A program made the translations under genes and the position numbers. From positions 124,001 to 188,000 of the forward strand of contig NZ_KZ319289.1 of assembly GCF_002744755.1 (NCBI RefSeq): a stretch of 64,000 nt of DNA, written 5' to 3'. Below the pieces are notes generated by a model, which did not search any database, was not told the DNA's origin, and was given only the letters and a program-made list of their open reading frames with translations. Numbering within the stretch: the first letter of the stretch is position 1; each line of letters starts with the position of its first letter. This stretch comes from Leeuwenhoekiella nanhaiensis. GTDB lineage: Bacteria > Bacteroidota > Bacteroidia > Flavobacteriales > Flavobacteriaceae. Shown here in pieces: positions 1 through 64,000 of the stretch.

Positions 1-231
1 CGGGCCAAAACCATTTTAGAAAGCGTTGCCGAATATTCTGTTGATGATGAAGGTAAAGCCCTGCATTGCCCGGAGTGCAACAGTACGCAGGTGAAGTATT
101 ACACCACGGTCAACAGTTTTAAGGCTTTCGCCTCGTTTTTGGTGACGTTGCTTGTTTCGGTTTTACCAATCTATACCAAGTATGAATACCGCTGTGAAAA
201 CTGTAAAAATCAATTCAATTTAAATGGCTAA
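1..231 (+). CDS. C-terminal part of a zinc-ribbon membrane protein, DUF2007-like (5' end outside window)
   Basis: Frame 1 is open from the window edge to TAA at 229-231 (76 codons). It encodes a CPEC pair near residue 24, a hydrophobic stretch (FASFLVTLLVSVLPIY) and a CENC pair near the end, so it is a two-CxxC zinc ribbon split by one membrane segment. Flavobacterial proteins of the DUF2007 'putative signal transducing protein' family have this kind of tail; with the N-terminal domain missing, that assignment is tentative. Its stop overlaps the bioD start by 8 bases, so the two are probably cotranscribed. No specific function is known. Confidence 0.6.
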   Translation, partial: RAKTILESVAEYSVDDEGKALHCPECNSTQVKYYTTVNSFKAFASFLVTLLVSVLPIYTKYEYRCENCKNQFNLNG

Positions 232-844
232 ACACACGTATTTTATCACCGGAATTTCTACCGAAGTAGGCAAAACAGTAGCCTCGGCCATCGTAACTGA
301 AGCTTTGGAAGCTGATTACTGGAAACCCATTCAGGCTGGTGATCTGGAACATTCAGATACGCATAAGGTTAAAGATTTCGTTTCTAACACAAAGACGCAG
401 TTTCACCCCAATGCCTTTAGTCTGAATACGCCTATGAGTCCGCACGCCGCGGCCGAAATCGACGGAGTGCACATCAAAGCCGCGGAAATCAAAAGGCCAA
501 AAACCAAAAATCATCTGGTAATAGAAGGAGCAGGCGGTTTGTTGGTTCCCATAAACGATACAGAAACCATTCTCGATTTAATCGATGCCGAAGACCGCGT
601 GATTGTGGTTTCGCGGCATTATTTGGGCAGTATTAACCATACCCTGCTCACGATCGATAAGCTGAAACAGGCCGGAAAAACAGTCTTTGGAATCCTTTTT
701 AGCGGAGCAGAACACCCCACCACCGAGTCGGTCATCAAAAAGATGAGCGGCGTTCCGGTTCTGGGTCGCATTGATGAGGAGCCTTATTTTGACCGAATGG
801 TGGTTAAAGAATATGCTGATTCTTTGAAAGACAGTTTGCAGTAG
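224..844 (+). CDS. bioD: Dethiobiotin synthase BioD
   Basis: BioD closes the ureido ring of dethiobiotin from 7,8-diaminopelargonate, CO2 and ATP, the penultimate step of biotin synthesis, in the cytoplasm. The 206-residue protein has the family P-loop at residues 10-18 (GISTEVGKT), the KPIQAGD substrate loop near residue 34 and the EGAGGLLVP segment near residue 105, at normal family length. The ATG overlaps the upstream gene by 8 bases and bioA follows after 52 bases, so this reads as part of a biotin operon. bioF is not in the window and may lie upstream. Confidence 0.95.
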   Translation: MAKHTYFITGISTEVGKTVASAIVTEALEADYWKPIQAGDLEHSDTHKVKDFVSNTKTQFHPNAFSLNTPMSPHAAAEIDGVHIKAAEIKRPKTKNHLVIEGAGGLLVPINDTETILDLIDAEDRVIVVSRHYLGSINHTLLTIDKLKQAGKTVFGILFSGAEHPTTESVIKKMSGVPVLGRIDEEPYFDRMVVKEYADSLKDSLQ

Positions 845-896
845 GCAATAGCAGTGTGCAGGCTTGTACAAATTTTTAAATTTTAAACTTTGAGTT

Positions 897-2162
897 TTGA
901 ATCTAACTAAACGCGACCAAAAACACATTTGGCACCCGCTTACCCAGCATAAATTGCACCCGGAAGCCAAGCCCATCGTTCGGGCAAAGGGCGCTTTATT
1001 GTACGATGAGGAGGGCAAGGATTATGTAGATGCGATTTCTTCCTGGTACACGGCGATGTACGGGCACTGCAATGATTTTATTATTGAGCGCGCGCATAAA
1101 CAAATGCAGCAGCTCGACCAGATTATTTTTAGCGGATTTACGCACGAGCCGGCGGTTGAACTGTCTGAAAAACTGATGGCCATTTTACCTGCAAATCAGC
1201 AAAAGCTGATGTTTAACGACAACGGTTCTACAGCTACCGAGATCGGGATTAAAATGGCTTTGCAATACCATCACAACAAGGGGCAGAATCGCAAAACGCT
1301 TTTAGCCTTTGAAGAAGGTTTTCACGGCGATACACTGGGTGCGATGTCTGTAAGCGGACTCTCGGTTTATAACGGTCCGTTTGAGGAGTTTTTTATTGAT
1401 GTAAAGCGCATTGCACTGCCTGACGGCGAAAACATTCCGCAAATTTTGAAAGCTATTGAAGGCTTTCATGAGGAAAGTCCGCTGGCGGGATTTATCTATG
1501 AGCCTTTGGTACAGGGCGCCGCCGGAATGAAAATGTATCAGGCTCGACATCTGGAGCCTATACTTGAAAAATGTAAAGAGCTTGGCATCATCACGATTGC
1601 CGATGAGGTGATGACCGGCTTTGGGAAAACCGGAAGCTTTTTTGCGTCAGATCATATCTCTACTAAACCTGATGTGATGTGTCTTTCCAAAGCGCTTACT
1701 GCCGGACTTGTTCCTATGGGAATCACTACCTGCACGCAGAAGATTTACGATGCGTTCTATGATGATGATTTGGGTAAAGGCTTGTTTCATGCGCATACCT
1801 ATTCGGCAAATCCCATCGCCTGCGCGACTGCCATTGCGGGTATCGAATTGTTACAATCAGACGAAATACAGAAAAATATCAAGGCGATAACCGGTTGGCA
1901 TCAGAAATTTGCCCGTGAACTAGAAGGGCATCCCAAAGTACGGGTTACGCGTCAGCAGGGTATTATTTTCGCTCTAGAATTAAATTTGGAAATGGAGCGG
2001 TATGGCAATCTGCGCTACCAGATTTATGAGTTCTGTATGGCCGAAGGGGTCTACTTAAGGCCATTGGGCGCGACCATTTATATATTGGCTCCCTATGTCA
2101 CCACCCGAGAGCAAATGGATCGGGTTTATGCTGCGATTAGGAAGGTGTTGGATAACTTCTAA
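897..2162 (+). CDS. bioA: Adenosylmethionine-8-amino-7-oxononanoate aminotransferase BioA
   Basis: This PLP enzyme converts 8-amino-7-oxononanoate (KAPA) to diaminopelargonate, normally using S-adenosylmethionine as amino donor. The class III aminotransferase signature is complete: WHPLTQH at residues 12-18, the GSTATE phosphate-cup segment, IADEVMTGFGKTG and the Schiff-base lysine K265 in SKALTAG. The start must be TTG at 897, because an in-frame TGA lies directly before it (891-893) and the next ATG would remove the WHPLTQH motif. The TAA stop shares CTAA with the stop of the convergent Coa1-like gene. The length of 421 residues is normal. Confidence 0.95.
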   Translation: MNLTKRDQKHIWHPLTQHKLHPEAKPIVRAKGALLYDEEGKDYVDAISSWYTAMYGHCNDFIIERAHKQMQQLDQIIFSGFTHEPAVELSEKLMAILPANQQKLMFNDNGSTATEIGIKMALQYHHNKGQNRKTLLAFEEGFHGDTLGAMSVSGLSVYNGPFEEFFIDVKRIALPDGENIPQILKAIEGFHEESPLAGFIYEPLVQGAAGMKMYQARHLEPILEKCKELGIITIADEVMTGFGKTGSFFASDHISTKPDVMCLSKALTAGLVPMGITTCTQKIYDAFYDDDLGKGLFHAHTYSANPIACATAIAGIELLQSDEIQKNIKAITGWHQKFARELEGHPKVRVTRQQGIIFALELNLEMERYGNLRYQIYEFCMAEGVYLRPLGATIYILAPYVTTREQMDRVYAAIRKVLDNF

Positions 2163-2599
2163 AAATCGTTGTTTTCAACAGAATCCTTTAAATCAATAAG
2201 CTCTCCGGTTTCATCAACCTGAATTTCAAAGATTTCATAAACCGTATTGTCATCTGAACCCCGGCTTTTGACGTGCAGCATGGCTTCGCCTTTCGGACCT
2301 TTAATAGGTAGGGTAACTTCACTTGTTTTAAGTCCGTTATTGATATTTACCGAAAAGCTGCCTATCCCATCTTCTTCAATAGGTTCGCCTAAAATCTCGA
2401 TAACCTTAGGGTTTTGCTGTGCAAGTTGCAAAGCCTCTTCGCTACCGGAACTGGATTTTACAGAGCTAAAAAAACCAAAAATAGCGGTGCCTAAAAGTAG
2501 TATTCCCAGTACAATTATCGTAAAACAACCGCCAAGTGGGACTACCCATTTCCAGTTTTTAGACCACCAACTACGGGGTTCATTTTCAAGTTCGTTCAT
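2159..2599 (-). CDS. Coa1-family (cytochrome oxidase assembly 1-like) membrane protein
   Basis: The protein has a short charged N-terminus, one strong membrane segment (about residues 17-43 of a 146-residue protein) and a C-terminal domain with the 'VIEILGEPIE... SFSVNINNG... LPIKGPKGEA' pattern of the Coa1/DUF1783 family. In mitochondria Coa1 helps assemble cytochrome c oxidase; bacterial homologues are mostly untested. I chose the ATG at 2597-2599 (MNELENEP) over the upstream in-frame ATG, which would add ten residues. It is convergent with bioA and overlaps it at the stop codons, so it is unlikely to be part of the biotin pathway. Confidence 0.75.
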   Translation of the reverse strand: MNELENEPRSWWSKNWKWVVPLGGCFTIIVLGILLLGTAIFGFFSSVKSSSGSEEALQLAQQNPKVIEILGEPIEEDGIGSFSVNINNGLKTSEVTLPIKGPKGEAMLHVKSRGSDDNTVYEIFEIQVDETGELIDLKDSVENNDF

Positions 2600-2805
2600 G
2601 ACTTTTTGATTTTTAATTGGCGCCGCCAATGGGTTTCATATTCTGTGGCTTGCCTTGAAATTGAAAATTTGTTTTCAACGAACTCCTGGTCGCCTTACCC
2701 CCAGATCATCATTGATACTACTAAACTAATGGTTTTAATTGAAAAGTACTTTTTCAATGCGCTCCGATGTGTAAATACTATTTTTGCACTCTAAATTTTG
2801 TTGTG

Positions 2806-3990
2806 ATGCAACCTATTGCAATTACCGGTAGCGCTTCTGTTTCCGCCTTTGGCGAAAACAATTCAGAGGTATTCAATCAAAAACATTCGTTGTCTTTTGA
2901 TCAGGAGCTCCTTGACTGGGTGGGCCGCCTTCCGGAAAGCTTAAAAGCTAAAATCAAAGCCTTGCGTAACGAAAACCGGAATTTTCAGGCATTAGATGCC
3001 TCAGTTCTCTATGCAATTTACGTTTCGCGATTAGCAACGCGGCAAGCCGGATGGAAAAAAGGTGATGCTTTCGGGATCAATATCGGTTCGTCACGCGGTG
3101 CTACCCAACTTTTTGAGCAGTATTACGATGCTTTTGCTAAAACCGGCAAAGCCGAAACTTTAGCGTCGCCTTCTACAACTTTAGGCAATATTGCATCCTG
3201 GGTGGCGCAGGATTTACAAAACGACGGACCCGAAATTTCCCATTCCATTACCTGCTCAACCGCCTTACATGCGTTGCTTAATGGTGTCGCCTGGTTGCAG
3301 GCCGGGATGTGCGATAAATTTTTGGTGGGCGGTAGCGAGGCGGCCTTAACGCCTTTTACGATTGCACAGATGCAAGCGCTCAAAACCTACAGCCGTGCCA
3401 GAGAAGATGCTGATTTTCCGTGTCTGGCTTTTGATTTGGAAAAGACCGAAAATACTATGGTTTTAGGGGAAGGCGCGGCTTCTATTTGTATGGAAAAAGG
3501 GACCCGCGAAAATGCTCTGGCTTATATAACCGGCGTGGGTTATGCCACCGAAGCTTTACAACACGCGGTTTCGGTTTCTGCCGAAGCCACCTGCTTTCAA
3601 AAGTCCATGAGAATGGCGGTTGAAAGCGCGTTTGGGGGAGCTGAGAATGATGGGATTTCCGCCTTCGCGGAAATGCCTAAGAATATAGATGCGGTTGTGA
3701 TGCACGCGCCGGGGACCATTCTGGGTGATCAATCGGAATATAAAGCGATTCAAAAACTATTTGGAGACAAGCTTCCGTTATTAACAACCAATAAATGGAA
3801 AATAGGGCATACTTTCGGTGCAAGCGGACTACTCAGTTTAGATACTGCAATTCAGATGCTTCAGACCCAAAAATGGGAGGAAGCGCCGTTTTTTTCGCCG
3901 CAGGCTAAACCCAAAGAATTGAAAAATATACTCGTAAATGCTGTAGGATTTGGTGGCAATGCCGTGAGTATTTTGGTAACGAGGGCCTAG
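2806..3990 (+). CDS. Beta-ketoacyl-ACP synthase family protein inside the biotin gene block
   Basis: The fold is KAS I/II-like (thiolase superfamily). The catalytic triad is visible as C150 in SITCSTALHALL, H300 in VVMHAPGT and H335 in KIGHTFGASG, with a glycine-rich NAVGFGGNAVS at the C-terminus. The protein has about 394 residues. ATG 2806 gives MQPIAITGSA, the expected first strand; a longer frame from 2767 adds a Cys-rich stretch with no support. A -7 element (2779-2786) lies just upstream. The position between bioA and bioB suggests a role in making the pimeloyl precursor, but this is inference. A general FabF-like or polyketide role remains possible. Confidence 0.8.
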   Translation: MQPIAITGSASVSAFGENNSEVFNQKHSLSFDQELLDWVGRLPESLKAKIKALRNENRNFQALDASVLYAIYVSRLATRQAGWKKGDAFGINIGSSRGATQLFEQYYDAFAKTGKAETLASPSTTLGNIASWVAQDLQNDGPEISHSITCSTALHALLNGVAWLQAGMCDKFLVGGSEAALTPFTIAQMQALKTYSRAREDADFPCLAFDLEKTENTMVLGEGAASICMEKGTRENALAYITGVGYATEALQHAVSVSAEATCFQKSMRMAVESAFGGAENDGISAFAEMPKNIDAVVMHAPGTILGDQSEYKAIQKLFGDKLPLLTTNKWKIGHTFGASGLLSLDTAIQMLQTQKWEEAPFFSPQAKPKELKNILVNAVGFGGNAVSILVTRA

Positions 3991-4094
3991 TTTTTTAACT
4001 TTATAAACAACAGATTTAGTATTTTTGAGCCATCTCCTGCTGCCCGAAAAATTACCAGGACTTTTTAAGGCATTAAAGATTTAAAAACAGACCC

Positions 4095-5174
4095 ATGAAA
4101 CACGATTGGACCCGCGAGGAAATCCTCGATATCTACAACAAACCTTTGATGGAGCTGCTTTATGAAGCGGCAACGGTACACCGTCAACATCACGACCCCA
4201 ATACCGTTCAGGTTTCTACCCTGCTTTCTATAAAAACAGGGGGCTGTCCCGAAGATTGTGGGTATTGCCCGCAGGCTGCCCGTTACCACACGAATATTGA
4301 AGGCAATGATTTGATGGGTGTGCAGCAGGTAAAAGCTCAGGCTTTACGCGCAAAAGCTGCCGGCAGTTCACGCGTATGTATGGGTGCGGCCTGGCGAAAT
4401 GTAAAAGATGGGGAAGAATTTGATCAGGTTTTAGAAATGGTGCGTACCATAAACAAGCTCGATATGGAAGTGTGCTGTACGCTGGGTATGATTACCGAAA
4501 ATCAGGCGCAGCGTCTTGCTGAGGCCGGTTTGTATGCCTACAACCACAACCTCGATACTTCTGAAGATTACTATAAAGATGTGATTTCTACCCGTGCGTT
4601 TCAGGATCGTCTGGACACGATAGGCAATGTGCGTAAGACCAACGTTACCGTGTGTAGCGGGGGGATTATTGGTATGGGCGAAAAGGTTGAAGATCGCGCA
4701 GGTATGCTCGTGGCTTTGGCGACTTTAGATCCTCAGCCCGAAAGCGTGCCCATTAATGCTCTGGTTGCGGTTGAAGGTACACCTATGGAAGATATTGAAC
4801 CCATTTCAATCTGGGAGATGGTGCGTATGGTGGCTACCACGCGTATTGTAATGCCACAGACTCAGGTACGACTAAGTGCCGGTCGTACACAAATGAGCAG
4901 AGAAGGGCAGGCGATGTGTTTCTTTGCCGGGGCAAATTCCATTTTTGCAGGGGATAAATTGTTAACCACACCTAACCCCGATGTGAACGAGGATATGGAA
5001 ATGTTTAAACTGCTGGGGCTTAACCCGCAGGCTCCTTTTGTAAAGAAAGCACAGCCTGAAACCGTAGAAGCGGTAGATTCTAAGCACTTGCCAAAAGGCG
5101 AAAAACCAAAATGGTCAAGACCTGGGCATACCATTCCACGAAATGAAGAGGCTAAGGCAAAAGCCAAGGCTTAA
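4095..5174 (+). CDS. bioB: Biotin synthase BioB
   Basis: BioB is a radical-SAM enzyme that inserts sulfur into dethiobiotin. The radical-SAM [4Fe-4S] motif CxxxCxxC is at C51, C55 and C58 (GGCPEDCGYCPQ), and the later YNHNLDTS, VCSGGIIGMGE and RLSAGR segments are typical of BioB, the last near the auxiliary-cluster arginine. The length of 359 residues is normal, with a Lys/Ala-rich tail. It follows the ketosynthase after 104 bases on the same strand and precedes the cupin gene by 18 bases. Confidence 0.97.
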   Translation: MKHDWTREEILDIYNKPLMELLYEAATVHRQHHDPNTVQVSTLLSIKTGGCPEDCGYCPQAARYHTNIEGNDLMGVQQVKAQALRAKAAGSSRVCMGAAWRNVKDGEEFDQVLEMVRTINKLDMEVCCTLGMITENQAQRLAEAGLYAYNHNLDTSEDYYKDVISTRAFQDRLDTIGNVRKTNVTVCSGGIIGMGEKVEDRAGMLVALATLDPQPESVPINALVAVEGTPMEDIEPISIWEMVRMVATTRIVMPQTQVRLSAGRTQMSREGQAMCFFAGANSIFAGDKLLTTPNPDVNEDMEMFKLLGLNPQAPFVKKAQPETVEAVDSKHLPKGEKPKWSRPGHTIPRNEEAKAKAKA

Positions 5175-5192
5175 TTTAATTTATTTGAATAC

Positions 5193-6059
5193 TTGAAGCT
5201 TAAACAGATACATAGGGTAAAAACCATCACTAAAAAGGAGTTTGTACGGGATTACGTCAGGCCTCAAAAACCGGTGGTTATCGAGAATCTTATTGAAGAT
5301 TGGCCGGCCTATGATAAATGGCATCTGGATTATATTAAAGAGGTTGCCGGCGACCGCGAAGTGCCTTTGTATGATGACAGACCGGTGACTCACGAAGACG
5401 GTTTTAACCAGGCGCACGCCAAAATGAAAATGGCAGATTATATTGATTTGCTTAAGCGCGAGCCTACCAATTACCGCATCTTTCTGTATAATATTATGAA
5501 GGAAGTGCCTTCGTTAAAGAAGGATTTTAAGTTTCCGAAAATAGGTTTGCGTTTGTTGAAGCAAATCCCGATGGTGTTCTTTGGGGGTGAAAACTCTAAA
5601 GTGTTTATGCACCATGACATCGACTGGGCCAATATTTTGCATTTTCATTTCCACGGAAAAAAGCAGTGCATCCTTTTTGCTCCAGACCAGACCGAAAATC
5701 TCTATAAAGTACCGCATTCGCTTATTACCCGCGAGGATATTGACTTTGATCATCCCGATTACGAGAAATTCCCAATACTGAAAAAAGCCGAAGGTTTTAT
5801 CTGCGAACTCAACCACGGCGAGACGCTTTATATGCCCGAAGGGTATTGGCATTATATGAAGTATGTAACGCCTGGTTTTAGTATGAGCCTGCGTGCATTG
5901 CCGCGCAAGCCTAAACACCTCTTACAGGCGGTGTATAACGTTTTTGTGATGCGTCATTTTGATAACCTGATGCGTCGCCGTAAAGGTCAGGCGTGGATTG
6001 ACGAGAAAAATGAGCGTGCCATTGCAGAGACCCATAAAAAACATGGATTAACGGCTTAA
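5193..6059 (+). CDS. JmjC/cupin_8-type putative Fe(II)/2-oxoglutarate oxygenase
   Basis: The domain is cupin_8-like. The probable iron ligands are H140 or H141 with D142 in FMHHDIDWANIL and H220 in PEGYWHYMKY, with the following lysine of HGKKQ as a plausible 2-oxoglutarate contact. Relatives include protein hydroxylases, but the substrate here is unknown. An in-frame TAA at 5172-5174 and the lack of an early ATG make TTG 5193 the likely start. It lies 18 bases after bioB and may share its transcript; no biotin role is established. The stop forms a shared TTAA with recX. Confidence 0.75.
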   Translation: MKLKQIHRVKTITKKEFVRDYVRPQKPVVIENLIEDWPAYDKWHLDYIKEVAGDREVPLYDDRPVTHEDGFNQAHAKMKMADYIDLLKREPTNYRIFLYNIMKEVPSLKKDFKFPKIGLRLLKQIPMVFFGGENSKVFMHHDIDWANILHFHFHGKKQCILFAPDQTENLYKVPHSLITREDIDFDHPDYEKFPILKKAEGFICELNHGETLYMPEGYWHYMKYVTPGFSMSLRALPRKPKHLLQAVYNVFVMRHFDNLMRRRKGQAWIDEKNERAIAETHKKHGLTA

Positions 6060-6538
6060 GGAATCAACTCTTTCGCTTTTTCATAAATCCAGTCTCCGGG
6101 CCAGCCTCTGTAAGCCATATAATCGGCTAGTTTTTTGCGCTTTTTGTATTTGTCTGTTTCGCCGGTGAGTTGGTCAAAACGTTTCTGAGCGAGTTCGTCA
6201 AAGGTGTTGAGGTATTCACTTTCCGGGATTTCGGTAAAGGCTTTTTTGATGAGGTAATCGCCTATTTCGCGTTGTTTCAGTTCTTGCTTAATTCGGTTTT
6301 TGCCCCATTTTTTATGACGAAATTTTCCCCGTGCAAAACTACGTGCAAAGCGCTCTTCATCCAGAAACTTGTGCTGTAGTAAGTGATAGAGTACGGCATC
6401 AACCGCTTCCGGCATCATACGCATTTCTACCAGTTTATCGCGCACTTCTTTGTGACAACGATCCTGATAGGCGCAGTACTTTTCCAGCTTTCGCTTGGCT
6501 TCTTCTACAGTATAGGTTTTTACGGAGTGTTGATTCAA
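6056..6538 (-). CDS. recX: Regulatory protein RecX
   Basis: This is a small, highly charged, helix-rich protein of 160 residues made of three-helix repeats. EAKRKLEKYCAYQDRC, then LVEMRMMPEAVDAVLYHLLQHKFLDEERFARSFARGK, then WGKNRIKQEL, is the RecX pattern. RecX binds RecA filaments and limits recombinase activity. It stands alone on the minus strand, not beside recA. Its TAA stop is formed from the same TTAA quartet as the convergent cupin gene. Confidence 0.92.
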   Translation of the reverse strand: MNQHSVKTYTVEEAKRKLEKYCAYQDRCHKEVRDKLVEMRMMPEAVDAVLYHLLQHKFLDEERFARSFARGKFRHKKWGKNRIKQELKQREIGDYLIKKAFTEIPESEYLNTFDELAQKRFDQLTGETDKYKKRKKLADYMAYRGWPGDWIYEKAKELIP

Positions 6539-6612
6539 AATTCAAGGGTCAAAATTCAAATTTACTGTCTTTTTAATCCACTATAGACTTATCTAATTGA
6601 AAGCTTGTAAAT

Positions 6613-6653
6613 TTTCTCCCTTTGGGAGAAATGCCCGTCAGGGCAATGAGGGA
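6613..6653. repeat. Solo double-hairpin element between recX and rng
   Basis: The stretch holds CTCCC-TTT-GGGAG (6616-6628), then CCC-GTCA-GGG (6634-6643), then ATGAGGGA. This 'palindrome, spacer, G-rich tail' build resembles the right end of the DUF559 insert in leuS (42667-42697). I recall similar sequences as dispersed intergenic repeats in flavobacteria, but cannot check it here. It lies just beyond the rng terminator. Confidence 0.45.
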
Positions 6654-6655
6654 AC

Positions 6656-6692
6656 AATAAAAAACCCCCACCGTTTTCACGATGGGGGTTGT
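6656..6692 (-). terminator. Intrinsic terminator of rng
   Basis: On the minus strand AACCCCCA pairs with TGGGGGTT (6683-6690 with 6663-6670) around a 12-base loop and is followed by a run of T. It lies seven bases past the rng stop. Confidence 0.85.
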
Positions 6693-6698
6693 TTCAGT

Positions 6699-8237
6699 TT
6701 ATCTAATTTCTTTCCCGTCTTTGTCAGTAAAGCGGTACTCGAGATACGTGTAAGCATCTCTGGGCATTATTTTAACCCATTTTTTGTGTTCTATAAACCA
6801 TTTAGAACGTGCTGAAGGGAAGCCTTTTGTCAGGAAGGCCGCTATAAAGGGATGCGTGTGTAACGTGATCTTTTTATAGTCTTTTTTGAATAGTTTGATC
6901 AAATCTGCCTGTATGCGATTGACAACACTTATGGGAGCCTCAATCTCACCATCGCCATTAGGATCTTTCTCTCGGGTTTTGATATTCATCTCAGGGCGCA
7001 CACGCTGGCGTGTGATCTGGATGAGACCAAATTTACTTGGAGGTAAGATTTTATGTTTGGCGCGGTCGTCGCTCATCTCATCACGCAGGTGATTGAAGAG
7101 CTTCTTACGATTTTCGGCTTTACCCATATCGATAAAGTCTATCACAATGATACCACCCATATCCCGCAGACGCAATTGTCTGGCGATCTCGGTGGCAGCG
7201 ATTAAATTGACCTCGAGGGCCGTTTCTTCCTGGCTTTTGGCCTTGTTAGACCTGTTACCACTGTTTACATCGATGACGTGTAGTGCTTCGGTGTGTTCAA
7301 TCACTAGATAAGCACCGCGGCTCATCGAAACAGTCTTGCCAAATGAAGTCTTTATTTGACGCTCAATCCCATGTTTTTCATAGATGGGAACCGAATTTTG
7401 ATAGAGTTTTACGATATTTTCTTTATTAGGTGCAATCTCTTGCAGGTATTCTTTGATTTGGTAATACAATGTCTCATCGTCCACACAAATATTGGTGTAC
7501 GAGTCATTAAACAGGTCTCTTAACATAGAAGAGGCGCGGTTCATCTCGCCCAGTACTTTGCTGGGTAAATGAGCATTGTGTAATTTTTTACACATGGCGG
7601 TCCAACGGTCCACCAGGTTTTGTAGATCTTTGTCTAGTTCTGCAACCAGTTTTCCTTCAGCTACAGTGCGTACGATTACCCCAAAACCTTTGGGACGTAT
7701 GCTCTGCATAAGGCGTTTAAGCCTTGCTTTTTCTTCGCGCGACTCGATTTTTTGTGAGATCGAGATTCGGTCTGAAAAAGGAACAAGAACCACATATCTT
7801 CCGGCAATAGAAAGCTCACTGCTTATTCTGGGGCCTTTGGTAGAAATAGGTTCTTTTACTACTTGCACAAGGATAGATTGATTGGATTTTAAAGCATCTG
7901 CTATCTTTCCGTTTTTATCAATATCCTTTTCTGCAGGAAATTTTTTTAAGGAGTAATCCTTGAGTTTACCTGTGCTTACACGTTTTACAAATTTCAAAAG
8001 GGTAGGAAGTTGTGGCCCGAGATCGTGATAGTGTAAAAAACCATCTTTCTCATAACCTACGTTGACAAACGCAGCGTTAAGACCTGAAACCGTCTTGCGT
8101 ATTTTGGCAATAAAAATATCACCTACACTAAACTGGTTATCTTCTTCATCCTTATGTAATTCTATTAGTTTACCATCTTTTAAAAGGGCAAAATCAACTG
8201 AAGTGGAACTGGATCGAATTATTAATTCATTATTCAC
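6699..8237 (-). CDS. rng: Ribonuclease E/G family protein (RNase G type)
   Basis: This endoribonuclease takes part in rRNA maturation and mRNA decay. The 512-residue protein has an N-terminal S1 domain (FSVGDIFIAKIRKTVSGLNAAFVNVGYEKDGFLH) and the DNase-I-like catalytic core, with metal-binding acidic residues in HVIDVNSGNRS and VIDFIDMG and the TRQRVRPE motif. The CPxC zinc-link of enterobacterial RNase E/G is absent: the place after TRQRVRPEMNIK reads TREKDPNGDGE. There is no RNase E-style scaffold domain. Upstream on the same strand are a 30-residue basic protein and HU; a terminator (8405-8438) separates them. Confidence 0.93.
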   Translation of the reverse strand: MNNELIIRSSSTSVDFALLKDGKLIELHKDEEDNQFSVGDIFIAKIRKTVSGLNAAFVNVGYEKDGFLHYHDLGPQLPTLLKFVKRVSTGKLKDYSLKKFPAEKDIDKNGKIADALKSNQSILVQVVKEPISTKGPRISSELSIAGRYVVLVPFSDRISISQKIESREEKARLKRLMQSIRPKGFGVIVRTVAEGKLVAELDKDLQNLVDRWTAMCKKLHNAHLPSKVLGEMNRASSMLRDLFNDSYTNICVDDETLYYQIKEYLQEIAPNKENIVKLYQNSVPIYEKHGIERQIKTSFGKTVSMSRGAYLVIEHTEALHVIDVNSGNRSNKAKSQEETALEVNLIAATEIARQLRLRDMGGIIVIDFIDMGKAENRKKLFNHLRDEMSDDRAKHKILPPSKFGLIQITRQRVRPEMNIKTREKDPNGDGEIEAPISVVNRIQADLIKLFKKDYKKITLHTHPFIAAFLTKGFPSARSKWFIEHKKWVKIMPRDAYTYLEYRFTDKDGKEIR

Positions 8238-8404
8238 GCTTCATTAAATTATATCCGCCCCGTAGGTACGGGACAAAAGATTAAACATTATTATTTTTCA
8301 CAGGATTTTGTGTACCGGCAGGAGTTTATGGCTGACGCAGAATTGCTCAGCTCAATTATAATCTCCAGATGTCAATGAACGTATGCTATACCCTCAAGGG
8401 GTAT

Positions 8405-8438
8405 ATTAAAAGAAAAAGTAGTGCTAGACTACTTTTTC
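8405..8438 (-). terminator. Terminator overlapping the stop of the small basic gene
   Basis: A perfect 11-base inverted repeat (8412-8422 with 8428-8438, five-base loop) is followed on the minus strand by TTTTAATA. The stop codon 8429-8431 lies inside the stem. A second hairpin (8387-8393 with 8399-8405) follows. Confidence 0.75.
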
Positions 8439-8521
8439 TTCTTGTGACGGTTAGCGCGACGACGTTTTTTACGTTTGTGCGTTGCTACCTTGTGTCTTTT
8501 TCTTTTCTTACCACTTGGCAT
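8429..8521 (-). CDS. Very small Arg/Lys-rich protein (30 residues), probably ribosome- or RNA-associated
   Basis: The minus strand has ATG at 8519-8521, 30 codons and TAG at 8429-8431. The product, MPSGKKRKRHKVATHKRKKR followed by RRANRHKKKK, is about two-thirds Lys, Arg and His. I recognise near-identical mini-proteins in other Bacteroidota next to rng and HU. The composition and length resemble small ribosomal proteins (THX, L34 or L36 type), so a ribosomal role is likely but is inference. The codons used are ordinary and the gene has its own terminator, which supports it being real. It is short enough for automatic callers to miss. Confidence 0.75.
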   Translation of the reverse strand: MPSGKKRKRHKVATHKRKKRRRANRHKKKK

Positions 8522-8545
8522 AAGAGCTCAGTTTAAAATTAATAG

Positions 8546-8842
8546 TTAGTTTTCGTCTACAGATACATTAGACTTAACACCTTCTACAAAAACCTTAGCA
8601 GGCTTAAATGCAGGAATATTATGTGCAGGTATCTTAATTGTAGTGTTCTTTGAGATGTTGCGACCGGTTTTCTCAGCGCGAGTTTTAATAATAAAACTAC
8701 CAAAACCTCTCAGATATACATTATCACCACCTTCAAGCGAGTTCTTAACTTCATCCATAAAAGTCTCTACAGTAGCCTGTACATCATTTTTCTCAATTCC
8801 TAATTTCTCAGAAATTTTCGCAACAATATCTGCTTTTGTCAT
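8546..8842 (-). CDS. HU family DNA-binding protein
   Basis: This is a nucleoid protein of 98 residues with the canonical HU/IHF fold: MTKADIVAKISEKLGI, the turn RGFGSFIIKTR, and the arm GRNISKNTTIKIPAHNIPAFKPAK. The proline at the arm tip is replaced by a KNTTIKIPAHN variant typical of Bacteroidota. It ends with a short acidic tail. The promoter at 8878-8910 faces it; mutY is divergent. Confidence 0.93.
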   Translation of the reverse strand: MTKADIVAKISEKLGIEKNDVQATVETFMDEVKNSLEGGDNVYLRGFGSFIIKTRAEKTGRNISKNTTIKIPAHNIPAFKPAKVFVEGVKSNVSVDEN

Positions 8843-8877
8843 TACGTATTATTTTAGGGGGTTAAAATTTAAGGGTG

Positions 8878-8910
8878 CAAATATACACATTAAAAAATCA
8901 ATATTTCAAA
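8878..8910 (-). promoter_or_regulatory. Bacteroidota-type promoter of the HU gene
   Basis: On the minus strand TTTG (8907-8910) is followed after 21 bases by TATATTTG (8878-8885), matching the -33/-7 consensus of Bacteroidota sigma-ABfr. The start codon is about 35 bases downstream. Confidence 0.7.
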
Positions 8911-8967
8911 CGTAAAAGATTAAAATATAACTAGATAAACGGTTAATTTGAAGAAAAGGTATTTCTG

Positions 8968-10053
8968 GTGTTCAATTTTTCTAAAAAACTCATAGACTGG
9001 TATTTACAAAACAAGCGCGAACTCCCGTGGCGTAAGACTCAGGACCCCTATCGCATCTGGTTGTCTGAAATTATCCTGCAGCAGACCCGGGTTGAACAGG
9101 GCATGCCCTACTATTTTAAGTTTGTGGAAGCCTATCCGGATATCAAAGCGCTTGCAAATGCCCCCGAAGATGATGTGTTAAAATTGTGGCAGGGATTGGG
9201 TTATTATTCACGTGCGCGAAATCTACATGCTACCGCAAAAAAGGTTGCTTTTGACTTTAACAGCGAGTTTCCTAATACTTATGCCGAAATCAAAAAACTG
9301 AAAGGAATAGGTGACTATACGGCTAGTGCGATCGCATCCATTTGTTTTGATGAGGCCGAGGCTGTAGTTGATGGTAATGTCTACCGGGTGCTTTCCCGTG
9401 TTTTTGGTATTGATACTCCTATAGATAGTACTCCCGGAAAAAAGGAGTTTAAGGCGCTTGCTCAGCAATTGATAGATCCTAAAGATCCTGCAACCTTTAA
9501 TCAGGCGGTGATGGAGTTTGGTGCGACACAATGCAAGCCCAAAAATCCGTATTGCCTGCACTGTCCGTTTCAGCAAGACTGTGCCGCCTATGCCAGTGGG
9601 AAAATAAATGAACTGCCGGTAAAGCAGGGTAAAACCAAGGTGCGGGACCGGTACTTTAATTATCTGATTGTTTTGGGACCTTCGGGCGAAACGATCTTAA
9701 GCCAACGCGATAAAAAAGGGATTTGGCGCGGACTTTTTGAATTTCCGCTTCTGGAAACCGAAAAGCCCTTGAAGGAGTCACGCTTTCGCGAAAGCTTAAA
9801 AAATCTAAAATTACCGGGTGTTTCGTCAGCTGTTTTGGTTGACGATTTAGATGTAGAAAGTCTGGTTGCGTTAACTCCTGAAGCCATAATTCATAAACTA
9901 TCGCATCAGAAACTTCACGTGCATTTTTGGCTGTTGAAGATTAAAGACGTTTCAGGTCTGCAAACCAGTTCTTTCGAAGTTTTTGAGACGTATGCAGTGC
10001 CCCGTGTTATAGACCGTTTTATGGAAGACTTTGATTATAAGCGCTATTTGTGA
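8968..10053 (+). CDS. mutY: A/G-specific adenine glycosylase MutY
   Basis: MutY removes adenine mispaired with 8-oxoguanine. The protein (361 residues) has catalytic E34 (SEIILQQTRVEQG), the helix-hairpin-helix LKGIGDYTASA followed by catalytic D135 (VVDGNVYRVL), and the iron-sulfur loop C189-x6-C196-x2-C199-x5-C205. The C-terminal half is the Nudix-like 8-oxoG sensor domain, with LSHQKLHVHFW. The upstream frame is closed by TAA at 8944 and has no ATG, so GTG 8968 is the likely start. It heads the conserved mutY-ssb-gldE-gldD run. Confidence 0.95.
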   Translation: MFNFSKKLIDWYLQNKRELPWRKTQDPYRIWLSEIILQQTRVEQGMPYYFKFVEAYPDIKALANAPEDDVLKLWQGLGYYSRARNLHATAKKVAFDFNSEFPNTYAEIKKLKGIGDYTASAIASICFDEAEAVVDGNVYRVLSRVFGIDTPIDSTPGKKEFKALAQQLIDPKDPATFNQAVMEFGATQCKPKNPYCLHCPFQQDCAAYASGKINELPVKQGKTKVRDRYFNYLIVLGPSGETILSQRDKKGIWRGLFEFPLLETEKPLKESRFRESLKNLKLPGVSSAVLVDDLDVESLVALTPEAIIHKLSHQKLHVHFWLLKIKDVSGLQTSSFEVFETYAVPRVIDRFMEDFDYKRYL

Positions 10054-10094
10054 TGCGCTTAGCTGTTCTGCGGTTTTCAAAACGCTAAACTATA

Positions 10095-10126
10095 GTTGAG
10101 CGACTGCTTAATTTTAGTTACTTTTG
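10095..10126 (+). promoter_or_regulatory. Probable promoter of ssb
   Basis: TACTTTTG (10119-10126) matches TAnnTTTG, with GTTG (10095-10098) 20 bases upstream. The ssb ATG follows after 19 bases. Confidence 0.55.
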
Positions 10127-10145
10127 AGCTTTAAAATTACAGATT

Positions 10146-10610
10146 ATGTCAGGTACGTTAAATAAAGTTATGCTTATAGGCCACACGGGAGATGATGTGA
10201 AGATGCACTATTTTGAAGGAGGCGGTGCAATAGGCCGTTTTCCGCTGGCGACTAACGAAACCTATACCAACCGTACGACCGGAGAACGCGTTAACAATAC
10301 CGAGTGGCATAATATTGTGGTACGTAATAAAGGTGCTGAGATTTGTGAGAAGTACCTGAAAAAAGGTGACAAAGTTTATATAGAAGGTCGTATCAAGACC
10401 CGAAAATGGCAGGATGAGACCGGTAATGAGCGGTACAGCACCGAAATACAGTGTACCGATTTTACATTTCTTACGCCTAAAGATGCCAGTGGTATGCCAC
10501 AACAAGGCAACAGCCAGCCGCAGGCTGCACAAACACGATCTGCCGCTCCTTCTGCACCGGCAGTTTCACCGGGCTATGAAGACGATGATGAAGATGATTT
10601 GCCATTCTAA
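10146..10610 (+). CDS. ssb: Single-stranded DNA-binding protein
   Basis: The OB-fold domain fills residues 1-110 (NKVMLIGHTGDDVKM, TEWHNIVVRNKGAEICEKYL, KGDKVYIEGRIKTRKW). A Gln/Pro/Ala linker follows and then an acidic tip ending DDDEDDLPF, the docking peptide by which SSB recruits repair and replication partners. Length 154. It lies between mutY and gldE, a common flavobacterial arrangement. The unrelated DUF3127 gene at 30449 ends in the same DDLPF tip. Confidence 0.96.
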   Translation: MSGTLNKVMLIGHTGDDVKMHYFEGGGAIGRFPLATNETYTNRTTGERVNNTEWHNIVVRNKGAEICEKYLKKGDKVYIEGRIKTRKWQDETGNERYSTEIQCTDFTFLTPKDASGMPQQGNSQPQAAQTRSAAPSAPAVSPGYEDDDEDDLPF

Positions 10611-10654
10611 TCCAGTTTTGGAAATTAGAGTTCACGAGATAAAACAGTTAAGCA

Positions 10655-11983
10655 TTGGATCCTGACCCCCCAAGTTTAGTATTAGTTCAAAATAGTTTTT
10701 CGGCTACAACTGTTGTTGAGATCATTGCCGTCCTAATACTTCTGGTCTGCTCAGCCTTAATAAGCGGTACCGAAGTAGCTTTTTTCTCTCTTACGGCTGC
10801 CGATCTGGAGCTCGACCCTGAGAAACAAACCCGAAAAGATCAACTTGTTGTTCGCCTGCTCGAAAAGCCTAAAAAACTGCTGGCTACCATACTTGTGGCC
10901 AACAACTTTATCAATATCGCCATCGTACTCATTTTTGCCAGTCTGGGCGAAACGCTGTTCGCGGGTCTCGAGTCTGTGCAAATTGGGTTTATTAACCTTC
11001 GGTTTTTTGTGGAAGTTGTAGCGATTACCTTTCTCATTTTGATGTTTGGCGAAATCCTGCCAAAGGTTTACGCCAGTCGTAATAAAGTGGCATTTTCGGG
11101 TCAAATGGCTTACCCAATGGTGGTTTTAGACTTTATCATTTCGCCATTAAGTACTCCTATGCGTGCTGTGACTTTATTTTTGCAAGATCGCTTTGGTAAA
11201 CAAAAAGGGAACATCAGCATAGATCAGCTTGGGCAGGCGCTTGAGCTAACCAGTGAAGAAGATACTTCGGTTGAGGAGCAAAAAATCCTACGCGGAATCG
11301 TAAGCTTTGGTAATACCGATACCAAACAGGTGATGAAGCCCCGTATGGATATTTTTGCATTGAATATGGAGTGGTCGTATGCTGAAATCATTCCGTTAGT
11401 GATTGAAAACGGATACTCGCGTATTCCGGTTTTTGATGAAAATATAGATAACATCACCGGTATTTTGTACGTCAAGGATCTCTTACCGCATATTGATGAA
11501 GAAGAATTTGACTGGATCAGCCTCTTGCGTGATCCCTATTTTGTGCCCGAAAATAAAAAGCTTGATGATTTGCTTAACGAGTTTAAAGACAAGCGCAATC
11601 ACCTGGCTATTGTTGTGGATGAATATGGCGGCACCAGCGGATTGATTTCGCTGGAAGATATTATTGAAGAGATTGTTGGCGACATCAGTGATGAGTTTGA
11701 TGATGAAGATATTGTGTTCTCTAAGCTGGATGACAACAACTATATTTTTGAAGGAAAGACTTCGCTGAAGGATTTTTACAAAGTAATTCGCCTGGAAGAT
11801 CCGCAGTCTTTTGAAGACAATAAAGGGGAAGCCGAAACCCTTGCCGGTTTTATTTTGGAGATATCTAAAGGTTTCCCGCGCAAAAATGAAATAATAAACT
11901 TTGAACACTACGCGTTTACCATTGAAGTCATCGATCAAAAACGCATCAAGCAGGTCAAGCTTACCATCCGGGATCTTGATTAA
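10655..11983 (+). CDS. gldE: Gliding motility-associated protein GldE (DUF21/CBS/CorC-type)
   Basis: The domain order is four membrane segments of a DUF21/CNNM module (residues 20-170), a paired CBS domain (about 215-340, with PRMDIFAL and HLAIVVDEYGGTSGLISLEDI), and a C-terminal CorC_HlyC domain. The family includes magnesium/cobalt efflux-type proteins; in Flavobacterium GldE supports gliding, apparently with GldD. The start is TTG 10655 (MDPDPPS). It is followed by gldD after 16 bases, so they form an operon. Confidence 0.93.
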   Translation: MDPDPPSLVLVQNSFSATTVVEIIAVLILLVCSALISGTEVAFFSLTAADLELDPEKQTRKDQLVVRLLEKPKKLLATILVANNFINIAIVLIFASLGETLFAGLESVQIGFINLRFFVEVVAITFLILMFGEILPKVYASRNKVAFSGQMAYPMVVLDFIISPLSTPMRAVTLFLQDRFGKQKGNISIDQLGQALELTSEEDTSVEEQKILRGIVSFGNTDTKQVMKPRMDIFALNMEWSYAEIIPLVIENGYSRIPVFDENIDNITGILYVKDLLPHIDEEEFDWISLLRDPYFVPENKKLDDLLNEFKDKRNHLAIVVDEYGGTSGLISLEDIIEEIVGDISDEFDDEDIVFSKLDDNNYIFEGKTSLKDFYKVIRLEDPQSFEDNKGEAETLAGFILEISKGFPRKNEIINFEHYAFTIEVIDQKRIKQVKLTIRDLD

Positions 11984-11999
11984 ATTAAATTCCTTTCAG

Positions 12000-12566
12000 T
12001 TGAAAAAGTATAGCTTCTTCATTTTGGCATTAAGCATCCTGTGCTGGTCGTGCAAAGAAGAGGTGTTGCCCAAACCTAACGGATTTTTAGCTCTGGATTA
12101 TAATGCTCCTGAGTATGTAGAGTATTTGGGTGACGATTGCCCGTATGGATTTATGAAAAACGCAGAGGCCCGGGTAAAATATAAGGAAGATTGCTCGGCG
12201 GTTTTAGAATATCCCGGCCTTGATGGTGCCTTATACCTTACTTATCGCAAAGTAGATGGAAACATCAGACAATTGCTTACCGATGCTCAGAAACTTACCT
12301 ACGAGCACGTTGTGAAGGCAGACAATATCATAGAAGAAAAATACATCAATCCCGAGTACCGGGTTTATGGGATGTTTTATGATGTAACGGGTAATGCGGC
12401 CTCACAATCTCAATTTTACGTTACCGACAGCACTTCGCATTTCATCACCGGCTCTATCTACTTCAACGTTACGCCAAACTACGACAGCATTCTCCCCGCA
12501 GCCGCTTATCTCAAGACTGATATCAGGCATTTGATGGAGAGCTTACGCTGGAAAGACGAGGAGTAA
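12000..12566 (+). CDS. gldD: Gliding motility lipoprotein GldD
   Basis: GldD is a lipoprotein needed for gliding and for the type IX secretion-linked motility apparatus of Bacteroidota. Starting at TTG 12000 gives MKKYSFFILALSILCWSC, a signal peptide with a lipobox ending at C18, then the conserved YLGDDCPYGF region and YSFxITDS-like QSQFYVTDSTSHFITGSIYFNVTPNYDS. A longer frame from an ATG at 11901 would run through the end of gldE and place the signal peptide internally, so I reject it. The mature lipoprotein is about 170 residues. Confidence 0.92.
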   Translation: MKKYSFFILALSILCWSCKEEVLPKPNGFLALDYNAPEYVEYLGDDCPYGFMKNAEARVKYKEDCSAVLEYPGLDGALYLTYRKVDGNIRQLLTDAQKLTYEHVVKADNIIEEKYINPEYRVYGMFYDVTGNAASQSQFYVTDSTSHFITGSIYFNVTPNYDSILPAAAYLKTDIRHLMESLRWKDEE

Positions 12567-12615
12567 TCCTATCTTAAAATTATATTTCAAACCGACGCAG
12601 CCGGTTTAAAAAGGC

Positions 12616-12623
12616 TAGTTTTG
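12616..12623 (+). promoter_or_regulatory. -7 element abutting the EamA start codon
   Basis: TAGTTTTG (12616-12623) matches TAnnTTTG and ends four bases before the ATG. If used, transcription would begin at or next to the start codon, giving a leaderless mRNA. I see no clear -33 element. Confidence 0.5.
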
Positions 12624-12627
12624 CGCA

Positions 12628-13518
12628 ATGCAAAACGATCAAAAAAAGTGGCTGTATCTGATTATTCTTTCACTGGTTTGGGGGAGCTCGTATATCCTGA
12701 TCAAAAAGTCGCTGGAAGGCTTTAGTCCGTTTCAACTTGGTGCCATTCGCATTATTTTTTCTACCGCTTTTCTTTTTGCTATCGGTTTTAACTCGTTAAA
12801 AACCATAACCCGTGCCCAATGGCCTTGGGTCGCTTTAAGTGCTTTGTGCGGTACCTTTTTGCCGGTATTTTTATTTTCGTTTGCTGAAACGCAGATTGAC
12901 AGCAGTATTGTTTCGGTGCTCAATTCGCTGGTGCCGCTTTTTACAATTTTGATAGGCTATTTCGCCTTTAAAGTGCGCTTTTCGGGACTTCAACTCGCGG
13001 GAGTTCTGGTTGGCCTTGCAGGGGCTGCACTACTTATTTTTAATGGTGCATCGGTTAATCCTGATCAAAATTATTGGTTTGCCGGTCTGGTGATTTTTGC
13101 AGCCTTATGTTATGGTGCCAATGCTAATATTATAAAGGCTAAACTTCAGGACGTGTCTTCAAAAGCTATCGCCGTTGGTAATTTTGCCGTGATGATTTTA
13201 CCGGCGCTCCTAGTAGGTTTTTTTGCCGGCTTGCCTGAACAGGATTTTTCGGATGATAGGGTTTTTGAAGCGGTGCTCTACGTGGCTTTGCTTTCGGTTG
13301 TAGGAACCGGTATAGCAAAAATTCTGTTTAACCGACTCATCCAGATATCATCGCCGGTTTTTTCAACTTCGGTTACCTATTTGATTCCGGTGGTTGGTAT
13401 TTTTTGGGGTATACTCGATGGGGAGCAATTTACCCGGGTGCACGGAGTAGGAGCTCTGGTTATTTTGGGTGGAGTGTATCTTGTGAATCGTTCTAAAAAA
13501 AGAGAAGCAAGGGCTTAA
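12628..13518 (+). CDS. EamA/DMT family transporter
   Basis: The 296-residue integral membrane protein has about ten hydrophobic segments in two repeats of five. The first begins LVWGSSYILIKKSLEGFSPFQLGAIRII, a typical EamA signature, and the second near residue 145. DMT exporters move small metabolites or drugs; the substrate cannot be told from sequence. It ends with a basic KKREARA tail. It stands alone between gldD and a DUF4199 gene on the same strand. Confidence 0.88.
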   Translation: MQNDQKKWLYLIILSLVWGSSYILIKKSLEGFSPFQLGAIRIIFSTAFLFAIGFNSLKTITRAQWPWVALSALCGTFLPVFLFSFAETQIDSSIVSVLNSLVPLFTILIGYFAFKVRFSGLQLAGVLVGLAGAALLIFNGASVNPDQNYWFAGLVIFAALCYGANANIIKAKLQDVSSKAIAVGNFAVMILPALLVGFFAGLPEQDFSDDRVFEAVLYVALLSVVGTGIAKILFNRLIQISSPVFSTSVTYLIPVVGIFWGILDGEQFTRVHGVGALVILGGVYLVNRSKKREARA

Positions 13519-13633
13519 AAAAATTGGAAAGGCCTGTTTTTGCTAATAGATCCGGTTGATCAAATTGTTAATTTAACACGATTTTAGTTAAAAAAAGAAG
13601 CTAATTATAGAACTTTAGTGGAAAACTAAAAAC

Positions 13634-14101
13634 ATGTTAAAAGTAGCCCTACCCATTCGTTTCGGAATTGCCATCACTGCTGGTTTAATCGCCTATTTTT
13701 TAGTGCTGGCGTTATTCGGCCTCCATACCAATCCTTTGTACAGTTTATTTAATGGGGTCATAACCGGCTTTGGTATTTATGAGGCCATAAAATATTATAA
13801 GCTCAGTAAAGGAAAAGATTTTGAATACGGCGATGGCTTTGCAGTAGGTATTGTTACCGGTTTTGTTTCCACTATTTTATTTACTGCATTTTTTGCGTTA
13901 TACGCAGCCAATCTCAACCCTGATTTTCTAGATAAGATGATCGGCCGTTGGGAGACCACTTACAATACCAGTCTGGGTAGTGTGGTTTTTGTTGTGGCCA
14001 TTATGGGTTTTGCAACCAGTGCGGTGCTCACACTCAGCTTTATGCAATTATTTAAGCAAAGCTGGAACCCCAAAAAGAAGTCTACAAAAAACATCTCCTG
14101 A
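13634..14101 (+). CDS. DUF4199-type membrane protein
   Basis: The protein has 155 residues and four predicted membrane segments: residues 8-28, 36-52, 68-92 and 115-138. The pattern 'GLIAYF...NGVITGFGIYEAIKYYK... YGDGFAVGIVTGFVSTILFTAFFALYA..' fits the Bacteroidota DUF4199 family, whose function is unknown. A lysine-rich tail probably faces the cytoplasm. It is not obviously part of the rplU operon, which has its own promoter. Confidence 0.7.
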   Translation: MLKVALPIRFGIAITAGLIAYFLVLALFGLHTNPLYSLFNGVITGFGIYEAIKYYKLSKGKDFEYGDGFAVGIVTGFVSTILFTAFFALYAANLNPDFLDKMIGRWETTYNTSLGSVVFVVAIMGFATSAVLTLSFMQLFKQSWNPKKKSTKNIS

Positions 14102-14116
14102 TTTTCTATTTATAGG

Positions 14117-14147
14117 TTTGTATTATAAGTAAATAGCTGTATATTTG
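14117..14147 (+). promoter_or_regulatory. Strong promoter of rplU-rpmA
   Basis: TTTG (14117-14120), exactly 19 bases, then TATATTTG (14140-14147): a textbook Bacteroidota -33/-7 pair. The L21 start codon is 54 bases downstream. Confidence 0.85.
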
Positions 14148-14201
14148 CGCCCTCTTAAACCGGAAGGTTTGGATTTTAACTTATTTTATAAACACAACGC
14201 T

Positions 14202-14861
14202 ATGTACGCAATTGTAGAGATAGCAGGGCAGCAATTTAAAGTTGCGAAAGATCAGAAGGTATTTGTAAACCGTCTGTCAGGAGAAGAAGGAGACGAAGTT
14301 TCTTTCGATAAAGTTCTTCTTACAGGAGATGGTGACAACATTACTTTAGGCGCCCCGGCTATAGAAGGAGCTCTTGTTGGAGCAAAGATTTCACGTCACT
14401 TAAAAGGAGACAAAGTAATTGTTTTCAAAAAGAAAAGACGTAAAGGCTATAAAAAGAAAAACGGTCATCGTCAATCTCTTACTGAGATCGTAATTGGTGA
14501 TATTTCTTTAAAAGGAGGTAAAAAAGCAGCTCCTAAAGCCGAAAAAAAAGAAGAAGCAAAAGCTGAAGCCCCAAAGGCAGAAAAGAAAGCAAAAGCTTCA
14601 TCAAAAGGAGATGATCTTAAAAAGATCGAAGGAGCAGGGCCTAAAGCCGCAGAAGCATTAGTAGCAGCAGGTATTGATACCTTTGCAAAAGTTGCAGCCT
14701 CAACTCCGGAAAAATTGAGCGAGGTTCTTACTGAGGCTAGCTCAAGATTAAGCCACATCGTTACAGACACCTGGCCAAAGCAAGCTGCTTTAGCTGCTGA
14801 AGGTAAGTGGGATGAGCTTAAAGAATTACAAGAGAAATTAGACGGCGGGATCGAAAAATAA
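14202..14861 (+). CDS. rplU: 50S ribosomal protein L21 with C-terminal helix-hairpin-helix extension
   Basis: Residues 1-103 are a standard bL21 (MYAIVEIAGQQFKV to IVIGDI). About 115 more residues follow: a Lys/Ala/Glu-rich linker, then DDLKKIEGAGPKAAEALVAAGIDTFAKVAAS, a helix-hairpin-helix of the type seen in the RpoA C-terminal domain and in Bacteroidota L21 and S2/L-protein extensions. ATG 14202 was chosen because MYAIV is the family start; the longer frame from 14145 runs into the promoter. The promoter is at 14117-14147 and rpmA follows in 34 bases. Confidence 0.96.
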   Translation: MYAIVEIAGQQFKVAKDQKVFVNRLSGEEGDEVSFDKVLLTGDGDNITLGAPAIEGALVGAKISRHLKGDKVIVFKKKRRKGYKKKNGHRQSLTEIVIGDISLKGGKKAAPKAEKKEEAKAEAPKAEKKAKASSKGDDLKKIEGAGPKAAEALVAAGIDTFAKVAASTPEKLSEVLTEASSRLSHIVTDTWPKQAALAAEGKWDELKELQEKLDGGIEK

Positions 14862-14895
14862 TCCTGTTAAAGTATAACCTTAAAACTAGAATAAG

Positions 14896-15159
14896 ATGGC
14901 TCACAAAAAAGGAGTAGGTAGTTCTAAGAACGGTAGAGAATCAGAATCGAAACGTCTAGGTGTTAAGATATTTGGTGGTCAGGCTGCTGTTGCCGGTAAC
15001 ATTATCGTAAGACAACGTGGAAACACACATCACCCAGGTGAGAATGTTTACGGTGGTAAAGATCACACCCTTCACGCTAAAGTGGACGGTATCGTGAAGT
15101 TTACCAAAAAGAAAGACAATAAGTCTTACGTATCTGTAGTTCCTGCTGCAGAAGCTTAA
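14896..15159 (+). CDS. rpmA: 50S ribosomal protein L27
   Basis: bL27 sits at the peptidyl-transferase centre. [24 protein letters not shown] begins directly with the functional N-terminus, with no cleaved leader as in Firmicutes. The length of 87 residues is normal. It is cotranscribed with rplU and closed by the terminator at 15182-15221. Confidence 0.98.
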
Positions 15160-15181
15160 GAATCTTAAGTCTAAAAGAACG

Positions 15182-15221
15182 AAAAACACCTGTTTCAGAT
15201 GAAGCAGGTGTTTTTTTTTTG
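15182..15221 (+). terminator. Terminator of rplU-rpmA
   Basis: AAAACACCTG pairs with CAGGTGTTTT around TTTCAGATGAAG, followed by a ten-base T run. It is a strong intrinsic terminator. The next 130 bases, up to 15350, hold nothing I recognise. Confidence 0.92.
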
Positions 15222-15349
15222 GCGCAGCCAAAAGAATTAATGCCAAGTCCGGATAGCGATCAGGATGTCTCGAAAACAAGAATTTGTTTCTAACGATGTT
15301 TCGGGGCTTGGTTGGAGGTCGTTTAGTGATGCCGATTAGTTTTCGGTCA

Positions 15350-15377
15350 TAAAAAAACCCTGCAAGTGCAGGGTTCA
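15350..15377 (-). terminator. Terminator of the TM2-domain gene
   Basis: On the minus strand AACCCTGCA (15367-15375) pairs with TGCAGGGTT (15357-15365) and is followed by seven T. It lies about 22 bases past the stop. Confidence 0.85.
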
Positions 15378-15398
15378 ATTTAGAAGGTTTTCTTCTAA

Positions 15399-15737
15399 TT
15401 ATAGGCCGGGATAGTTTCCGGTAATGATGTCGATACCGTCTATGACCCAACCTACGATAAAGAATCCTGCGGTCAAGATAAAGATGATATTCCATAAAAT
15501 AGGACTTCCTAAGTACCATCTGTGAGCAGCAAATGCTCCTAAGAATAACCAAAGTAAGATCGCTACTGTCTGACGATCTGCAGCTACAGCAGCCGGAGAA
15601 ACAAGTTCGCTTGCAGTGTCAGAACCAACACTTAATTCAGTATTGGCCTTTGTTACACGTTCTACAGGAAAACCTGCGAACATAGTTGTAGAAATCATTA
15701 GCAGAAATGCCAGTGAAAGAATAATTTTGAAATTCAT
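15399..15737 (-). CDS. TM2 domain-containing secreted/membrane protein
   Basis: The protein has 112 residues: a signal peptide (MNFKIILSLAFLLMISTTMFA), a short linker, then a TM2 domain with RQTVAILLWLFLGAFAAHRWYLG and a second membrane helix ending VGWVIDGIDIITG. TM2 proteins are two-helix hairpins of uncertain function. Its start codon is only 12 bases from the nearest possible start of the divergent gene. Confidence 0.82.
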   Translation of the reverse strand: MNFKIILSLAFLLMISTTMFAGFPVERVTKANTELSVGSDTASELVSPAAVAADRQTVAILLWLFLGAFAAHRWYLGSPILWNIIFILTAGFFIVGWVIDGIDIITGNYPGL

Positions 15738-15749
15738 AAGGTTGAAGAT

Positions 15750-16661
15750 TTGATTAAATTACTTAAAAAGTACGCAATTTTGAGATATCCTATATTCCGT
15801 GTATTCTTGTTTTTGATATGTTTAACGTTTGCCAATAATGTAAAAGCTCAGGAATATGAGTTTTTTGGTGTGATAAAATTAAACGATACTTCCTTTATTA
15901 GTTATAAGGTTTTGTTTGATCGCGTTAACGACTCCATACAGGGGTATTCGCTAACCGACTTCGCCGGGAAGCATGAAACAAAATCTAATATCACGGGTTA
16001 TTATAATGAAAGCAAAAACCTTTTAACCTTTAATGAATACGATATTGTTTACACCAAATCTCCGGTTGTTCAAAATGATTTTTGTTTTGTCAATTTTGAG
16101 GGTAAGGTCAATAATCTGGATCGAGTGAAAGCTTTTAGCGGGGATTTTAAAGGTTTATATGCCGATGGATCATCATGTCTTGATGGGACGATTATTGTAA
16201 ATTCAGGTGATCAGGTCAGAAAGCGGGTAGAGAAAATAGATAAAGTCGTACAACGCTCTCGTAAATTTTCAGATTCTATAAAGAAAAACATCAAGGTTGC
16301 TAAGGTGCTGGATACGCTTACACGTAATATCATCGCCAAAAACGAAAACCTGAATATTTATACACGAGATCAAAAGATCAAGCTCGTGATTTACGATGCC
16401 GGAAAGGAAGACGGTGATCAGGTTAATTTATATATTGATGATAAACCCGTTTTGGAAAATTATACGGTTTTACACGACAAAAAAATACTGGAAGTGCGTC
16501 TGGCAAAACCTCAGACGCTTATTCGCGTTGAGGCGGTGAGTGAAGGCACTTCTGCACCTAATACGGTGCGGCTGGAGGTAGAAGACACACGCAACTTGGT
16601 TCGTACCATAACAAACCTTAAAAAGGGCGAAAAAGCGCAGATGACTATTGTAAAAAAATAA
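15750..16661 (+). CDS. Secreted protein of unknown function
   Basis: The protein has about 303 residues: a basic N-terminus, a hydrophobic segment (VFLFLICLTFANNVKA) with a probable signal peptidase site before QEYEFFG, then a soluble beta-rich domain and a C-terminal part of CBM/ligand-binding-like beta strands (IKLVIYDAGKEDGDQVNLYIDDKPVL). It has no ATG near the front. TTG 15750 is the outermost start; TTG 15780 would give a more compact signal peptide and leave more space to the divergent TM2 gene. I do not recognise a named family. Confidence 0.7.
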   Translation: MIKLLKKYAILRYPIFRVFLFLICLTFANNVKAQEYEFFGVIKLNDTSFISYKVLFDRVNDSIQGYSLTDFAGKHETKSNITGYYNESKNLLTFNEYDIVYTKSPVVQNDFCFVNFEGKVNNLDRVKAFSGDFKGLYADGSSCLDGTIIVNSGDQVRKRVEKIDKVVQRSRKFSDSIKKNIKVAKVLDTLTRNIIAKNENLNIYTRDQKIKLVIYDAGKEDGDQVNLYIDDKPVLENYTVLHDKKILEVRLAKPQTLIRVEAVSEGTSAPNTVRLEVEDTRNLVRTITNLKKGEKAQMTIVKK

Positions 16662-16688
16662 ACCCCCGCATCACTGCGAGGGTTTTAT
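16660..16688. terminator. Bidirectional terminator between the secreted protein and ahcY
   Basis: AACCCCCGCA (16661-16670) pairs with TGCGAGGGTT (16675-16684) with one mismatch around TCAC, with A and T tracts outside it. It lies between convergent stops. Confidence 0.75.
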
Positions 16689-16722
16689 CAAATATTTAAA
16701 GTCTAAAATCTCAGATCTTAAA

Positions 16723-18039
16723 CTAGTATCTGTAGTATTCCGGCTTAAATGGCCCTTCTACTTCAACGCCTATGTATTCGGCCTGATCTTCATTAAGTTT
16801 GGTCAATTCTACACCTATTTTCTCTAAGTGTAAAGCAGCAACTTTTTCATCTAAATGCTTTGGTAGCATATAAACTTCATTCTTATAATTGTCACTGTTT
16901 TTCCACAACTCAATCTGTGCCAAGGTCTGGTTTGTAAAGGAGTTACTCATTACAAAACTTGGGTGGCCGGTTGCGCAACCTAGGTTTACCAAGCGCCCTT
17001 CCGCTAGCAAAATAATGTCTTTACCGTCAACGGTATATTTATCTACCTGAGGCTTGATCTCATCTTTAGTGTCACCATAATTTTCATTTAACCAGGTAAC
17101 CTGAATCTCGTTATCAAAGTGGCCGATGTTGCATACTATGGTTTTGTCTTTCATAGCTTTAAAGTGCTCCCCGCGTACGATATCTTTATTACCGGTTGTG
17201 GTAATTACGATATCTGCATTGGCAACCACGGTTTCCAGTCTTTTAACTTCAAAACCGTCCATAGCAGCCTGTAGGGCACAAATAGGATCAATTTCGGTAA
17301 CGGTAACTATAGAGCCCGCACCTTTAAAAGAAGCAGCGGTACCTTTACCTACATCACCATAACCGCATACTACTACGCGCTTACCGGCAAGCATCACATC
17401 TGTTGCGCGACGCACGGCATCAACAGCACTTTCGCGACAACCAAATTTATTATCGAATTTAGACTTGGTTACACTGTCATTAACGTTGATGGCAGGCATA
17501 GGAAGTGTGCCTTTTTTCATACGCTCGTACAGACGGTGAACTCCGGTTGTGGTTTCTTCAGAAAGACCTTTAATGCCGGGACCTAATTCCGGATATTGAT
17601 CAAGCACCATATTGGTTAAATCGCCACCGTCGTCAAGAATCATATTCAGCGGCTTACGGTCTTCACCAAAAAACAGGGTTTGTTCAATACACCAGTTAAA
17701 TTCTTCTTCATTCATTCCTTTCCACGCATAAACCGGGATGCCTGCTGCTGCGATTGCTGCTGCTGCATGATCCTGAGTAGAAAAGATATTACAAGAGCTC
17801 CAGGTAACATCAGCTCCTAAAGCCACCAAAGTTTCGATTAAAACTGCGGTTTGTATGGTCATATGCAAACAACCGGCAATACGCGCACCTTTAAGGGGCT
17901 GCTCTGCACCGTATTCTTCACGTAAAGCCATAAGGCCCGGCATCTCAGCTTCGGCCAATTCTATTTCTTTTCTTCCCCATGCGGCCAAAGAAATATCTCT
18001 GACTTTATAAGGAACGTACTGCACTGTTTTCGTTGACAT
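16723..18039 (-). CDS. ahcY: Adenosylhomocysteinase
   Basis: AhcY hydrolyses S-adenosylhomocysteine to adenosine and homocysteine, clearing the product of SAM-dependent methylation. The 438-residue NAD-dependent enzyme shows [14 protein letters not shown], the substrate loop [13 protein letters not shown], the Rossmann motif [11 protein letters not shown] and the C-terminal KPEYYRY. It starts at ATG 18039, with a -7 element at 18069-18076. It is divergent from the phosphopantetheinyl transferase gene. Confidence 0.98.
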
Positions 18040-18068
18040 AGTCTTATATTTACAATTCTTATTTTTTG

Positions 18069-18076
18069 CAAAAATA
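18069..18076 (-). promoter_or_regulatory. -7 element of ahcY
   Basis: The minus strand reads TATTTTTG (TAnnTTTG), 29 bases before the ahcY ATG. I see no clear -33 TTTG at the expected distance. Confidence 0.45.
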
Positions 18077-18096
18077 CGTAATATCCACTACTTAAC

Positions 18097-18729
18097 GTGC
18101 CACTTTTCAAAACAATAACGCCAAATCCCACTACTCAGGTTTACATCTGGAAGGTAGAGGAGTCTGTTGAGGAATTGGAAAAAAATGTCAATCTGACTCC
18201 GCATTGCAGGGCTCGTTTAGAGAGCATGAAATCGGAGCTGCATAGAAGGGGTTTTTTAAGCATCAGACACCTGTTGCACGAGGCGGGCTATACTGATCAG
18301 GATTTATTCTACACCGATAATGGGAAACCCCATCTTCAGGACGGCAAATACATCTCAATCACCCATTCCTATAATTTTACGGCGATAATCGTCAGCGACG
18401 ATACTGAGGTAGGTATTGATATTGAGATGCAGCGCGATAAAATTCTGCGTATCGCCTCACGCTTTACGCCGCTTAAGGAATACCATACCTTGGCCAATGA
18501 CGATGCCTTAATCCGAAAGCTTACGATTGTTTGGGGTGCCAAAGAATCCCTGTATAAAATTTATGGAGTTAAGGGAATCAGTTTTTTGAAGCACATCTAT
18601 GTGGAAGATTTTGATTTTGATGATGCAAAATCTTCTGCGACCATTAATTACAAAGGGAAGAAAAGCAATTATGCGATCGATTTTCTCGAGTTTGAAGGTT
18701 TTACCTGCGTTTACGCCCTGGCGCTATGA
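18097..18729 (+). CDS. 4'-phosphopantetheinyl transferase superfamily protein
   Basis: This enzyme family moves the phosphopantetheine arm of CoA onto carrier proteins. The family signature is visible as VGIDIE (about residues 106-111) and WGAKESLYKIYG (about 149-160), giving the magnesium-binding D, E and E set; SITHSYN matches the upstream His motif. The length of 210 residues suggests the Sfp type rather than AcpS. The start is GTG 18097. The stop overlaps the next gene in ATGA (18726-18729), so the two are translationally coupled. The carrier protein is unknown. Confidence 0.88.
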   Translation: MPLFKTITPNPTTQVYIWKVEESVEELEKNVNLTPHCRARLESMKSELHRRGFLSIRHLLHEAGYTDQDLFYTDNGKPHLQDGKYISITHSYNFTAIIVSDDTEVGIDIEMQRDKILRIASRFTPLKEYHTLANDDALIRKLTIVWGAKESLYKIYGVKGISFLKHIYVEDFDFDDAKSSATINYKGKKSNYAIDFLEFEGFTCVYALAL

Positions 18730-19457
18730 TCAGCAATTTTACGCATAGCGGAAGTGTTATCTACTCACAAATTGAGCAGGCAGCAAGACTTGGGCAGCCT
18801 TGCTTTGCGATTCTTTTTGACCCGGAAGAACTTAGGGTTCAGGATCTGGAAAAGCATATTGAAGCGCTTCCTGATCACACCACACACCTTTTTGTAGGCG
18901 GAAGCACGGCAACCGCAGCACAAGCGCAGCTTGCGGTACGGGAGCTTAAAAAACATTCCGGTTTGCCTGTGGTTCTTTTTCCGGGAGACCATAATCAGAT
19001 AACCGCCGAAGCAGATGCGCTTCTTTTTTTGAGTTTGATTTCGGGCGAAAACCCTGAGTATCTCATTCGGCAACAAATCAAATCGGTTGATAAGCTGAAG
19101 AATTCAGCCTTAGAAATTATTCCTACCGGTTATATTCTGATTGATGGAGGTACCGAGACCGCAGTGCAGCGGGTGAGCAAAACGCAACCGCTCACACAGG
19201 ATGATCCTGACCATATTGTAGCCGTTGCGCTTGCAGGACAGTATTCCGGTAAAAAATTAATTTATCTTGAAGCCGGAAGCGGAGCTAAAAACCCCGTTTC
19301 TGCCGAAATTATAAAAGCAGTGAAGGAAGCGATCCATATTCCGCTTATTGTAGGCGGTGGTATCAGAACCCGGGAACAACTGGAAATCGCTTACGAGGCT
19401 GGGGCAGATCTTGTTGTCGTAGGCACCGCTTTTGAAAACGGAAACTTCAGAATTTAA
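18726..19457 (+). CDS. Geranylgeranylglyceryl phosphate synthase (GGGPS/PcrB) family protein
   Basis: This TIM-barrel prenyltransferase joins a polyprenyl diphosphate to glycerol-1-phosphate. Phosphate-binding loops are visible: VGGSTAT near residue 59, LEAGSGA near 180, VGGGIRT near 210 and VVGTAFENGN at the end. Archaea use it for ether lipids; Bacteroidota homologues exist and their in-vivo role is unclear. The length of 243 residues is normal. It is coupled by ATGA to the phosphopantetheinyl transferase. Confidence 0.9.
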   Translation: MISNFTHSGSVIYSQIEQAARLGQPCFAILFDPEELRVQDLEKHIEALPDHTTHLFVGGSTATAAQAQLAVRELKKHSGLPVVLFPGDHNQITAEADALLFLSLISGENPEYLIRQQIKSVDKLKNSALEIIPTGYILIDGGTETAVQRVSKTQPLTQDDPDHIVAVALAGQYSGKKLIYLEAGSGAKNPVSAEIIKAVKEAIHIPLIVGGGIRTREQLEIAYEAGADLVVVGTAFENGNFRI

Positions 19458-19460
19458 GCT

Positions 19461-20093
19461 ATGGCTGAAACACTCGATTTCCTGTTTGGGCAGTACTCTG
19501 ATTATGAAACCTCTTCCATTGTACTTGAGCTAGTTGGTGTTGTTTTCGGTTTATTGTCGGTTTGGTTTTCGAAGCAAAACAACATCTGGGTGTATCCCAC
19601 GGGGATGATCAGCACCGCCATTTACGTGTATTTACTGGCTAAATGGGGTTTGCTGGGAGATATGATGATCAACGCCTATTATTTTTCGATGAGTGTTTAC
19701 GGCTGGTATATCTGGACGCGTAAGGTAGATGCAGAGCACGTGACGCCCATTACTTCGACCACTGCTAAAGAGCATCAGATTTCAGCATTAATTTTTATAG
19801 CCACCATCATTTTTGTCTTTATCGTGTATACGGCTTTTGATAAGTGGAATGACTGGACGGCTTATGTAGATACGCTTACCACCGCTATTTTCTTTGTAGG
19901 AATGTGGCTTATGGCCCGCCGCAAGCTTGAAAATTGGATCTATTGGATACTTGGAGATGTAATTTCGGTACCGCTGTATTTTTACAAAGGTTTCACATTT
20001 ACCAGTTTACAATACCTTATTTTTACTGTACTTGCTATTTACGGCTATATCTCTTGGAAAAAATACCTGAACAACAACCCGGTAATTGCTTAA
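19461..20093 (+). CDS. pnuC: PnuC/PnuT-type vitamin transporter
   Basis: The 210-residue membrane protein has seven hydrophobic segments and the PnuC signature around NIWVYPTGMISTAIYVYLLAKWGLLGDMMINAYYFSMSVYGWYIWTRK. PnuC proteins facilitate nicotinamide riboside uptake, and phosphorylation inside the cell traps it. In Bacteroidota, PnuT paralogues carry thiamine instead. Here the neighbours are a NadR-like kinase (next gene) and, three genes on, a TPP riboswitch with a TonB receptor, so either substrate is possible. It follows the GGGPS-family gene by three bases. Confidence 0.85.
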   Translation: MAETLDFLFGQYSDYETSSIVLELVGVVFGLLSVWFSKQNNIWVYPTGMISTAIYVYLLAKWGLLGDMMINAYYFSMSVYGWYIWTRKVDAEHVTPITSTTAKEHQISALIFIATIIFVFIVYTAFDKWNDWTAYVDTLTTAIFFVGMWLMARRKLENWIYWILGDVISVPLYFYKGFTFTSLQYLIFTVLAIYGYISWKKYLNNNPVIA

Positions 20094-20614
20094 AAGTCGT
20101 ACTCTTCGGTCCGGAGAGTACCGGCAAGACCACGCTTTCCCGAAAACTTTCAGAACACTATAACGGCACCTGGGTACCCGAATTTGCACGCGAGTACCTT
20201 CAGCAAAAATGGGATAAAGAGCAAAAGATTTGTGAGCCTCAGGATATCTTTCCCATCGCGTTAGGACAGCGAAAATTGGAAAACACCGCTGTTAATTCTG
20301 AAGAAAAAATAGTATTTTGTGATACAGACCTCTTGGAAACAATGGTTTACAGTGAGGCTTATTTTGACGGTTGGTGTGAAGAGCGCGTGCGGGAGGCCGC
20401 TTTGACTTCCAGATATGATCTGTATATTCTTACTTATATAGATGTGCCCTGGCAGGCAGATGATCTAAGAGATCGACCCGGCCAGCGTGAAGAGATGTTC
20501 AGGCTTTTTGAACAGGCTTTAATTCAACACAACCGGCCTTATATGCTCGTCAAAGGCAATCTGGAGGAGCGCATAAAACAAATTACCAATCAACTAAACA
20601 CCAGACTCAATTGA
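20054..20614 (+). CDS. NadR-like AAA ATPase/kinase
   Basis: The P-loop GPESTGKTT begins about residue 19, followed by WVPEFAREYL, a DTDLLETMVYSEAYFDG segment and DRPGQREEMF. This is the ribosylnicotinamide-kinase half of NadR without the N-terminal adenylyltransferase. It probably phosphorylates the ligand brought in by PnuC. The frame lacks a good ATG: one at 19934 would overlap pnuC by 160 bases with nonsense sequence, while TTG 20054 gives MEKIPEQQPGNCLKVVLFGP, about 186 residues, and a 40-base overlap. Confidence 0.82.
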   Translation: MEKIPEQQPGNCLKVVLFGPESTGKTTLSRKLSEHYNGTWVPEFAREYLQQKWDKEQKICEPQDIFPIALGQRKLENTAVNSEEKIVFCDTDLLETMVYSEAYFDGWCEERVREAALTSRYDLYILTYIDVPWQADDLRDRPGQREEMFRLFEQALIQHNRPYMLVKGNLEERIKQITNQLNTRLN

Positions 20615-22155
20615 ACTTTACAGACCAGGAAATCAACGAAATTAAAAATCACGGCTTGACGCTAGACCAGGTCAAATCGCAGATCGAACTTTTTGTCAAT
20701 GGGGTGCCTAATGTCAAACTCGTGGCGCCGGCTACCGTTTCTGATGGTATTTTTAAACTTTCAGACGATGCCGAATTGCAATACCTTGACGCTTATGAAC
20801 GTAAAAAGCAGGAACTCGATTTATTGAAATTCACCCCAGCATCTGGCGCAGCCAGCCGTATGTTTAAAAAAATCTATCAGTTTCTGGAAGAATACAATCC
20901 TGAAAAAGAATCTATAGACGCCTTTTTAGAACGTACCGGGGATAAGCATATGAAAGCTTTTTTTGATGGCTACGAAAACTTTCCGTTTTACCATCATATT
21001 ATGGATAAGCTTGATAAAGAGGTTTTAGAGGATAAAAACGCCAAAAAATATGCCTTTATCAAAACTATGATGGCCGCAGACGGTGAAGATTACGGTAGTT
21101 TGCCCAAAGGTTTAATACCCTTTCACTATTACGGTTGTTATAAGGCAACTGCTTTTGAAGAGCACTTGCACGAGGCAGCGGCCTATGCGGCTAAAAATGA
21201 TCACGCATCCCTGCATTTTACGGTTTCTCCGGAGCACGAAGAAGCTTTCCGGAAGGAATACGATACCATTCATGCTTCGGTAAGCAATACTACAGGCGTT
21301 AATTTCGACGTAAGTTATTCCTTTCAAAAACCGGAAACCGATACGGTTGCGGTTACGATGGATAATAAATTGTACCGTCAGGAAAACGGTGAATTATTAT
21401 TTAGACCGGGCGGTCACGGGGCGCTTATTGAAAATCTCAACGATGTGGATGCCGATTTGATCTTTATCAAAAACATTGACAACGTTTTGGTGCAGGACCA
21501 AATTCAGGCGCTGGCACGATCCAAACGTATTTTGGCCGGCTTGCTGCTCGAGAAGCAGGAGCAGGTCTTTAAATACGCCAAACTTCTGGCTGAGGATAAC
21601 ATCACCGATGCACAGCTTGATGAGTTGGTCACCTTCCTGAAAGAAGATTTTAGTACACGTATTGACAAGGACTACGGGTCTTTTTCGCAAAGCGAAAAGA
21701 AAACCTATTTGGCCGAATTGCTTGATCGCCCTATTCGCGTTTGCGGAATGGTAAAAAACGAGGGCGAGCCCGGCGGCGGACCATTTTGGGTGGAAGATGA
21801 AAGCGGTAAAGTGGCTCTTCAGATCATTGAAAGCGCACAGGTGAATGAAAAAGATGCAGATCAGCAGGAAATTTTCAAGCAGTCCACGCATTTCAATCCG
21901 GTTGATATCGTTGCCGGGGTGCGTAATTATAAGGGCGAAAAATACAACCTGCTCGACTACGTAAATCCGGATTTGGCTTTTATCGCTTATAAAACTGATG
22001 GCAGCAATGAGATTAAAGCTCTCGAACTTCCGGGATTGTGGAACGGTGCAATGGCCCGCTGGAATACCTTGTTTGTTGAAGTGCCGCTGGAAACCTTCAA
22101 CCCTGTAAAAACCGTTAATGACCTATTAAAACCGGCTCATCAGGCGCAGTCTTAA
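20611..22155 (+). CDS. DUF4301 family protein
   Basis: The protein has 514 residues and no signal peptide or membrane segment. Conserved-looking blocks are FTPASGAASRMFKKIYQFL near residue 75, LIPFHYYG, FRPGGHGALIENLNDVDADLIFIKNIDNV and VCGMVKNEGEPGGGPFWVED. These nucleotide-sugar-pyrophosphorylase-like features (PASGAASRMF, a G-x-G loop and a K/N pair) suggest a distant nucleotidyltransferase fold; this is inference. The family is restricted mainly to Bacteroidota and has no known function. The start is TTG 20611, overlapping the NadR-like stop by four bases; arfB follows with a one-base overlap. Confidence 0.85.
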   Translation: MNFTDQEINEIKNHGLTLDQVKSQIELFVNGVPNVKLVAPATVSDGIFKLSDDAELQYLDAYERKKQELDLLKFTPASGAASRMFKKIYQFLEEYNPEKESIDAFLERTGDKHMKAFFDGYENFPFYHHIMDKLDKEVLEDKNAKKYAFIKTMMAADGEDYGSLPKGLIPFHYYGCYKATAFEEHLHEAAAYAAKNDHASLHFTVSPEHEEAFRKEYDTIHASVSNTTGVNFDVSYSFQKPETDTVAVTMDNKLYRQENGELLFRPGGHGALIENLNDVDADLIFIKNIDNVLVQDQIQALARSKRILAGLLLEKQEQVFKYAKLLAEDNITDAQLDELVTFLKEDFSTRIDKDYGSFSQSEKKTYLAELLDRPIRVCGMVKNEGEPGGGPFWVEDESGKVALQIIESAQVNEKDADQQEIFKQSTHFNPVDIVAGVRNYKGEKYNLLDYVNPDLAFIAYKTDGSNEIKALELPGLWNGAMARWNTLFVEVPLETFNPVKTVNDLLKPAHQAQS

Positions 22156-22556
22156 TGAATAAGGAAGTCCTGCAGTCTGAATGTGAGTTTAAAGCGGTGC
22201 GTAGTAGCGGTCCCGGGGGTCAGCATGTCAATAAAACATCCACCAAGGTGATGCTGCACTGGGACCTGGAAGCTTCGGCTGTTTTTACAGAGGAGCAAAA
22301 AGAGCGATTACGCCAACGTTTGGCTTCTAAACTCACTACAGAGAACCAGTTGGTATTGTCCTACGATCAAAGCCGAAGTCAGCATAAAAACAAGGGCGAA
22401 GTTTTTAAAAATTTGGTCCAGCTGCTGGAGAAAGCTTTGGTTAAACCTAAAAAACGAAAAAAGACCCGACCTACTTTAGCTTCCAAAAAGCGGAGACTCG
22501 AATCTAAAAAACAAAACGCCCAGAAAAAGGCAAACCGTAAACCACCTGATTTTTGA
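22155..22556 (+). CDS. arfB: Alternative ribosome-rescue peptidyl-tRNA hydrolase ArfB
   Basis: ArfB (YaeJ) frees stalled ribosomes without a stop codon. The GGQ catalytic motif is at residues 21-23 (SSGPGGQHVNKTST), followed by a compact release-factor-like domain and a C-terminal tail rich in Lys and Arg (KKRKKTRPTLASKKRR...) that enters the empty mRNA channel. The length of 133 residues fits ArfB, not RF1 or RF2. Its TGA stop lies in the loop/stem of the terminator at 22539-22573. Confidence 0.93.
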   Translation: MNKEVLQSECEFKAVRSSGPGGQHVNKTSTKVMLHWDLEASAVFTEEQKERLRQRLASKLTTENQLVLSYDQSRSQHKNKGEVFKNLVQLLEKALVKPKKRKKTRPTLASKKRRLESKKQNAQKKANRKPPDF

Positions 22557-22573
22557 GGTGGTTTATTTTTTTA
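22539..22573 (+). terminator. Terminator embedding the arfB stop
   Basis: AAACCACCT (22539-22547) pairs with AGGTGGTTT (22556-22564) around an eight-base loop, followed by ATTTTTTT. It closes the 18097-22556 gene run before the riboswitch promoter. Confidence 0.85.
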
Positions 22574-22598
22574 AGAAGAATTTATTGCCTTACATTTG
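22568..22598 (+). promoter_or_regulatory. Promoter of the TPP-riboswitch transcript
   Basis: TACATTTG (22591-22598) is a perfect -7 element; a T-rich -33 (TTTT at 22568-22571) lies 19 bases upstream. The riboswitch begins about 14 bases downstream. Confidence 0.65.
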
Positions 22599-22611
22599 CC
22601 GCCTAATCTCA

Positions 22612-22702
22612 AAGGGGTGCTTAAACTTCCGGGTGACCGGAAAGCGAGCTGAGATCATACCCAATGAACCTGGGCGGATAATGCTGCCAAGGGAAACGCT
22701 TA
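22612..22702 (+). ncRNA. TPP (thi-box) riboswitch
   Basis: The conserved thi-box pieces appear in order: GGGGTGC (22614-22620), a variable hairpin (CTTCCGGGTGACCGGAAAG), GCTGAGA (about 22648-22654), ACCCAATGAACCTG (22659-22672), then GGATAATGCTGCCAAGGGAA (22676-22695) closing with AACGCT. It binds thiamine pyrophosphate and should switch off the downstream TonB receptor gene when TPP is plentiful. About 100 bases separate it from the receptor start, enough for an expression platform; the mechanism (termination or start sequestration) is not evident. Confidence 0.93.
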
Positions 22703-22804
22703 AAATGCCGGTGACGATCGGTTAAATTTTAAGCAACATTGCATTTATTAACTAATAGTAACACGGAATAATTGCCCCTTTTATTCGTAAAAATAATTTT
22801 ACGG

Positions 22805-25027
22805 ATGAAAACTCTTTTATTCGCCTGTGCTGCCAGCCTAACAACTTTTGGCGCACTCGCACAACAAAAACCGGTCATAGACACGACCGAAGTCAACAAA
22901 CTGGACGAAGTTCTGGTGCAATCTATCAGGGTTGATGCCGACTCTCCCATCACCTACAGCAACCTTTCTAAACAGGAAATCGAGGAGCGCAATCTGGGGC
23001 AGGATTTGCCCATTTTGCTCAACTACCTGCCCAGTGTGGTTACCACCTCAGATGCCGGTGCCGGCATAGGTTACACAGGATTCCGGGTACGGGGAACCGG
23101 TAATCAGGGGATTAATGTCACCATTAACGGGATTCCGTATAATGACGCAGAAAGTCTGGGAAGTTTTTTCGTAAACCTTCAGGATTTTAGCAGTTCTATT
23201 CAGAGCGTGCAGTTGCAACGCGGGGTGGGGACTTCTACCAACGGTGCAGGAGCATTTGGTGCCAGTTTAAACATCCTGACCGATGCAGCAGATGATAAAG
23301 CCTATGCTGAAGTTAATGCTTCGGCCGGCTCGTTTAACACCAGCCGGGCTAATGTAAAATTCGGTACCGGCCTCATTAGTGATCATTTTAGTTTCTCCGG
23401 AAGGCTTTCGGCCATAAAATCAGACGGCTATGTAGATCGAGCCAGTTCTGATCTGAAATCCTATTTCCTGCAAGGGTCTTACCGGGATGAAAATACCCTG
23501 CTTAAAGCCATCGTTTTTGGTGGTCATGAGATTACCTACCAGTCCTGGAACGGCATTGATGCCGAAACCCTGGCGACAAATCGCAGGTTTAACCCCATAG
23601 GATTTCAGTATGATGATGAAGGCAATTTTGAAGGCTTTTACAACAATCAGGTTGATAATTACAAGCAGGATCACATACAATTATTATGGAACCAGAAATA
23701 CGATGGCGGCTGGTCTACAAACCTGGCGTTGAACTATACCTTGGGTCGCGGATTTTATGAGGAATATGTAGACTCCTGGTATTATGAAAATGTAAACTTT
23801 TCTAACGATGCTACATTTGAAGCTTTAGGCTGGGAACCTTATGAGGTAGACGGCGAGCTACAAACCGATACCGATTTAATACGCCGTCGCTGGTTAGATA
23901 ACCGTTATTATGTGGCTAATTTGACCACCAATTATTCAGACGAAAACATCGATTTTGACGCGGGGATTTTTGGTAGTTTATATAGTGGAGATCACTACGG
24001 CGAAATTGTCTGGGCACGCTATTTTTCACAGACTGAAGAAGCCGGATACCGCTATTACTTTGGTACCGCAGATAAAAACGAGTTTACCACATTTGCCAAA
24101 GCTACCTGGAGAATTGACGATACATGGAGTGTCTTTGGAGATGTGCAGGGACGTTTTATAAGCTATGAGACAGACGGGATAGATAATGATCGAGCAGATT
24201 TTATAATCGATGAGAACTATTCGTTTTTTAATCCCAAAGCCGGTGTGACTATCACCTTAGATGAGTTTAGTCGTATTTATGCGTCGTACGCACGGGCCAA
24301 TCGCGAACCCAATCGTACCGATTTTGAAAACGGGAATCCCGTACCTGAAAGTCTTAATGATTTTGAATTGGGCTACCGCTATACCACAGATCGCGCGCGG
24401 GTTTATGCTAATGCCTATTACATGGATTACCGCAATCAGCTTGTACTTACCGGTGCTATTGATGATGTGGGTGCGCCTATTCGTCAAAACAGCGGATCAA
24501 GCTATAGACTGGGTCTGGAGATTGAGGCAGGCCTTGAGATCATACCGGGTATGCTGGCTACAACACCTAATATTGCGTTGAGTACCAATAAAAATCGGGA
24601 TTTCTTCTTTGAGCGGGATGGTGAACTTCAGAATTTGGGTAATACCAATATCTCGTATTCTCCCAATGTGGTTGCCGCAAACCGTTTTGATTACTTTCCG
24701 GTTGAAGGTTTACGCCTGTCATTATTGTCTAAATATGTTGGCGAACAGTATTTAGGTAACATCGATGCAGAAAGCTCAAAGCTGGATGCTTATTTTGTAA
24801 ATGACTTCAATGCGCAGTACGAATTGGGGGCGTTAGGCTTTGCAAAATCAGTTACGCTAACCTTGTTGGTCAACAACTTCTTAAGTGAAGAATACGTGTC
24901 AAACGGATATTTTTTCACGTATGATGATGATTTTACAAATCCCGGAACCGTGACAACTATTGAAGGGACAGGCTACTATCCGCAGGCAAAAATCAACTTT
25001 TTAGTAGGTGCCAGCGTTCGATTTTAA
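22805..25027 (+). CDS. TonB-dependent outer-membrane receptor under TPP riboswitch control
   Basis: The protein has about 740 residues. The signal peptide (MKTLLFACAASLTTFGALAQ) is followed by a plug domain (DEVLVQSIRVDADSPITYSNLSKQEI... TGFRVRGTGNQGINVTINGIPYNDAES... VQLQRGVGTSTNGAGAFGASLNI) and a 22-strand barrel ending in the export signature GASVRF. It has no N-terminal carboxypeptidase-like or STN domain. Control by a TPP riboswitch points to thiamine or a thiamine precursor or phosphate as the cargo. ATG 22805 begins the signal peptide; an earlier frame start at 22772 only adds 11 residues. Confidence 0.93.
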   Translation: MKTLLFACAASLTTFGALAQQKPVIDTTEVNKLDEVLVQSIRVDADSPITYSNLSKQEIEERNLGQDLPILLNYLPSVVTTSDAGAGIGYTGFRVRGTGNQGINVTINGIPYNDAESLGSFFVNLQDFSSSIQSVQLQRGVGTSTNGAGAFGASLNILTDAADDKAYAEVNASAGSFNTSRANVKFGTGLISDHFSFSGRLSAIKSDGYVDRASSDLKSYFLQGSYRDENTLLKAIVFGGHEITYQSWNGIDAETLATNRRFNPIGFQYDDEGNFEGFYNNQVDNYKQDHIQLLWNQKYDGGWSTNLALNYTLGRGFYEEYVDSWYYENVNFSNDATFEALGWEPYEVDGELQTDTDLIRRRWLDNRYYVANLTTNYSDENIDFDAGIFGSLYSGDHYGEIVWARYFSQTEEAGYRYYFGTADKNEFTTFAKATWRIDDTWSVFGDVQGRFISYETDGIDNDRADFIIDENYSFFNPKAGVTITLDEFSRIYASYARANREPNRTDFENGNPVPESLNDFELGYRYTTDRARVYANAYYMDYRNQLVLTGAIDDVGAPIRQNSGSSYRLGLEIEAGLEIIPGMLATTPNIALSTNKNRDFFFERDGELQNLGNTNISYSPNVVAANRFDYFPVEGLRLSLLSKYVGEQYLGNIDAESSKLDAYFVNDFNAQYELGALGFAKSVTLTLLVNNFLSEEYVSNGYFFTYDDDFTNPGTVTTIEGTGYYPQAKINFLVGASVRF

Positions 25028-25049
25028 AACTTTATGATTGAGAAATTAA

Positions 25050-25085
25050 GAGCTGCCTGGGGTATATCTTCGGGCAGTTTTTTTA
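25050..25085 (+). terminator. Terminator of the TonB receptor gene
   Basis: CTGCC-T-GGGG pairs (with G-U) to CTTC-G-GGCAG around TATAT, followed by seven T; it begins about 25 bases past the stop. Confidence 0.6.
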
Positions 25086-25102
25086 TGTTTTGGGCTGTAA
25101 AC

Positions 25103-25546
25103 CTAATTCGAAATACTGATCAAACTTCCTTCCTGTGCAACCCGATACGGAAGCAGGGTATAAGGCAGGTTCTGAGCCTTATCCTGACCGGTGTACAAAT
25201 TATAGGTATTGTCTTCACAGGAGCAGGTTACTTCGACCCCATTTAAAACCATTGCCGAACATTGATTAGGCACATGATTGGGATCTGCAGCCTCCCAGGC
25301 GCGTATACCCGTTCCGGTATTGATGACAAAAATGCCCTGAATTCCTACATTGGCTACATAAACCGCATTGCCGGGGAACTGCAGATTGCTATATTCCGGT
25401 AAGTTGGTATTTAAACTTACATTAAAAGCAATAGGCGTAAGATTGGGGTTATTGATGCGTGCATCATCAGAACTACAGGAGATCAGTACGAGTGCTAAAC
25501 CCAGAATACAACCAATTTTTTTTAGGTAAACCGAAGAAAGCGACAT
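25103..25546 (-). CDS. Lipoprotein with a degenerate Rieske-like domain
   Basis: From ATG 25546 the protein has 147 residues and a lipobox ending at C24 (ALVLISC). The rest follows the Rieske fold: FVINTGTGIRAWEAADPNH, then VTCSCEDNTYNLYTG, then a beta-strand closing LPYTLLPYRVAQEGSLISI. In a functional Rieske protein the two boxes are CxH and CxxH; here they read DPNH (D88, H91) and CSCE (C108, E111), so at least two of four ligands are gone and a [2Fe-2S] cluster is unlikely. It is convergent with the receptor. Function unknown. Confidence 0.7.
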   Translation of the reverse strand: MSLSSVYLKKIGCILGLALVLISCSSDDARINNPNLTPIAFNVSLNTNLPEYSNLQFPGNAVYVANVGIQGIFVINTGTGIRAWEAADPNHVPNQCSAMVLNGVEVTCSCEDNTYNLYTGQDKAQNLPYTLLPYRVAQEGSLISISN

Positions 25547-25602
25547 TGTCAATTTGTGAGATTTTAGAACTAAGAATTAATAATTTCGTATATTAGCACT
25601 AC

Positions 25603-25632
25603 AAATCCCGTTTATAATGGGATTTTTTGTGT
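25603..25632 (+). terminator. Hairpin with T run upstream of greA
   Basis: AAATCCC (25603-25609) pairs with GGGATTT (25619-25625), followed by TTTT. No plus-strand gene ends nearby, so it may be a leader attenuator or a leftover terminator about 90 bases before greA. Confidence 0.4.
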
Positions 25633-25719
25633 TTATACCTCTGGCCTTTTCCATTTTGGATTAAACACACCCAAAAAACGAAAATACACCACATACATTG
25701 TGCATAAAGAAACGAAGTT

Positions 25720-26196
25720 ATGAGTAAAGTATCATACTATACTGCGGAAGGATTAAAAAAATTAAAGGATGAGCTCAATCAGCTTAAAGATGTTGAGCGT
25801 CCTAAAGCATCACAGGCCATAGCCGATGCACGCGATAAAGGAGATTTAAGTGAAAATGCTGAATATGATGCGGCTAAAGAAGCTCAGGGAATGCTGGAGA
25901 TGCGTATTTCTAAAATGGAGGAGATCGTCGCGAATGCACGTATTATAGATGAATCTCAATTAGATACCTCTAAAGTTTTGGTGCATTCTACCGTAAAAAT
26001 CAAGAACCAGACAAATGGAGCCGTGATGACCTATAAGCTGGTTGCACAAAGTGAAGCCGACCTGAAAAGCGGAAAAATTTCAGTAGATTCTCCTATAGGT
26101 AAAGGACTTTTAGGTAAGAAAGAAGGGGAAGTCGCAGAAGTTAGCGTTCCTAATGGTACGATGAAATTTGATATTCTGGAAATCAGTAGAGACTGA
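25720..26196 (+). CDS. greA: Transcription elongation factor GreA
   Basis: GreA enters the RNA polymerase secondary channel and stimulates cleavage of backtracked RNA. The 158-residue protein has the N-terminal coiled coil (residues 8-75) with the acidic tip DARDKGDLSENAEYDAAKEAQ, and a C-terminal FKBP-like domain ending in VSVPNGTMKFDILEI. Length and motifs are standard. It lies 57 bases before a HIT-family gene. Confidence 0.97.
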   Translation: MSKVSYYTAEGLKKLKDELNQLKDVERPKASQAIADARDKGDLSENAEYDAAKEAQGMLEMRISKMEEIVANARIIDESQLDTSKVLVHSTVKIKNQTNGAVMTYKLVAQSEADLKSGKISVDSPIGKGLLGKKEGEVAEVSVPNGTMKFDILEISRD

Positions 26197-26253
26197 TTGG
26201 AAATTAGAAAGTAGAAATACAAAATACTTTTAACCACATACATCTAACTTAGA

Positions 26254-26643
26254 ATGGCTTCCATATTCACCAAAATAATCAATCGGGAAATCCCGGGACA
26301 CATTGTAGCAGAAGACGATAACCATATCGCTATTCTGGATATCAATCCCAATGCTAAAGGTCACACGCTTTGTATTCCAAAAAAGGAGGTAAACAAACTC
26401 TTTGACCTGCCCGAAACCGATTATATGGAGCTTATGGCTTTTAGCCGAAAGGTTGCTTTGGGATTGGAAAAAGTTGTGGATTGCAAACGTATTGGCGTCT
26501 CGGTTATAGGGCTTGAAGTTCCACACGTTCACGTGCATTTGATCCCGCTCACTACAATGGAAGATGCTCGTTTTCTGAATAAAACGGCCATGTCTTCTGA
26601 AGAATTGGCGGCTTTGGCTCAGGAAATCAACGCGGCTATTTAG
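26254..26643 (+). CDS. HIT family hydrolase
   Basis: The protein has 129 residues. The histidine triad is HVHVHLIPL (near residue 92), with IPGHIVAEDDNHIAILDINPNAKGHTLCIPKKEVN typical of the HINT/Hit branch. These enzymes cleave nucleoside phosphoramidates or related AMP compounds. It follows greA and overlaps the convergent zinc-ribbon gene by eight bases. Confidence 0.92.
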   Translation: MASIFTKIINREIPGHIVAEDDNHIAILDINPNAKGHTLCIPKKEVNKLFDLPETDYMELMAFSRKVALGLEKVVDCKRIGVSVIGLEVPHVHVHLIPLTTMEDARFLNKTAMSSEELAALAQEINAAI

Positions 26644-26989
26644 TCTTTAAATAATAAATACCAAAGGCTGCCGCAGCACCTGCAAGAACAACTCCTGCCA
26701 AAATATAAATAGCAAGCGGTTTGAAGCGTTGATAGGTTTCCGGGTTGCCTACACGTTTCAGGTTATAGAGATAGATTCGGTCTATCTCATCGGTCCATAA
26801 AGCAGGATAAATCTGAGACTCACAGTGGCTGCAATTAAGCTCTCCTTTCACCTCTTTGGTAGCACGGGTATACAATTTAGTGTCTTCAATTTTATTGTAG
26901 AAACTAAACATCAATCCGTCCTGAGCATAGCATTTAGGACAGTTATTGCGCAGTTTTGATTCCCCAAATTTCACGTAGTTCTCGGCCAT
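26636..26989 (-). CDS. Small zinc-ribbon protein with C-terminal membrane anchor
   Basis: The protein has 117 residues. CPKC (near residue 17) and CSHC (near 54) form a zinc ribbon, followed by a helix-rich linker and one C-terminal membrane segment (IYILAGVVLAGAAAAFGIYYL). It has no known name. It lies between HIT and the Nudix gene, on the same strand as the latter with 33 bases between them. Confidence 0.7.
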   Translation of the reverse strand: MAENYVKFGESKLRNNCPKCYAQDGLMFSFYNKIEDTKLYTRATKEVKGELNCSHCESQIYPALWTDEIDRIYLYNLKRVGNPETYQRFKPLAIYILAGVVLAGAAAAFGIYYLKTK

Positions 26990-27022
26990 AAATCAAGCTT
27001 AGGTTGGTACTGCGAAAATAAA

Positions 27023-27610
27023 TTATTTGAGCAGATCTCCCAGATTTATTTGGGCATATTGTAAAAGCATGATTGTTTTTGCGTCTTTAATTTCGCCTGT
27101 TTTGAACAGCCGTAATGCTTCCTGAAAATCGTATTCAAGCACCTCAATATTTTCGGTTTCATCTTCAGAACCACCACCTTTAGAAAACTTTTGGTCTTTA
27201 GAATAGGTAGCTATAAAAAAATGAAGAATTTCGGTTACAGAGCCGGGAGACATATAGGATTCAAAAACCTTTTCAACTTCGGTGATGCGGTAACCGGTTT
27301 CTTCTTCAATTTCTTTGATAATTGCTGTTTTGGGGTCGTTTTCATCAAGAAGACCGGCACAGGCTTCAATCATCATCCCGTCCGGGTTCTTGTTGAGGTA
27401 GGTGGGCATTCTAAACTGCCGGGTAAGAATCACGCTTTTTTTATCGGTATTGTAAAGCAAAACCACGGCTCCGTTCCCGCGATCGTAGGCCTCTCGCGAT
27501 TGCTTTTCCCAGACATTCTGATTGTTTAAATATTCAAAATCTACTTTCTTGAGGGTATACCAGTTGTCTGAAAGTATACTCACGTTCATATTTCGAAGGC
27601 GGTCGTTCAT
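27023..27610 (-). CDS. nudK: NUDIX hydrolase, NudK/ADP-ribose pyrophosphatase type
   Basis: The protein has 195 residues. The Nudix box begins with GLLDEND and ends KEIEEETGY (about residues 84-105), one residue shorter than the general box, as in the GDP-mannose pyrophosphatase (NudK) group. NGAVVLLYNTDKKSVILTRQFRMP upstream is typical of that group. Substrate not proven. The start codon shares a base with the stop of the upstream sensor kinase (TAATG), so they are cotranscribed. Confidence 0.85.
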   Translation of the reverse strand: MNDRLRNMNVSILSDNWYTLKKVDFEYLNNQNVWEKQSREAYDRGNGAVVLLYNTDKKSVILTRQFRMPTYLNKNPDGMMIEACAGLLDENDPKTAIIKEIEEETGYRITEVEKVFESYMSPGSVTEILHFFIATYSKDQKFSKGGGSEDETENIEVLEYDFQEALRLFKTGEIKDAKTIMLLQYAQINLGDLLK

Positions 27611-28761
27611 TAATTGATGAGTTTAAGGGCAATTTGAAAGGTCGTTCCTTTATTGAGTTCGCTATGTAAAACTTTTACCTGCCCGTCATGATATTCTTCG
27701 ATGATGCGCTTAGTGAGTGAAAGCCCCAATCCCCAGCCCCGGGTTTTTGTGGTATAACCGGGTTCAAAGATGGTTGAGAAATTCATCTTGGGGATACCTT
27801 TACCGGTGTCTTTGATGAGAATTTTAGCATAGCGTGTATCTCTTTTGATGATTAAGGTAAGTGTACCTTTTCCCTTCATCGCATCGATTGCATTTTTGAC
27901 GAGATTCTCTATGCTCCAGGCAAAAAGCTCTTCATTAAGCATCACAAAGAGCTGCCCCTGCGGCACGTCAATTTGGAAATCGATCAGTTTAGAACTGCGT
28001 TTAGACAGGTATTCAAAAGCTTCCTGAGTTACCGTAATGATGTTTTTTGCTTCCAGTTTCGGGACGCTTCCAATTTTAGAAAACCTTCCGGTTATGGTTT
28101 CAAGCCGGGCAATGTCTTTATTGATTTCCTCGATATACTCGGGGTTTACATTTTCGGTCTTTAAAATTTCAGTCCACCCTACCAGCGAAGACAGAGGTGT
28201 CCCAATCTGATGGGCGGTCTCTTTAGCCATCCCTGCCCATAGCAGGTTTTGTTCGGAAGCTTTTGAAGTCGCGTAAAAGAAGTAAATAACGGCGATAAAC
28301 AGAATAATAATAATCACCAACACCACAGGAAAATATTTCAGTTGGTTGATTACCGGCGAATGCCCATAATAGGCGTACCAAAGTTCACCACCCAGAATGT
28401 CTATGCGTATGGGTTCATTTTCGGCGGCCATTTCCCGAAGCATTTCCTGAGAGCGCTGCGGATTGTCTAAAACACCTTCCGGAATGTTGATGCTGTTTAC
28501 AATGCTGTCCTTATAATCAGTAATGATAATGGGGATATACTGGTTACGGCTGTTGATTTTCTGGCTCAGCGCGTAATACTGGTTGATGTCTTCGGTGTTA
28601 AAGGCCTCCATAGAGGAAGCCCAGATTTCCATACGATCCCTTTCGGCCTGTTTCAACTGATCAAAAAACAGCGAGACATTCCATAAAATCAGCGCCGTGA
28701 TGACAACTGCTGCAAAAATGATAAACCAGCGAACAAAGCGCTGATCTCGGTTAAACTTCAT
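27610..28761 (-). CDS. Membrane sensor histidine kinase
   Basis: The protein has 383 residues: a membrane segment (12-32), a periplasmic domain (33-140), a second membrane segment (141-163), and a kinase core with H184 in AKETAHQIGTPLSSL. ATP-binding boxes follow: NLVKNAIDAM, DTGKGIPKM and GWGLGLSLTKRIIEEY. The H-box (HQIGTPL) is the NtrY/HPK-like form. No response regulator gene lies beside it, so it is an orphan kinase by position. It is coupled to nudK by a one-base overlap. Confidence 0.9.
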   Translation of the reverse strand: MKFNRDQRFVRWFIIFAAVVITALILWNVSLFFDQLKQAERDRMEIWASSMEAFNTEDINQYYALSQKINSRNQYIPIIITDYKDSIVNSINIPEGVLDNPQRSQEMLREMAAENEPIRIDILGGELWYAYYGHSPVINQLKYFPVVLVIIIILFIAVIYFFYATSKASEQNLLWAGMAKETAHQIGTPLSSLVGWTEILKTENVNPEYIEEINKDIARLETITGRFSKIGSVPKLEAKNIITVTQEAFEYLSKRSSKLIDFQIDVPQGQLFVMLNEELFAWSIENLVKNAIDAMKGKGTLTLIIKRDTRYAKILIKDTGKGIPKMNFSTIFEPGYTTKTRGWGLGLSLTKRIIEEYHDGQVKVLHSELNKGTTFQIALKLIN

Positions 28762-28835
28762 AAACTGAGGTCTTAGAAAGCTGTGAATTCGTTTGCTAGA
28801 ACTTAAGCAAAATGATTAAATAATAACCAAGTTCC

Positions 28836-29438
28836 TTATTCTTCAGTATATTCTGGCAAAATGCCATTGTCTTCTATCATAAAGATAAAATCAGGTATAG
28901 AATCAAGTCTATTTACTTTATCGATAATATTTAAAAAGAGGTTTTTTGTATCACTTATATTTTTTGTGCTGTCAATATGAATACTTATCATCTTTTTTTC
29001 TAGTTGAGAAGGATAATTTTCATTGTTGTTTGGGTTTAACAAATGATTTTTAAGAGTGATTTCCAAACTATCTATCGGCAATACTAAATCGTAATTTACG
29101 GTTATGCTGTCTGTATTAACGTATATTATATTTTTTAGTTTGTAATCAAGTATGAATTCGCAAATTTGAAATGGCTGTATTCTATTGATTTTATAGTCTG
29201 TTTCTATTTTTAAAACGGGTTTTTCTTTTAGGCAGTCAATTTCATTTAATATTCTTATAAGCTCTTTAGTGGTTTTAATTGTATCTAAGTCAAATTCAAC
29301 TAAGCTTTGGCCCTCCATCCTAAAGCTAAAAAAGGTTTGAATTGATTTTTCAACTACTTTATTTTCCTTATTTGGTCTATTTTCAGCGCAGCTTAAAAAA
29401 AAGATTAGAGTAATAAATAGGACAATTGGATTTCTCAT
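28836..29438 (-). CDS. AT-rich gene for a lipoprotein of unknown function
   Basis: The protein has 200 residues and a lipobox FFLSC (C17). The rest is a mixed helix/strand domain with SITVNYDLVLPIDSLEITLKN and SIHIDSTKNISDTKNLFLNIIDKV; a distant ExbD-like look is possible but unproven. Its codons are visibly more AT-rich than those of its neighbours, hinting at recent acquisition. It has no close operon partner. Confidence 0.65.
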   Translation of the reverse strand: MRNPIVLFITLIFFLSCAENRPNKENKVVEKSIQTFFSFRMEGQSLVEFDLDTIKTTKELIRILNEIDCLKEKPVLKIETDYKINRIQPFQICEFILDYKLKNIIYVNTDSITVNYDLVLPIDSLEITLKNHLLNPNNNENYPSQLEKKMISIHIDSTKNISDTKNLFLNIIDKVNRLDSIPDFIFMIEDNGILPEYTEE

Positions 29439-29500
29439 TTATAAAAGTGGCGAAGTTTAAATATAAAGCATTTCTAAAAGAATTATTGTCTGTAAAACGG

Positions 29501-29531
29501 TTTTAAGTGTACCTGCGTATGCCTACCTTTG
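29501..29531 (+). promoter_or_regulatory. Promoter abutting the flavin reductase start
   Basis: TACCTTTG (29524-29531) matches TAnnTTTG, with TTTT (29501-29504) 19 bases upstream. The ATG is four bases after the -7 element, suggesting a leaderless transcript. Confidence 0.65.
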
Positions 29532-29535
29532 CGGG

Positions 29536-30417
29536 ATGCAATTTAAGACTCAAACACTTGATCCGGCCGCCAGCGATAATGCGACGGTTTACGGTATTCT
29601 TGCGGGGGCTGTGAGTCCGCGGCCTATCGCTTTTGCCAGCACTCTGGATGCTGAGGGCAGGCCTAATCTTGCACCGTACAGCTTTTTTAACGTGTTTAGT
29701 TCTAATCCGCCTATCGTGGTGTTTTCGCCCGTGCGTCGCGGCAGAGACAATACGACCAAGCATACCTTAGACAATATTTTGGAGACCAAAGAGGTCGTGA
29801 TTAATATTGTAAATTATGCGATGGTGCAGCAAATTTCATTGGCCAGTACCGAATATGATGCGGGTGTTGACGAGTTTATAAAAGCCGGTTTTACCAAGGT
29901 ACAGTCTGAAGCGGTGAAGCCCTTTCGGGTGAAAGAATCGCCGGTACAGCTCGAATGTAAAGTGAAAGAAGTTGTCGCTATGGGAGATCAGGGCGGCGCC
30001 GGAAACCTGGTGATTTGCGAGGTGGTGCGTATGCATTTGCACGAAAACATTCTCACCGAAGCGGGTACTATTGACGATCATAAGATTGATCTGGTAGCCC
30101 GAATGGGAGGCAACTGGTACACCCGTGCGATTGACGGGATGTTTGAAGTGCCAAAACCTTTGCGTAACTTAGGGGTTGGTGTTGATCAGATTCCGGAAGC
30201 CTTTAGAACCAGCAGCATCCTCACCGGAAACGATTTGGGACGTCTGGGCAATGTTGATGTGTTACCGCAAGCGGAAGAAATTCAGGCTTTTTTAGAAACG
30301 GAAGCCGAACTTAAAGATTTGGCAGCAGCTAAAAACAGCCCTGCCCTGCATAGTAAAATACAGGAATTGATCAGCGATAATAAAATACAGGAAGCCTGGA
30401 AATTGATTTTGGCTTAA
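29536..30417 (+). CDS. Flavin reductase family (split-barrel FMN-binding) protein
   Basis: The 293-residue protein begins with the FMN-binding split barrel: VSPRPIAFASTLDAEGRPNLAPYSFFNVFSSNPPIVVFSP, then TKHTLDNILETKEVVINIV. About 100 further residues form a C-terminal extension typical of the Bacteroidota branch. Likely an NAD(P)H:flavin oxidoreductase; electron acceptor unknown. It probably has a leaderless mRNA. Confidence 0.85.
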   Translation: MQFKTQTLDPAASDNATVYGILAGAVSPRPIAFASTLDAEGRPNLAPYSFFNVFSSNPPIVVFSPVRRGRDNTTKHTLDNILETKEVVINIVNYAMVQQISLASTEYDAGVDEFIKAGFTKVQSEAVKPFRVKESPVQLECKVKEVVAMGDQGGAGNLVICEVVRMHLHENILTEAGTIDDHKIDLVARMGGNWYTRAIDGMFEVPKPLRNLGVGVDQIPEAFRTSSILTGNDLGRLGNVDVLPQAEEIQAFLETEAELKDLAAAKNSPALHSKIQELISDNKIQEAWKLILA

Positions 30418-30448
30418 GACATTAAAATTTAAAGAAGAACAGTAGAAA

Positions 30449-30823
30449 ATGGAAGTACAAGGAAAAGTAAAACTTATAGGAGACGTTCAAACCTTTGGTA
30501 GCGGCTTCAAAAAGCGGGAAATAGTTGTAATTACCGAAGAACAATATCCACAAACCATAATGGTTGAGTTTGTGCAGGATAAAACCGATTTGCTCAACAA
30601 CTTTAAGCCGGGACAAAACGTAAAAATCAGTATCAACCTGCGCGGTCGCGAGTGGGTGAGTCCGCAGGGCGAAACCAAATATTTCAACAGTCTTAACGGC
30701 TGGCGTATTGAAAATGTAGATCAATCTGCACCTGCAGGGAGTGTGCCTCCGGTACCACCGGCAGATCAGTTTGAGCCGGCATCAGACTTTGATGATGACG
30801 ATCACGACGATTTACCGTTCTAA
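30449..30823 (+). CDS. DUF3127 protein with an SSB-like acidic C-terminal tip
   Basis: The 124-residue protein has an OB-fold-like N-terminal 95 residues (MEVQGKVKLIGDVQTFGSG... EFVQDKTDLLNNFKPGQNVKISINLRGREW), a Pro-rich linker and a tail DDDDHDDLPF. The tail matches the partner-docking tip of SSB at 10146, which ends DDDEDDLPF. DUF3127 is Bacteroidota-specific and of unknown function; the fold and tail suggest nucleic-acid binding with recruitment of SSB-tip partners (inference). It follows the flavin reductase by 31 bases. Confidence 0.85.
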   Translation: MEVQGKVKLIGDVQTFGSGFKKREIVVITEEQYPQTIMVEFVQDKTDLLNNFKPGQNVKISINLRGREWVSPQGETKYFNSLNGWRIENVDQSAPAGSVPPVPPADQFEPASDFDDDDHDDLPF

Positions 30824-30840
30824 AATCGCGTTAAAACAAA

Positions 30841-30882
30841 CCGAAACCCCCGATACTTTTACTAAGTTTCGGGGGTTTCAGT
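30841..30882 (+). terminator. Terminator after the DUF3127 gene
   Basis: GAAACCCCCG (30843-30852) pairs with CGGGGGTTTC (30870-30879) around 17 bases, followed by a short T-rich stretch. It lies directly before the aat coding region. Confidence 0.75.
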
Positions 30883-30903
30883 TTTGTACCCTCTAAATCT
30901 AGC

Positions 30904-31545
30904 ATTATCGTCTATATAACATCAGATCAAGCTTTCCCAGATTACCGCCATGCAGATGAAGACGGCCTGCTTGCAGTAGGTGCAGATTTGTCGTTAAACC
31001 GACTCAAAGATGCCTATGCCAAAGGGATTTTTCCGTGGTATAATGACGGGCAGCCTGTACTCTGGTGGTCGCCAGACCCGCGTATGGTGCTTTTCCCTGA
31101 AGAAGTGCATGTTTCAAAATCTATGCGGAATGTATTTAACCAGGGACATTTCACAGTTACTTACAATACTGGTTTTGCCGATGTGATTCTAAATTGCAAG
31201 CGTATTAAACGAGACGGGCAACACGGCACCTGGATTACAAATCAGATGGTTGAAGCCTATATCAAGCTTCACGAGGAAGGTCTTGCAGAATCGGTTGAGG
31301 TGTGGCAGGATGATACCCTGGTGGGCGGTTTGTATGGGATCAACCTGGCAGATAAAAAAGTGTTTTGTGGCGAAAGTATGTTTAGTCGCGTGAGCAATGC
31401 CAGTAAAGTCGCTTTGATTACGCTGGCGCGAAAACTTCAAAATCTCAATTACAAACTCATAGACTGTCAGGTCTATAACGAGCATTTGGATAGCCTGGGC
31501 GCACGTGAAATTCCACGGGAAAAGTTTTTGGAATATCTTGAGTAA
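30904..31545 (+). CDS. aat: Leucyl/phenylalanyl-tRNA--protein transferase, with a non-standard start
   Basis: Aat adds Leu or Phe to N-terminal Lys or Arg of proteins for ClpS/ClpAP degradation. The core is clear: GIFPWYN, LWWSPDPRMVLFP, GTWITNQMVEAYIKLH, VGGLYGI, FCGESMFSR, LIDCQVYNEHLDSLGA. The conserved N-terminus (SDQAFPDYRHADEDGLLAVGADLS) is in frame but lies before the first TTG (30988), and no ATG, GTG or TTG precedes it. ATT 30904 or ATC 30907, giving (M)IVYITSDQAFP, would match the family start. A downstream start would lose conserved residues. Confidence 0.8.
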   Translation: MIVYITSDQAFPDYRHADEDGLLAVGADLSLNRLKDAYAKGIFPWYNDGQPVLWWSPDPRMVLFPEEVHVSKSMRNVFNQGHFTVTYNTGFADVILNCKRIKRDGQHGTWITNQMVEAYIKLHEEGLAESVEVWQDDTLVGGLYGINLADKKVFCGESMFSRVSNASKVALITLARKLQNLNYKLIDCQVYNEHLDSLGAREIPREKFLEYLE

Positions 31546-31590
31546 TAAATCTAAAAGTGTATTTTAGTCGCTTACCTAATTAATTAGTTT

Positions 31591-32022
31591 ATGGGGCTGA
31601 GATTAATACTGTGTACGTTTTGTTTAATCGCGTTTGTTTCCTGCGATCCGCAAGATGAATCTGAGGAGACATTTGTTGCCACCCAGGATGTTGAAATTGA
31701 AGTGGATTATTTTGAACACAGCTATGATACAGATAGTAACAAAGAAATGCTTAGGTATAGAATTACCTACACCAATCCCAATGATTTTACTATTTTGGGA
31801 GCTCCTATAAAAACACTAAAGTCAACTCAAAAAGAGGCTGAAATCTTCTACACTATGATTCCGTTCGAGGGTAAAACTCCCTGTCAGCGTCTCGAACCGG
31901 GTGAGACTTGTGTGGAAGAAGAGTCTATGATTGAAGATATCAGTCAAGCGTACGATCCTGATGATCTTCCCCTGCGTACCTTAGAAAAGGTAGAATACAA
32001 CATCAGGGAAGAACTCCGTTAA
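31591..32022 (+). CDS. Small lipoprotein of unknown function
   Basis: The protein has 143 residues; signal peptide MGLRLILCTFCLIAFVSC has a lipobox (C18), followed by an acidic linker and a beta-rich domain (EMLRYRITYTNPNDFTIL). Two later cysteines (CQRLEPGETC) could form a disulfide. I do not recognise the family. The stop forms a shared TTAA with the convergent DUF2490 gene. Confidence 0.65.
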   Translation: MGLRLILCTFCLIAFVSCDPQDESEETFVATQDVEIEVDYFEHSYDTDSNKEMLRYRITYTNPNDFTILGAPIKTLKSTQKEAEIFYTMIPFEGKTPCQRLEPGETCVEEESMIEDISQAYDPDDLPLRTLEKVEYNIREELR

Positions 32023-32693
32023 AGCTTAATCTTTGCCGCGGTATAGAAAAACACCCGATTTTCCTGATCTAGTGTTAAATCTTCCTTTCGGTATTCAGCC
32101 GCGATTTGAAGCTTAAGCGTACCGCTGATTTGATTTCCCAAAGTTAGGGTGAGCCTTTGATTAAGATCGGGTTTTTCCAGCGCTGAAATGCTGTACAGGG
32201 TCTCGAGACCTATGGCGGCGTAAAATTCGCCATCATCAAGCCGTAATCCCTGCAACGGAAAGTCCAGATTGAGACGATAGCGAGCCCGGTAAACCGTTTC
32301 GTTTTCATAAAAACGTTGCTCTACCCGAAGCCGATGCCCCAGGCGGTATTGATTATACGTACGGGCATAATTATACTGCTGCGTAAGTCGCACCTCGTTA
32401 CTACGACCCGGCTCCAACCAGTCCCGGTTGCGATAGCGCAGTCCCAAACTCACACTGCCGTAAAACCCGCTCTCATAAGTCGTAAAGTGCGAAAACTCCA
32501 GATGCTGTACCGAGTAGGGTTTGTCTTCCTCCGGAAAGGTACTGCGATTGGTCACTTCAAAATTATAGCTCCAGCGAGATGGCGGACTGTAATTGAGTGC
32601 AATCTCGTGCTGACTCATATAGCGCGTGTCTTGAGCAAATAGACCCAAAGGCAGCAAGAATAGTACGAATAGTTTAGAAAAGAAGGAATTCAT
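32019..32693 (-). CDS. DUF2490 outer-membrane beta-barrel protein
   Basis: The protein has 224 residues: a signal peptide (MNSFFSKLFVLFLLPLGLFAQ), then alternating beta strands with aromatic girdles (YMSQHEIALNYSPPSRWSYNFEVTNRSTF; HRLRVEQRFYENETVYRARYRLN) and a terminal AAKIKL. It fits the DUF2490 family of Bacteroidota outer-membrane barrels, function unknown. Its start lies within the end of the upstream secreted-protein gene (20-base overlap). Confidence 0.82.
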   Translation of the reverse strand: MNSFFSKLFVLFLLPLGLFAQDTRYMSQHEIALNYSPPSRWSYNFEVTNRSTFPEEDKPYSVQHLEFSHFTTYESGFYGSVSLGLRYRNRDWLEPGRSNEVRLTQQYNYARTYNQYRLGHRLRVEQRFYENETVYRARYRLNLDFPLQGLRLDDGEFYAAIGLETLYSISALEKPDLNQRLTLTLGNQISGTLKLQIAAEYRKEDLTLDQENRVFFYTAAKIKL

Positions 32694-33228
32694 AAGACCG
32701 GCGTACTATTTTACGGGATTTTAAAAAGTTACCATCAGCGTCAAATGTCATCTCAAAACGCTCCAGCTTGTTTTCTGTGTTTTTTGTAGCTACAATAAGT
32801 TCCCAGGCATCGGGTATTCCGGGATTGGCGGTGTTAAATACAGTTTTCGGTTCATAATGCGCCTGTATTTTTTCAATACGATGCCGCTCAAAACTGGTCT
32901 CAAGATAGTTTTTTACAGCTGTGAGCGTAGCGCCCATTTCTTTTTGAGTTCGTATGATTTCGATGTCCTCGAGCATTCCGGTCTGGTCAAACTCTACGCT
33001 GTATTTTTCCCCGTTAAGTTTAAACTTGGCTTCAAAGCTCTGCCGCTCGCCGTCCTGCTCGCGGTAATACTGAAGTCGCTTTTTAGTTCCTTCCAGACTT
33101 TGTAAATAGGTGATTGCAGCTTCAGGCATCCCTTTGGCCTCTATGCCCTGTTCAAACTCCTGCTTGAGGTTCTGGGCATGAGCAAGGCAGGAAAGCGTAA
33201 TAAATAAAGCTAAAATGGGATATTTCAT
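32674..33228 (-). CDS. Secreted PepSY-like protein of unknown function
   Basis: Starting at ATG 33228 gives MKYPILALFITLSCLAHAQ, a signal peptide, then a roughly 165-residue domain (NGEKYSVEFDQTGMLEDIEI; ETSFERHRIEKIQ; RFEMTFDADGNFLKSRKI) with the repeated 'xxVxFDxxGxL' pattern of PepSY-like periplasmic proteins. Its ATG overlaps the tag stop in ATGA, so translation is coupled; the next gene is the DUF2490 barrel, and these two probably work together in the envelope. Confidence 0.65.
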   Translation of the reverse strand: MKYPILALFITLSCLAHAQNLKQEFEQGIEAKGMPEAAITYLQSLEGTKKRLQYYREQDGERQSFEAKFKLNGEKYSVEFDQTGMLEDIEIIRTQKEMGATLTAVKNYLETSFERHRIEKIQAHYEPKTVFNTANPGIPDAWELIVATKNTENKLERFEMTFDADGNFLKSRKIVRRSYEFLLF

Positions 33229-33803
33229 AAACTCATTGCTTTTACTTCTTCGTATCGGAAACAATTTACTTCGTGATCATTTACCATTCCGGTGGCCTGC
33301 ATATGTGCATACACGACTGTTGAGCCGGTAAATTTAAATCCTCTTTTTTTAAGGTCTTTTGCTAAAGCATCACTAATACTGGTGGTTGCGGGGGCTTCTT
33401 TATAATATTCAACCTCGTTTTGAACAGGTTTGTCATCTACAAAACTCCAGATGTATTTGGAAAACGAACCGAACTCTTCCTGAATTTTCATAAAGGCTTT
33501 GGCATTACTCACGGTGGCGTAAACCTTCAGTTTATTGCGAATGATTCCGGGATTGTTGAGCAGTTCTTCTAATTTTTCATCCCCGTAATTAGCGATCTTT
33601 TTGTAGTCAAAATCATCCAGCGCTTCGCGAAAGTTTTCGCGCTTGCGCAAAATGGTGATCCAGCTGAGTCCCGCCTGAAAAGTTTCCAGGATTAAAAACT
33701 CAAAAATAGTAGCGTCGTCATAAACTGGCACGCCCCATTCGGTATCGTGATAGGCTTCGTACAGCGCATCACCTGCACACCAGCCACACCTGTGCTTATT
33801 CAT
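33225..33803 (-). CDS. tag: DNA-3-methyladenine glycosylase I
   Basis: Tag removes 3-methyladenine from DNA. The 192-residue protein has the family start RCGWC...YHDTEWG (zinc ligands), the EAYHDTEWGVPVYDD segment, ETFQAGLSWITILRKRENF with the catalytic glutamate region, and the C-terminal zinc histidine/cysteine region HMQATGMVNDHEVNCFRY. Length is normal. It overlaps the next gene by four bases (ATGA). Confidence 0.95.
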   Translation of the reverse strand: MNKHRCGWCAGDALYEAYHDTEWGVPVYDDATIFEFLILETFQAGLSWITILRKRENFREALDDFDYKKIANYGDEKLEELLNNPGIIRNKLKVYATVSNAKAFMKIQEEFGSFSKYIWSFVDDKPVQNEVEYYKEAPATTSISDALAKDLKKRGFKFTGSTVVYAHMQATGMVNDHEVNCFRYEEVKAMSL

Positions 33804-33838
33804 AGTCCTGCATTTAGACCTTAAAGATATTCAATCTA

Positions 33839-33871
33839 TTTGCTGAAAGCCTGCATCAGGCTGTAAGTTTG
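33839..33871 (+). promoter_or_regulatory. Promoter of the thioredoxin-family gene
   Basis: TTTG (33839-33842), 21 bases, then TAAGTTTG (33864-33871); the ATG at 33879 follows after seven bases. Confidence 0.65.
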
Positions 33872-33878
33872 TTAAAAA

Positions 33879-34535
33879 ATGCCCGACTTCTGGTCTATGC
33901 AAATTACTACTTTAGAACGTCAGGATTTGGTCACCCAATCTTTTAAAGCCGGAATGACCTACGCAGATTACCGGGTACTGGTGGGCTCGCACGCCCAATC
34001 CTTTACCAGCACCGGCCATACGCAAACCGAAGCTTTGTCTAATTACACCCTGCTCAACGACCGCCGTATGAAACGCTGGGATAAAACCTTTAAACTGACT
34101 GAGGCAGAACAGGATCTCATCAGTGGTTTTGACCGCCCGCTTAACTGGCTGTTGCTAACCGAAAGCTGGTGTGGTGACGCGCCCCCCGCAACTGCCGTGA
34201 TGCAAAAAATAGCTGAAATCCAACCCAATATTGACTTTAGAGTGGTATTGCGGGACGATCATCCTCAATTAATGGACGCGTTTTTATCAAACGGAGCTAA
34301 GGCAATTCCAAAATTGATCATTCAGGATCCGCAAACCAAAGAAGTTTTAGCTTCGTGGGGTTCGCGCTCGTCGGCTGCAAAGAAGTTGGTAGAAGATTTT
34401 AAAGCCGAACATGGTGAGATCACTGCGGAATTTAGAGAATCATTACAAGTTTGGTATAATAAAGATAAAAATCAGGCGATTTTGAGTGAATTGATTGAAA
34501 TTTTGCGTGTACTTAACCTTGAAACTCGAATGTAA
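33879..34535 (+). CDS. Thioredoxin-family protein with a single active-site cysteine
   Basis: The 218-residue protein is of the Bacteroidota Thioredoxin_9-like type. The active-site region reads ESWCGDA (near residue 94), keeping the first cysteine but with Ala for the second, and the cis-proline loop is AIPKLII. It has no signal peptide, so it is cytoplasmic. A monothiol site argues against classical disulfide reduction. MPDFWSM or the internal MQITTLE (33897) could be the start; the promoter position favours the first. It converges with a TonB-like gene, overlapping by 23 bases. Confidence 0.8.
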   Translation: MPDFWSMQITTLERQDLVTQSFKAGMTYADYRVLVGSHAQSFTSTGHTQTEALSNYTLLNDRRMKRWDKTFKLTEAEQDLISGFDRPLNWLLLTESWCGDAPPATAVMQKIAEIQPNIDFRVVLRDDHPQLMDAFLSNGAKAIPKLIIQDPQTKEVLASWGSRSSAAKKLVEDFKAEHGEITAEFRESLQVWYNKDKNQAILSELIEILRVLNLETRM

Positions 34536-35250
34536 TCGAACCTAGCTGTGTGGCACGGTCGCTTTTGTTGAAAATAGCATTCTCAGCATACTCAAGCGCC
34601 TGATCAACCAGACAGCCGTTAGACGTGCTTGAAGCGCTTTTGTTGAAATAGGCTTTTATAATTCCGCCACTGCCGTTAACCTCAATATTGATTACCACTT
34701 TTCCGGTAGCATCACAGGTGTACACCGGATTGGGAATTTGAATCGCATTGCGGTCCTTAAGCTGATAGGTCACCGTACTGCGGCGGTAACTCGAGGTACT
34801 TACTTTTGAAATTTTTTCAGCAGTTTTAGAATCCCCGGCAGATTGCTGTTCTCTTCGTTTCTGGCGTAAGAGTGCAATACGCTCCCGGTAATCGGGAAAG
34901 TTTTCATCTTCACCGTCTGTATCTTCTGATGGTTCCAGCGTTTCAGAATCTGTTTTTAATGCGTCATTAACCTGATTTTGCTGGCTAAAATACCTGTTGG
35001 CCTCCTGAATTTCCCGGTTGCTGCTCTGCGCCTGATTGGTGATTTGCTGAGACTGCAATTGTTTTTCCTGCTCGATTTCTTCAGGCGTTGGTTCCTCTTT
35101 AGGCTCATCCTGAATGATGGGAATGGGAATAAATTCTTCTACCTGCGAAGTGTCGTAAGGCTTTATCGTAAGAAACAGAAATACCACAAAAAGAAAAGCC
35201 GCACCGCTAAAGGTGATCAACATGGCTTTATCCTGAGAGGTCATTTTCAT
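34513..35250 (-). CDS. TonB-like energy transducer
   Basis: The protein has 245 residues: an N-terminal membrane anchor (LITFSGAAFLFVVFLFLTI), a Pro/Glu/Gln-rich periplasmic linker (QDEPKEEPTPEEIEQEKQ), a coiled coil and a C-terminal TonB-type domain with VYTCDATGKVVINIEVNGSGGIIKAYFNKS. Flavobacterial 'energy transducer TonB' proteins have this layout. No exbB or exbD is adjacent, though they could lie elsewhere. The ATG at 35244 is an alternative start. Confidence 0.8.
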   Translation of the reverse strand: MKMTSQDKAMLITFSGAAFLFVVFLFLTIKPYDTSQVEEFIPIPIIQDEPKEEPTPEEIEQEKQLQSQQITNQAQSSNREIQEANRYFSQQNQVNDALKTDSETLEPSEDTDGEDENFPDYRERIALLRQKRREQQSAGDSKTAEKISKVSTSSYRRSTVTYQLKDRNAIQIPNPVYTCDATGKVVINIEVNGSGGIIKAYFNKSASSTSNGCLVDQALEYAENAIFNKSDRATQLGSITFEFQG

Positions 35251-35321
35251 GGCAGTAAAAATACAAAAAGCGGTGGTGGTTTGCTGTTAAACAAAACGCA
35301 AGAGCCGTGCCCGAATTGCCT

Positions 35322-36029
35322 TTACAAAACAGAAGCGTCTAAAGCGGCTTCAAAAGCTTCCAGACTCGTGGCGTTACTTACTTCAAAATCCCCAATTTTT
35401 GTTCTTCGCAAAGCGGAAAGATGCCCGCCGGTATTTAAAGCTTTACCAAAATCATGTGCCAGGGAGCGGATGTACGTCCCTTTACTGCAGCTGATGCGAA
35501 AATCAACTTCCGGAAGCGCGATTCGTGTGATTTCAAAAGCCGAAACCTGCACTTCCCGGCTAGGTATGTCAACTTCCTCACCGGCTCGAGCAAACTCATA
35601 CAGGCGTTTTCCGTCTTTTTTTAATGCTGAAAAAACCGGTGGTTGCTGCATAATGCTTCCCGTAAACTGAGCTGTGGCCGCATGAATTGCCTCGTCGCTG
35701 AGATGGTCTGTGGGAAATGTCGCGTCAATTTCGGTTTCCAGATCGTAAGAAGGGGTGGTGGCGCCCAGTACTATGGTGCCGGTGTATTCTTTTTCCTGCC
35801 CCATAAATTCTTCAATACGTTTGGTGAATTTTCCGGTGCAGATGATGAGCAAACCGGTAGCTAAAGGATCTAGCGTGCCGGCGTGACCTACTTTAATCTT
35901 TTTGATCTTGTAGGTTTTACGTATGAGCCAGCGCACTTTGTTCACCAGCTGAAACGAAGTCCAATTGAGCGGTTTGTCAAATAAAAGGACCTGACCTTCT
36001 TTAAAATATTCGGGGTTTTGAATTTTCAT
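35322..36029 (-). CDS. truB: tRNA pseudouridine(55) synthase TruB
   Basis: TruB makes pseudouridine 55 in the tRNA T-loop. The 235-residue protein has KPLNWTSFQLVNKVRWLI, the catalytic aspartate motif GHAGTLDPLATGLL, the RRYEF region (KRLYEFAR) and CSKGTYIRSLAHDFG. It lacks the long C-terminal PUA domain, as is usual in this phylum. ATG 36029 is preferred to a TTG two codons upstream. Confidence 0.95.
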   Translation of the reverse strand: MKIQNPEYFKEGQVLLFDKPLNWTSFQLVNKVRWLIRKTYKIKKIKVGHAGTLDPLATGLLIICTGKFTKRIEEFMGQEKEYTGTIVLGATTPSYDLETEIDATFPTDHLSDEAIHAATAQFTGSIMQQPPVFSALKKDGKRLYEFARAGEEVDIPSREVQVSAFEITRIALPEVDFRISCSKGTYIRSLAHDFGKALNTGGHLSALRRTKIGDFEVSNATSLEAFEAALDASVL

Positions 36030-36191
36030 ATACAATCTTTAAAAACGAAGCGTTACACGTGTAAGCTTTGTTCAAAATGCAAATGTGATACATTCAAACC
36101 CAGAACACAAAAATTAATTTGCGTTATCTGTATATTATAAGGTGTAATGTGTTGATATTTTGTAACTTAACCTTGTTAACCCTCTGCGGCT

Positions 36192-38432
36192 ATGAAGCCA
36201 TTTTATTTTTTTTTACTTTTCCTGATTACATCTCAAATCCTTTTTTCTCAGAGGAATCCTAAACTGCCGCAAATATCTCAGGACTCCACAAAAAATGAAG
36301 TTGAGGTATATCTCGACTCCCTTACCGTAAAACTTAAGCGGGAGGTTTACAGGGGAAATATTAGTACTGCTGTTTTTGAAGCCAAATCGGCGTTACCACT
36401 TGCAAAGAAAATTAAGGATATTGAAAGTCAGGCGCTACTAACCTATATTTTATCTACCAGCTATCTCACATTAGGCGATTTCAAGAATGCCCGGGATTGG
36501 TTTGAAAAAATCAGGTCGCTTCAGGATAAAACCGGTCGCATTTATGTCAAACTTGTAGCAGAACTTAACGAGGCCAATCTGGCGCTTTACGGTAATAATC
36601 TGGAAGTCGCAGAGCGGCATTTTGACAATGCACGAAGACTTTCGGCAAATACAGATTATTTAGACCTGTATAGTGAATCTTTAATGCATTTAGCTCAGCT
36701 TGAAGTGCTGCGAAAGCGAAATCCTAAGGGTGCTTTGATTTATTTAGATAGTATGCATAAATTTCTTGAGCAGACAAACACGTATTACAAGGCGGCGTAT
36801 TATGGTATTCTGGGCAGGGTTTATGATTTGCAGGGCAGGAATAAAGAGGCTATTACTGCTTTTGAACAAAGCATTGCAGTAGCCCTTCCTCACGGATATC
36901 CCGGCGCAATTTATATGGGTTATGAGGGAATGATAGAAAATTTTGCGCGTCAGGAGAATTATAAAAGTGCTTACGAGACGTTTCGGGAATTAAACCAGTC
37001 TTCTCAGACACTCAATACACAACAGAGCAAGGAAGCTCTTAGTGTCTTACAGGCACGTTTACGCAATACTACTGCAGAACAACAAATTGCGGCAAAGGAT
37101 TTTCAAAATAAATTGATGGGTCAACAGGCTAAAGTAAACCGCATTTACCTTATCGCATTTATTTTGGCATCACTTATTTTAGGAACATTTTTAATTATAC
37201 AAAGTGTTTCATACCGCAAACGGAAAAAATTGGTTGCTGAGTTACAGGAGCGCAATACCAAATATTTAGAAGAAAAACAGAAATCTGAAAAGCTGGCCAG
37301 TGCAAAGACTAAATTTCTCTCTACTGTGAGTCACGAATTGCGTACTCCTTTATACGGTATTATTGGTCTTACTGATGCATTGAACAGAGATAAAAAACTT
37401 ACAGGACACAAAAGTGAACTGCAATCGCTTAAATTCTCTGCAGATTACCTGCTCAATCTGGTAAATGATGTTTTGGTTCTCAATAAAATGGACTCCGATT
37501 CTAAACTTAAAATTGAGCTTACTCCCATTGTTATTCGTGAGTTTCTTGAAGAATTGACGGAGTCATTAGAGTTTGTGATTAAACAACAACGCAATGAACT
37601 CATTCTGAATGTTGACCCGAAAATTCCGAGAATAATCTTTGGTGACCGCACAAAATTGTCGCAGATACTTATCAATCTGGTAGGCAATGCCCTCAAATTT
37701 ACACAGCGAGGTCAGGTGCACATACGCGTAAAACTTGTGGATAGCGGGCGCAACACGGTTACGCTGGCTTTTGAGATTGAAGACGATGGCATAGGTATTC
37801 CTAAAGAAAAACAACAGGAAATATTTGAAGAATTCAGTCAGATTCAGCAGGAAAGCAGTTTTCAAGGTACCGGCCTCGGTCTGACTATCGTAAGCAGGTT
37901 GCTGGCCAGTATGAACTCAACAATCCAGTTGCAGAGTGAGGTGGGTGAAGGCTCTGTTTTCTCTTTTAAAATTGTGTTTGACGCGACTAATCCGGCTAAA
38001 CAGGGCGCTTCTGGTACTAAATTGGCTTCTGAAGATGCCGATGCAGAAATTTTAGGCGAAAAGCATATCCTGATTGTAGATGACAACCTGATTAATCAGC
38101 TTGTAACAATTAAGAACGTCCAAAATTTAGGCTTTACCGCTACGACAGCAAGCTCGGGTCTTGAGGCTATTGATAAGGTTAGGGAAGAACATTTTGATCT
38201 CATTCTTATGGATATCAATATGCCCGGAATGAATGGTTTTGAGGCGACCCGGGAAATCCGAAAATTTAATCAGGATATAGTGATTTTAGCACTTACGGCC
38301 ACTGAGATTTCAGAAATAAACCGGGACTTGGAGGCCAACGGTCTCAACGGGGCTATTCTTAAACCCTACCCTTTTAATGTATTCAGAACCACTCTGATTG
38401 ATCATCTTAAATCAGGTGTTTCTAAAAGGTAG
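36192..38432 (+). CDS. Hybrid histidine kinase/response regulator with TPR sensor
   Basis: The protein has 746 residues: a signal peptide, a periplasmic TPR-like helical domain (about 30-315), a membrane segment (about 320-341), a short coiled coil, HisKA with H381 (STVSHELRTPLYGIIG), HATPase (NLVGNALKFTQRG, DDGIGIPKEKQ, GTGLGLTIVSRLL), and a receiver domain with phospho-acceptor D674 (LILMDINMPGMNGF). It has no DNA-binding domain, so it passes phosphate on. It sits between truB and the uppP-DUF3098-ftsX genes, on the opposite strand to both. Confidence 0.93.
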   Translation: MKPFYFFLLFLITSQILFSQRNPKLPQISQDSTKNEVEVYLDSLTVKLKREVYRGNISTAVFEAKSALPLAKKIKDIESQALLTYILSTSYLTLGDFKNARDWFEKIRSLQDKTGRIYVKLVAELNEANLALYGNNLEVAERHFDNARRLSANTDYLDLYSESLMHLAQLEVLRKRNPKGALIYLDSMHKFLEQTNTYYKAAYYGILGRVYDLQGRNKEAITAFEQSIAVALPHGYPGAIYMGYEGMIENFARQENYKSAYETFRELNQSSQTLNTQQSKEALSVLQARLRNTTAEQQIAAKDFQNKLMGQQAKVNRIYLIAFILASLILGTFLIIQSVSYRKRKKLVAELQERNTKYLEEKQKSEKLASAKTKFLSTVSHELRTPLYGIIGLTDALNRDKKLTGHKSELQSLKFSADYLLNLVNDVLVLNKMDSDSKLKIELTPIVIREFLEELTESLEFVIKQQRNELILNVDPKIPRIIFGDRTKLSQILINLVGNALKFTQRGQVHIRVKLVDSGRNTVTLAFEIEDDGIGIPKEKQQEIFEEFSQIQQESSFQGTGLGLTIVSRLLASMNSTIQLQSEVGEGSVFSFKIVFDATNPAKQGASGTKLASEDADAEILGEKHILIVDDNLINQLVTIKNVQNLGFTATTASSGLEAIDKVREEHFDLILMDINMPGMNGFEATREIRKFNQDIVILALTATEISEINRDLEANGLNGAILKPYPFNVFRTTLIDHLKSGVSKR

Positions 38433-38449
38433 TTTGCCGTTTCTGTTTT

Positions 38450-39247
38450 TTAAGGGTTAAAGTAGCCGAAAGCAACCGCGATAACACCTACAATAAGGCA
38501 GTAAATCGCAAACCAGGATAATTTACTTTTCTTAACCAATTTGATCATCCAGGTACAGGCTACAAGTCCGCTTACAAATGCCGCAACAAAACCAACAGAA
38601 AGCGCGGTAAAGTTGCCCGATTCGGTCGTGATGTCGCCGCTTAAAAGGTCTTTGGCAATCTTCCCAAAAATCAGTGGAACCACCATCAGGAATGAGAAAC
38701 GTGCTGCTTTTGATTTGTCATTTCCTAATAAAACCGAAGTGGAAATCGTTGCGCCGCTTCGGGAAATGCCGGGAAGCATCGCGATTGCCTGTGCCACGCC
38801 TATGGTAAAGGCGTTTTGAAAACTTACAGGTTTTTGGGTGTCTTTGGCTTTATCGGCAAGCCAAAGCAATAAGGCGGTGATCATAAGCATCATTCCTACA
38901 AACAGAATATTTCCGCCAAAAAGCGATTCTAATTGCTCCTCAAAAAACAACCCAATGATAACCGCGGGAATCATAGAAAGCACAATTTTTGCCGAAAATT
39001 GAGTTTCTTCATTCCATTTGAACTGAAAAAGCCCTTTTACAATGTCAAAAATGTCTTTTCTAAAGACGACCAGCGTGCTTAGTGCTGTTGCGAAGTGTAG
39101 GACTACGGTAAACAAAAGGCTTTCTTCGGGCAGGGTGCTGTCCCCTAAAATGGCTTTCCCCAGCTCCAGATGACCACTTGAAGATACCGGTAAAAACTCG
39201 GTGAGACCTTGTATAATACCCAGTATTATCGCGTCGATTATATCCAT
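38450..39247 (-). CDS. uppP: Undecaprenyl-diphosphatase UppP (BacA)
   Basis: UppP recycles undecaprenyl pyrophosphate for peptidoglycan and other envelope polymers. The 265-residue membrane protein has the catalytic motifs GLTEFLPVSSSGHLELG (residues 14-30) and MLPGISRSGATIS. Length is standard. Its ATG follows the DUF3098 stop with no gap, so it forms one transcript with ftsX and DUF3098. Confidence 0.95.
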   Translation of the reverse strand: MDIIDAIILGIIQGLTEFLPVSSSGHLELGKAILGDSTLPEESLLFTVVLHFATALSTLVVFRKDIFDIVKGLFQFKWNEETQFSAKIVLSMIPAVIIGLFFEEQLESLFGGNILFVGMMLMITALLLWLADKAKDTQKPVSFQNAFTIGVAQAIAMLPGISRSGATISTSVLLGNDKSKAARFSFLMVVPLIFGKIAKDLLSGDITTESGNFTALSVGFVAAFVSGLVACTWMIKLVKKSKLSWFAIYCLIVGVIAVAFGYFNP

Positions 39248-39553
39248 TTACTTGGTGCCTTTATCTTTCGGAAATGTTTGAGAAGATTCTTTTTTGGCAT
39301 CGGGGTTTAATAAAATCGCATACACTTCGATCCCAAAACCAATCAATACCAAAGCCGGAGCCAAACGTATGCGTCTCCAGTTGTAGATCTCGGGGTTAAA
39401 TACATTAGGATCGTCACTGCCACCGCCAGACATCAGGATAAAGCCCAGGGCAATCACGCCCAGGCCTATGAGCATCACCTGATAGTTTTTCTTTTTAAAG
39501 ATGAAACTGCTGCGATGCAGTTCGTTTTGTTTTTTCCGCTTTTGTTCTCCCAT
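39248..39553 (-). CDS. DUF3098 membrane protein
   Basis: The protein has 101 residues and two membrane helices (YQVMLIGLGVIALGFILMSGG and APALVLIGFGIEVYAILL), a basic N-terminus and the FIFKKKNYQVMLIG segment typical of Bacteroidota DUF3098. It sits between ftsX and uppP, a location seen in this phylum, which suggests an envelope role. No function is known. Confidence 0.85.
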   Translation of the reverse strand: MGEQKRKKQNELHRSSFIFKKKNYQVMLIGLGVIALGFILMSGGGSDDPNVFNPEIYNWRRIRLAPALVLIGFGIEVYAILLNPDAKKESSQTFPKDKGTK

Positions 39554-39606
39554 TTTGAAGGGGTTAAAAGTTAATGGTTAAAGAGTTTTTGTCTAAAATC
39601 TCTTGT

Positions 39607-40485
39607 CTAATAATAGAGTTCGTCTGTTCTTAAATTCAGGAAGCGTTGTGTGGCTAAAAAGGTGCTGAACCAGGTAATCACAATGCTTGCTGCAAATACG
39701 CTCACAAATAAAATAGCTAAAATTACCGGATCTGCCAGCAATTCCAGTTCCGGGAAAGTTTGGTTGAGGTAATACAATACGGCCGCCATCCCTGCAAGAG
39801 CAATTACCGCGCCTACCATACCCAGTTTCATACTTAACCAGATAAATGGTCGACGAATAAAACCTTTAGTAGCTCCCACCATTTGCATGGTTTTAATGGT
39901 AAATCGTTTAGAATATACCGAAAGCCGGATCGCGCTGTTGATCAGCAAAACTGCAATCAGGGTAAAAACTCCACTGATAATCACAATCCACAGGCTTATT
40001 TTTTTGATGTTGTCGTTAAGCAAAGAGATAAGCGGCTGATCGTAATTGACCTCGTCAACAAAATCCTTAGCGGTGAGTTCGTCTGCGATTTCTTTAACCC
40101 GGTTGGCATCCACAAAATCTGCTTTCAGGTATACGTCAATGGAGTTTTGCAGGGGATTGTAGCCCAGGAAATCCATAAAATTCTCGCCAATTTCTTTGCT
40201 GTGCTCTTCAGCAGCTTCTTCTTTTGATACAAATCGGGTTGATTTGGTGTACTCGGCAAGTGTCAGGCTCTTTTCAAGCTGTTTGATTTCAACGTCTTTT
40301 GCCTCGTCTTTCAGGTAAATGGTAAGAGCGATCTGCTCTTTAAAGTGGTCGGCTACTTTTTTAGAATTGAGCACCAAAAGGCCTAACACACCCAATAAAA
40401 ACAGAACCAGCGCGATACTTAATACCACCGAAAAATAGGAGGAAATTAATCTGCGACGCTGAAATTTTTCAAAAGATGAGGCCAT
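39607..40485 (-). CDS. ftsX: Cell-division ABC permease FtsX
   Basis: FtsX, with the ATPase FtsE, activates peptidoglycan hydrolases at the septum. The protein (about 292 residues) has an N-terminal helix (SSYFSVVLSIALVLFLLGVLGLLVL), a large periplasmic domain and three more membrane segments at the C-terminal half (IVIISGVFTLIAVLLINSAIRLSVYSKRFTIKTMQMVGATKGFIRRPF contains the coupling motif). ATG 40485 (MASSFEKF) is chosen over an upstream frame start. ftsE is not adjacent. Confidence 0.92.
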   Translation of the reverse strand: MASSFEKFQRRRLISSYFSVVLSIALVLFLLGVLGLLVLNSKKVADHFKEQIALTIYLKDEAKDVEIKQLEKSLTLAEYTKSTRFVSKEEAAEEHSKEIGENFMDFLGYNPLQNSIDVYLKADFVDANRVKEIADELTAKDFVDEVNYDQPLISLLNDNIKKISLWIVIISGVFTLIAVLLINSAIRLSVYSKRFTIKTMQMVGATKGFIRRPFIWLSMKLGMVGAVIALAGMAAVLYYLNQTFPELELLADPVILAILFVSVFAASIVITWFSTFLATQRFLNLRTDELYY

Positions 40486-40518
40486 ATTACTCGTTACTGT
40501 TTTTAGAACACTAAGGGG

Positions 40519-40526
40519 CAAAAATA
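40519..40526 (-). promoter_or_regulatory. -7 element upstream of ftsX
   Basis: The minus strand reads TATTTTTG (TAnnTTTG), 33 bases before the FtsX ATG. No convincing -33 TTTG is seen. A 12-base palindrome (AAGCTTAAGCTT, 40551-40562) lies upstream. Confidence 0.4.
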
Positions 40527-40729
40527 CTAAAGTTCGTGCTTCTTAAACGTAAGCTTAAGCTTTTTTGTATGAAGAGCTTTGAGAAACTTAAAAGCATTTA
40601 AATGAATTTCTTTTTGATTATAAAGATTGAAATTTTCCGGAATTCAATCATAATAATAGTCTATACAACTTATTTGAAGTCTGTGAAGGGCATCTTTTTT
40701 GATGTGGTTTTTTCAAGTATTCGATATCA

Positions 40730-41293
40730 ATGAAAAACAGTACACTTGGAATCCTGATGCTTTTTTGTTTTAACACATTCGCTCAGAAAACTACCGATTC
40801 ACTGGAAATCTGGACCATGTTTACGATAGGTAATCTGGTAAACGCTAAAGCTCACGAATTTGCAGCACGTGGCTTACCTGTGAAAATCATCCATAAAACA
40901 GGCGATGTTCTTTGGGAGGTCGAAGACGAAGATGCTGAGTATAAATCTGAAATAGAATATATAGAGGCTCATAATGATTCCGTATGGGAGCAATTAAAAA
41001 ATCGTGGGTTTAAAAATCCAAGAAAATCTTATGAGGAACAATTTCAAAAGGAGCGTGCGGATTTAGAGGCTGCACTAGAATTATTTAATGAAAATCCTAG
41101 AATTAAGAGGTATCAAGAGGTTCGCTCTAAAGATCAATTTCCAAACGCAGATATAAAAAAGATAACAGATGGCGTATATCAAATCGAATTATGGTCACTT
41201 GATATTCAAAACCCCCTGGATACTCAGAAAAAGGAATTTGTAGCTAAAGTTGATATTAATACCCTTCAAACCACGGTCGTAAAACTTGAGTAA
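40730..41293 (+). CDS. Secreted protein of unknown function
   Basis: The protein has 187 residues: a signal peptide MKNSTLGILMLFCFNTFAQ, then a mostly helical, charged domain (YEEQFQKERADLEAALELFNENPRIKRYQEV) and a beta-rich tail (ITDGVYQIELWSLDIQNP). I do not recognise a family. It is more AT-rich than its neighbours and stands alone before leuS. Confidence 0.6.
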   Translation: MKNSTLGILMLFCFNTFAQKTTDSLEIWTMFTIGNLVNAKAHEFAARGLPVKIIHKTGDVLWEVEDEDAEYKSEIEYIEAHNDSVWEQLKNRGFKNPRKSYEEQFQKERADLEAALELFNENPRIKRYQEVRSKDQFPNADIKKITDGVYQIELWSLDIQNPLDTQKKEFVAKVDINTLQTTVVKLE

Positions 41294-41317
41294 ACGAGTT
41301 TAATAATCGTAAATTTG
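41286..41317 (+). promoter_or_regulatory. Promoter of leuS
   Basis: TAAATTTG (41310-41317) is a perfect -7; CTTG (41286-41289) is 20 bases upstream. The LeuRS ATG is about 58 bases downstream. Confidence 0.6.
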
Positions 41318-41329
41318 CCGCTTCTTAAA

Positions 41330-41362
41330 AGACCTCACAGGATTTTAAAACTTGTGAGGTCT
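41330..41362 (+). repeat. Palindrome in the leuS leader
   Basis: AGACCTCACA (41330-41339) pairs perfectly with TGTGAGGTCT (41353-41362) across a 13-base loop, just before the leuS start. Similar GACCTCACAGG...CTGTGAGGTC palindromes occur between flavobacterial genes as I recall, so this may be a dispersed repeat rather than a specific leuS control element. Confidence 0.6.
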
Positions 41363-41375
41363 GGAAAACCAATTC

Positions 41376-44300
41376 ATGATGAACTACGATTTTAACGCGA
41401 TAGAGAAAAAATGGCAACAGTTTTGGAAAGAACACAAAACTTTTGAAGCCCAAAACAACAGCGATAAGCCCAAATATTATGTACTGGATATGTTTCCCTA
41501 TCCATCGGGGGCAGGTCTGCACGTGGGGCACCCGCTGGGATATATTGCCAGTGATATTTATGCGCGTTACAAGCGTCATCAGGGTTTTAATGTGCTGCAT
41601 CCGCAGGGGTATGACTCGTTTGGGCTTCCTGCTGAGCAGTATGCGATTCAAACCGGACAACACCCGGCAATCACTACCGAAACCAATATTGCCCGTTACC
41701 GCGAGCAACTCGATAAAATAGGCTTTTCGTTTGACTGGAGCCGGGAGGTACGCACCTCAAACCCGGAATACTATAAGTGGACGCAATGGATTTTTATTCA
41801 GCTTTTTGAAAGCTGGTATAACAACGACACCAACAAAGCCGAACACATCGATACGCTGATCGCCAGGTTTGAAGCCGATGGTAATGCTTCGGTTAATGCG
41901 GTTTGTGATGATGATGTTGAGGTGTTTAGCGCCGAGGATTGGAATACTGCTTCCGCGAAAGCGAAACAGGAAATCTTATTAAAATACCGTCTTACTTACC
42001 TTGCTGAGACCGAAGTGAACTGGTGTCCGGCATTGGGGACGGTTTTGGCAAACGACGAGATCGTTAACGGCGTTTCCGAACGTGGCGGGCATCCCGTCGT
42101 GCGCAAGAAAATGACACAGTGGAGTATGCGCATCAGCGCCTATGCCCAGCGTTTACTAGACGGTTTGCAGGACATAGATTGGCCCCAGCCGCTTAAAGAT
42201 TCACAAACCAACTGGATTGGCCGTTCAAAAGGAGCTTCTGTAGAATTCAGAATCCTCCCCCCTGCCCCCTCCCAAGGAGGGGGGGTAAGCCACGCCGGTT
42301 TTATGACCGGAAAGCCCGAATTGATCCCGATTCTTTTAGAACGCGCTCAGGAAATGCGTGATAAACCTACAAAAGCCGAGGCTTTATTGTGGAGCAAACT
42401 TCGTGGTAAAAAAACCGGATTTAAATTTAGACAGCAACATCCAATTGATCAATATATTGTTGACTTTGTTTGTCTTTCGGCTCAACTTATTATAGAGGTA
42501 GATGGGGATGTGCACCAATATCAAATGAATAAAGATGCAGAACGTCAATTGTTACTGGAACAGAAAAAAGGCTTTAAAGTTCTGAGATTCTCTAATGATG
42601 AAGTGTTGAACAATGTTGAAAAGGTTGTTGAAGCGATAACGGTTGAAATTGAGCGGCGTGAGAAAGTCCTCCCCCTGGGGGAGGATTTAGGAGGGGAGCG
42701 TATTTCTGTATTCACCACCCGCCCCGATACGATTTTTGGAGTGACCTTTATGACCCTGGCGCCTGAATTAGATCTTGTAAAGGAAATCACCACGCCTGAG
42801 CAAAAAGCTGAGGTGGATGCCTATATCGAAGCTACTGCCAAGCGGAGTGAGCGCGAGCGTATGGCCGATGTAAAAACCATTTCGGGAGCTTTTACCGGGG
42901 CGTATGCTGAGCATCCGTTTACAAAAGAGCCTATCCCAATCTGGATTGGCGATTATGTTTTGGCAGGCTACGGTACAGGTGCGGTGATGGCAGTGCCTTG
43001 CGGCGATCAGCGTGACTGGGATTTTGCGAAGCATTTTAACATTCCGATTAAAAATATATTTGAAGGCGTTGATATCAGTGAGCAGGCTTACCCCGAAAAG
43101 GACGCAACTCCGCTTAAAGATTCTGACTTCTTAAACGGGCTTTCGTACAAGGAAGCGCTTCCCAAAGCGATTGAGGAGCTTGAAAAATTGGGTGCCGGTA
43201 AAGGCAAAGTCAATTACCGTTTGCGCGACGCGGTCTTTAGCCGTCAGCGCTACTGGGGCGAACCTTTCCCGGTCTATTATGTAGACGGAATGCCTCAAAT
43301 GATTGATGCTGCACATTTACCGATTCATCTGCCGGAAGTAGAAAAATATTTACCCACCGAAGAAGGTGAACCGCCATTAGGTCGTGCCGATGTTTGGGCC
43401 TGGGATACCAATCAAAATAAGGTGGTGAGCAATGACAAAATAGATCACCAGACGGTTTTTCCTTTAGAATTGAATACGATGCCGGGTTGGGCCGGAAGCA
43501 GCTGGTATTTCTTCAGATATATGGAGAAAGCCCTGCGCGATGAGGCTTTTGCCTCAAAAGAAGCGATGGACTACTGGCAAAATGTGGACCTCTATATTGG
43601 CGGTAGCGAGCACGCTACCGGGCACTTATTGTACAGCCGTTTTTGGGTGAAATTCCTTAAAGACCGCGGGTATGCCCCGGTTGAAGAACCCTTTAAAAAG
43701 CTGATCAATCAGGGGATGATTTTGGGGGAAAGTGCTTTTGTGTTTAAAGCTTATTTCGAATATGAATATGAGCATGACGGAAATCCTATCGAGGGACTTT
43801 TGGAATATGTTAAGAGTAATCCCGTCTTTATTTCTAATCAACAATATTCAGATTTAAAGAGCAATTCTAATTACTCTGATTTTTTTAATGAGTTGAATGA
43901 AAAATTTAAGCTTAAAGTAAAAGATAAATTTGGTGAAGAAATAAGTGGTGAATTTAATTTCCGTCAAATTCAGAAAAGTCATGTTGATGTCTCGTTACTT
44001 AAAGGAACTACTAATGAATTAGATTTAGAAGCTTTCTTAAAGGATAACAGATATAGTGAGTTTAAAGAGTCATATTTCATTCTCGAAAACGGTGATATTT
44101 TTGAATTCGGTGAGTTTGAGGTTAGTCAAGAGAAAAATGATATTTTTTTAGTTAGCCGCGAAGTCGAAAAAATGTCCAAATCCAAATACAACGTGGTTAA
44201 TCCCGATGATATTTGTGAGGAGTACGGCGCCGATACTTTGCGTATGTACGAGATGTTTTTAGGTCCGTTAGAGCAGGCAAAACCCTGGAATACTGCAGGG

Positions 44301-44867
44301 ATCACGGGTGTACACAACTTCCTGAAGAAACTCTGGAAGCTGTACCATCAGGTAGATAAAGCCGGGAATTTAGGGGACTTTGAAGTTTCAGACGAGCCGG
44401 CTTCTAAAGAGGCTATGAAAACCCTGCACAAAACCATCAAGAAAGTACAGGAAGATATTGAGAACTTCAGTTTCAATACTTCGGTATCAACCTTTATGAT
44501 TGCGGTCAATGAACTTTCAGCTTTAAAATGCAACAACCGCGAGGTACTGGAGCCATTGGCTGTATTGATTTCGCCCTACGCGCCACACATCGCAGAAGAA
44601 TTGTGGAGTTTGCTGGGTCACGAAGGTTCGATAGCAACCGCGGCGTTTCCGAAGTTTGATCAAAAGCATTTGGTAGAAAGCAGTAAGGAATACCCCATCT
44701 CCTTTAACGGAAAGATGCGTTTTACGATGGAGCTTCCGCTTGATCTTTCTAAAGAAGAAATCGAAAAAGCTGTACGTGCACACGAGAAAACGCAGGAGTA
44801 TCTGGGTGGCCGCGAACCTAAAAAGGTCATCGTTGTGCCCGGTAAGATCGTGAATTTTGTAGGCTAA
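41376..44867 (+). CDS. leuS: Leucyl-tRNA synthetase carrying two internal insertions
   Basis: LeuRS charges tRNA-Leu. The class I motifs are H49-V-G-H52 (GLHVGHPLGY) and K932-MSKS-936; the editing (CP1) domain resumes at FTTRPDTIFGVTFM, and the C-terminal anticodon-binding part is normal. The length of 1163 residues is far above the family. Residues about 292-441 are a DUF559 nuclease domain inserted in a loop just before FTTRPDT (see 42251-42699). Residues about 790-926, before KMSKS, form an AT-rich, charged expansion. The frame is intact throughout, so the protein is probably still functional. Confidence 0.95.
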   Translation: MMNYDFNAIEKKWQQFWKEHKTFEAQNNSDKPKYYVLDMFPYPSGAGLHVGHPLGYIASDIYARYKRHQGFNVLHPQGYDSFGLPAEQYAIQTGQHPAITTETNIARYREQLDKIGFSFDWSREVRTSNPEYYKWTQWIFIQLFESWYNNDTNKAEHIDTLIARFEADGNASVNAVCDDDVEVFSAEDWNTASAKAKQEILLKYRLTYLAETEVNWCPALGTVLANDEIVNGVSERGGHPVVRKKMTQWSMRISAYAQRLLDGLQDIDWPQPLKDSQTNWIGRSKGASVEFRILPPAPSQGGGVSHAGFMTGKPELIPILLERAQEMRDKPTKAEALLWSKLRGKKTGFKFRQQHPIDQYIVDFVCLSAQLIIEVDGDVHQYQMNKDAERQLLLEQKKGFKVLRFSNDEVLNNVEKVVEAITVEIERREKVLPLGEDLGGERISVFTTRPDTIFGVTFMTLAPELDLVKEITTPEQKAEVDAYIEATAKRSERERMADVKTISGAFTGAYAEHPFTKEPIPIWIGDYVLAGYGTGAVMAVPCGDQRDWDFAKHFNIPIKNIFEGVDISEQAYPEKDATPLKDSDFLNGLSYKEALPKAIEELEKLGAGKGKVNYRLRDAVFSRQRYWGEPFPVYYVDGMPQMIDAAHLPIHLPEVEKYLPTEEGEPPLGRADVWAWDTNQNKVVSNDKIDHQTVFPLELNTMPGWAGSSWYFFRYMEKALRDEAFASKEAMDYWQNVDLYIGGSEHATGHLLYSRFWVKFLKDRGYAPVEEPFKKLINQGMILGESAFVFKAYFEYEYEHDGNPIEGLLEYVKSNPVFISNQQYSDLKSNSNYSDFFNELNEKFKLKVKDKFGEEISGEFNFRQIQKSHVDVSLLKGTTNELDLEAFLKDNRYSEFKESYFILENGDIFEFGEFEVSQEKNDIFLVSREVEKMSKSKYNVVNPDDICEEYGADTLRMYEMFLGPLEQAKPWNTAGITGVHNFLKKLWKLYHQVDKAGNLGDFEVSDEPASKEAMKTLHKTIKKVQEDIENFSFNTSVSTFMIAVNELSALKCNNREVLEPLAVLISPYAPHIAEELWSLLGHEGSIATAAFPKFDQKHLVESSKEYPISFNGKMRFTMELPLDLSKEEIEKAVRAHEKTQEYLGGREPKKVIVVPGKIVNFVG
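42252..42285. repeat. Left terminal hairpin of the leuS insert
   Basis: C-rich CCTCCCCCCTG followed by the palindrome CCCCCTCCC-AA-GGAGGGGGGG. Read against the reverse complement of the right end it has the same order: C-run, spacer, palindrome. Confidence 0.7.
42667..42697. repeat. Right terminal hairpin of the leuS insert
   Basis: The palindrome TCCTCCCCC-TGGGGGAGGA is followed by TTTAGGAGGGG. The reverse complement mirrors the left end. The hairpin is translated as VLPLGEDLGGE. Confidence 0.7.
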
Positions 44868-44928
44868 GGCCCTTAACCCGCAATGGGGAATTGGAAATAG
44901 GAGGTGGTTGTTAGAAGAAGTACAAATT

Positions 44929-45072
44929 GTCACTTCGAGTAAATGAAAACCAGCCTCAGCTGGATTTCATTTGTATCGAGAAGTCTGCTTAGTTAGGATG
45001 TTTCTAGTTCACCGGGCTTCTCGATACAATTTTTTCGACCTTGTGGCTCTCAAAAATTACTCGAAGCGACAG
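44929..45072. repeat. Large nested palindrome (dispersed-repeat type) downstream of leuS
   Basis: Three nested inverted repeats: outer arms TGTCACTTCGAGTAA (44929-44943) and TTACTCGAAGCGACA (45057-45071), one mismatch; an inner pair TGTATCGAGAAG (44972-44983) with CTTCTCGATACA (45017-45028); and a stem AAATGAAA-CCAGC/GCTGG-TTTCATTT (44941-44972). It could fold into a branched RNA or DNA cruciform. The surrounding 282-base gap holds no gene. Confidence 0.75.
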
Positions 45073-45149
45073 CCAAAACGGCAGAAGTGATTTTCGGTGT
45101 ATTTATTGCTGAATATTCTTTAGTTTTAATACACTAAATTTTAAAAAAG

Positions 45150-45860
45150 ATGATAACAGGAGGATATATGGGTTACTACATTTTGGTGGGGCTTATCGCA
45201 TTGGTAAGTTGGGCTGTTAGTAACAAATTGAAAAGTAAGTTTAAAGAGTATTCACAAATACACTTGCAAAATGGGATGAGCGGTGCTGAGATTGCCCGTA
45301 AAATGCTTAGTGATAATGGAATTAATGACGTCAAGGTCATTTCAGTGCAGGGTCAGTTGACAGACCATTATAACCCTGCGAATAAAACCGTAAACCTGAG
45401 TGAGCCTGTTTATAATGAGCGTAACGCCGCTGCCGCTGCAGTAGCCGCCCACGAATGCGGTCACGCTGTGCAACATGCTAAAGCCTACAGTTGGTTAACG
45501 ATGCGTTCTAAGCTCGTGCCTGTGGTCAGTGTGGCTTCACGTATGTCAATGTTTGTAATCATTGGAGGTGTGGTGCTGATGTCCATTATAGGTAGCGGTC
45601 TGGGAATGACTGTGGCACTCATTGGACTTGGATTGTTTGCGATGGGTACGATTTTCGCATTTATTACCCTGCCGGTGGAATACGACGCCAGTAACCGCGC
45701 CCTGGCCTGGTTAGAATCGGCAAATATGTTGACAAGACAGGAACACGATGGTGCTAAAGATGCACTTAAATGGGCTGCCCGTACCTATGTGGTTGCAGCG
45801 ATTGGTTCGCTGGCAACCTTGCTGTACTTTGCGCTTCAGATTTTGGGAAGCCGACGCTAG
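45150..45860 (+). CDS. Membrane zinc metallopeptidase (YugP/pfam04298 type)
   Basis: The protein has 236 residues: an N-terminal membrane helix, a zinc site AAHECGHAVQHA (near residue 100), two or three central membrane helices and a third-ligand region LPVEYDASNRALAWL. The family is a small integral-membrane zincin of uncertain substrate. The start could also be at the internal MGYYIL. It is closed by the terminator at 45886-45921. Confidence 0.88.
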   Translation: MITGGYMGYYILVGLIALVSWAVSNKLKSKFKEYSQIHLQNGMSGAEIARKMLSDNGINDVKVISVQGQLTDHYNPANKTVNLSEPVYNERNAAAAAVAAHECGHAVQHAKAYSWLTMRSKLVPVVSVASRMSMFVIIGGVVLMSIIGSGLGMTVALIGLGLFAMGTIFAFITLPVEYDASNRALAWLESANMLTRQEHDGAKDALKWAARTYVVAAIGSLATLLYFALQILGSRR

Positions 45861-45885
45861 GGATTTTAAATTCTTTTAAAAAATG

Positions 45886-45921
45886 AAACCCATTCGACAG
45901 CCTCTGCTGAATGGGTTTTTT
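45886..45921 (+). terminator. Terminator of the metallopeptidase gene
   Basis: AAACCCATTC pairs with GAATGGGTTT around GACAGCCTCTGCT, followed by TTTT. Confidence 0.85.
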
Positions 45922-45950
45922 ACGTAACTTATGATCTTAAAGAAACGATT

Positions 45951-46133
45951 ATGTTGACTAAAGTAGCCCTTAAAAAACATTTGGATATGTTTCCGGAATC
46001 ATTTAGCATTGATGAATTGGTAGATCGCCTTATATTAATTGAAAAAATTGAAAAGGCAGAATTACAATCTGAACGGAATGAAGTGATTTCTGAAGATGAA
46101 TTACTCAAAAATATGGAGAGTTGGTTCAAATAA
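45951..46133 (+). CDS. Antitoxin of a RelE/ParE-type toxin-antitoxin pair
   Basis: The protein has 60 residues, acidic and helical (MLTKVALKKHLDMFPESFSIDELVDRLILIEKIEKAELQSERNEVISEDELLKNMESWFK in part), like the small RelB/ParD-like antitoxins paired with RelE/ParE toxins in Bacteroidota. It has no clear ribbon-helix-helix. The toxin start overlaps its end by 13 bases, the usual order for type II modules. Confidence 0.75.
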   Translation: MLTKVALKKHLDMFPESFSIDELVDRLILIEKIEKAELQSERNEVISEDELLKNMESWFK

Positions 46134-46420
46134 ATTGGACCTATCAAAGCCGGACTGATTTAGAGGATATTGCCGATTATATTTCCAAAGATTCAGTCAA
46201 ATATGCTCGATTTCAGATTTTTAAGATCGTGAGTCGTACGCGAATTCTTAAGAAATTACCATATTCAGGTAAAAAACTTGTTGAATTGGATCGAGACGAT
46301 TTAAGGGAGCTCATTGAAGGTAATTATCGAATAATCTATAAAATCGTTACATCCTCCCGAATAGATATTCTAACCATTCACCATAGTTCGAGGGATTTAA
46401 AAAGAAGATACTTAGAATAA
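46121..46420 (+). CDS. RelE/ParE family toxin
   Basis: The protein has 99 residues: WTYQSRTDLEDIADYISKDSVKYARFQIFKIVSR, then LPYSGKKLVELDRDDLRELIEGNYRIIYKI, then IDILTIHHSSRDL, the ParE/RelE pattern. RelE members cleave mRNA and ParE members poison gyrase; sequence alone does not say which. The start is TTG 46121, inside the antitoxin gene. The pair lies between two convergent terminators and looks like an accessory insertion. Confidence 0.8.
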   Translation: MVQINWTYQSRTDLEDIADYISKDSVKYARFQIFKIVSRTRILKKLPYSGKKLVELDRDDLRELIEGNYRIIYKIVTSSRIDILTIHHSSRDLKRRYLE

Positions 46421-46455
46421 AGGGCGATTAAAGTGTGGTTTAATCGCCCTTTTTA
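46419..46455. terminator. Bidirectional terminator between the toxin and tyrS
   Basis: AAAGGGCGATTAAA (46419-46432) pairs with TTTAATCGCCCTTT (46439-46452); the tyrS stop codon lies in the stem. Confidence 0.85.
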
Positions 46456-47765
46456 ATTCCGCTATCTTCATCTACTACCCGGATCACAAAGTAATTTTTC
46501 TTTCCGCGCTGTAACAATACAAAGCGGTGGTTGATCAAATCTTCAGTAGTAATGGTATAGCCGTCTGCTACCTTGTCCTGATTCACTGAAATGGAGTTCT
46601 GTTTCAGGGCACGTCTCGCTTCCCCGTTAGATTGCAGAAAACCAGTTTTTTCGGCCAAAGCGGCTACGATATCCAGACCGGCTTCAATCTCACCGCGCCT
46701 TACTTCCGCTTGCGGAACCCCTTCAAAAATATCTAAAAAGGTTTTTTCATTAAGTGCCTTAAGGTTTGCAGCTGTAGATTTTCCGAAGAGAATCTCTGAA
46801 GCTTTAACCGCATTCTCGTAGTTTTCTAAACCGTGTGTGCTTATGGTCACTTCTTCGGCCAGGCGTTTTTGCAGGGCACGCTGATGTGGCGCTTCCTGAT
46901 GCTCGGCAATCAGATTTTCGATTTCCTCTTTTCCTAAAAAGGTGAAAATCTTAATGTATTTAGCCGCATCTTCATCGCTGGTGTTCAGCCAATACTGGTA
47001 AAATTTATAAGGCGAGGTGCGTTCGGCATCTAACCAGATATTGCCACCGGCAGTTTTTCCGAATTTGGTCCCGTCAGCTTTGGTAATCAGCGGGCAGGTC
47101 ATAGCATAAGCCTTGCCGCCGCCTATTCTACGCACCAATTCGGTCCCGGTGGTGATGTTCCCCCACTGGTCACTTCCGCCCATTTGCAATGTTAAATCTT
47201 TCTCGCGGTAGAGGTGTAAAAAGTCATAACCCTGAACAAGTTGATAGGTAAACTCGGTAAAACTCATTCCTTCGGCAGACTCAGCAGACAAACGTTTTTT
47301 AACCGAATCTTTAGCCATCATATAGTTTACCGTGATGTGTTTACCCACATCGCGTATAAAACTCAGAAAGCTGAAGTCCTTCATCCAGTCGTAGTTGTTC
47401 ACCAGGATGGCTGCGTTTTCTTCATCAGAGTCAAAATCAAGAAAGCGCGATAACTGCTCTTTTATGGCTTCCTGATTATGACGCAGGGTTTCTTCATCAA
47501 GCAGATTGCGTTCATCAGATTTGCCCGAAGGATCACCTATCATCCCGGTCGCACCACCTACAAGAGCTATAGGTCTGTGGCCGCTTGCCTGAAAATGTTT
47601 CAGCATCATAACGCCTACGAGGTGACCTATATGAAGCGAATCTGCAGTTGGATCAATACCTACATAAGCAGATCGCATTTGTTCCATAAGGTGTTCTTCG
47701 GTACCGGGCATCACATCGTGAATCATCCCACGCCATTGCAGTTCTTCAACAAAATTGGTAATCAT
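46440..47765 (-). CDS. tyrS: Tyrosyl-tRNA synthetase
   Basis: TyrRS charges tRNA-Tyr. The 441-residue class I enzyme has HIGH as [10 protein letters not shown] (near residue 41), the [12 protein letters not shown] tyrosine-binding helix, KFGKTAGGN as the KMSKS loop and a C-terminal S4 domain. The start is ATG 47765; a possible -7 (TATCTTTG on the minus strand, 47893-47900) implies a leader of about 120 bases. Its stop is in the terminator stem. Confidence 0.96.
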
Positions 47766-47957
47766 AATTGCTAGTTTTCGCGTTACACGCGATTTAAAAG
47801 TTTGTTCTTAATGCTGCCTGATTCCTATCGATGATAAAAAATATCTTTTTGAAACAGCTGCAGCCAGTCATCTCGTGACTATTTTAAGGCTGCAAAGATA
47901 AATATAATGCCCAAAGCATCACGGCAAGAACGCAAGAATATCGTTAACTTAGCCGCT

Positions 47958-48962
47958 ATGATTTTAGTCACGGGAGGTACCGGTTTAGTGGGTTCGCATC
48001 TGTTGTATGCATTGATCGCGCAAGGCGAAAAAAATATACGTGCCACCTACAGAACTCCTAAAAGTATCGATGCGGTAGCCGATTTGTTTCGGTGGAAAAA
48101 TGAGCAGGTTCAGGCAACTCCTGCTGCTTTTGAAACCATTGAGTGGGTGGAAGCAGACGTGACTGATATTCCTGCGCTGACTGAAGCTTTTCAGGGCGTG
48201 GACTATGTGTATCATTGCGCTGCGCTCATTTCGTTTAACCCAAAGCGCTTTAACCGGCTTCAGAAAATCAATGTGGAAGGTACCGCAAATATGGTCAATC
48301 TGAGTCTGGAGTTTGGGGTCAAGAAATTCGGCTATGTGAGTTCGGTGGCGGCACTAGGTGAGTCTAAAAAAGCAATTACCGAAGAAACGCATTGGGAAGC
48401 CAATAAAGACAACAGCGTTTACAGCATTTCTAAATTTGCCTCAGAACTTGAGGTATGGCGCGGTACAGAGGAAGGCCTTGATGCGGTGATCGTCAATCCC
48501 GGAGTGATTTTAGGAGAAGGTTTTTACAGTTCAGGTAGCGGAGCGTTTTTCAGGCAGGTGAAAAAAGGATTGCGTTATAATGTTCCCGGAGCTTCCGGTT
48601 TTGTAGATGTACAGGATGTGGTAAAAGCTTTGCTTCAGCTTATGCAAAGCGAAATCAAAAACCAGCGTTACATTTTAGTAGGCTATAACCTGAAATTTGA
48701 GGATCTTTTTCAAAAAATTGCTGAAGCTCTTGGGGTGCAGCCGCCTTCAAAAATGCTCAAAAAATGGCAACTCGAACTGGCCTGGCGGTTAGACTGGCTG
48801 GCCGGTTTATTTGGTAAAAGACGAAAACTCTTTAGAAGCACCGCGCGGTCTGCGTATTCAGAAAGTGTTTACAATTCAGCAAAGCTGAAAGAGGAATTGA
48901 ATTTTGAATACACACCGCTTTCTGAAACGTTGAAGCGGGTAGCCCGTCACCTTAACCGCTAA
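47958..48962 (+). CDS. NAD-dependent epimerase/dehydratase (extended SDR)
   Basis: The protein has about 334 residues: the Rossmann motif MILVTGGTGLVGSHLL, an active-site SxnYxxxK-like stretch (DNSVYSISKFASE), and VDVQDVVKALLQLM. The substrate is unknown; related dihydroflavonol-reductase-type SDRs act on sugars or steroids. ATG 47958 is preferred because the in-frame start at 47907 would add an Arg/Lys leader not seen in the family. Its end overlaps the convergent DUF4296 gene by 11 bases. Confidence 0.85.
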   Translation: MILVTGGTGLVGSHLLYALIAQGEKNIRATYRTPKSIDAVADLFRWKNEQVQATPAAFETIEWVEADVTDIPALTEAFQGVDYVYHCAALISFNPKRFNRLQKINVEGTANMVNLSLEFGVKKFGYVSSVAALGESKKAITEETHWEANKDNSVYSISKFASELEVWRGTEEGLDAVIVNPGVILGEGFYSSGSGAFFRQVKKGLRYNVPGASGFVDVQDVVKALLQLMQSEIKNQRYILVGYNLKFEDLFQKIAEALGVQPPSKMLKKWQLELAWRLDWLAGLFGKRRKLFRSTARSAYSESVYNSAKLKEELNFEYTPLSETLKRVARHLNR

Positions 48963-49428
48963 CCGGCTCCACGAGAGAATCATTTACCTGAAGAGCTTTT
49001 GGTCTATCCTTATTCTGCAATTCTCTTGATTTTAAAGAATCAGGAATGGGTTTTGATTTTACACGCTGTAGACTGTCGCCTTTGGCAATTTCGGCCTCCA
49101 CTTCTTCCTGTTTGGCAGCAAGACGCTCGCGCACTTTTTCCCAAAGTTCAGCATATTCATTAAAGTCAACCGCGTAGTAGCTGATGTTCTCGGCAAGCTG
49201 GGTGCTGTCTATATCGTACTTTTCGTAGATGTAACTCTCGGGCCTGATGTCTAAGGTACGCATCTCGTTGATGTTATAGGTTTTTAGAGAGCGTATGATG
49301 CTGATATCGTAAAGAATATCGATCATTTTGTTTTCATCAATAAATGCGTCGGGCTTTTCGGGCCGCTCCACATTTGTGCAGGACAAAATAGATAAGAAAA
49401 CGAGTATCAGGAGACTTAGTTTGCGCAT
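48952..49428 (-). CDS. DUF4296 lipoprotein
   Basis: The protein has 158 residues: lipobox SILSC (C17), then FIDENKMIDILYDISIIRSL and SYIYEKYDIDSTQLAENISYYAVDFNEYAELWEKVRERL, the DUF4296 pattern. Coiled-coil and Lys/Glu-rich tail. Function unknown in this Bacteroidota family. One-base overlap (TAATG) with the pyrC stop, so both are on one transcript. Confidence 0.85.
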   Translation of the reverse strand: MRKLSLLILVFLSILSCTNVERPEKPDAFIDENKMIDILYDISIIRSLKTYNINEMRTLDIRPESYIYEKYDIDSTQLAENISYYAVDFNEYAELWEKVRERLAAKQEEVEAEIAKGDSLQRVKSKPIPDSLKSRELQNKDRPKALQVNDSLVEPVSG

Positions 49429-50768
49429 TATCGGTCAAAAGTTAAACGCTGGCCGTAACGCTCATCGTATACCTTAAAGTTTTTGTAAGCCAGTTTTCCG
49501 TTTACAAAGGTGTGCGAAATACGCGATTTAAAGGTGCTTCCTTCAAAAGGAGACCATTTGCATTTATACAAAATGTTTTCTTTAGTCACCGTCCACGGAT
49601 TGTTAAGGTCAACCAGAACCAAATCTGCATGATAGCCGGGTCTTATAAAACCGCGTTTTTCCACATCAAAAAGGATGGCCGGGTTATGGCACATTTTTTC
49701 GACGATTTTCTCCAGGCTTATTTTTTCTTCGTGATACATCTCTAACATCGCCGGAAGCGCGTGCTGAACCAGTGGCCCGCCACTGGGAGCTTTGGTGTAT
49801 ACATTTTGCTTCTCTTTAAGCGTATGAGGGGCGTGATCTGTGGCAATCACATCCAGACGGCCATCGAGTAGAGCTTCCCAAAGCGCATCCTGATCGCTCT
49901 GTGTCTTAACAGCAGGATTCCATTTAATTAAAGTTCCTTTCTCATCGTAATCTGCATCAGAAAACCAAAGATGGTGAATGCATACCTCAGCCGTGATTTT
50001 TTTGTCTTTCAGTGGAATTTTATTGGTAAACAGTTCCATCTCTTTCGCGGTAGAAAGATGGAAAACGTGTAAACGTGCACCGGTTTCTTTTGCCAGAGCA
50101 ATGGCTTTTGAAGAAGACAGGTAACAGGCTTCCTCACTGCGAATAATGGGGTGCATATTGATAGGAATGTCATCACCGTAGCGACCGGTGTAGATTTCCA
50201 TATTCTTACGTATGGTTTCTTCATCTTCGCAATGCACCGAGATCACTAGGTCTGTGCTTTTGAAGATTTCACGCAGTACGTGCTCGTCATCTACCAGCAT
50301 ATTTCCGGTGGAGCTTCCTAGAAATAATTTCAGACCGGCGCAGGCTTTTTTATCGAGCCTCTTGATTTCGTCGAGGTTATCGTTTGTACCCCCAAACATA
50401 AATGAATAGTTAGCATAGGAGCTTTTTGCCGCGATGGCAAACTTCTCCTCCAGCTTCTCTATAGTCGTGGTCTGCGGATTGGTATTAGGCATTTCAATAA
50501 AAGAAGTGATGCCCCCGGCTACTGCTGCTGCAGATTCTGAACCTATATCTGCCTTATGGGTAAGCCCAGGCTCTCTAAAATGCACCTGGTCATCAATCAC
50601 CCCGGGTAACAAATGCCGCCCTTCAGCATCAAAAATGTGCACATCGGGTGATTTTACACTGATGCTGCTGTTAATTTCTTTGATGATGCCATCTTCAATA
50701 TAAACATCCCCATGCGTGATGCTTCCTTCATTTACGATATGTGCATCTTTTATTAAAACTTTTTCCAT
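49428..50768 (-). CDS. pyrC: Dihydroorotase
   Basis: PyrC closes the pyrimidine ring, making dihydroorotate from carbamoyl-aspartate. The 446-residue amidohydrolase has a first metal motif that reads DDQVHFREPG: the first His of the usual HxH is Gln. Other metal and substrate residues are present (SVHCEDE, LHVFHLSTA, ATDHAPHT), with Lys in AGLKLFLG as the likely carbamylated bridge. The substitution occurs in this Bacteroidota branch as I recall it. It is followed by DUF4296 and preceded by the Dpm1-like gene. Confidence 0.9.
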   Translation of the reverse strand: MEKVLIKDAHIVNEGSITHGDVYIEDGIIKEINSSISVKSPDVHIFDAEGRHLLPGVIDDQVHFREPGLTHKADIGSESAAAVAGGITSFIEMPNTNPQTTTIEKLEEKFAIAAKSSYANYSFMFGGTNDNLDEIKRLDKKACAGLKLFLGSSTGNMLVDDEHVLREIFKSTDLVISVHCEDEETIRKNMEIYTGRYGDDIPINMHPIIRSEEACYLSSSKAIALAKETGARLHVFHLSTAKEMELFTNKIPLKDKKITAEVCIHHLWFSDADYDEKGTLIKWNPAVKTQSDQDALWEALLDGRLDVIATDHAPHTLKEKQNVYTKAPSGGPLVQHALPAMLEMYHEEKISLEKIVEKMCHNPAILFDVEKRGFIRPGYHADLVLVDLNNPWTVTKENILYKCKWSPFEGSTFKSRISHTFVNGKLAYKNFKVYDERYGQRLTFDR

Positions 50769-50771
50769 TTC

Positions 50772-51503
50772 TTAGATATCGTAACGTTTAAAAAGACTTT
50801 TCATTTTCATAGTAATTACTCCAAAAACCGCTTCGCTAAAAATGCTGCTGCTCATTTTGCTGGTACCTTTAGTACGGTCTACAAAAATAACAGGAACTTC
50901 GGTAATCTTAAAACCCAGAAGATAGGCTTTAAATTTCATTTCAATCTGAAAGGCATAGCCCACAAATTTGATTTTATCCAGATTGATTTTTTCCAAAACC
51001 CTGCGTTTATAACATATAAATCCGGCTGTTGTATCGGCCACATCCATTCCTGTTATAAACCGCACATATTTAGATGCGATATAAGACATCAAGACCCTAC
51101 CCATAGGCCAGTTGACTACATTCACACCGGTTATATAGCGCGAACCAATTGCCAGATCTGCATCTCCCTTGGCACAGGCATTGTAAAGCCGTACTAAATC
51201 ATTAGGGGCGTGGGAGAAATCTGCATCCATTTCAAATATATACGAGTACTTGCGCTCTAATGCCCACTTAAAGCCGGCAATATAGGCCGTACCCAGGCCA
51301 TTTTTACCGGGTCGTTCTAAAAGGTGTAAGCGATCTATAAACTCTTGCTGCAGACTTTTAACTAAAGTCGCGGTACCATCTGGTGAGTTGTCGTCAACTA
51401 CCAAAACTTCAAAAGCTCTTTGTTGCGCAAATATGTTGCGCACCAGCTTCTCAATATTTTCTGCTTCGTTATAGGTGGGGATTATGACGAGCGAACTTGC
51501 CAT
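50772..51503 (-). CDS. Polyprenol monophosphomannose synthase-like glycosyltransferase (Dpm1 type)
   Basis: The protein has 243 residues, GT2 fold: VDDNSPDGTATL, then FEMDADFSHAPNDL with the DxD metal motif, and the RRVLEK region. It has no C-terminal membrane helices. Dpm1-like enzymes make polyprenyl-phosphate-mannose. Upstream of pyrC with a three-base gap; a -7 element lies 18 bases before its start. Confidence 0.87.
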   Translation of the reverse strand: MASSLVIIPTYNEAENIEKLVRNIFAQQRAFEVLVVDDNSPDGTATLVKSLQQEFIDRLHLLERPGKNGLGTAYIAGFKWALERKYSYIFEMDADFSHAPNDLVRLYNACAKGDADLAIGSRYITGVNVVNWPMGRVLMSYIASKYVRFITGMDVADTTAGFICYKRRVLEKINLDKIKFVGYAFQIEMKFKAYLLGFKITEVPVIFVDRTKGTSKMSSSIFSEAVFGVITMKMKSLFKRYDI

Positions 51504-51520
51504 CTAAAGTGATTTAAGCG

Positions 51521-51528
51521 CAAATGTA
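51521..51528 (-). promoter_or_regulatory. -7 element upstream of the Dpm1-like gene
   Basis: The minus strand reads TACATTTG, 17 bases before the ATG at 51503; it could drive the Dpm1-pyrC-DUF4296 run. Confidence 0.5.
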
Positions 51529-51608
51529 CTTATTTTGAATATTAATAATGGAGGTCTGAGGCCAAACTCTGTGTTTTATGCTAATTTTAACCTCTCAAAA
51601 AACGCGAC

Positions 51609-52274
51609 GTGCAGGCAATAGAGCGAAGCTTAGTAAGTAACGATTGGATCACCCTGGTATTGGTGGGTTGCCTGGTGCTGATTGCTGCTGCCCGAGTGGC
51701 CTACGAATCAAAATTTGTAGATTTCAGCGAACTGCCTCTCAACGAGAAATACCTGCTTAAATCCAGTAAAGACATTCAGTTTGAGCACCCGTTTAATCTG
51801 ATCTTATTTACTATACAATTCTTATCTGTGTCGCTTTTTCTTTTTCTGGTGGCTCAGAAATATGAAATGCTTAATTCAGTAAGTCCGCTGGTGGGGTACA
51901 TCAGGATCGCTTTAGTATATGTCGTTTTTGTGTCGCTTAAGTTTTTTACAGAGCGTACTCTGGGCGTTCTTTTTAAAGGCGAAGATCATCTTAATGCCTA
52001 TCAGTTTTACAAGCTGAGTTACCGCAGTTATTTTGCCCTTTTATTAATCCCCATAAATGCACTTTTTGTTTATGCCCTGGAACCTTCTCTTTTGGTTCTT
52101 CAAATCATTATAAGTGTGTTTTTAATACTTAACTTAATCAGTCTTTTCAATACGTTGCGGAGGTATGAAAAGTTGATTTTAAATAACCTGTTTTATTTTA
52201 TTTTGTACCTTTGCGCTCTTGAAATCGCACCCTACTTCATTTTATATAAGCTATTTAGTGAAATGGTGCGCTAA
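51609..52274 (+). CDS. DUF4271 membrane protein
   Basis: The protein has 221 residues with about six membrane helices: LVLVGCLVLIAAARVAYESKF, NLILFTIQFLSVSLFLFLVA and later segments. FSELPLNEKYL and FYKLSYRSYFALLLIP are DUF4271-like. Function unknown. The start is GTG 51609. The hemD gene begins 11 bases after its stop, so they are probably cotranscribed. Confidence 0.8.
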   Translation: MQAIERSLVSNDWITLVLVGCLVLIAAARVAYESKFVDFSELPLNEKYLLKSSKDIQFEHPFNLILFTIQFLSVSLFLFLVAQKYEMLNSVSPLVGYIRIALVYVVFVSLKFFTERTLGVLFKGEDHLNAYQFYKLSYRSYFALLLIPINALFVYALEPSLLVLQIIISVFLILNLISLFNTLRRYEKLILNNLFYFILYLCALEIAPYFILYKLFSEMVR

Positions 52275-52285
52275 AAACTATTAGA

Positions 52286-53041
52286 ATGTCTATGAAAGTG
52301 AAAACTATTTTGGTTTCACAACCAGAACCAAAGGTTGAAAATTCTCCCTACTTTGAGTTACAGGAAAAGAAAAAGGTAAAAGTTGATTTTATTCCTTTCA
52401 TCCACGTCGAAGGGGTCTCAGGCAAAGAAGTTAGACATCAAAAAATAGACCTGAATAAATACACGGCGATTATACTTACCAGCCGTAATGCGGTAGACAA
52501 TTTTTTCAGGATTGCAGAAGAAATGCGCTATAAAGTGCCCGATACCCTGAAGTATTTCTGTCAGAGTGAGGCCGTGGCCTATTACCTGCAAAAATATGTG
52601 GTGTATCGCAAGCGAAAAATCTATGTAGGGAAACGCACCTTTACAGAACTTGGGCCTACGCTTAAGAAGTATAAGAATGAGAAGTTTTTGCTTCCATCTT
52701 CAGACATATTAAAACCCGAAGTTCCTAAAGTACTTGAAGAATTGAATCTGAATTGGGAACGGGGTATTTTTTACCGAACCGTTACCAGTGATTTGTCGCA
52801 CCTTAAAGATGTGACTTATGATATTCTGGTTTTCTTTAGTCCAAGTGGTATCAAATCTTTATTTGAAAATTTCCCGGACTTTAAGCAAAACGATACTCGG
52901 ATCGCGGTTTTTGGGAATTCTACCGTTCGTGCCGTTGAAGAAGCCGGTCTTAAAGTAAACATTATGGCCCCTACACCAGAAACGCCTTCCATGACTATGG
53001 CTTTAGAAAAGTATATAGACGAGGTAAACAATAAAAAATAG
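52286..53041 (+). CDS. hemD: Uroporphyrinogen-III synthase
   Basis: HemD closes the tetrapyrrole ring for heme synthesis. The 251-residue protein shows the two-lobed pattern ILVSQPEP, ILTSRNAVDNFF, VGKRTFTEL, FLLPSSD and LVFFSPSGIKSLF. Sequence conservation in this family is low, but these blocks fit. It is followed by a bidirectional terminator. Confidence 0.88.
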   Translation: MSMKVKTILVSQPEPKVENSPYFELQEKKKVKVDFIPFIHVEGVSGKEVRHQKIDLNKYTAIILTSRNAVDNFFRIAEEMRYKVPDTLKYFCQSEAVAYYLQKYVVYRKRKIYVGKRTFTELGPTLKKYKNEKFLLPSSDILKPEVPKVLEELNLNWERGIFYRTVTSDLSHLKDVTYDILVFFSPSGIKSLFENFPDFKQNDTRIAVFGNSTVRAVEEAGLKVNIMAPTPETPSMTMALEKYIDEVNNKK

Positions 53042-53061
53042 GGAACTCAACATCCTAAAAT

Positions 53062-53102
53062 AAAAAAGACCGTTCAGAATTTCTGAACGGTCTTTTTTTT
53101 GT
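53062..53102. terminator. Bidirectional terminator between hemD and pckA
   Basis: AAAAAAGACCGTTCAGAA pairs perfectly with TTCTGAACGGTCTTTTTT (53062-53079 with 53080-53097), giving A and T tracts on both sides. Confidence 0.93.
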
Positions 53103-53115
53103 TTGTCTACGCTGT

Positions 53116-54726
53116 CTAGCCCAAGGGTGGTTGCCCTGCCATAATCTCTTCACTGGCGTAAGCTTCAAATTTTTTAAAGTTATTCTTAAATGCTGCAGCG
53201 AGTTTGTGGGCTGTTTTATAATAACCCTCATCGTTATTCCAGGTTTGTCGCGGACTCAAAACACTATTAGGAACTCCTGGGCAGGTGCGAGGCTGCGCAA
53301 CTCCAAAAACGGAGTGAATGTGATAATTCTCGTGGGTTACTTCGCCTAAAGCTCCGCTCAAAGCGGCATTAATCATCGCCCGGGTATATTTTAAAGCCAT
53401 ACGCTTGCCTATTCCGTAAGGCCCGCCGGTCCAGCCGGTATTGATGAGCCAAACATTTACACCGGCTTCTTTCATCTTATCGCTGAGCATTTCAGCATAA
53501 ACGGTAGGATGGAGCGGCATAAAGGGAGCGCCAAAACAAGCTGAAAACGAAGGCACGGGTTCGTTGACTCCGGCTTCGGTACCTGCCACTTTTGCGGTGT
53601 AACCGCTTATAAAATGATAAGCAGCCTGTCCCGGAGTCAATTTGGAAATAGGAGGCAGAACGCCAAAGGCATCGGCAGTCAGGAAAAAGATATTCTTTGG
53701 GTTTTTACCGATTGAAGGTGACTGAATGTTGCTGATGTGGTGAATGGGATAACTGACCCGTGTATTTTGTGTGATTGACGTGTCGCTAAAATCTACTTCG
53801 CCATCAGCATCTAACACTACATTTTCAAGCAGGGCACCGGCTGTAATCGCATTAAATATGTCTGGTTCCTGCTCTTCAGAAAGGTTTATCACTTTGGCAT
53901 AACAACCGCCTTCGAAATTGAATATGGTATTGTCTGGTGTCCAGCCGTGCTCGTCATCGCCTATAAGCTTGCGATCGGGATCTGCGCTCAGTGTGGTTTT
54001 TCCGGTGCCCGAAAGTCCGAAAAAGACCGCGGTTTCCCCATTTTCACCCACATTAGCCGAGCAGTGCATGGGTAGGGTTTCCTGTGTTACCGGCAATAGA
54101 AAGTTAAGTACCGAAAAGATACTTTTTTTGATTTCGCCTGTATAGCCGGTACCGCCTATCAAAACGGTCTTCTCTTCAAAGCTGATGATGGCAAAATTTT
54201 CCTGACGCGTGCCGTCAAGCTCAGGATTTGCTTTAAATCCGGGAGCATTAAGAATGAGCCAGTCTTCTTTGAAGTTATCGAGTTCTGCTTCGGTAGGACG
54301 CAGAAACATATTATAAGCAAATAAATTTGACCAGGCATTCTCGTTGATTACACGAATACCTATGCGGTAACGGGCATCAGCGCAGGCAAATGCGTCGCGC
54401 ACAAAAAGATTTCGGTCTGAAAGGTAGGTGAGCATCCGCTTACGCAGCTGCTCAAATTTGGTCTTATCAAATGGGATGTTGATTTCTCCCCACCAAACCT
54501 GATCCCGGGTATGCTCATCAATGACGATAAATCGGTCTTTTGGAGACCTTCCGGTAAAAGTACCGGTATTGATCGCAAGTGCACCGGTTGAGGTGGTTGT
54601 TCCCTGACCATTTTCTACACAAATAGCGTGTAGCTCTTCGGGGTCAAGTTGATAAGCGATTGTTGCATTTTTGATTCCGTATTGCGACAACGAAATCGTT
54701 TTCGTAAATAGGGCAGATAAAGCCAT
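53116..54726 (-). CDS. pckA: Phosphoenolpyruvate carboxykinase (ATP)
   Basis: PckA makes PEP from oxaloacetate, the entry step of gluconeogenesis. The 536-residue protein shows TGRSPKDRF, the kinase-1a P-loop GLSGTGKTTLSADP, the metal-binding DDEHGW and the ATP-binding RMALKYTRAM. ATG 54726 (MALSALFTK) is preferred to an in-frame TTG/ATG upstream. Stands alone. Confidence 0.96.
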   Translation of the reverse strand: MALSALFTKTISLSQYGIKNATIAYQLDPEELHAICVENGQGTTTSTGALAINTGTFTGRSPKDRFIVIDEHTRDQVWWGEINIPFDKTKFEQLRKRMLTYLSDRNLFVRDAFACADARYRIGIRVINENAWSNLFAYNMFLRPTEAELDNFKEDWLILNAPGFKANPELDGTRQENFAIISFEEKTVLIGGTGYTGEIKKSIFSVLNFLLPVTQETLPMHCSANVGENGETAVFFGLSGTGKTTLSADPDRKLIGDDEHGWTPDNTIFNFEGGCYAKVINLSEEQEPDIFNAITAGALLENVVLDADGEVDFSDTSITQNTRVSYPIHHISNIQSPSIGKNPKNIFFLTADAFGVLPPISKLTPGQAAYHFISGYTAKVAGTEAGVNEPVPSFSACFGAPFMPLHPTVYAEMLSDKMKEAGVNVWLINTGWTGGPYGIGKRMALKYTRAMINAALSGALGEVTHENYHIHSVFGVAQPRTCPGVPNSVLSPRQTWNNDEGYYKTAHKLAAAFKNNFKKFEAYASEEIMAGQPPLG

Positions 54727-54797
54727 AAAATTGAATTTTTGATAAATACACCGCAAAACTACGGTAATAATAAATTCAATTTTCTAATTTTAACTAA

Positions 54798-55184
54798 TTA
54801 TTTTGTGAATCTGATAAAGTTGAACACCAGTAATGCCCAGCCCGCAATTAGCAAGGCTCCGCCTATGGGAGTCACCCATGCAATAGCACTAATATCGATA
54901 CCGGTAAGTGGTCTTGTGGTGAGCAAATAGATGGAACCGCTGAAGAGCAAAATACCACTTAGCAACAGGTAAAAAAGTGCTTTTAAAGCTTTCTGCGATA
55001 GTGAAAAGCTTGCAGCCGCAAGAAGCATGAGTAGGGCGTGATACATCTGGTAGCGCACACCGGTTTCAAACGAGTTTAGAGCCTCGGGAGTTAGGCTTTC
55101 TTTTAGTCCGTGAGCACCAAAGGCACCAAAGATGACAGCAAGAAGACCTAAGATAGAACCGGTAATGAGCATATTCTTTTTCAT
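54798..55184 (-). CDS. DUF423 (YgdD-like) membrane protein
   Basis: The protein has 128 residues and four membrane helices. GSILGLLAVIFGAFGAHGLKESL at the start and RPLTGIDISAIAWVTPIGGALLIAGWALL near the end are typical DUF423. Function unknown. The -7-like TATTTTTG on the minus strand (55318-55325) is over 100 bases upstream. Confidence 0.88.
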   Translation of the reverse strand: MKKNMLITGSILGLLAVIFGAFGAHGLKESLTPEALNSFETGVRYQMYHALLMLLAAASFSLSQKALKALFYLLLSGILLFSGSIYLLTTRPLTGIDISAIAWVTPIGGALLIAGWALLVFNFIRFTK

Positions 55185-55335
55185 GTATCACAAAGCGTTA
55201 ATGCAATTGCAGCTGAATACTACTGAAGATACTTATTCAAAAACCTGATTTAAAGCTTCACAGAATGCTTATGAAACATCCATTTTATGCAGTGCAATTG
55301 TGTAAATTAAACTTTGGCAAAAATACTACATTCCT

Positions 55336-56700
55336 ATGCGAAAAATCTTAATAATCGGTGCCGGAAAGTCAACCGCCCAACTCATAAAATACCTTTCCCA
55401 TAAATCTCAGGAGCAGCAATTACACCTGGTAGTAGCAGATCGCGATTTGCAACAGGCGACTAAAGCCTGCGCGTCACACCCCAATACCGAGGCGGTAGAG
55501 CTCAATATTGACGATGCGGCAGCACGGCAACAGTTTATTCTGGAAGCGCATCTGGTCATTAGTATGTTGCCCGCGGCCCTGCACATTGAGGTTGCCCGCG
55601 ATTGCCTGAAATTTGGTAAAAACATGGTTACCGCTTCCTATATAAGTGATGCGATGCTGAGTTTGGATGCCGAGGTAAAAGCCAAAGGCCTAATTTTTAT
55701 GAATGAGATAGGTCTTGACCCGGGTATTGATCATATGAGCGCGATGCAGGTGATAGACCGCATACGCGATGCCGGTGGCAGGATGTTACTTTTTGAATCT
55801 TTTTGTGGCGGTCTGGTCGCTCCCCAAAGCGATACCAACCTGTGGAATTACAAATTTACCTGGAACCCGCGAAATGTAGTGCTTGCGGGGCAGGGTGGCG
55901 CTGCGGAATTTATTCAGGAAGGAACCTACAAATACATCCCGTATCACCGTCTGTTTAGACGCACCGAATTTCTGGATGTGGAAGGCTACGGGAGATTTGA
56001 AGCCTATGCCAATCGCAATTCGCTTAAATACCGAAGCATTTATGGGCTGGATGCTATTTTGACTTTATACCGCGGCACCATTCGACGGGTTGGTTTCTCA
56101 CGTGCCTGGAATCTGTTTGTTCAACTTGGGATGACGGATGACAGCTACACGCTTCAGGATACCGAAACCATGTCGTACCGCGAGTTTACCAATCTTTTTC
56201 TGCCGTATTCACCTACCGATTCCGTTGAGCTGAAACTAAGACATGGCCTGAAGATAGACCAGGACGATTTGTTGTGGGATAAATTGCTCGAACTCGATCT
56301 GTTTAACGATCATAAACAGTTGGGATTGAAGAATGCGAGCCCCGCGCAATGCCTGCAGCGCATTCTCGAAGACCAGTGGACGCTCGCTCCCGAGGATAAA
56401 GACATGATCGTGATGTACCACAAGTTTGGGTACGAACTCAACGGAGAGAAAAAACAGATAGATGCTACAATGGTTCTGGAGGGTGAAAATCAAACCTACA
56501 CCGCTATGGCTAAAACGGTGGGTTTACCGGTGGGCATTGCGGCGCTTAAAATTTTGGATGGGAAAATCACCAAACCCGGTGTACAACTGCCTATTGACCG
56601 TGAAGTTTACGAACCCATTCTTGACGAACTCACCCAATACGGGATTCATTTTAAAGAATACGAGGTTCCGTATTTAGGTTACAATCCGCATCATCAGTAG
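55336..56700 (+). CDS. Saccharopine dehydrogenase family protein
   Basis: The protein has 454 residues: an N-terminal Rossmann domain (MRKILIIGAGKSTAQLIKYLS) and a saccharopine-dehydrogenase C-terminal domain (EIGLDPGIDHMSAMQVIDRI, FCGGLVAP, YKFTWNPRNVVLAGQGGAAEF). In fungi and animals this activity belongs to lysine metabolism; the Bacteroidota branch is similar to the LYS9/AASS half. An Lrp regulator follows on the same strand, supporting an amino-acid role. Substrate not shown. Confidence 0.88.
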   Translation: MRKILIIGAGKSTAQLIKYLSHKSQEQQLHLVVADRDLQQATKACASHPNTEAVELNIDDAAARQQFILEAHLVISMLPAALHIEVARDCLKFGKNMVTASYISDAMLSLDAEVKAKGLIFMNEIGLDPGIDHMSAMQVIDRIRDAGGRMLLFESFCGGLVAPQSDTNLWNYKFTWNPRNVVLAGQGGAAEFIQEGTYKYIPYHRLFRRTEFLDVEGYGRFEAYANRNSLKYRSIYGLDAILTLYRGTIRRVGFSRAWNLFVQLGMTDDSYTLQDTETMSYREFTNLFLPYSPTDSVELKLRHGLKIDQDDLLWDKLLELDLFNDHKQLGLKNASPAQCLQRILEDQWTLAPEDKDMIVMYHKFGYELNGEKKQIDATMVLEGENQTYTAMAKTVGLPVGIAALKILDGKITKPGVQLPIDREVYEPILDELTQYGIHFKEYEVPYLGYNPHHQ

Positions 56701-56798
56701 GTTTATGGCTTAATGACTGAAGTGTTTTTGGGTCTTAAGATGTTATTTAGTTAGTTTATTGTCTATTTTAGTTTCAAATATCAATTTAAAATCATCAG

Positions 56799-57269
56799 AT
56801 GAAAGTTGTAAACGAAGAAATCGCGATAGACGGTATTGATAAAATCATTTTGCGTGAGCTGATGACCGATGCCCGTAAGCCCATTCTGGAAATCGCCCGT
56901 AAAGTAGGAATATCGGGAGCGGCAATTCATCAACGCCTGCGCAAGCTTGAAAAGGCCAAACTCATCACGGGTTCGCGTTTTATCATCGATCCGAAAATAT
57001 TAGGCTACAACACGATGGCGTTTATTGGCATTTACCTGGACCGCGCGGTGAGCAACCCCAAAGCGGTAAAGCAACTCGAAGAAATTCCAGAAGTTATAGA
57101 ATGCCATTACACCACCGGTAACTGGTCTATTTTTATCAAGATTCTGTGTAAAAATAACGAGCATTTGATGCACCTGCTCAACAAGAAAATTCAGGCGATT
57201 GATGGGGTTTCCCGTACAGAAACTTTTATTTCACTGAATCAGCAGATCGAAAGGCAGATTCAGGTATGA
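56799..57269 (+). CDS. Lrp/AsnC family transcriptional regulator
   Basis: The protein has 156 residues: an N-terminal helix-turn-helix (DKIILRELMTDARKPILEIARKVGISGAAIHQRLRKLEKAKLI) and a C-terminal RAM ligand domain (AFIGIYLDRAV ... IECHYTTGNWSIFIKILCKNNEHLMHLL). It probably senses an amino acid, perhaps one linked to the adjacent saccharopine-dehydrogenase gene. Its stop overlaps the next gene in ATGA. Confidence 0.92.
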   Translation: MKVVNEEIAIDGIDKIILRELMTDARKPILEIARKVGISGAAIHQRLRKLEKAKLITGSRFIIDPKILGYNTMAFIGIYLDRAVSNPKAVKQLEEIPEVIECHYTTGNWSIFIKILCKNNEHLMHLLNKKIQAIDGVSRTETFISLNQQIERQIQV

Positions 57270-57679
57270 TTGAAAGCTTAACTCCTGAAGAGATTCAAAA
57301 CTTGTTCGATTACGAGTGTGTTGAGGTAGAGGAAGAATCATTTGAAGAATTTAAGCTTCGATACGAAGGTTTTGGGTCTGATTTTTATCAATTTCTATCC
57401 ATCAAGTATCCTTTAATTTTCCACTGCTTGCGATTTTATAAGGCAGTAAGGCCTACAGGGAAATGTTCGGGAATTATGAATATAGCTAATACTAAAGACA
57501 GCTATGCTCACTTTTTATTTAAAAATTTTGCGCTCGTAATTGGGTTAGATCCTGAGACACCTCAAATTTCTATTCATAATTATAAATCTGGAATCGAAGT
57601 CGGTTACTGGAGCGAAAAACCCTTTGAAGAATTAAATGCATTTATCGAAAATGAGGTAATGCCCATTTTTAAAAACTAA
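57266..57679 (+). CDS. Protein of unknown function coupled to the Lrp gene
   Basis: The protein has 137 residues, acidic and soluble, with no signal. Segments such as FEEFKLRYEGFGSDFYQFLSIKYPLIFHCLRFYKAV and SGIEVGYWSEKPFEELNAFIENEVMPIF are not recognised. Its start overlaps the Lrp stop by four bases, so translation is coupled. It is AT-rich. A terminator follows directly. Confidence 0.65.
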   Translation: MIESLTPEEIQNLFDYECVEVEEESFEEFKLRYEGFGSDFYQFLSIKYPLIFHCLRFYKAVRPTGKCSGIMNIANTKDSYAHFLFKNFALVIGLDPETPQISIHNYKSGIEVGYWSEKPFEELNAFIENEVMPIFKN

Positions 57680-57718
57680 AAAACCCGGTGCTTCCTAACC
57701 AAAAGCATCCGGGTTTTC
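57679..57718 (+). terminator. Terminator of the Lrp-57266 transcript
   Basis: AAACCCGGTGCTT pairs with AAGCATCCGGGTTT with one bulge around CCTAACCAA, followed by T. Confidence 0.85.
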
Positions 57719-57798
57719 CAACTTAACTAACCAACCAATTATGAACACTCATTAAGTCGGTTATATACTTTTTTACTTACACGATTTTTCAAAATTTT

Positions 57799-58776
57799 TT
57801 ACAGCACCATCAGATTGCAGCCGCGCACGTCTGAAGCGTCAAAACGACCCAGGATTTCGAAGTGAGTATCGTCTGTTTTTTTTCCTAAATCCTGCGTAGC
57901 GATAAAGGGGCAGGAGTAGTGATTGGCAAGGTCGATCACGTTTATGCCGCCGGTTTTTCCGGGTTCAACCAGTTGCAGCGCATCTTCGGTATCGCGCATA
58001 TAAATCTGCATCCAGGGAGGCAGGGTAAAAATCCCGTTTCCGGCAGAGTAGCCCTGAGAAAGCAGCTCGGTCATCCCATACTCACTGTGTATGGCATCTA
58101 CACCAAAACCTTCCTTCAAAATGGCGTGTAATTCTTCGCGTATGAGTTCTTTTCGGCGGCCTTTCATCCCTCCGGTTTCCATAACAATGCTATGCTTCAG
58201 CTTAAAATCATATTGCTCCACCAGATCAAGCAGTGCAAAAGAGACTCCTATAAGCAGCACTTTTTCGCCGGCGGCGTCTAAAACGCTAAGCTTTTCGCTT
58301 AAAGCTTCATAATTATTGAGGTAAAATCCGCTATTGGGCTTGTTACTGTCCTGAATAAGCCGGTCAACCATATAAATAAGCGAAGAACCGGTGCGCTCCA
58401 GGTATGCAGGCAGCAGGGCAAGAATGGTATAATCTTTTACATCGCCGTAATGCAGTTTAAAGCTTTCGCGAAAGCTTTGCTCGTAAAGTTTGAGATCAAC
58501 CACATGATGTTTACTGGTGATGCTGCCGGTGGTGCCACTGCTGGTAAAAATAGTTTGTACCGGGTTTTCTGAAGCCGTAATGGTAAATTCTTTAAAAAAC
58601 TGAATAGGTAAAAACGGAATATCTTCCGGCCGCGTAACCGCTTCCGGTTTGACGTTGAGATGCTCGCAAAACTGACGGTAAACCGGGTTGTGCTCCCATT
58701 GATACTGGAAGGATTGAAGCGCAGCCAGATTAAATTGCGCAGGGGTTTTTATGTCAAAAATGCGTTGGGGCAGCAT
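57799..58776 (-). CDS. LuxE-like acyl-protein synthetase / ANL-type acyl transferase
   Basis: The protein has 325 residues. TIFTSSGTTGSITSKHHV (near residue 78) is the P-loop-like acyl-adenylate motif, with METGGMKGRRKELIREEL, SEYGMTELLSQGYS and DLGKKTDDTHFEILGRFDASDVRGCN at the C-terminus. LuxE itself activates fatty acids for bioluminescence; no lux genes are near, so this is a general acyl-activating homologue with unknown acceptor. A -7 element (58794-58801) lies 18 bases before its start. Confidence 0.82.
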   Translation of the reverse strand: MLPQRIFDIKTPAQFNLAALQSFQYQWEHNPVYRQFCEHLNVKPEAVTRPEDIPFLPIQFFKEFTITASENPVQTIFTSSGTTGSITSKHHVVDLKLYEQSFRESFKLHYGDVKDYTILALLPAYLERTGSSLIYMVDRLIQDSNKPNSGFYLNNYEALSEKLSVLDAAGEKVLLIGVSFALLDLVEQYDFKLKHSIVMETGGMKGRRKELIREELHAILKEGFGVDAIHSEYGMTELLSQGYSAGNGIFTLPPWMQIYMRDTEDALQLVEPGKTGGINVIDLANHYSCPFIATQDLGKKTDDTHFEILGRFDASDVRGCNLMVL

Positions 58777-58793
58777 AGGCTAAAATAGGACTG

Positions 58794-58801
58794 CAAAGGT
58801 A
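58794..58801 (-). promoter_or_regulatory. -7 element of the LuxE-like gene
   Basis: The minus strand reads TACCTTTG, 17 bases before the ATG at 58776. No clear -33 element. Confidence 0.5.
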
Positions 58802-58937
58802 TTTAAATTGAAAAGCATTCGAACATTTATTATTTTTAAACAAACTGTTATTTTATTTTAATGTTACCAAATTTTACAAGCCGCGTGCAGCCCGATTTAA
58901 AACTTATCTTTACGGCTACATTAAATCTTTTATACTG

Positions 58938-59621
58938 ATGAAGAAAAAAGAGATAAAGATTTTGCTCGTTGACGATGAACCGGATATCCTGGAGATCATA
59001 GGTTACAACCTGAGCAACGAGGGTTACCAGGTGCTTACCGCTTCAAATGGCAAGGAAGGTGTTAAAATGACCAAAAAGCACAACCCACATCTGATCATTC
59101 TTGACGTGATGATGCCCGAGATGGATGGGATTGAAGCCTGCGAACAAATACGGAAGCTACCCGGCCAGGAAGAAACCATCATTACCTTTTTAACGGCTCG
59201 TGGCGAAGATTATTCTCAGGTAGCCGGCTACGATGCCGGGGCAGATGATTACATCACCAAGCCCATAAAGCCTAAAGTTTTAGTGAGTAAAGTAAAGGCT
59301 TTGCTGCGTAGACTTAAGGAAGAGGAAGAGACTGACGCTTCCTTAAAAATTGGAGACCTTATCATCAACCGCGAAGAATATAAAATCATCAAAGACAAGA
59401 AAGAGATGATCTTGCCCCGCAAGGAGTTTGAATTGCTCTCGCTGCTGGCTTCAAAACCCGGTAAGGTGTTTAAGCGCGAGGATATTCTGGACAAGGTTTG
59501 GGGTAATGAAGTTGTGGTAGGCGGCAGAACCATTGACGTTCACATACGTAAGCTGCGCGAAAAAATAGGCAACAAAAAGTTTAAAACCATTAAAGGAGTA
59601 GGCTATAAATTTGTAGTGTAA
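58938..59621 (+). CDS. PhoB-type response regulator
   Basis: The protein has 227 residues: a receiver domain with phospho-acceptor D56 (LIILDVMMPEMDG), K-containing DDYITKPIKPKV, and a winged-helix OmpR/PhoB DNA-binding domain (EFELLSLLASKPGKVFKREDILDKVWG ... VGGRTIDVHIRKLREKI). It is followed directly by its sensor kinase. The pair resembles PhoBR, but no phosphate genes are close. Confidence 0.93.
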   Translation: MKKKEIKILLVDDEPDILEIIGYNLSNEGYQVLTASNGKEGVKMTKKHNPHLIILDVMMPEMDGIEACEQIRKLPGQEETIITFLTARGEDYSQVAGYDAGADDYITKPIKPKVLVSKVKALLRRLKEEEETDASLKIGDLIINREEYKIIKDKKEMILPRKEFELLSLLASKPGKVFKREDILDKVWGNEVVVGGRTIDVHIRKLREKIGNKKFKTIKGVGYKFVV

Positions 59622-60707
59622 ATGGCAGCCAGTTTTAAAAAATCATACCGTTTTGCGATTTTCTCATCGATGTATATAACGGTCTGTCTAACGCTCTTTG
59701 TGAGCGTTTTTTTCTATATAAACGATGCATTTGACTGGGTTTTTCTGCTGTGCTTTATCCCCGTATGTTTTGTGCTGTCTGTTTTTCTGATTCAGGTGCG
59801 GGTTGAGCGTTTTATTTACAAACGCGTCAAAAAAATCTATGATGACGTCTCCCTGCTTGATGTGACGACGCTTAAACGCGGGCAAATCACTACAGATATG
59901 TCTACACTTACTAAGGAGGTAGAACGATTTGCAGCCAGTAAAAAGCTGGAAATAGAATCCTTAAAAATAAGAGAGGAATACCGGAAGGAGTTTATGGGCA
60001 ACGTGGCTCATGAACTCAAAACGCCTCTTTTTACTACTCAGGGTTATATTCTTACGCTGCTGGATGGGGCGATGAAAGATAAAACCATTCTTAAAAAATA
60101 CCTCAAGCGTGCCGCAGCTGCTGTAGAGCGTCTGGTTTACCTGGTAAGCGATCTGGATATGATCGCTAAGCTGGAGGTTGGCGACCTTAACCTGCGCTAT
60201 GAATATTTTGATATGGTAGAGCTCGTGCAGCATACCTTTGAGTTGCTGGAGATGAAAGCCTCAAAAAAGAATATCACACTCGCTTTTGAGCGGGCAGACA
60301 ATAAGCCGGTAATGGTTAATGCAGACCGCGAACGCATACAGCAGTTGCTTACTAATCTCATTGTAAACTCCATCAAATACGGAAAACAGGACGGCACCAC
60401 CGAAGTAACTATTGAGAACCTGATTCAGAATAAAGTAATTGTAAGGGTTACAGACAATGGTGAAGGTATCGCCTCAGAACACATTCCGCGTTTGTTTGAG
60501 CGCTTTTACCGGGTTGATAAGAGTGGTTCGCGTCGTGAGGGTGGTTCAGGACTCGGTCTTTCTATCGTCAAACATATTATTGAAGCCCATGACGAAAAGA
60601 TTTATGTTGAAAGCGACTTTGGAGTAGGGTCTGAGTTTTCGTTCACCCTTGAAAAGGCCGAAGAGCTCCCTAAAAAGCCCGTTGTCGACGTGGTAGGCGG
60701 GGAATAG
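59622..60707 (+). CDS. PhoR-type membrane sensor histidine kinase
   Basis: The protein has 361 residues: two N-terminal membrane segments (about 9-30 and 37-56), a short linker coil, HisKA with H130 (NVAHELKTPLFTTQGY), and HATPase boxes NLIVNSIKYG, DNGEGIASEHI and GGSGLGLSIVKHII. It has no large periplasmic sensor domain. It begins at the base after the regulator's stop. Its last 54 codons are overlapped by an antisense glycosyltransferase reading frame. Confidence 0.93.
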   Translation: MAASFKKSYRFAIFSSMYITVCLTLFVSVFFYINDAFDWVFLLCFIPVCFVLSVFLIQVRVERFIYKRVKKIYDDVSLLDVTTLKRGQITTDMSTLTKEVERFAASKKLEIESLKIREEYRKEFMGNVAHELKTPLFTTQGYILTLLDGAMKDKTILKKYLKRAAAAVERLVYLVSDLDMIAKLEVGDLNLRYEYFDMVELVQHTFELLEMKASKKNITLAFERADNKPVMVNADRERIQQLLTNLIVNSIKYGKQDGTTEVTIENLIQNKVIVRVTDNGEGIASEHIPRLFERFYRVDKSGSRREGGSGLGLSIVKHIIEAHDEKIYVESDFGVGSEFSFTLEKAEELPKKPVVDVVGGE

Positions 60708-61715
60708 ATTTCCAAAACCGGAATACAGCTTTACTTTGCTTAAATCTTTTAGACTGAAGCGTTCCTGCTCTGCAAACGGAATGATGCCTTTAGCCTCAAG
60801 TCTGCGCGCCAGATATTCCTGTTCGGTTTGCCCGGGTGTGGGAATGAAGAAGGCTTTTTTGCCCAATTTCAGCAAGTCCATAATCGTAGTATAGCCCGAA
60901 CGGCTTATGATGATGTCGCTGGCACAAATGGCTTTTTGCAAATCCTGAGTCTCCATAAAATTAACGAGCTTGATCTGCCCCTGGCGTTCTACGCGTTGTT
61001 CTGATTCAACAACGCCACGTACAAAAAGAACCTGCCCGTTGTAATGTTTCAGCTCATGAAGTAAAATTTCTTCCAGTTCGGTGCGTTGCGGTTCGGGTCC
61101 GCTAAGCAAGACCATAACATCGTAAGAAGAAGTTGCTTCCTCTTTTTCAAGACGGGATAAAGCGCCAATGTATTTTACGGGAATGTCGAAGTTTTTTGGG
61201 TGTCCCAGCTTTCCACTCAGATTGAGTTTTCCATCAAAATCTGGCACCCAGCATTCATCAAATTTTCGGATGTAATTTCTATGTAGGGCAGAAGTAATTC
61301 GGGTTGTTTTTCCGCTCAACACCTGAAGCTGGTGCGTCATAAAGACCGTAGGTATATCAGTATGATATAATCCCAGTCTATTGTCTGACAGCACGCCATC
61401 TACCTGCCCATTTTTGACCAATACTTTGAGTTGCTCGCGCTCTTTTCGAATCGCCTTTAGGACTTTTGGACTGCGTAAAAGCATTTTCCATTTAAAGCTT
61501 TTCCCGTTTTTGGCATATTTGATATCGTAAGACGGCAACTCGATGCTTTGAAGCTGTGGAAACTCTTTTTGCAATAACTGCAAAGCTGCGCCATCACTAC
61601 CCAGAATGACGTTAAAACCATCTTCGAGTAAAGCGTAGATGAGCAGGATACAGCGCGTGGCGTGACCCAGTCCCCAGTTAAGCGGTGCAACGAGTATGTT
61701 TTTTTGAGTTTTCAC
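60546..61715 (-). CDS. Glycosyltransferase (GT28-like) with an antisense-overlapping tail
   Basis: The protein has 389 residues: N-terminal NILVAPLNWGLGHATRCILLIYALLEDG, and the donor-site block ICASDIIISRSGYTTIMDLLKLGKKAFFIPTPGQTEQEYLA, as in MurG-type enzymes. Target unknown. Residues 337-389 lie antisense to the kinase gene at 59622; family proteins usually end near LYSGFGN, so the original stop may have been lost. A terminator between the convergent genes is not seen. Confidence 0.8.
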   Translation of the reverse strand: MKTQKNILVAPLNWGLGHATRCILLIYALLEDGFNVILGSDGAALQLLQKEFPQLQSIELPSYDIKYAKNGKSFKWKMLLRSPKVLKAIRKEREQLKVLVKNGQVDGVLSDNRLGLYHTDIPTVFMTHQLQVLSGKTTRITSALHRNYIRKFDECWVPDFDGKLNLSGKLGHPKNFDIPVKYIGALSRLEKEEATSSYDVMVLLSGPEPQRTELEEILLHELKHYNGQVLFVRGVVESEQRVERQGQIKLVNFMETQDLQKAICASDIIISRSGYTTIMDLLKLGKKAFFIPTPGQTEQEYLARRLEAKGIIPFAEQERFSLKDLSKVKLYSGFGNLFPAYHVDNGLFRELFGLFKGERKLRPYSKVAFNINLFVMGFNNMFDDRKTES

Positions 61716-61920
61716 AGGTACAAAAATGAAACTTCACTGATACTTAAATGTTTCCGCTAGATTATCAAACCATTAAAATATAGAGCGTTTTTAACCGAAT
61801 TCTAAATTTTAAGGGATTAAAAGCCGGTCTAGCCGAATATTTTTCAGTCCTAAAAACGATACAGACTGAATATCCGTGAGAATAGCTTTAGCTTAATAAC
61901 GGCATTTGCAGGAGTACCCG

Positions 61921-61928
61921 TATATTTG
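61921..61928 (+). promoter_or_regulatory. -7 element of trmB
   Basis: TATATTTG matches TAnnTTTG, 29 bases before the TTG start. TTTG at 61905-61908 is too close for a normal -33. Confidence 0.4.
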
Positions 61929-61957
61929 AGGCCGTTTTAAATTTTAATACTAAGGCT

Positions 61958-62632
61958 TTGGGAAGCAAAAATAAACTGAAGCGTTTCAGGGAAAATGAAA
62001 CGTTTAGCAACGTGGTTCAACCTACCCGCGAAGAGATCACCAATGGGAACTTCAAACTTAAAGGCAACTGGAACCGTGATTTCTTTAAAAGCGACAAACC
62101 TCTGGTTCTCGAGTTGGGATGCGGAAAAGGAGAATATACGGTGGGCCTGGCGCAGCGATTTCCCGATAAAAACTTTTTAGGCATTGACATCAAAGGTGCC
62201 CGTTTTTGGCGCGGAGCCAAAACCGCTTTGGAAGAGCAAATTGATAATGCGGGTTTTCTACGCACGCAGATTGAATTGGTAGATCAGGCTTTTGCGGCAA
62301 ACGAGGTTTCTGAAATCTGGATCACCTTTCCCGATCCTCAAATCAAATACAAGCGCACCAAACATCGAATGACGAACTTCGAATTTCTGGAGCGCTACAA
62401 AACCATTCTTAAGCCAGACGGGCTTATGCATCTCAAAACCGACTCTGAGTTCATGCACGGCTACACGCTGGGATTGCTTCACGGTCTGGGTCACGAGGTG
62501 CTTTATGCGCATCATGATATTTACAGCAATCACATGGCACCAAAAGAAGTGGTTGGCATTCAGACTTTTTACGAAAAACAGTATCTTGAACAGGATAAAG
62601 CGATTACCTATATCAAGTTTAAGATCAATTAA
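61958..62632 (+). CDS. trmB: tRNA (guanine(46)-N7)-methyltransferase TrmB
   Basis: TrmB methylates G46 of tRNA using SAM. The 224-residue protein has LELGCGKGEYTVGLAQRFPDKNFLGIDIKGARFWRGAKTA (SAM-binding), WITFPDPQIKYKRTKHRM and HLKTDSEFMHGY. The start is TTG 61958 (MGSKNKLKRFRE); no in-frame ATG lies upstream. The 243-base gap before it holds no recognisable gene. Confidence 0.94.
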   Translation: MGSKNKLKRFRENETFSNVVQPTREEITNGNFKLKGNWNRDFFKSDKPLVLELGCGKGEYTVGLAQRFPDKNFLGIDIKGARFWRGAKTALEEQIDNAGFLRTQIELVDQAFAANEVSEIWITFPDPQIKYKRTKHRMTNFEFLERYKTILKPDGLMHLKTDSEFMHGYTLGLLHGLGHEVLYAHHDIYSNHMAPKEVVGIQTFYEKQYLEQDKAITYIKFKIN

Positions 62633-62638
62633 CCGCCT

Positions 62639-63256
62639 TTGGAAATAACCAAACTTTTCTTTATCACCTATTTTGCGGCCTTGCTGGGCGTATTGCCCCC
62701 TGGACTGGTCAATATGTCTGTCGCAAAAACCTGCGTGCATCGGGGTATGCGCAATGGGGTATTGGTGGCCATAGGAGCTTCGGTAGTAGTGATGATTCAG
62801 GCGTTTTTTGCAGTATTGCTGGCTCGTTATATCTTTAGCAATGAAGCCGTGCGCAATACACTGTTTCGAACCGGGATTGTGATTTTTGGTATTCTCGCGG
62901 TGTATTTCTTTATCAAGGCCAAAAAAAATAAAGTCAAAGAAGTAAAAATTCCTAAGCATAGCGGAAGGCGCAGTTTCTGGAAGGGTGTTTTCGTGGCAAC
63001 CATAAATGTATTGCCGCTACCGTATTTTTGTGCCATTAGTGCAGCTTTAAACATCACGAGCAAAGGACAGGCAGGTATTCTAGAAGTGGGCCTGTTTGTA
63101 CTGGCCGCAGCGGCGGGCACTTTTACCTCCCTGTATGTCTACGTGGTAGGATTTAACCGTATTCAGCACGAGCCGCGCAACTTCGCTAAATATTCTAATT
63201 ATTTTATGGCGGGGCTTATGATTATTCTGGTGCTCATCACCTTATTCAGAATGTAA
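62639..63256 (+). CDS. LysE/RhtB family exporter
   Basis: The protein has 205 residues and six membrane helices. FAALLGVLPPGLVNMSVAKTCVHRGMRNG is the family's first-repeat signature. Members export amino acids or other small molecules; the substrate is unknown. TTG 62639 is the start, six bases after trmB; the next gene follows after one base, so trmB, lysE and the alkyltransferase-like gene form one transcript. Confidence 0.85.
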   Translation: MEITKLFFITYFAALLGVLPPGLVNMSVAKTCVHRGMRNGVLVAIGASVVVMIQAFFAVLLARYIFSNEAVRNTLFRTGIVIFGILAVYFFIKAKKNKVKEVKIPKHSGRRSFWKGVFVATINVLPLPYFCAISAALNITSKGQAGILEVGLFVLAAAAGTFTSLYVYVVGFNRIQHEPRNFAKYSNYFMAGLMIILVLITLFRM

Positions 63257-63257
63257 T

Positions 63258-63602
63258 ATGCCAAAGCCCGAAACACTTAACTTTTTTAACCGGGTTTATG
63301 AGGTGACAAAGCGTATTCCGTACGGCAGGGTGACTTCTTACGGAGCGATTGCACGTTATCTGGGGGCAGCCCGCAGTTCGCGTATGGTGGGTTATGCGCT
63401 AAATGGTTCGGTAAACCGCGACGATGTGCCTGCGCACCGGGTACTTAATCGCAATGGCCTGCTTACCGGCAAGCATCATTTTTCGGGGACCAATCTGATG
63501 CAGCAGTTACTCGAGAGTGAAGGTCACGAGGTTAAAGAGGATAAACTGCAAAACTTTGAAGACAAGTTTTGGGACCCTGTGACGGAGCTTGGTTTTTCCT
63601 GA
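63258..63602 (+). CDS. Alkyltransferase-like (ATL) protein of the MGMT family
   Basis: The protein has 114 residues, matching the MGMT DNA-binding domain: RIPYGRVTSYGAIARYLG, RMVGYALNG, and the active-site motif PAHRV (P58-A59-H60-R61-V62) with Ala in place of the alkyl-accepting Cys. ATL proteins bind O6-alkylguanine without repairing it and hand it to nucleotide-excision repair. It is downstream of the exporter in one operon. Confidence 0.92.
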   Translation: MPKPETLNFFNRVYEVTKRIPYGRVTSYGAIARYLGAARSSRMVGYALNGSVNRDDVPAHRVLNRNGLLTGKHHFSGTNLMQQLLESEGHEVKEDKLQNFEDKFWDPVTELGFS

Positions 63603-63656
63603 AATTTATCACGTTTCCAGACTTATTTTATACCTTCAGTAAAGACCAGGAAGTCT

Positions 63657-63687
63657 TTTAGTTTCTGAAGTTTTCGGCCTATATTTG
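63657..63687 (+). promoter_or_regulatory. Promoter of the Mrp/ApbC gene
   Basis: TTTA (63657-63660), 19 bases, then TATATTTG (63680-63687). The GTG start is 29 bases downstream. Confidence 0.65.
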
Positions 63688-63716
63688 CATTTTAGAATTA
63701 ATCTAATTAAGAAGTT

Positions 63717-64000
63717 GTGAAATTAGAAAAACAAGCCCTTTTAGAAGCTTTAAAAACCATCAGCGTACCCGGTGAAGGTGAGGATATGGTGAGCAGTGGT
63801 GCCGTGACTAATGTGGTTACTTTTGGCGATGAGGTCATCGTAGATGTAACTATAAAAAACCCAAGTCTGCAGGCCAAGAAGAAAACCGAAGTGGAGATTA
63901 TGAAAGCCATTCATGCCGAAGTGCATCAGAAGGCTAAAGTAAAGGTAAACGTACGGGTTGACGCTCCTGAAAAGCAGCAGAAAAACGAAATTAAAGGGAA
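63717..64000 (+). CDS. Mrp/ApbC (NBP35-like) iron-sulfur ATPase, N-terminal part (runs off the window)
   Basis: GTG 63717 opens a frame to the window edge (94 codons): MKLEKQALLEALKTISVPGE, then VTFGDEVIVDVTIKNPSLQAKKKTEVEIMKAIHAEVHQKAKVKVNVRVD. This is the MIP18/DUF59 domain found at the N-terminus of Bacteroidota Mrp proteins; the P-loop ATPase would follow beyond the window. Mrp/ApbC proteins carry iron-sulfur clusters for apoprotein maturation. The -33/-7 promoter at 63657-63687 supports the start. Confidence 0.8.
   Translation, partial: MKLEKQALLEALKTISVPGEGEDMVSSGAVTNVVTFGDEVIVDVTIKNPSLQAKKKTEVEIMKAIHAEVHQKAKVKVNVRVDAPEKQQKNEIKG

Follow-up and report, generated by a model that had tools for sequence, protein, structure and literature searches.

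A hairpin-bounded, Vsr-like nuclease domain in frame in leucyl-tRNA synthetase of Leeuwenhoekiella: a candidate homing-like element without splicing

Related systems and the leuS locus

Known elements that carry a nuclease into essential coding regions usually conceal themselves by splicing, as inteins and introns do. Inteins with a homing endonuclease place that nuclease in frame in conserved proteins, occur as empty and filled alleles, and mostly form one lineage per site. I-Bth0305I (PDB 3r3p), an EDxHD/Vsr-like homing endonuclease named a 'mobile intron protein' in its PDB entry, shows patchy occupancy of the same site and exchange between species, and the accessible part of its description ascribes to it an extended DNA-binding region and a target site almost 60 base pairs long (PMC3943268). 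Rickettsia palindromic elements (RPEs), which are 105-146 bp long, bring palindromic DNA in frame into many conserved protein genes, with a neutral effect in one tested case, and the available portion of their description makes no mention of an endonuclease (PMC2229807). REP/RAYT REPtrons hold a small tyrosine transposase gene between palindromic repeats, and stand-alone DUF559 genes (PDB 3hrl) carry the domain under their own start and stop codons. As far as the accessible text of these sources goes, none of the EDxHD enzymes, inteins, RPEs or REPtrons joins nuclease cargo with a permanent, non-spliced life in frame (PMC3943268, PMC2229807, PMC3733652). A description of in-frame DUF559 insertions was not found in the open-access literature searched.

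The element described here resembles each of these systems in part. It is like I-Bth0305I in catalytic fold, sequence, patchy occupancy and exchange between species, but no intron was found with it, and it comprises the catalytic domain only and lies in frame in its host protein. The intein-like features (i.e., frame, alleles and site fidelity) come without a splicing domain, with hairpin-derived Pro/Gly linkers, and with a host linker that appears replaced and not precisely split. Palindromic DNA lies in frame in protein genes, as in RPEs, but here with a conserved nuclease domain and a length of about 440 bp. Compared with REPtrons, which some copies recall in their doubled ends, DUF559 takes the place of the transposase and copies sit in frame inside genes; the stand-alone DUF559 genes, with the same domain, mostly form a separate clade. 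The best explanation, to which we assign a probability of about two in three, is a compact selfish element, that is, a Vsr/EDxHD-like nuclease with an N-terminal aromatic-x-Thr extension that is hairpin-bounded, non-splicing and homing-like.

The window (the whole analysed stretch, 64,000 nucleotides of Leeuwenhoekiella nanhaiensis contig NZ_KZ319289.1) contains the host gene leuS at 41376..44867 on the + strand, identified by ORF, Pfam and NCBIfam leuS_bact; it was the only leuS found, a 180-aa editing-domain probe returning one match genome-wide. The leuS frame is open throughout its 1163 codons. DUF559 (PF04480; 42339..42650, +) forms residues 322-425 of LeuRS (E 6.4e-34, profile positions 5-108 of 109, 116.6 bits against a curated cut-off of 20.6) with LeuRS parts on both sides, and the protein with its insert is still classed as leuS_bact (E 9.5e-271). 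The first-pass annotation had read a complete DUF559 domain in frame in the CP1 editing domain at 42251-42699, and both the reading and the coordinates hold: congeners whose site is empty or has a different insert place the element at about 42254-42696 (+).

At its 5' end (42254..42289, +), a C-rich head, CCTCCCCCC, and a hairpin (stem 42265-42272/42276-42283) are translated as the linker peptide LPPAPSQGGGV. The aromatic-x-Thr motif, here FMT (42300..42308, +), lies ahead of DUF559, within which E-x-D-G-x-x-H (42495..42515, +) is the putative catalytic core. The 3' end (42667..42696, +) comprises a hairpin (stem 42667-42674/42678-42685) and a G-rich tail, GGAGGGG, read as VLPLGEDLGGE. The LeuRS editing-domain segment, which served as the empty-site probe, then restarts at ISVFTTRPDTIFG (42702..43241, +). 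Further downstream, LeuRS before KMSKS (INQGMI to EKMSKS, window about 43700-44175) is hypervariable, with 79 to 154 residues; by eye this segment is hardly alignable among 12 genus genomes, whose editing-domain segments are 85-100% identical to the window copy.

The absence of splicing motifs was also borne out. The window LeuRS had no intein self-splicing domain among its Pfam and NCBIfam matches (zero intein families), and there was no group I or group II intron RNA, with zero Rfam matches at the gathering threshold within the window; the frame, moreover, runs through, and the intein and intron readings were rejected. An assembly artefact is ruled out by filled frames in many genomes, in some of them on one contig (G035, G137, G143, G226 and G231). 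The insert is thus probably not spliced, judging from sequence, and LeuRS would carry the nuclease as an additional domain. Because translation itself requires the sense orientation and an open frame, neither is evidence for a targeting rule.

Nuclease domain and hairpin ends

Alignment of 24 in-frame copies, drawn from 31, revealed 18 invariant columns. These include E, D, G and H of the E-x-D-G-x-x-H core and the Thr of the aromatic-x-Thr motif, each in 24/24 copies. The idea of a free nuclease translated from an internal start was rejected, as a Met before the invariant Thr was counted by hand in only 10 of the 24. The modelled DUF559 domain (mean pLDDT 85.9) matched 3hrl (E 1.5e-6) and I-Bth0305I (3r3p; E 1e-4, probability 1.00) in Foldseek, and Vsr weakly (0.11); profile searches gave 3hrl at E 1.7e-29 and 3r3p at E 2.2e-7. 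By sequence and fold alike, the domain is therefore homologous to the EDxHD catalytic domain of 3r3p, and the insert is a putative nuclease. An extended DNA-binding region beside the catalytic domain is absent, the insert consisting of DUF559, the short N-terminal motif and the linkers. A model of CP1 with the insert, of moderate quality (mean pLDDT 69.9, pTM 0.56), keeps the helix and strand order of the nuclease between two LeuRS strands, and the hairpin-derived peptides (model residues 53-65 and 186-196) fall below pLDDT 50. The translated hairpins probably act as flexible Pro/Gly linkers, as far as this model goes.

Taken alone, the hairpins of this leuS copy are weak against shuffles. The 5' hairpin had a z of -0.42, and 61 of 200 dinucleotide shuffles of the same 40 bases folded as well; the 3' hairpin had a z of -1.71 (10 of 200). 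Across the 72 internal in-frame copies, hairpins exceed chance, with mean stem scores of 19.6 and 18.6 compared with 12.7 and 12.5 in shuffles; p was <=0.05 against 60 shuffles each for 46/72 5' ends, 41/72 3' ends, and both ends in 31/72. Significant hairpins at both ends were likewise found in 29 of 55 stand-alone DUF559 copies. A stricter test used 672 background windows from the same loci and required scores above the 95th percentile at both ends. It was passed by 71% of 24 leuS, 50% of 8 recG, 71% of 14 hemD and 50% of 54 stand-alone copies, and by 0% of 9 metH copies.

The first-pass annotation had described the end hairpins as inverted. Hairpins at both ends stand, and inversion holds on average over 73 copies, where the inverted pairing score of a copy's own ends was 25.9 versus 18.6 for other pairs (0/2000 permutations). 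It does not hold for recG copies alone (1984/2000) or hemD copies alone (534/2000), which lacked the inverted excess, and the same-strand score of own end pairs was likewise raised (21.6 versus 16.3; 0/2000). The further idea that the same end hairpins recur at other DUF559 insertions stood in architecture. A C-rich head and hairpin, roughly inverted at the opposite end, delimits numerous DUF559 copies that lie in frame elsewhere, in other genes, but the leuS 3' hairpin has no dispersed copies in its own genome (one match, its own, at <=2 mismatches). A profile search of that genome found four DUF559 matches, namely leuS, hemD and two stand-alone copies, and by eye the three besides leuS also sit among C-rich/G-rich palindromes. 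In its hemD (L001, 748-1893), DUF559 is fused in frame to the HemD N-terminus, and an extra, nuclease-free hairpin lies in frame inside HemD. Doubled, REPIN-like hairpin pairs surround DUF559 on both sides, in frame, in leuS of G012 (L015), and two doubled, REPIN-like hairpins flank a stand-alone copy (L192).

Hairpin ends also raise the possibility of a passive passenger, in which REP-type transposase, or recombination after natural transformation, scatters hairpin-ended sequences that survive in permissive loops, with the nuclease taking no part in their spread. Both REP-like repeats and nuclease-free palindromes lying in frame are indeed known, according to the accessible parts of two reports (PMC3733652, PMC2229807). 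We nevertheless consider this unlikely. A RAYT partner was sought and rejected, since the one Y1_Tnp match in the genome is located elsewhere and lacks C-rich/G-rich hairpins of this kind in the portion inspected, and both the invariance of the core in 24/24 copies and the occupation of unrelated housekeeping genes by one nuclease group would be unexpected of cargo that is merely carried along.

Occupancy and exchange of the leuS site

The leuS insert was present in 8 of 13 genus genomes, the window's own included (G000, G001, G004, G007, G008, G010, G011 and G012), and the site was empty in five (G002, G003, G005, G006 and G009). At least 18 of 299 sampled family genomes carried it. The first-pass annotation had named an insert at the same place in all relatives as a refutation, and this was not observed; the alignment with close relatives that had been proposed thus supplied both empty sites and junctions. 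Filled and empty states are scattered over a LeuRS tree built from 53 genomes, a set enriched for filled ones (24, against 29 empty). They need 15 changes; shuffling gave a mean of 17.8, and a count this low arose in 64 of 500 shuffles.

The empty site of G003 reads GASVQFKIKDSEETISVFTTRP. In the other four empty genomes this loop is occupied, in frame, by short sequences that look like repeats: G005, G006 and G009 have a GAATTC type, and G002 has GTCACTTCGAGCGCAGTCGAGAAGTC. The resulting peptides are QNSEF (GAATTC-rich) and TSSAVEKSYEV in the genus and IASEAKQS elsewhere in the family; these sequences may be dispersed repeats. A sequence of the same look, TGTCACTTCGAG...TCGAGAAGTC, lies 3' of leuS at window 44920-44995. 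That other short in-frame sequences use the same LeuRS loop, in genus and family, is what passive scattering into permissive loops would predict.

Comparison of filled sites revealed exchange between species. Between G001 and G008, 5 of the element's 443 bases differ, with synonymous changes at 3 of 101 insert sites versus 95 of 261 (36%) in the leuS core (Fisher 9e-13), and the nearest mismatches outside the element are 4 bases to the left and 19 bases to the right. The same deficit of synonymous change in the insert relative to the core was observed for G000/G001 (7e-10) and G000/G008 (8e-10), more weakly for G010/G007 (0.004), and without significance for G000/G004 (0.09). The G000/G010 pair has a core that is 85.6% identical and an insert that is 55% identical. 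From the near-identical insert in diverged leuS, its sharp limits and the G000/G010 mismatch, it follows that a bounded unit moved or was replaced between species at one leuS site.

These pairs bear directly on a view in which the insertions are old, vertically inherited, often lost and fast diverging, with no continuing mobility. The low synonymous divergence of the insert in G001/G008, G000/G001 and G000/G008 contradicts it for Leeuwenhoekiella leuS, and G000/G010 is mismatched in the opposite direction. Elsewhere it fares better: outside the genus, where synonymous sites are near saturation, insert and core divergence were equal in most of the leuS pairs listed (a few had a deficit in the insert and a few an excess at p<0.05), the metH inserts and the recG inserts each occupy one side of a branch in the domain tree, and a single origin of the leuS inserts is compatible with the AU test (p-AU 0.54). 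In at least four hemD and at least two metH pairs, insert divergence was no different from that of the host gene, and the hemD copies, from 4 pairs among those listed, look vertically inherited. As a general account we regard it as highly improbable.

Purifying selection acts on the insert, with dN/dS of 0.07-0.10 in 6 of 7 within-type pairs; the value of 0.28 for G001/G008 comes from 3 synonymous and 3 nonsynonymous changes. Such constraint is again unexpected for a passenger whose nuclease does nothing for its spread. No clear co-conversion of flanking leuS was detected, and inspection by eye revealed no target-site duplication at either leuS or metH, where 18-33 bases of host linker appear, also by eye, replaced and not split. 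Both absences speak against textbook homing and textbook transposition alike, and they are compatible with passive scattering.

Other host genes, lineages and a homing-like life

DUF559 domains fused inside other genes, for which the first-pass annotation had suggested a search, were found in about 20 host gene families across Bacteroidota. Ten have host domains on both sides: LeuRS, ValRS (L125), IleRS, methionine synthase, RecG, RecB-like helicases, IcmF, HsdR, Eco57I-type and type ISP. Four have a host domain on one side only (HsdM, M23 peptidase and two DNA methylases), and six are terminal fusions (HemD, HemF, HisD, HisF, N-formylglutamate amidohydrolase and PurQ-like), the HemD fusion being N-terminal, or C-terminal in L235. 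LeuRS is hit at two sites, CP1 and a position before MPGWAGSS (L205; L211 and L213 by sequence). Left out of this count were L228, which is partly masked, and L229, presumably HsdS-like from a motif. In the phylum sample, 162 of 395 genomes matched the DUF559 profile at 1e-10, stand-alone copies included, and in at least 43 a match fell within a frame no shorter than 370 aa (counted by hand among the matches listed). A contig scan of genomes with the window copy as query gave only 6 loci. Within the genus, metH was filled in 1 of 13 genomes; metH hairpin ends lie at the junctions where most empty genes have a linker of about 11 residues, e.g., PPPASEKAKSN. One metH (L046) carries two DUF559 inserts at different sites, which are close together in the tree. 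Another DUF559 group occurs in restriction-modification and methylase genes (L193, L219, L221, L222, L224, L225, L229, L231 and L234; HsdM, Eco57I type, type ISP and others), where copies often come after Leu-Pro-Glu or Leu-Pro-Asp.

A viral source was rejected on low identities, the best of 77 IMG/VR loci reaching 46% over nearly the whole domain (51% in one short segment) and all of 3 phage and 39 plasmid records staying below 60%.

In a tree of 113 domains, 45 copies in leuS, metH, recG, ileS, valS and hisD fall on one side of a branch (SH-aLRT 83), apart from a clade of 42 of the 54 stand-alone copies (97); the 14 hemD copies form a clade with one stand-alone copy (99). The corresponding housekeeping group in a 155-row tree has 67 rows (SH-aLRT 87) and adds second-site leuS, icmF, recB-like, PurQ-like and M23 hosts. 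In it, 65 of 67 rows are in frame, the others being L188, at a contig edge, and the stand-alone L192. That copies inside housekeeping genes are one lineage is supported but not firm (SH-aLRT 83-87). The hemD, hisF, hemF, N-formylglutamate amidohydrolase and restriction-modification copies lie outside this group, which implies that life in frame either had more than one origin or was lost. Host labels within the group need 12 changes for 11 hosts, close to the minimum possible of 10, and lineages are therefore mostly site-specific. The leuS copies of G010 and G007 fall with metH copies (SH-aLRT 87 and 85). The AU test gave no support for separate origins of leuS inserts: besides the single clade of all leuS inserts, a single clade for both Leeuwenhoekiella leuS types was not rejected (p-AU 0.22). 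Deep forks are unsure because the alignments have few columns (106-120). The first-pass proposal, a small mobile element entering permissive loops without breaking the frame, is supported, with movement between species demonstrated for leuS; free insertion at any loop gives way to site-specialised lineages with rare jumps.

The range of hosts also allows us to weigh a domesticated domain, a nuclease kept for host use in anti-phage defence, repair or LeuRS regulation. Purifying selection would fit such a role, as would DUF559 in the restriction-modification proteins HsdR, HsdM, Eco57I type and type ISP. We find it very unlikely, given hosts as functionally unrelated as aminoacyl-tRNA synthetases, methionine synthase, RecG and IcmF, the scattered presence and interspecies exchange of the insert, and the two copies in one metH.

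Under the selfish, homing-like explanation, the element occupies a permissive loop of an essential protein, in frame, and its nuclease, tethered or proteolytically freed, would cut those alleles of its own site that are empty or have a different insert. Repair of the cut allele would copy the element in, amounting to homing without splicing. The fold, the conservation, the site fidelity and the exchange together suggest homing by the element's own nuclease. The essential host gene may shield the element, since the host could survive only a loss that is exact and in frame. The hairpins may take part in DNA movement, perhaps by helping rare jumps to new genes; this is suggested by their mostly inverted layout, by exchange limits that coincide with them, and by the doubled ends of some copies. 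Whether these elements deserve a new mobile-element class of their own, as 'spliceless inteins', is in our view an even call. Such a class would comprise hairpin-bounded, Vsr-like nucleases living as permanent, translated, in-frame domains of essential Bacteroidota proteins, homing site-specifically between species and occasionally jumping to new genes, with hairpins that double as signals in DNA and linkers in protein.

In about 20 gene families, DUF559 elements appear to persist without splicing because their hosts tolerate the additional domain. If this is true, it would provide a route for new domains into old proteins and could explain the oversized LeuRS, MetH and RecG of Bacteroidota. 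DUF559, still of 'unknown function' in Pfam, would gain a proposed job, and the insertions would supply natural data on the positions at which aminoacyl-tRNA synthetases tolerate large insertions.
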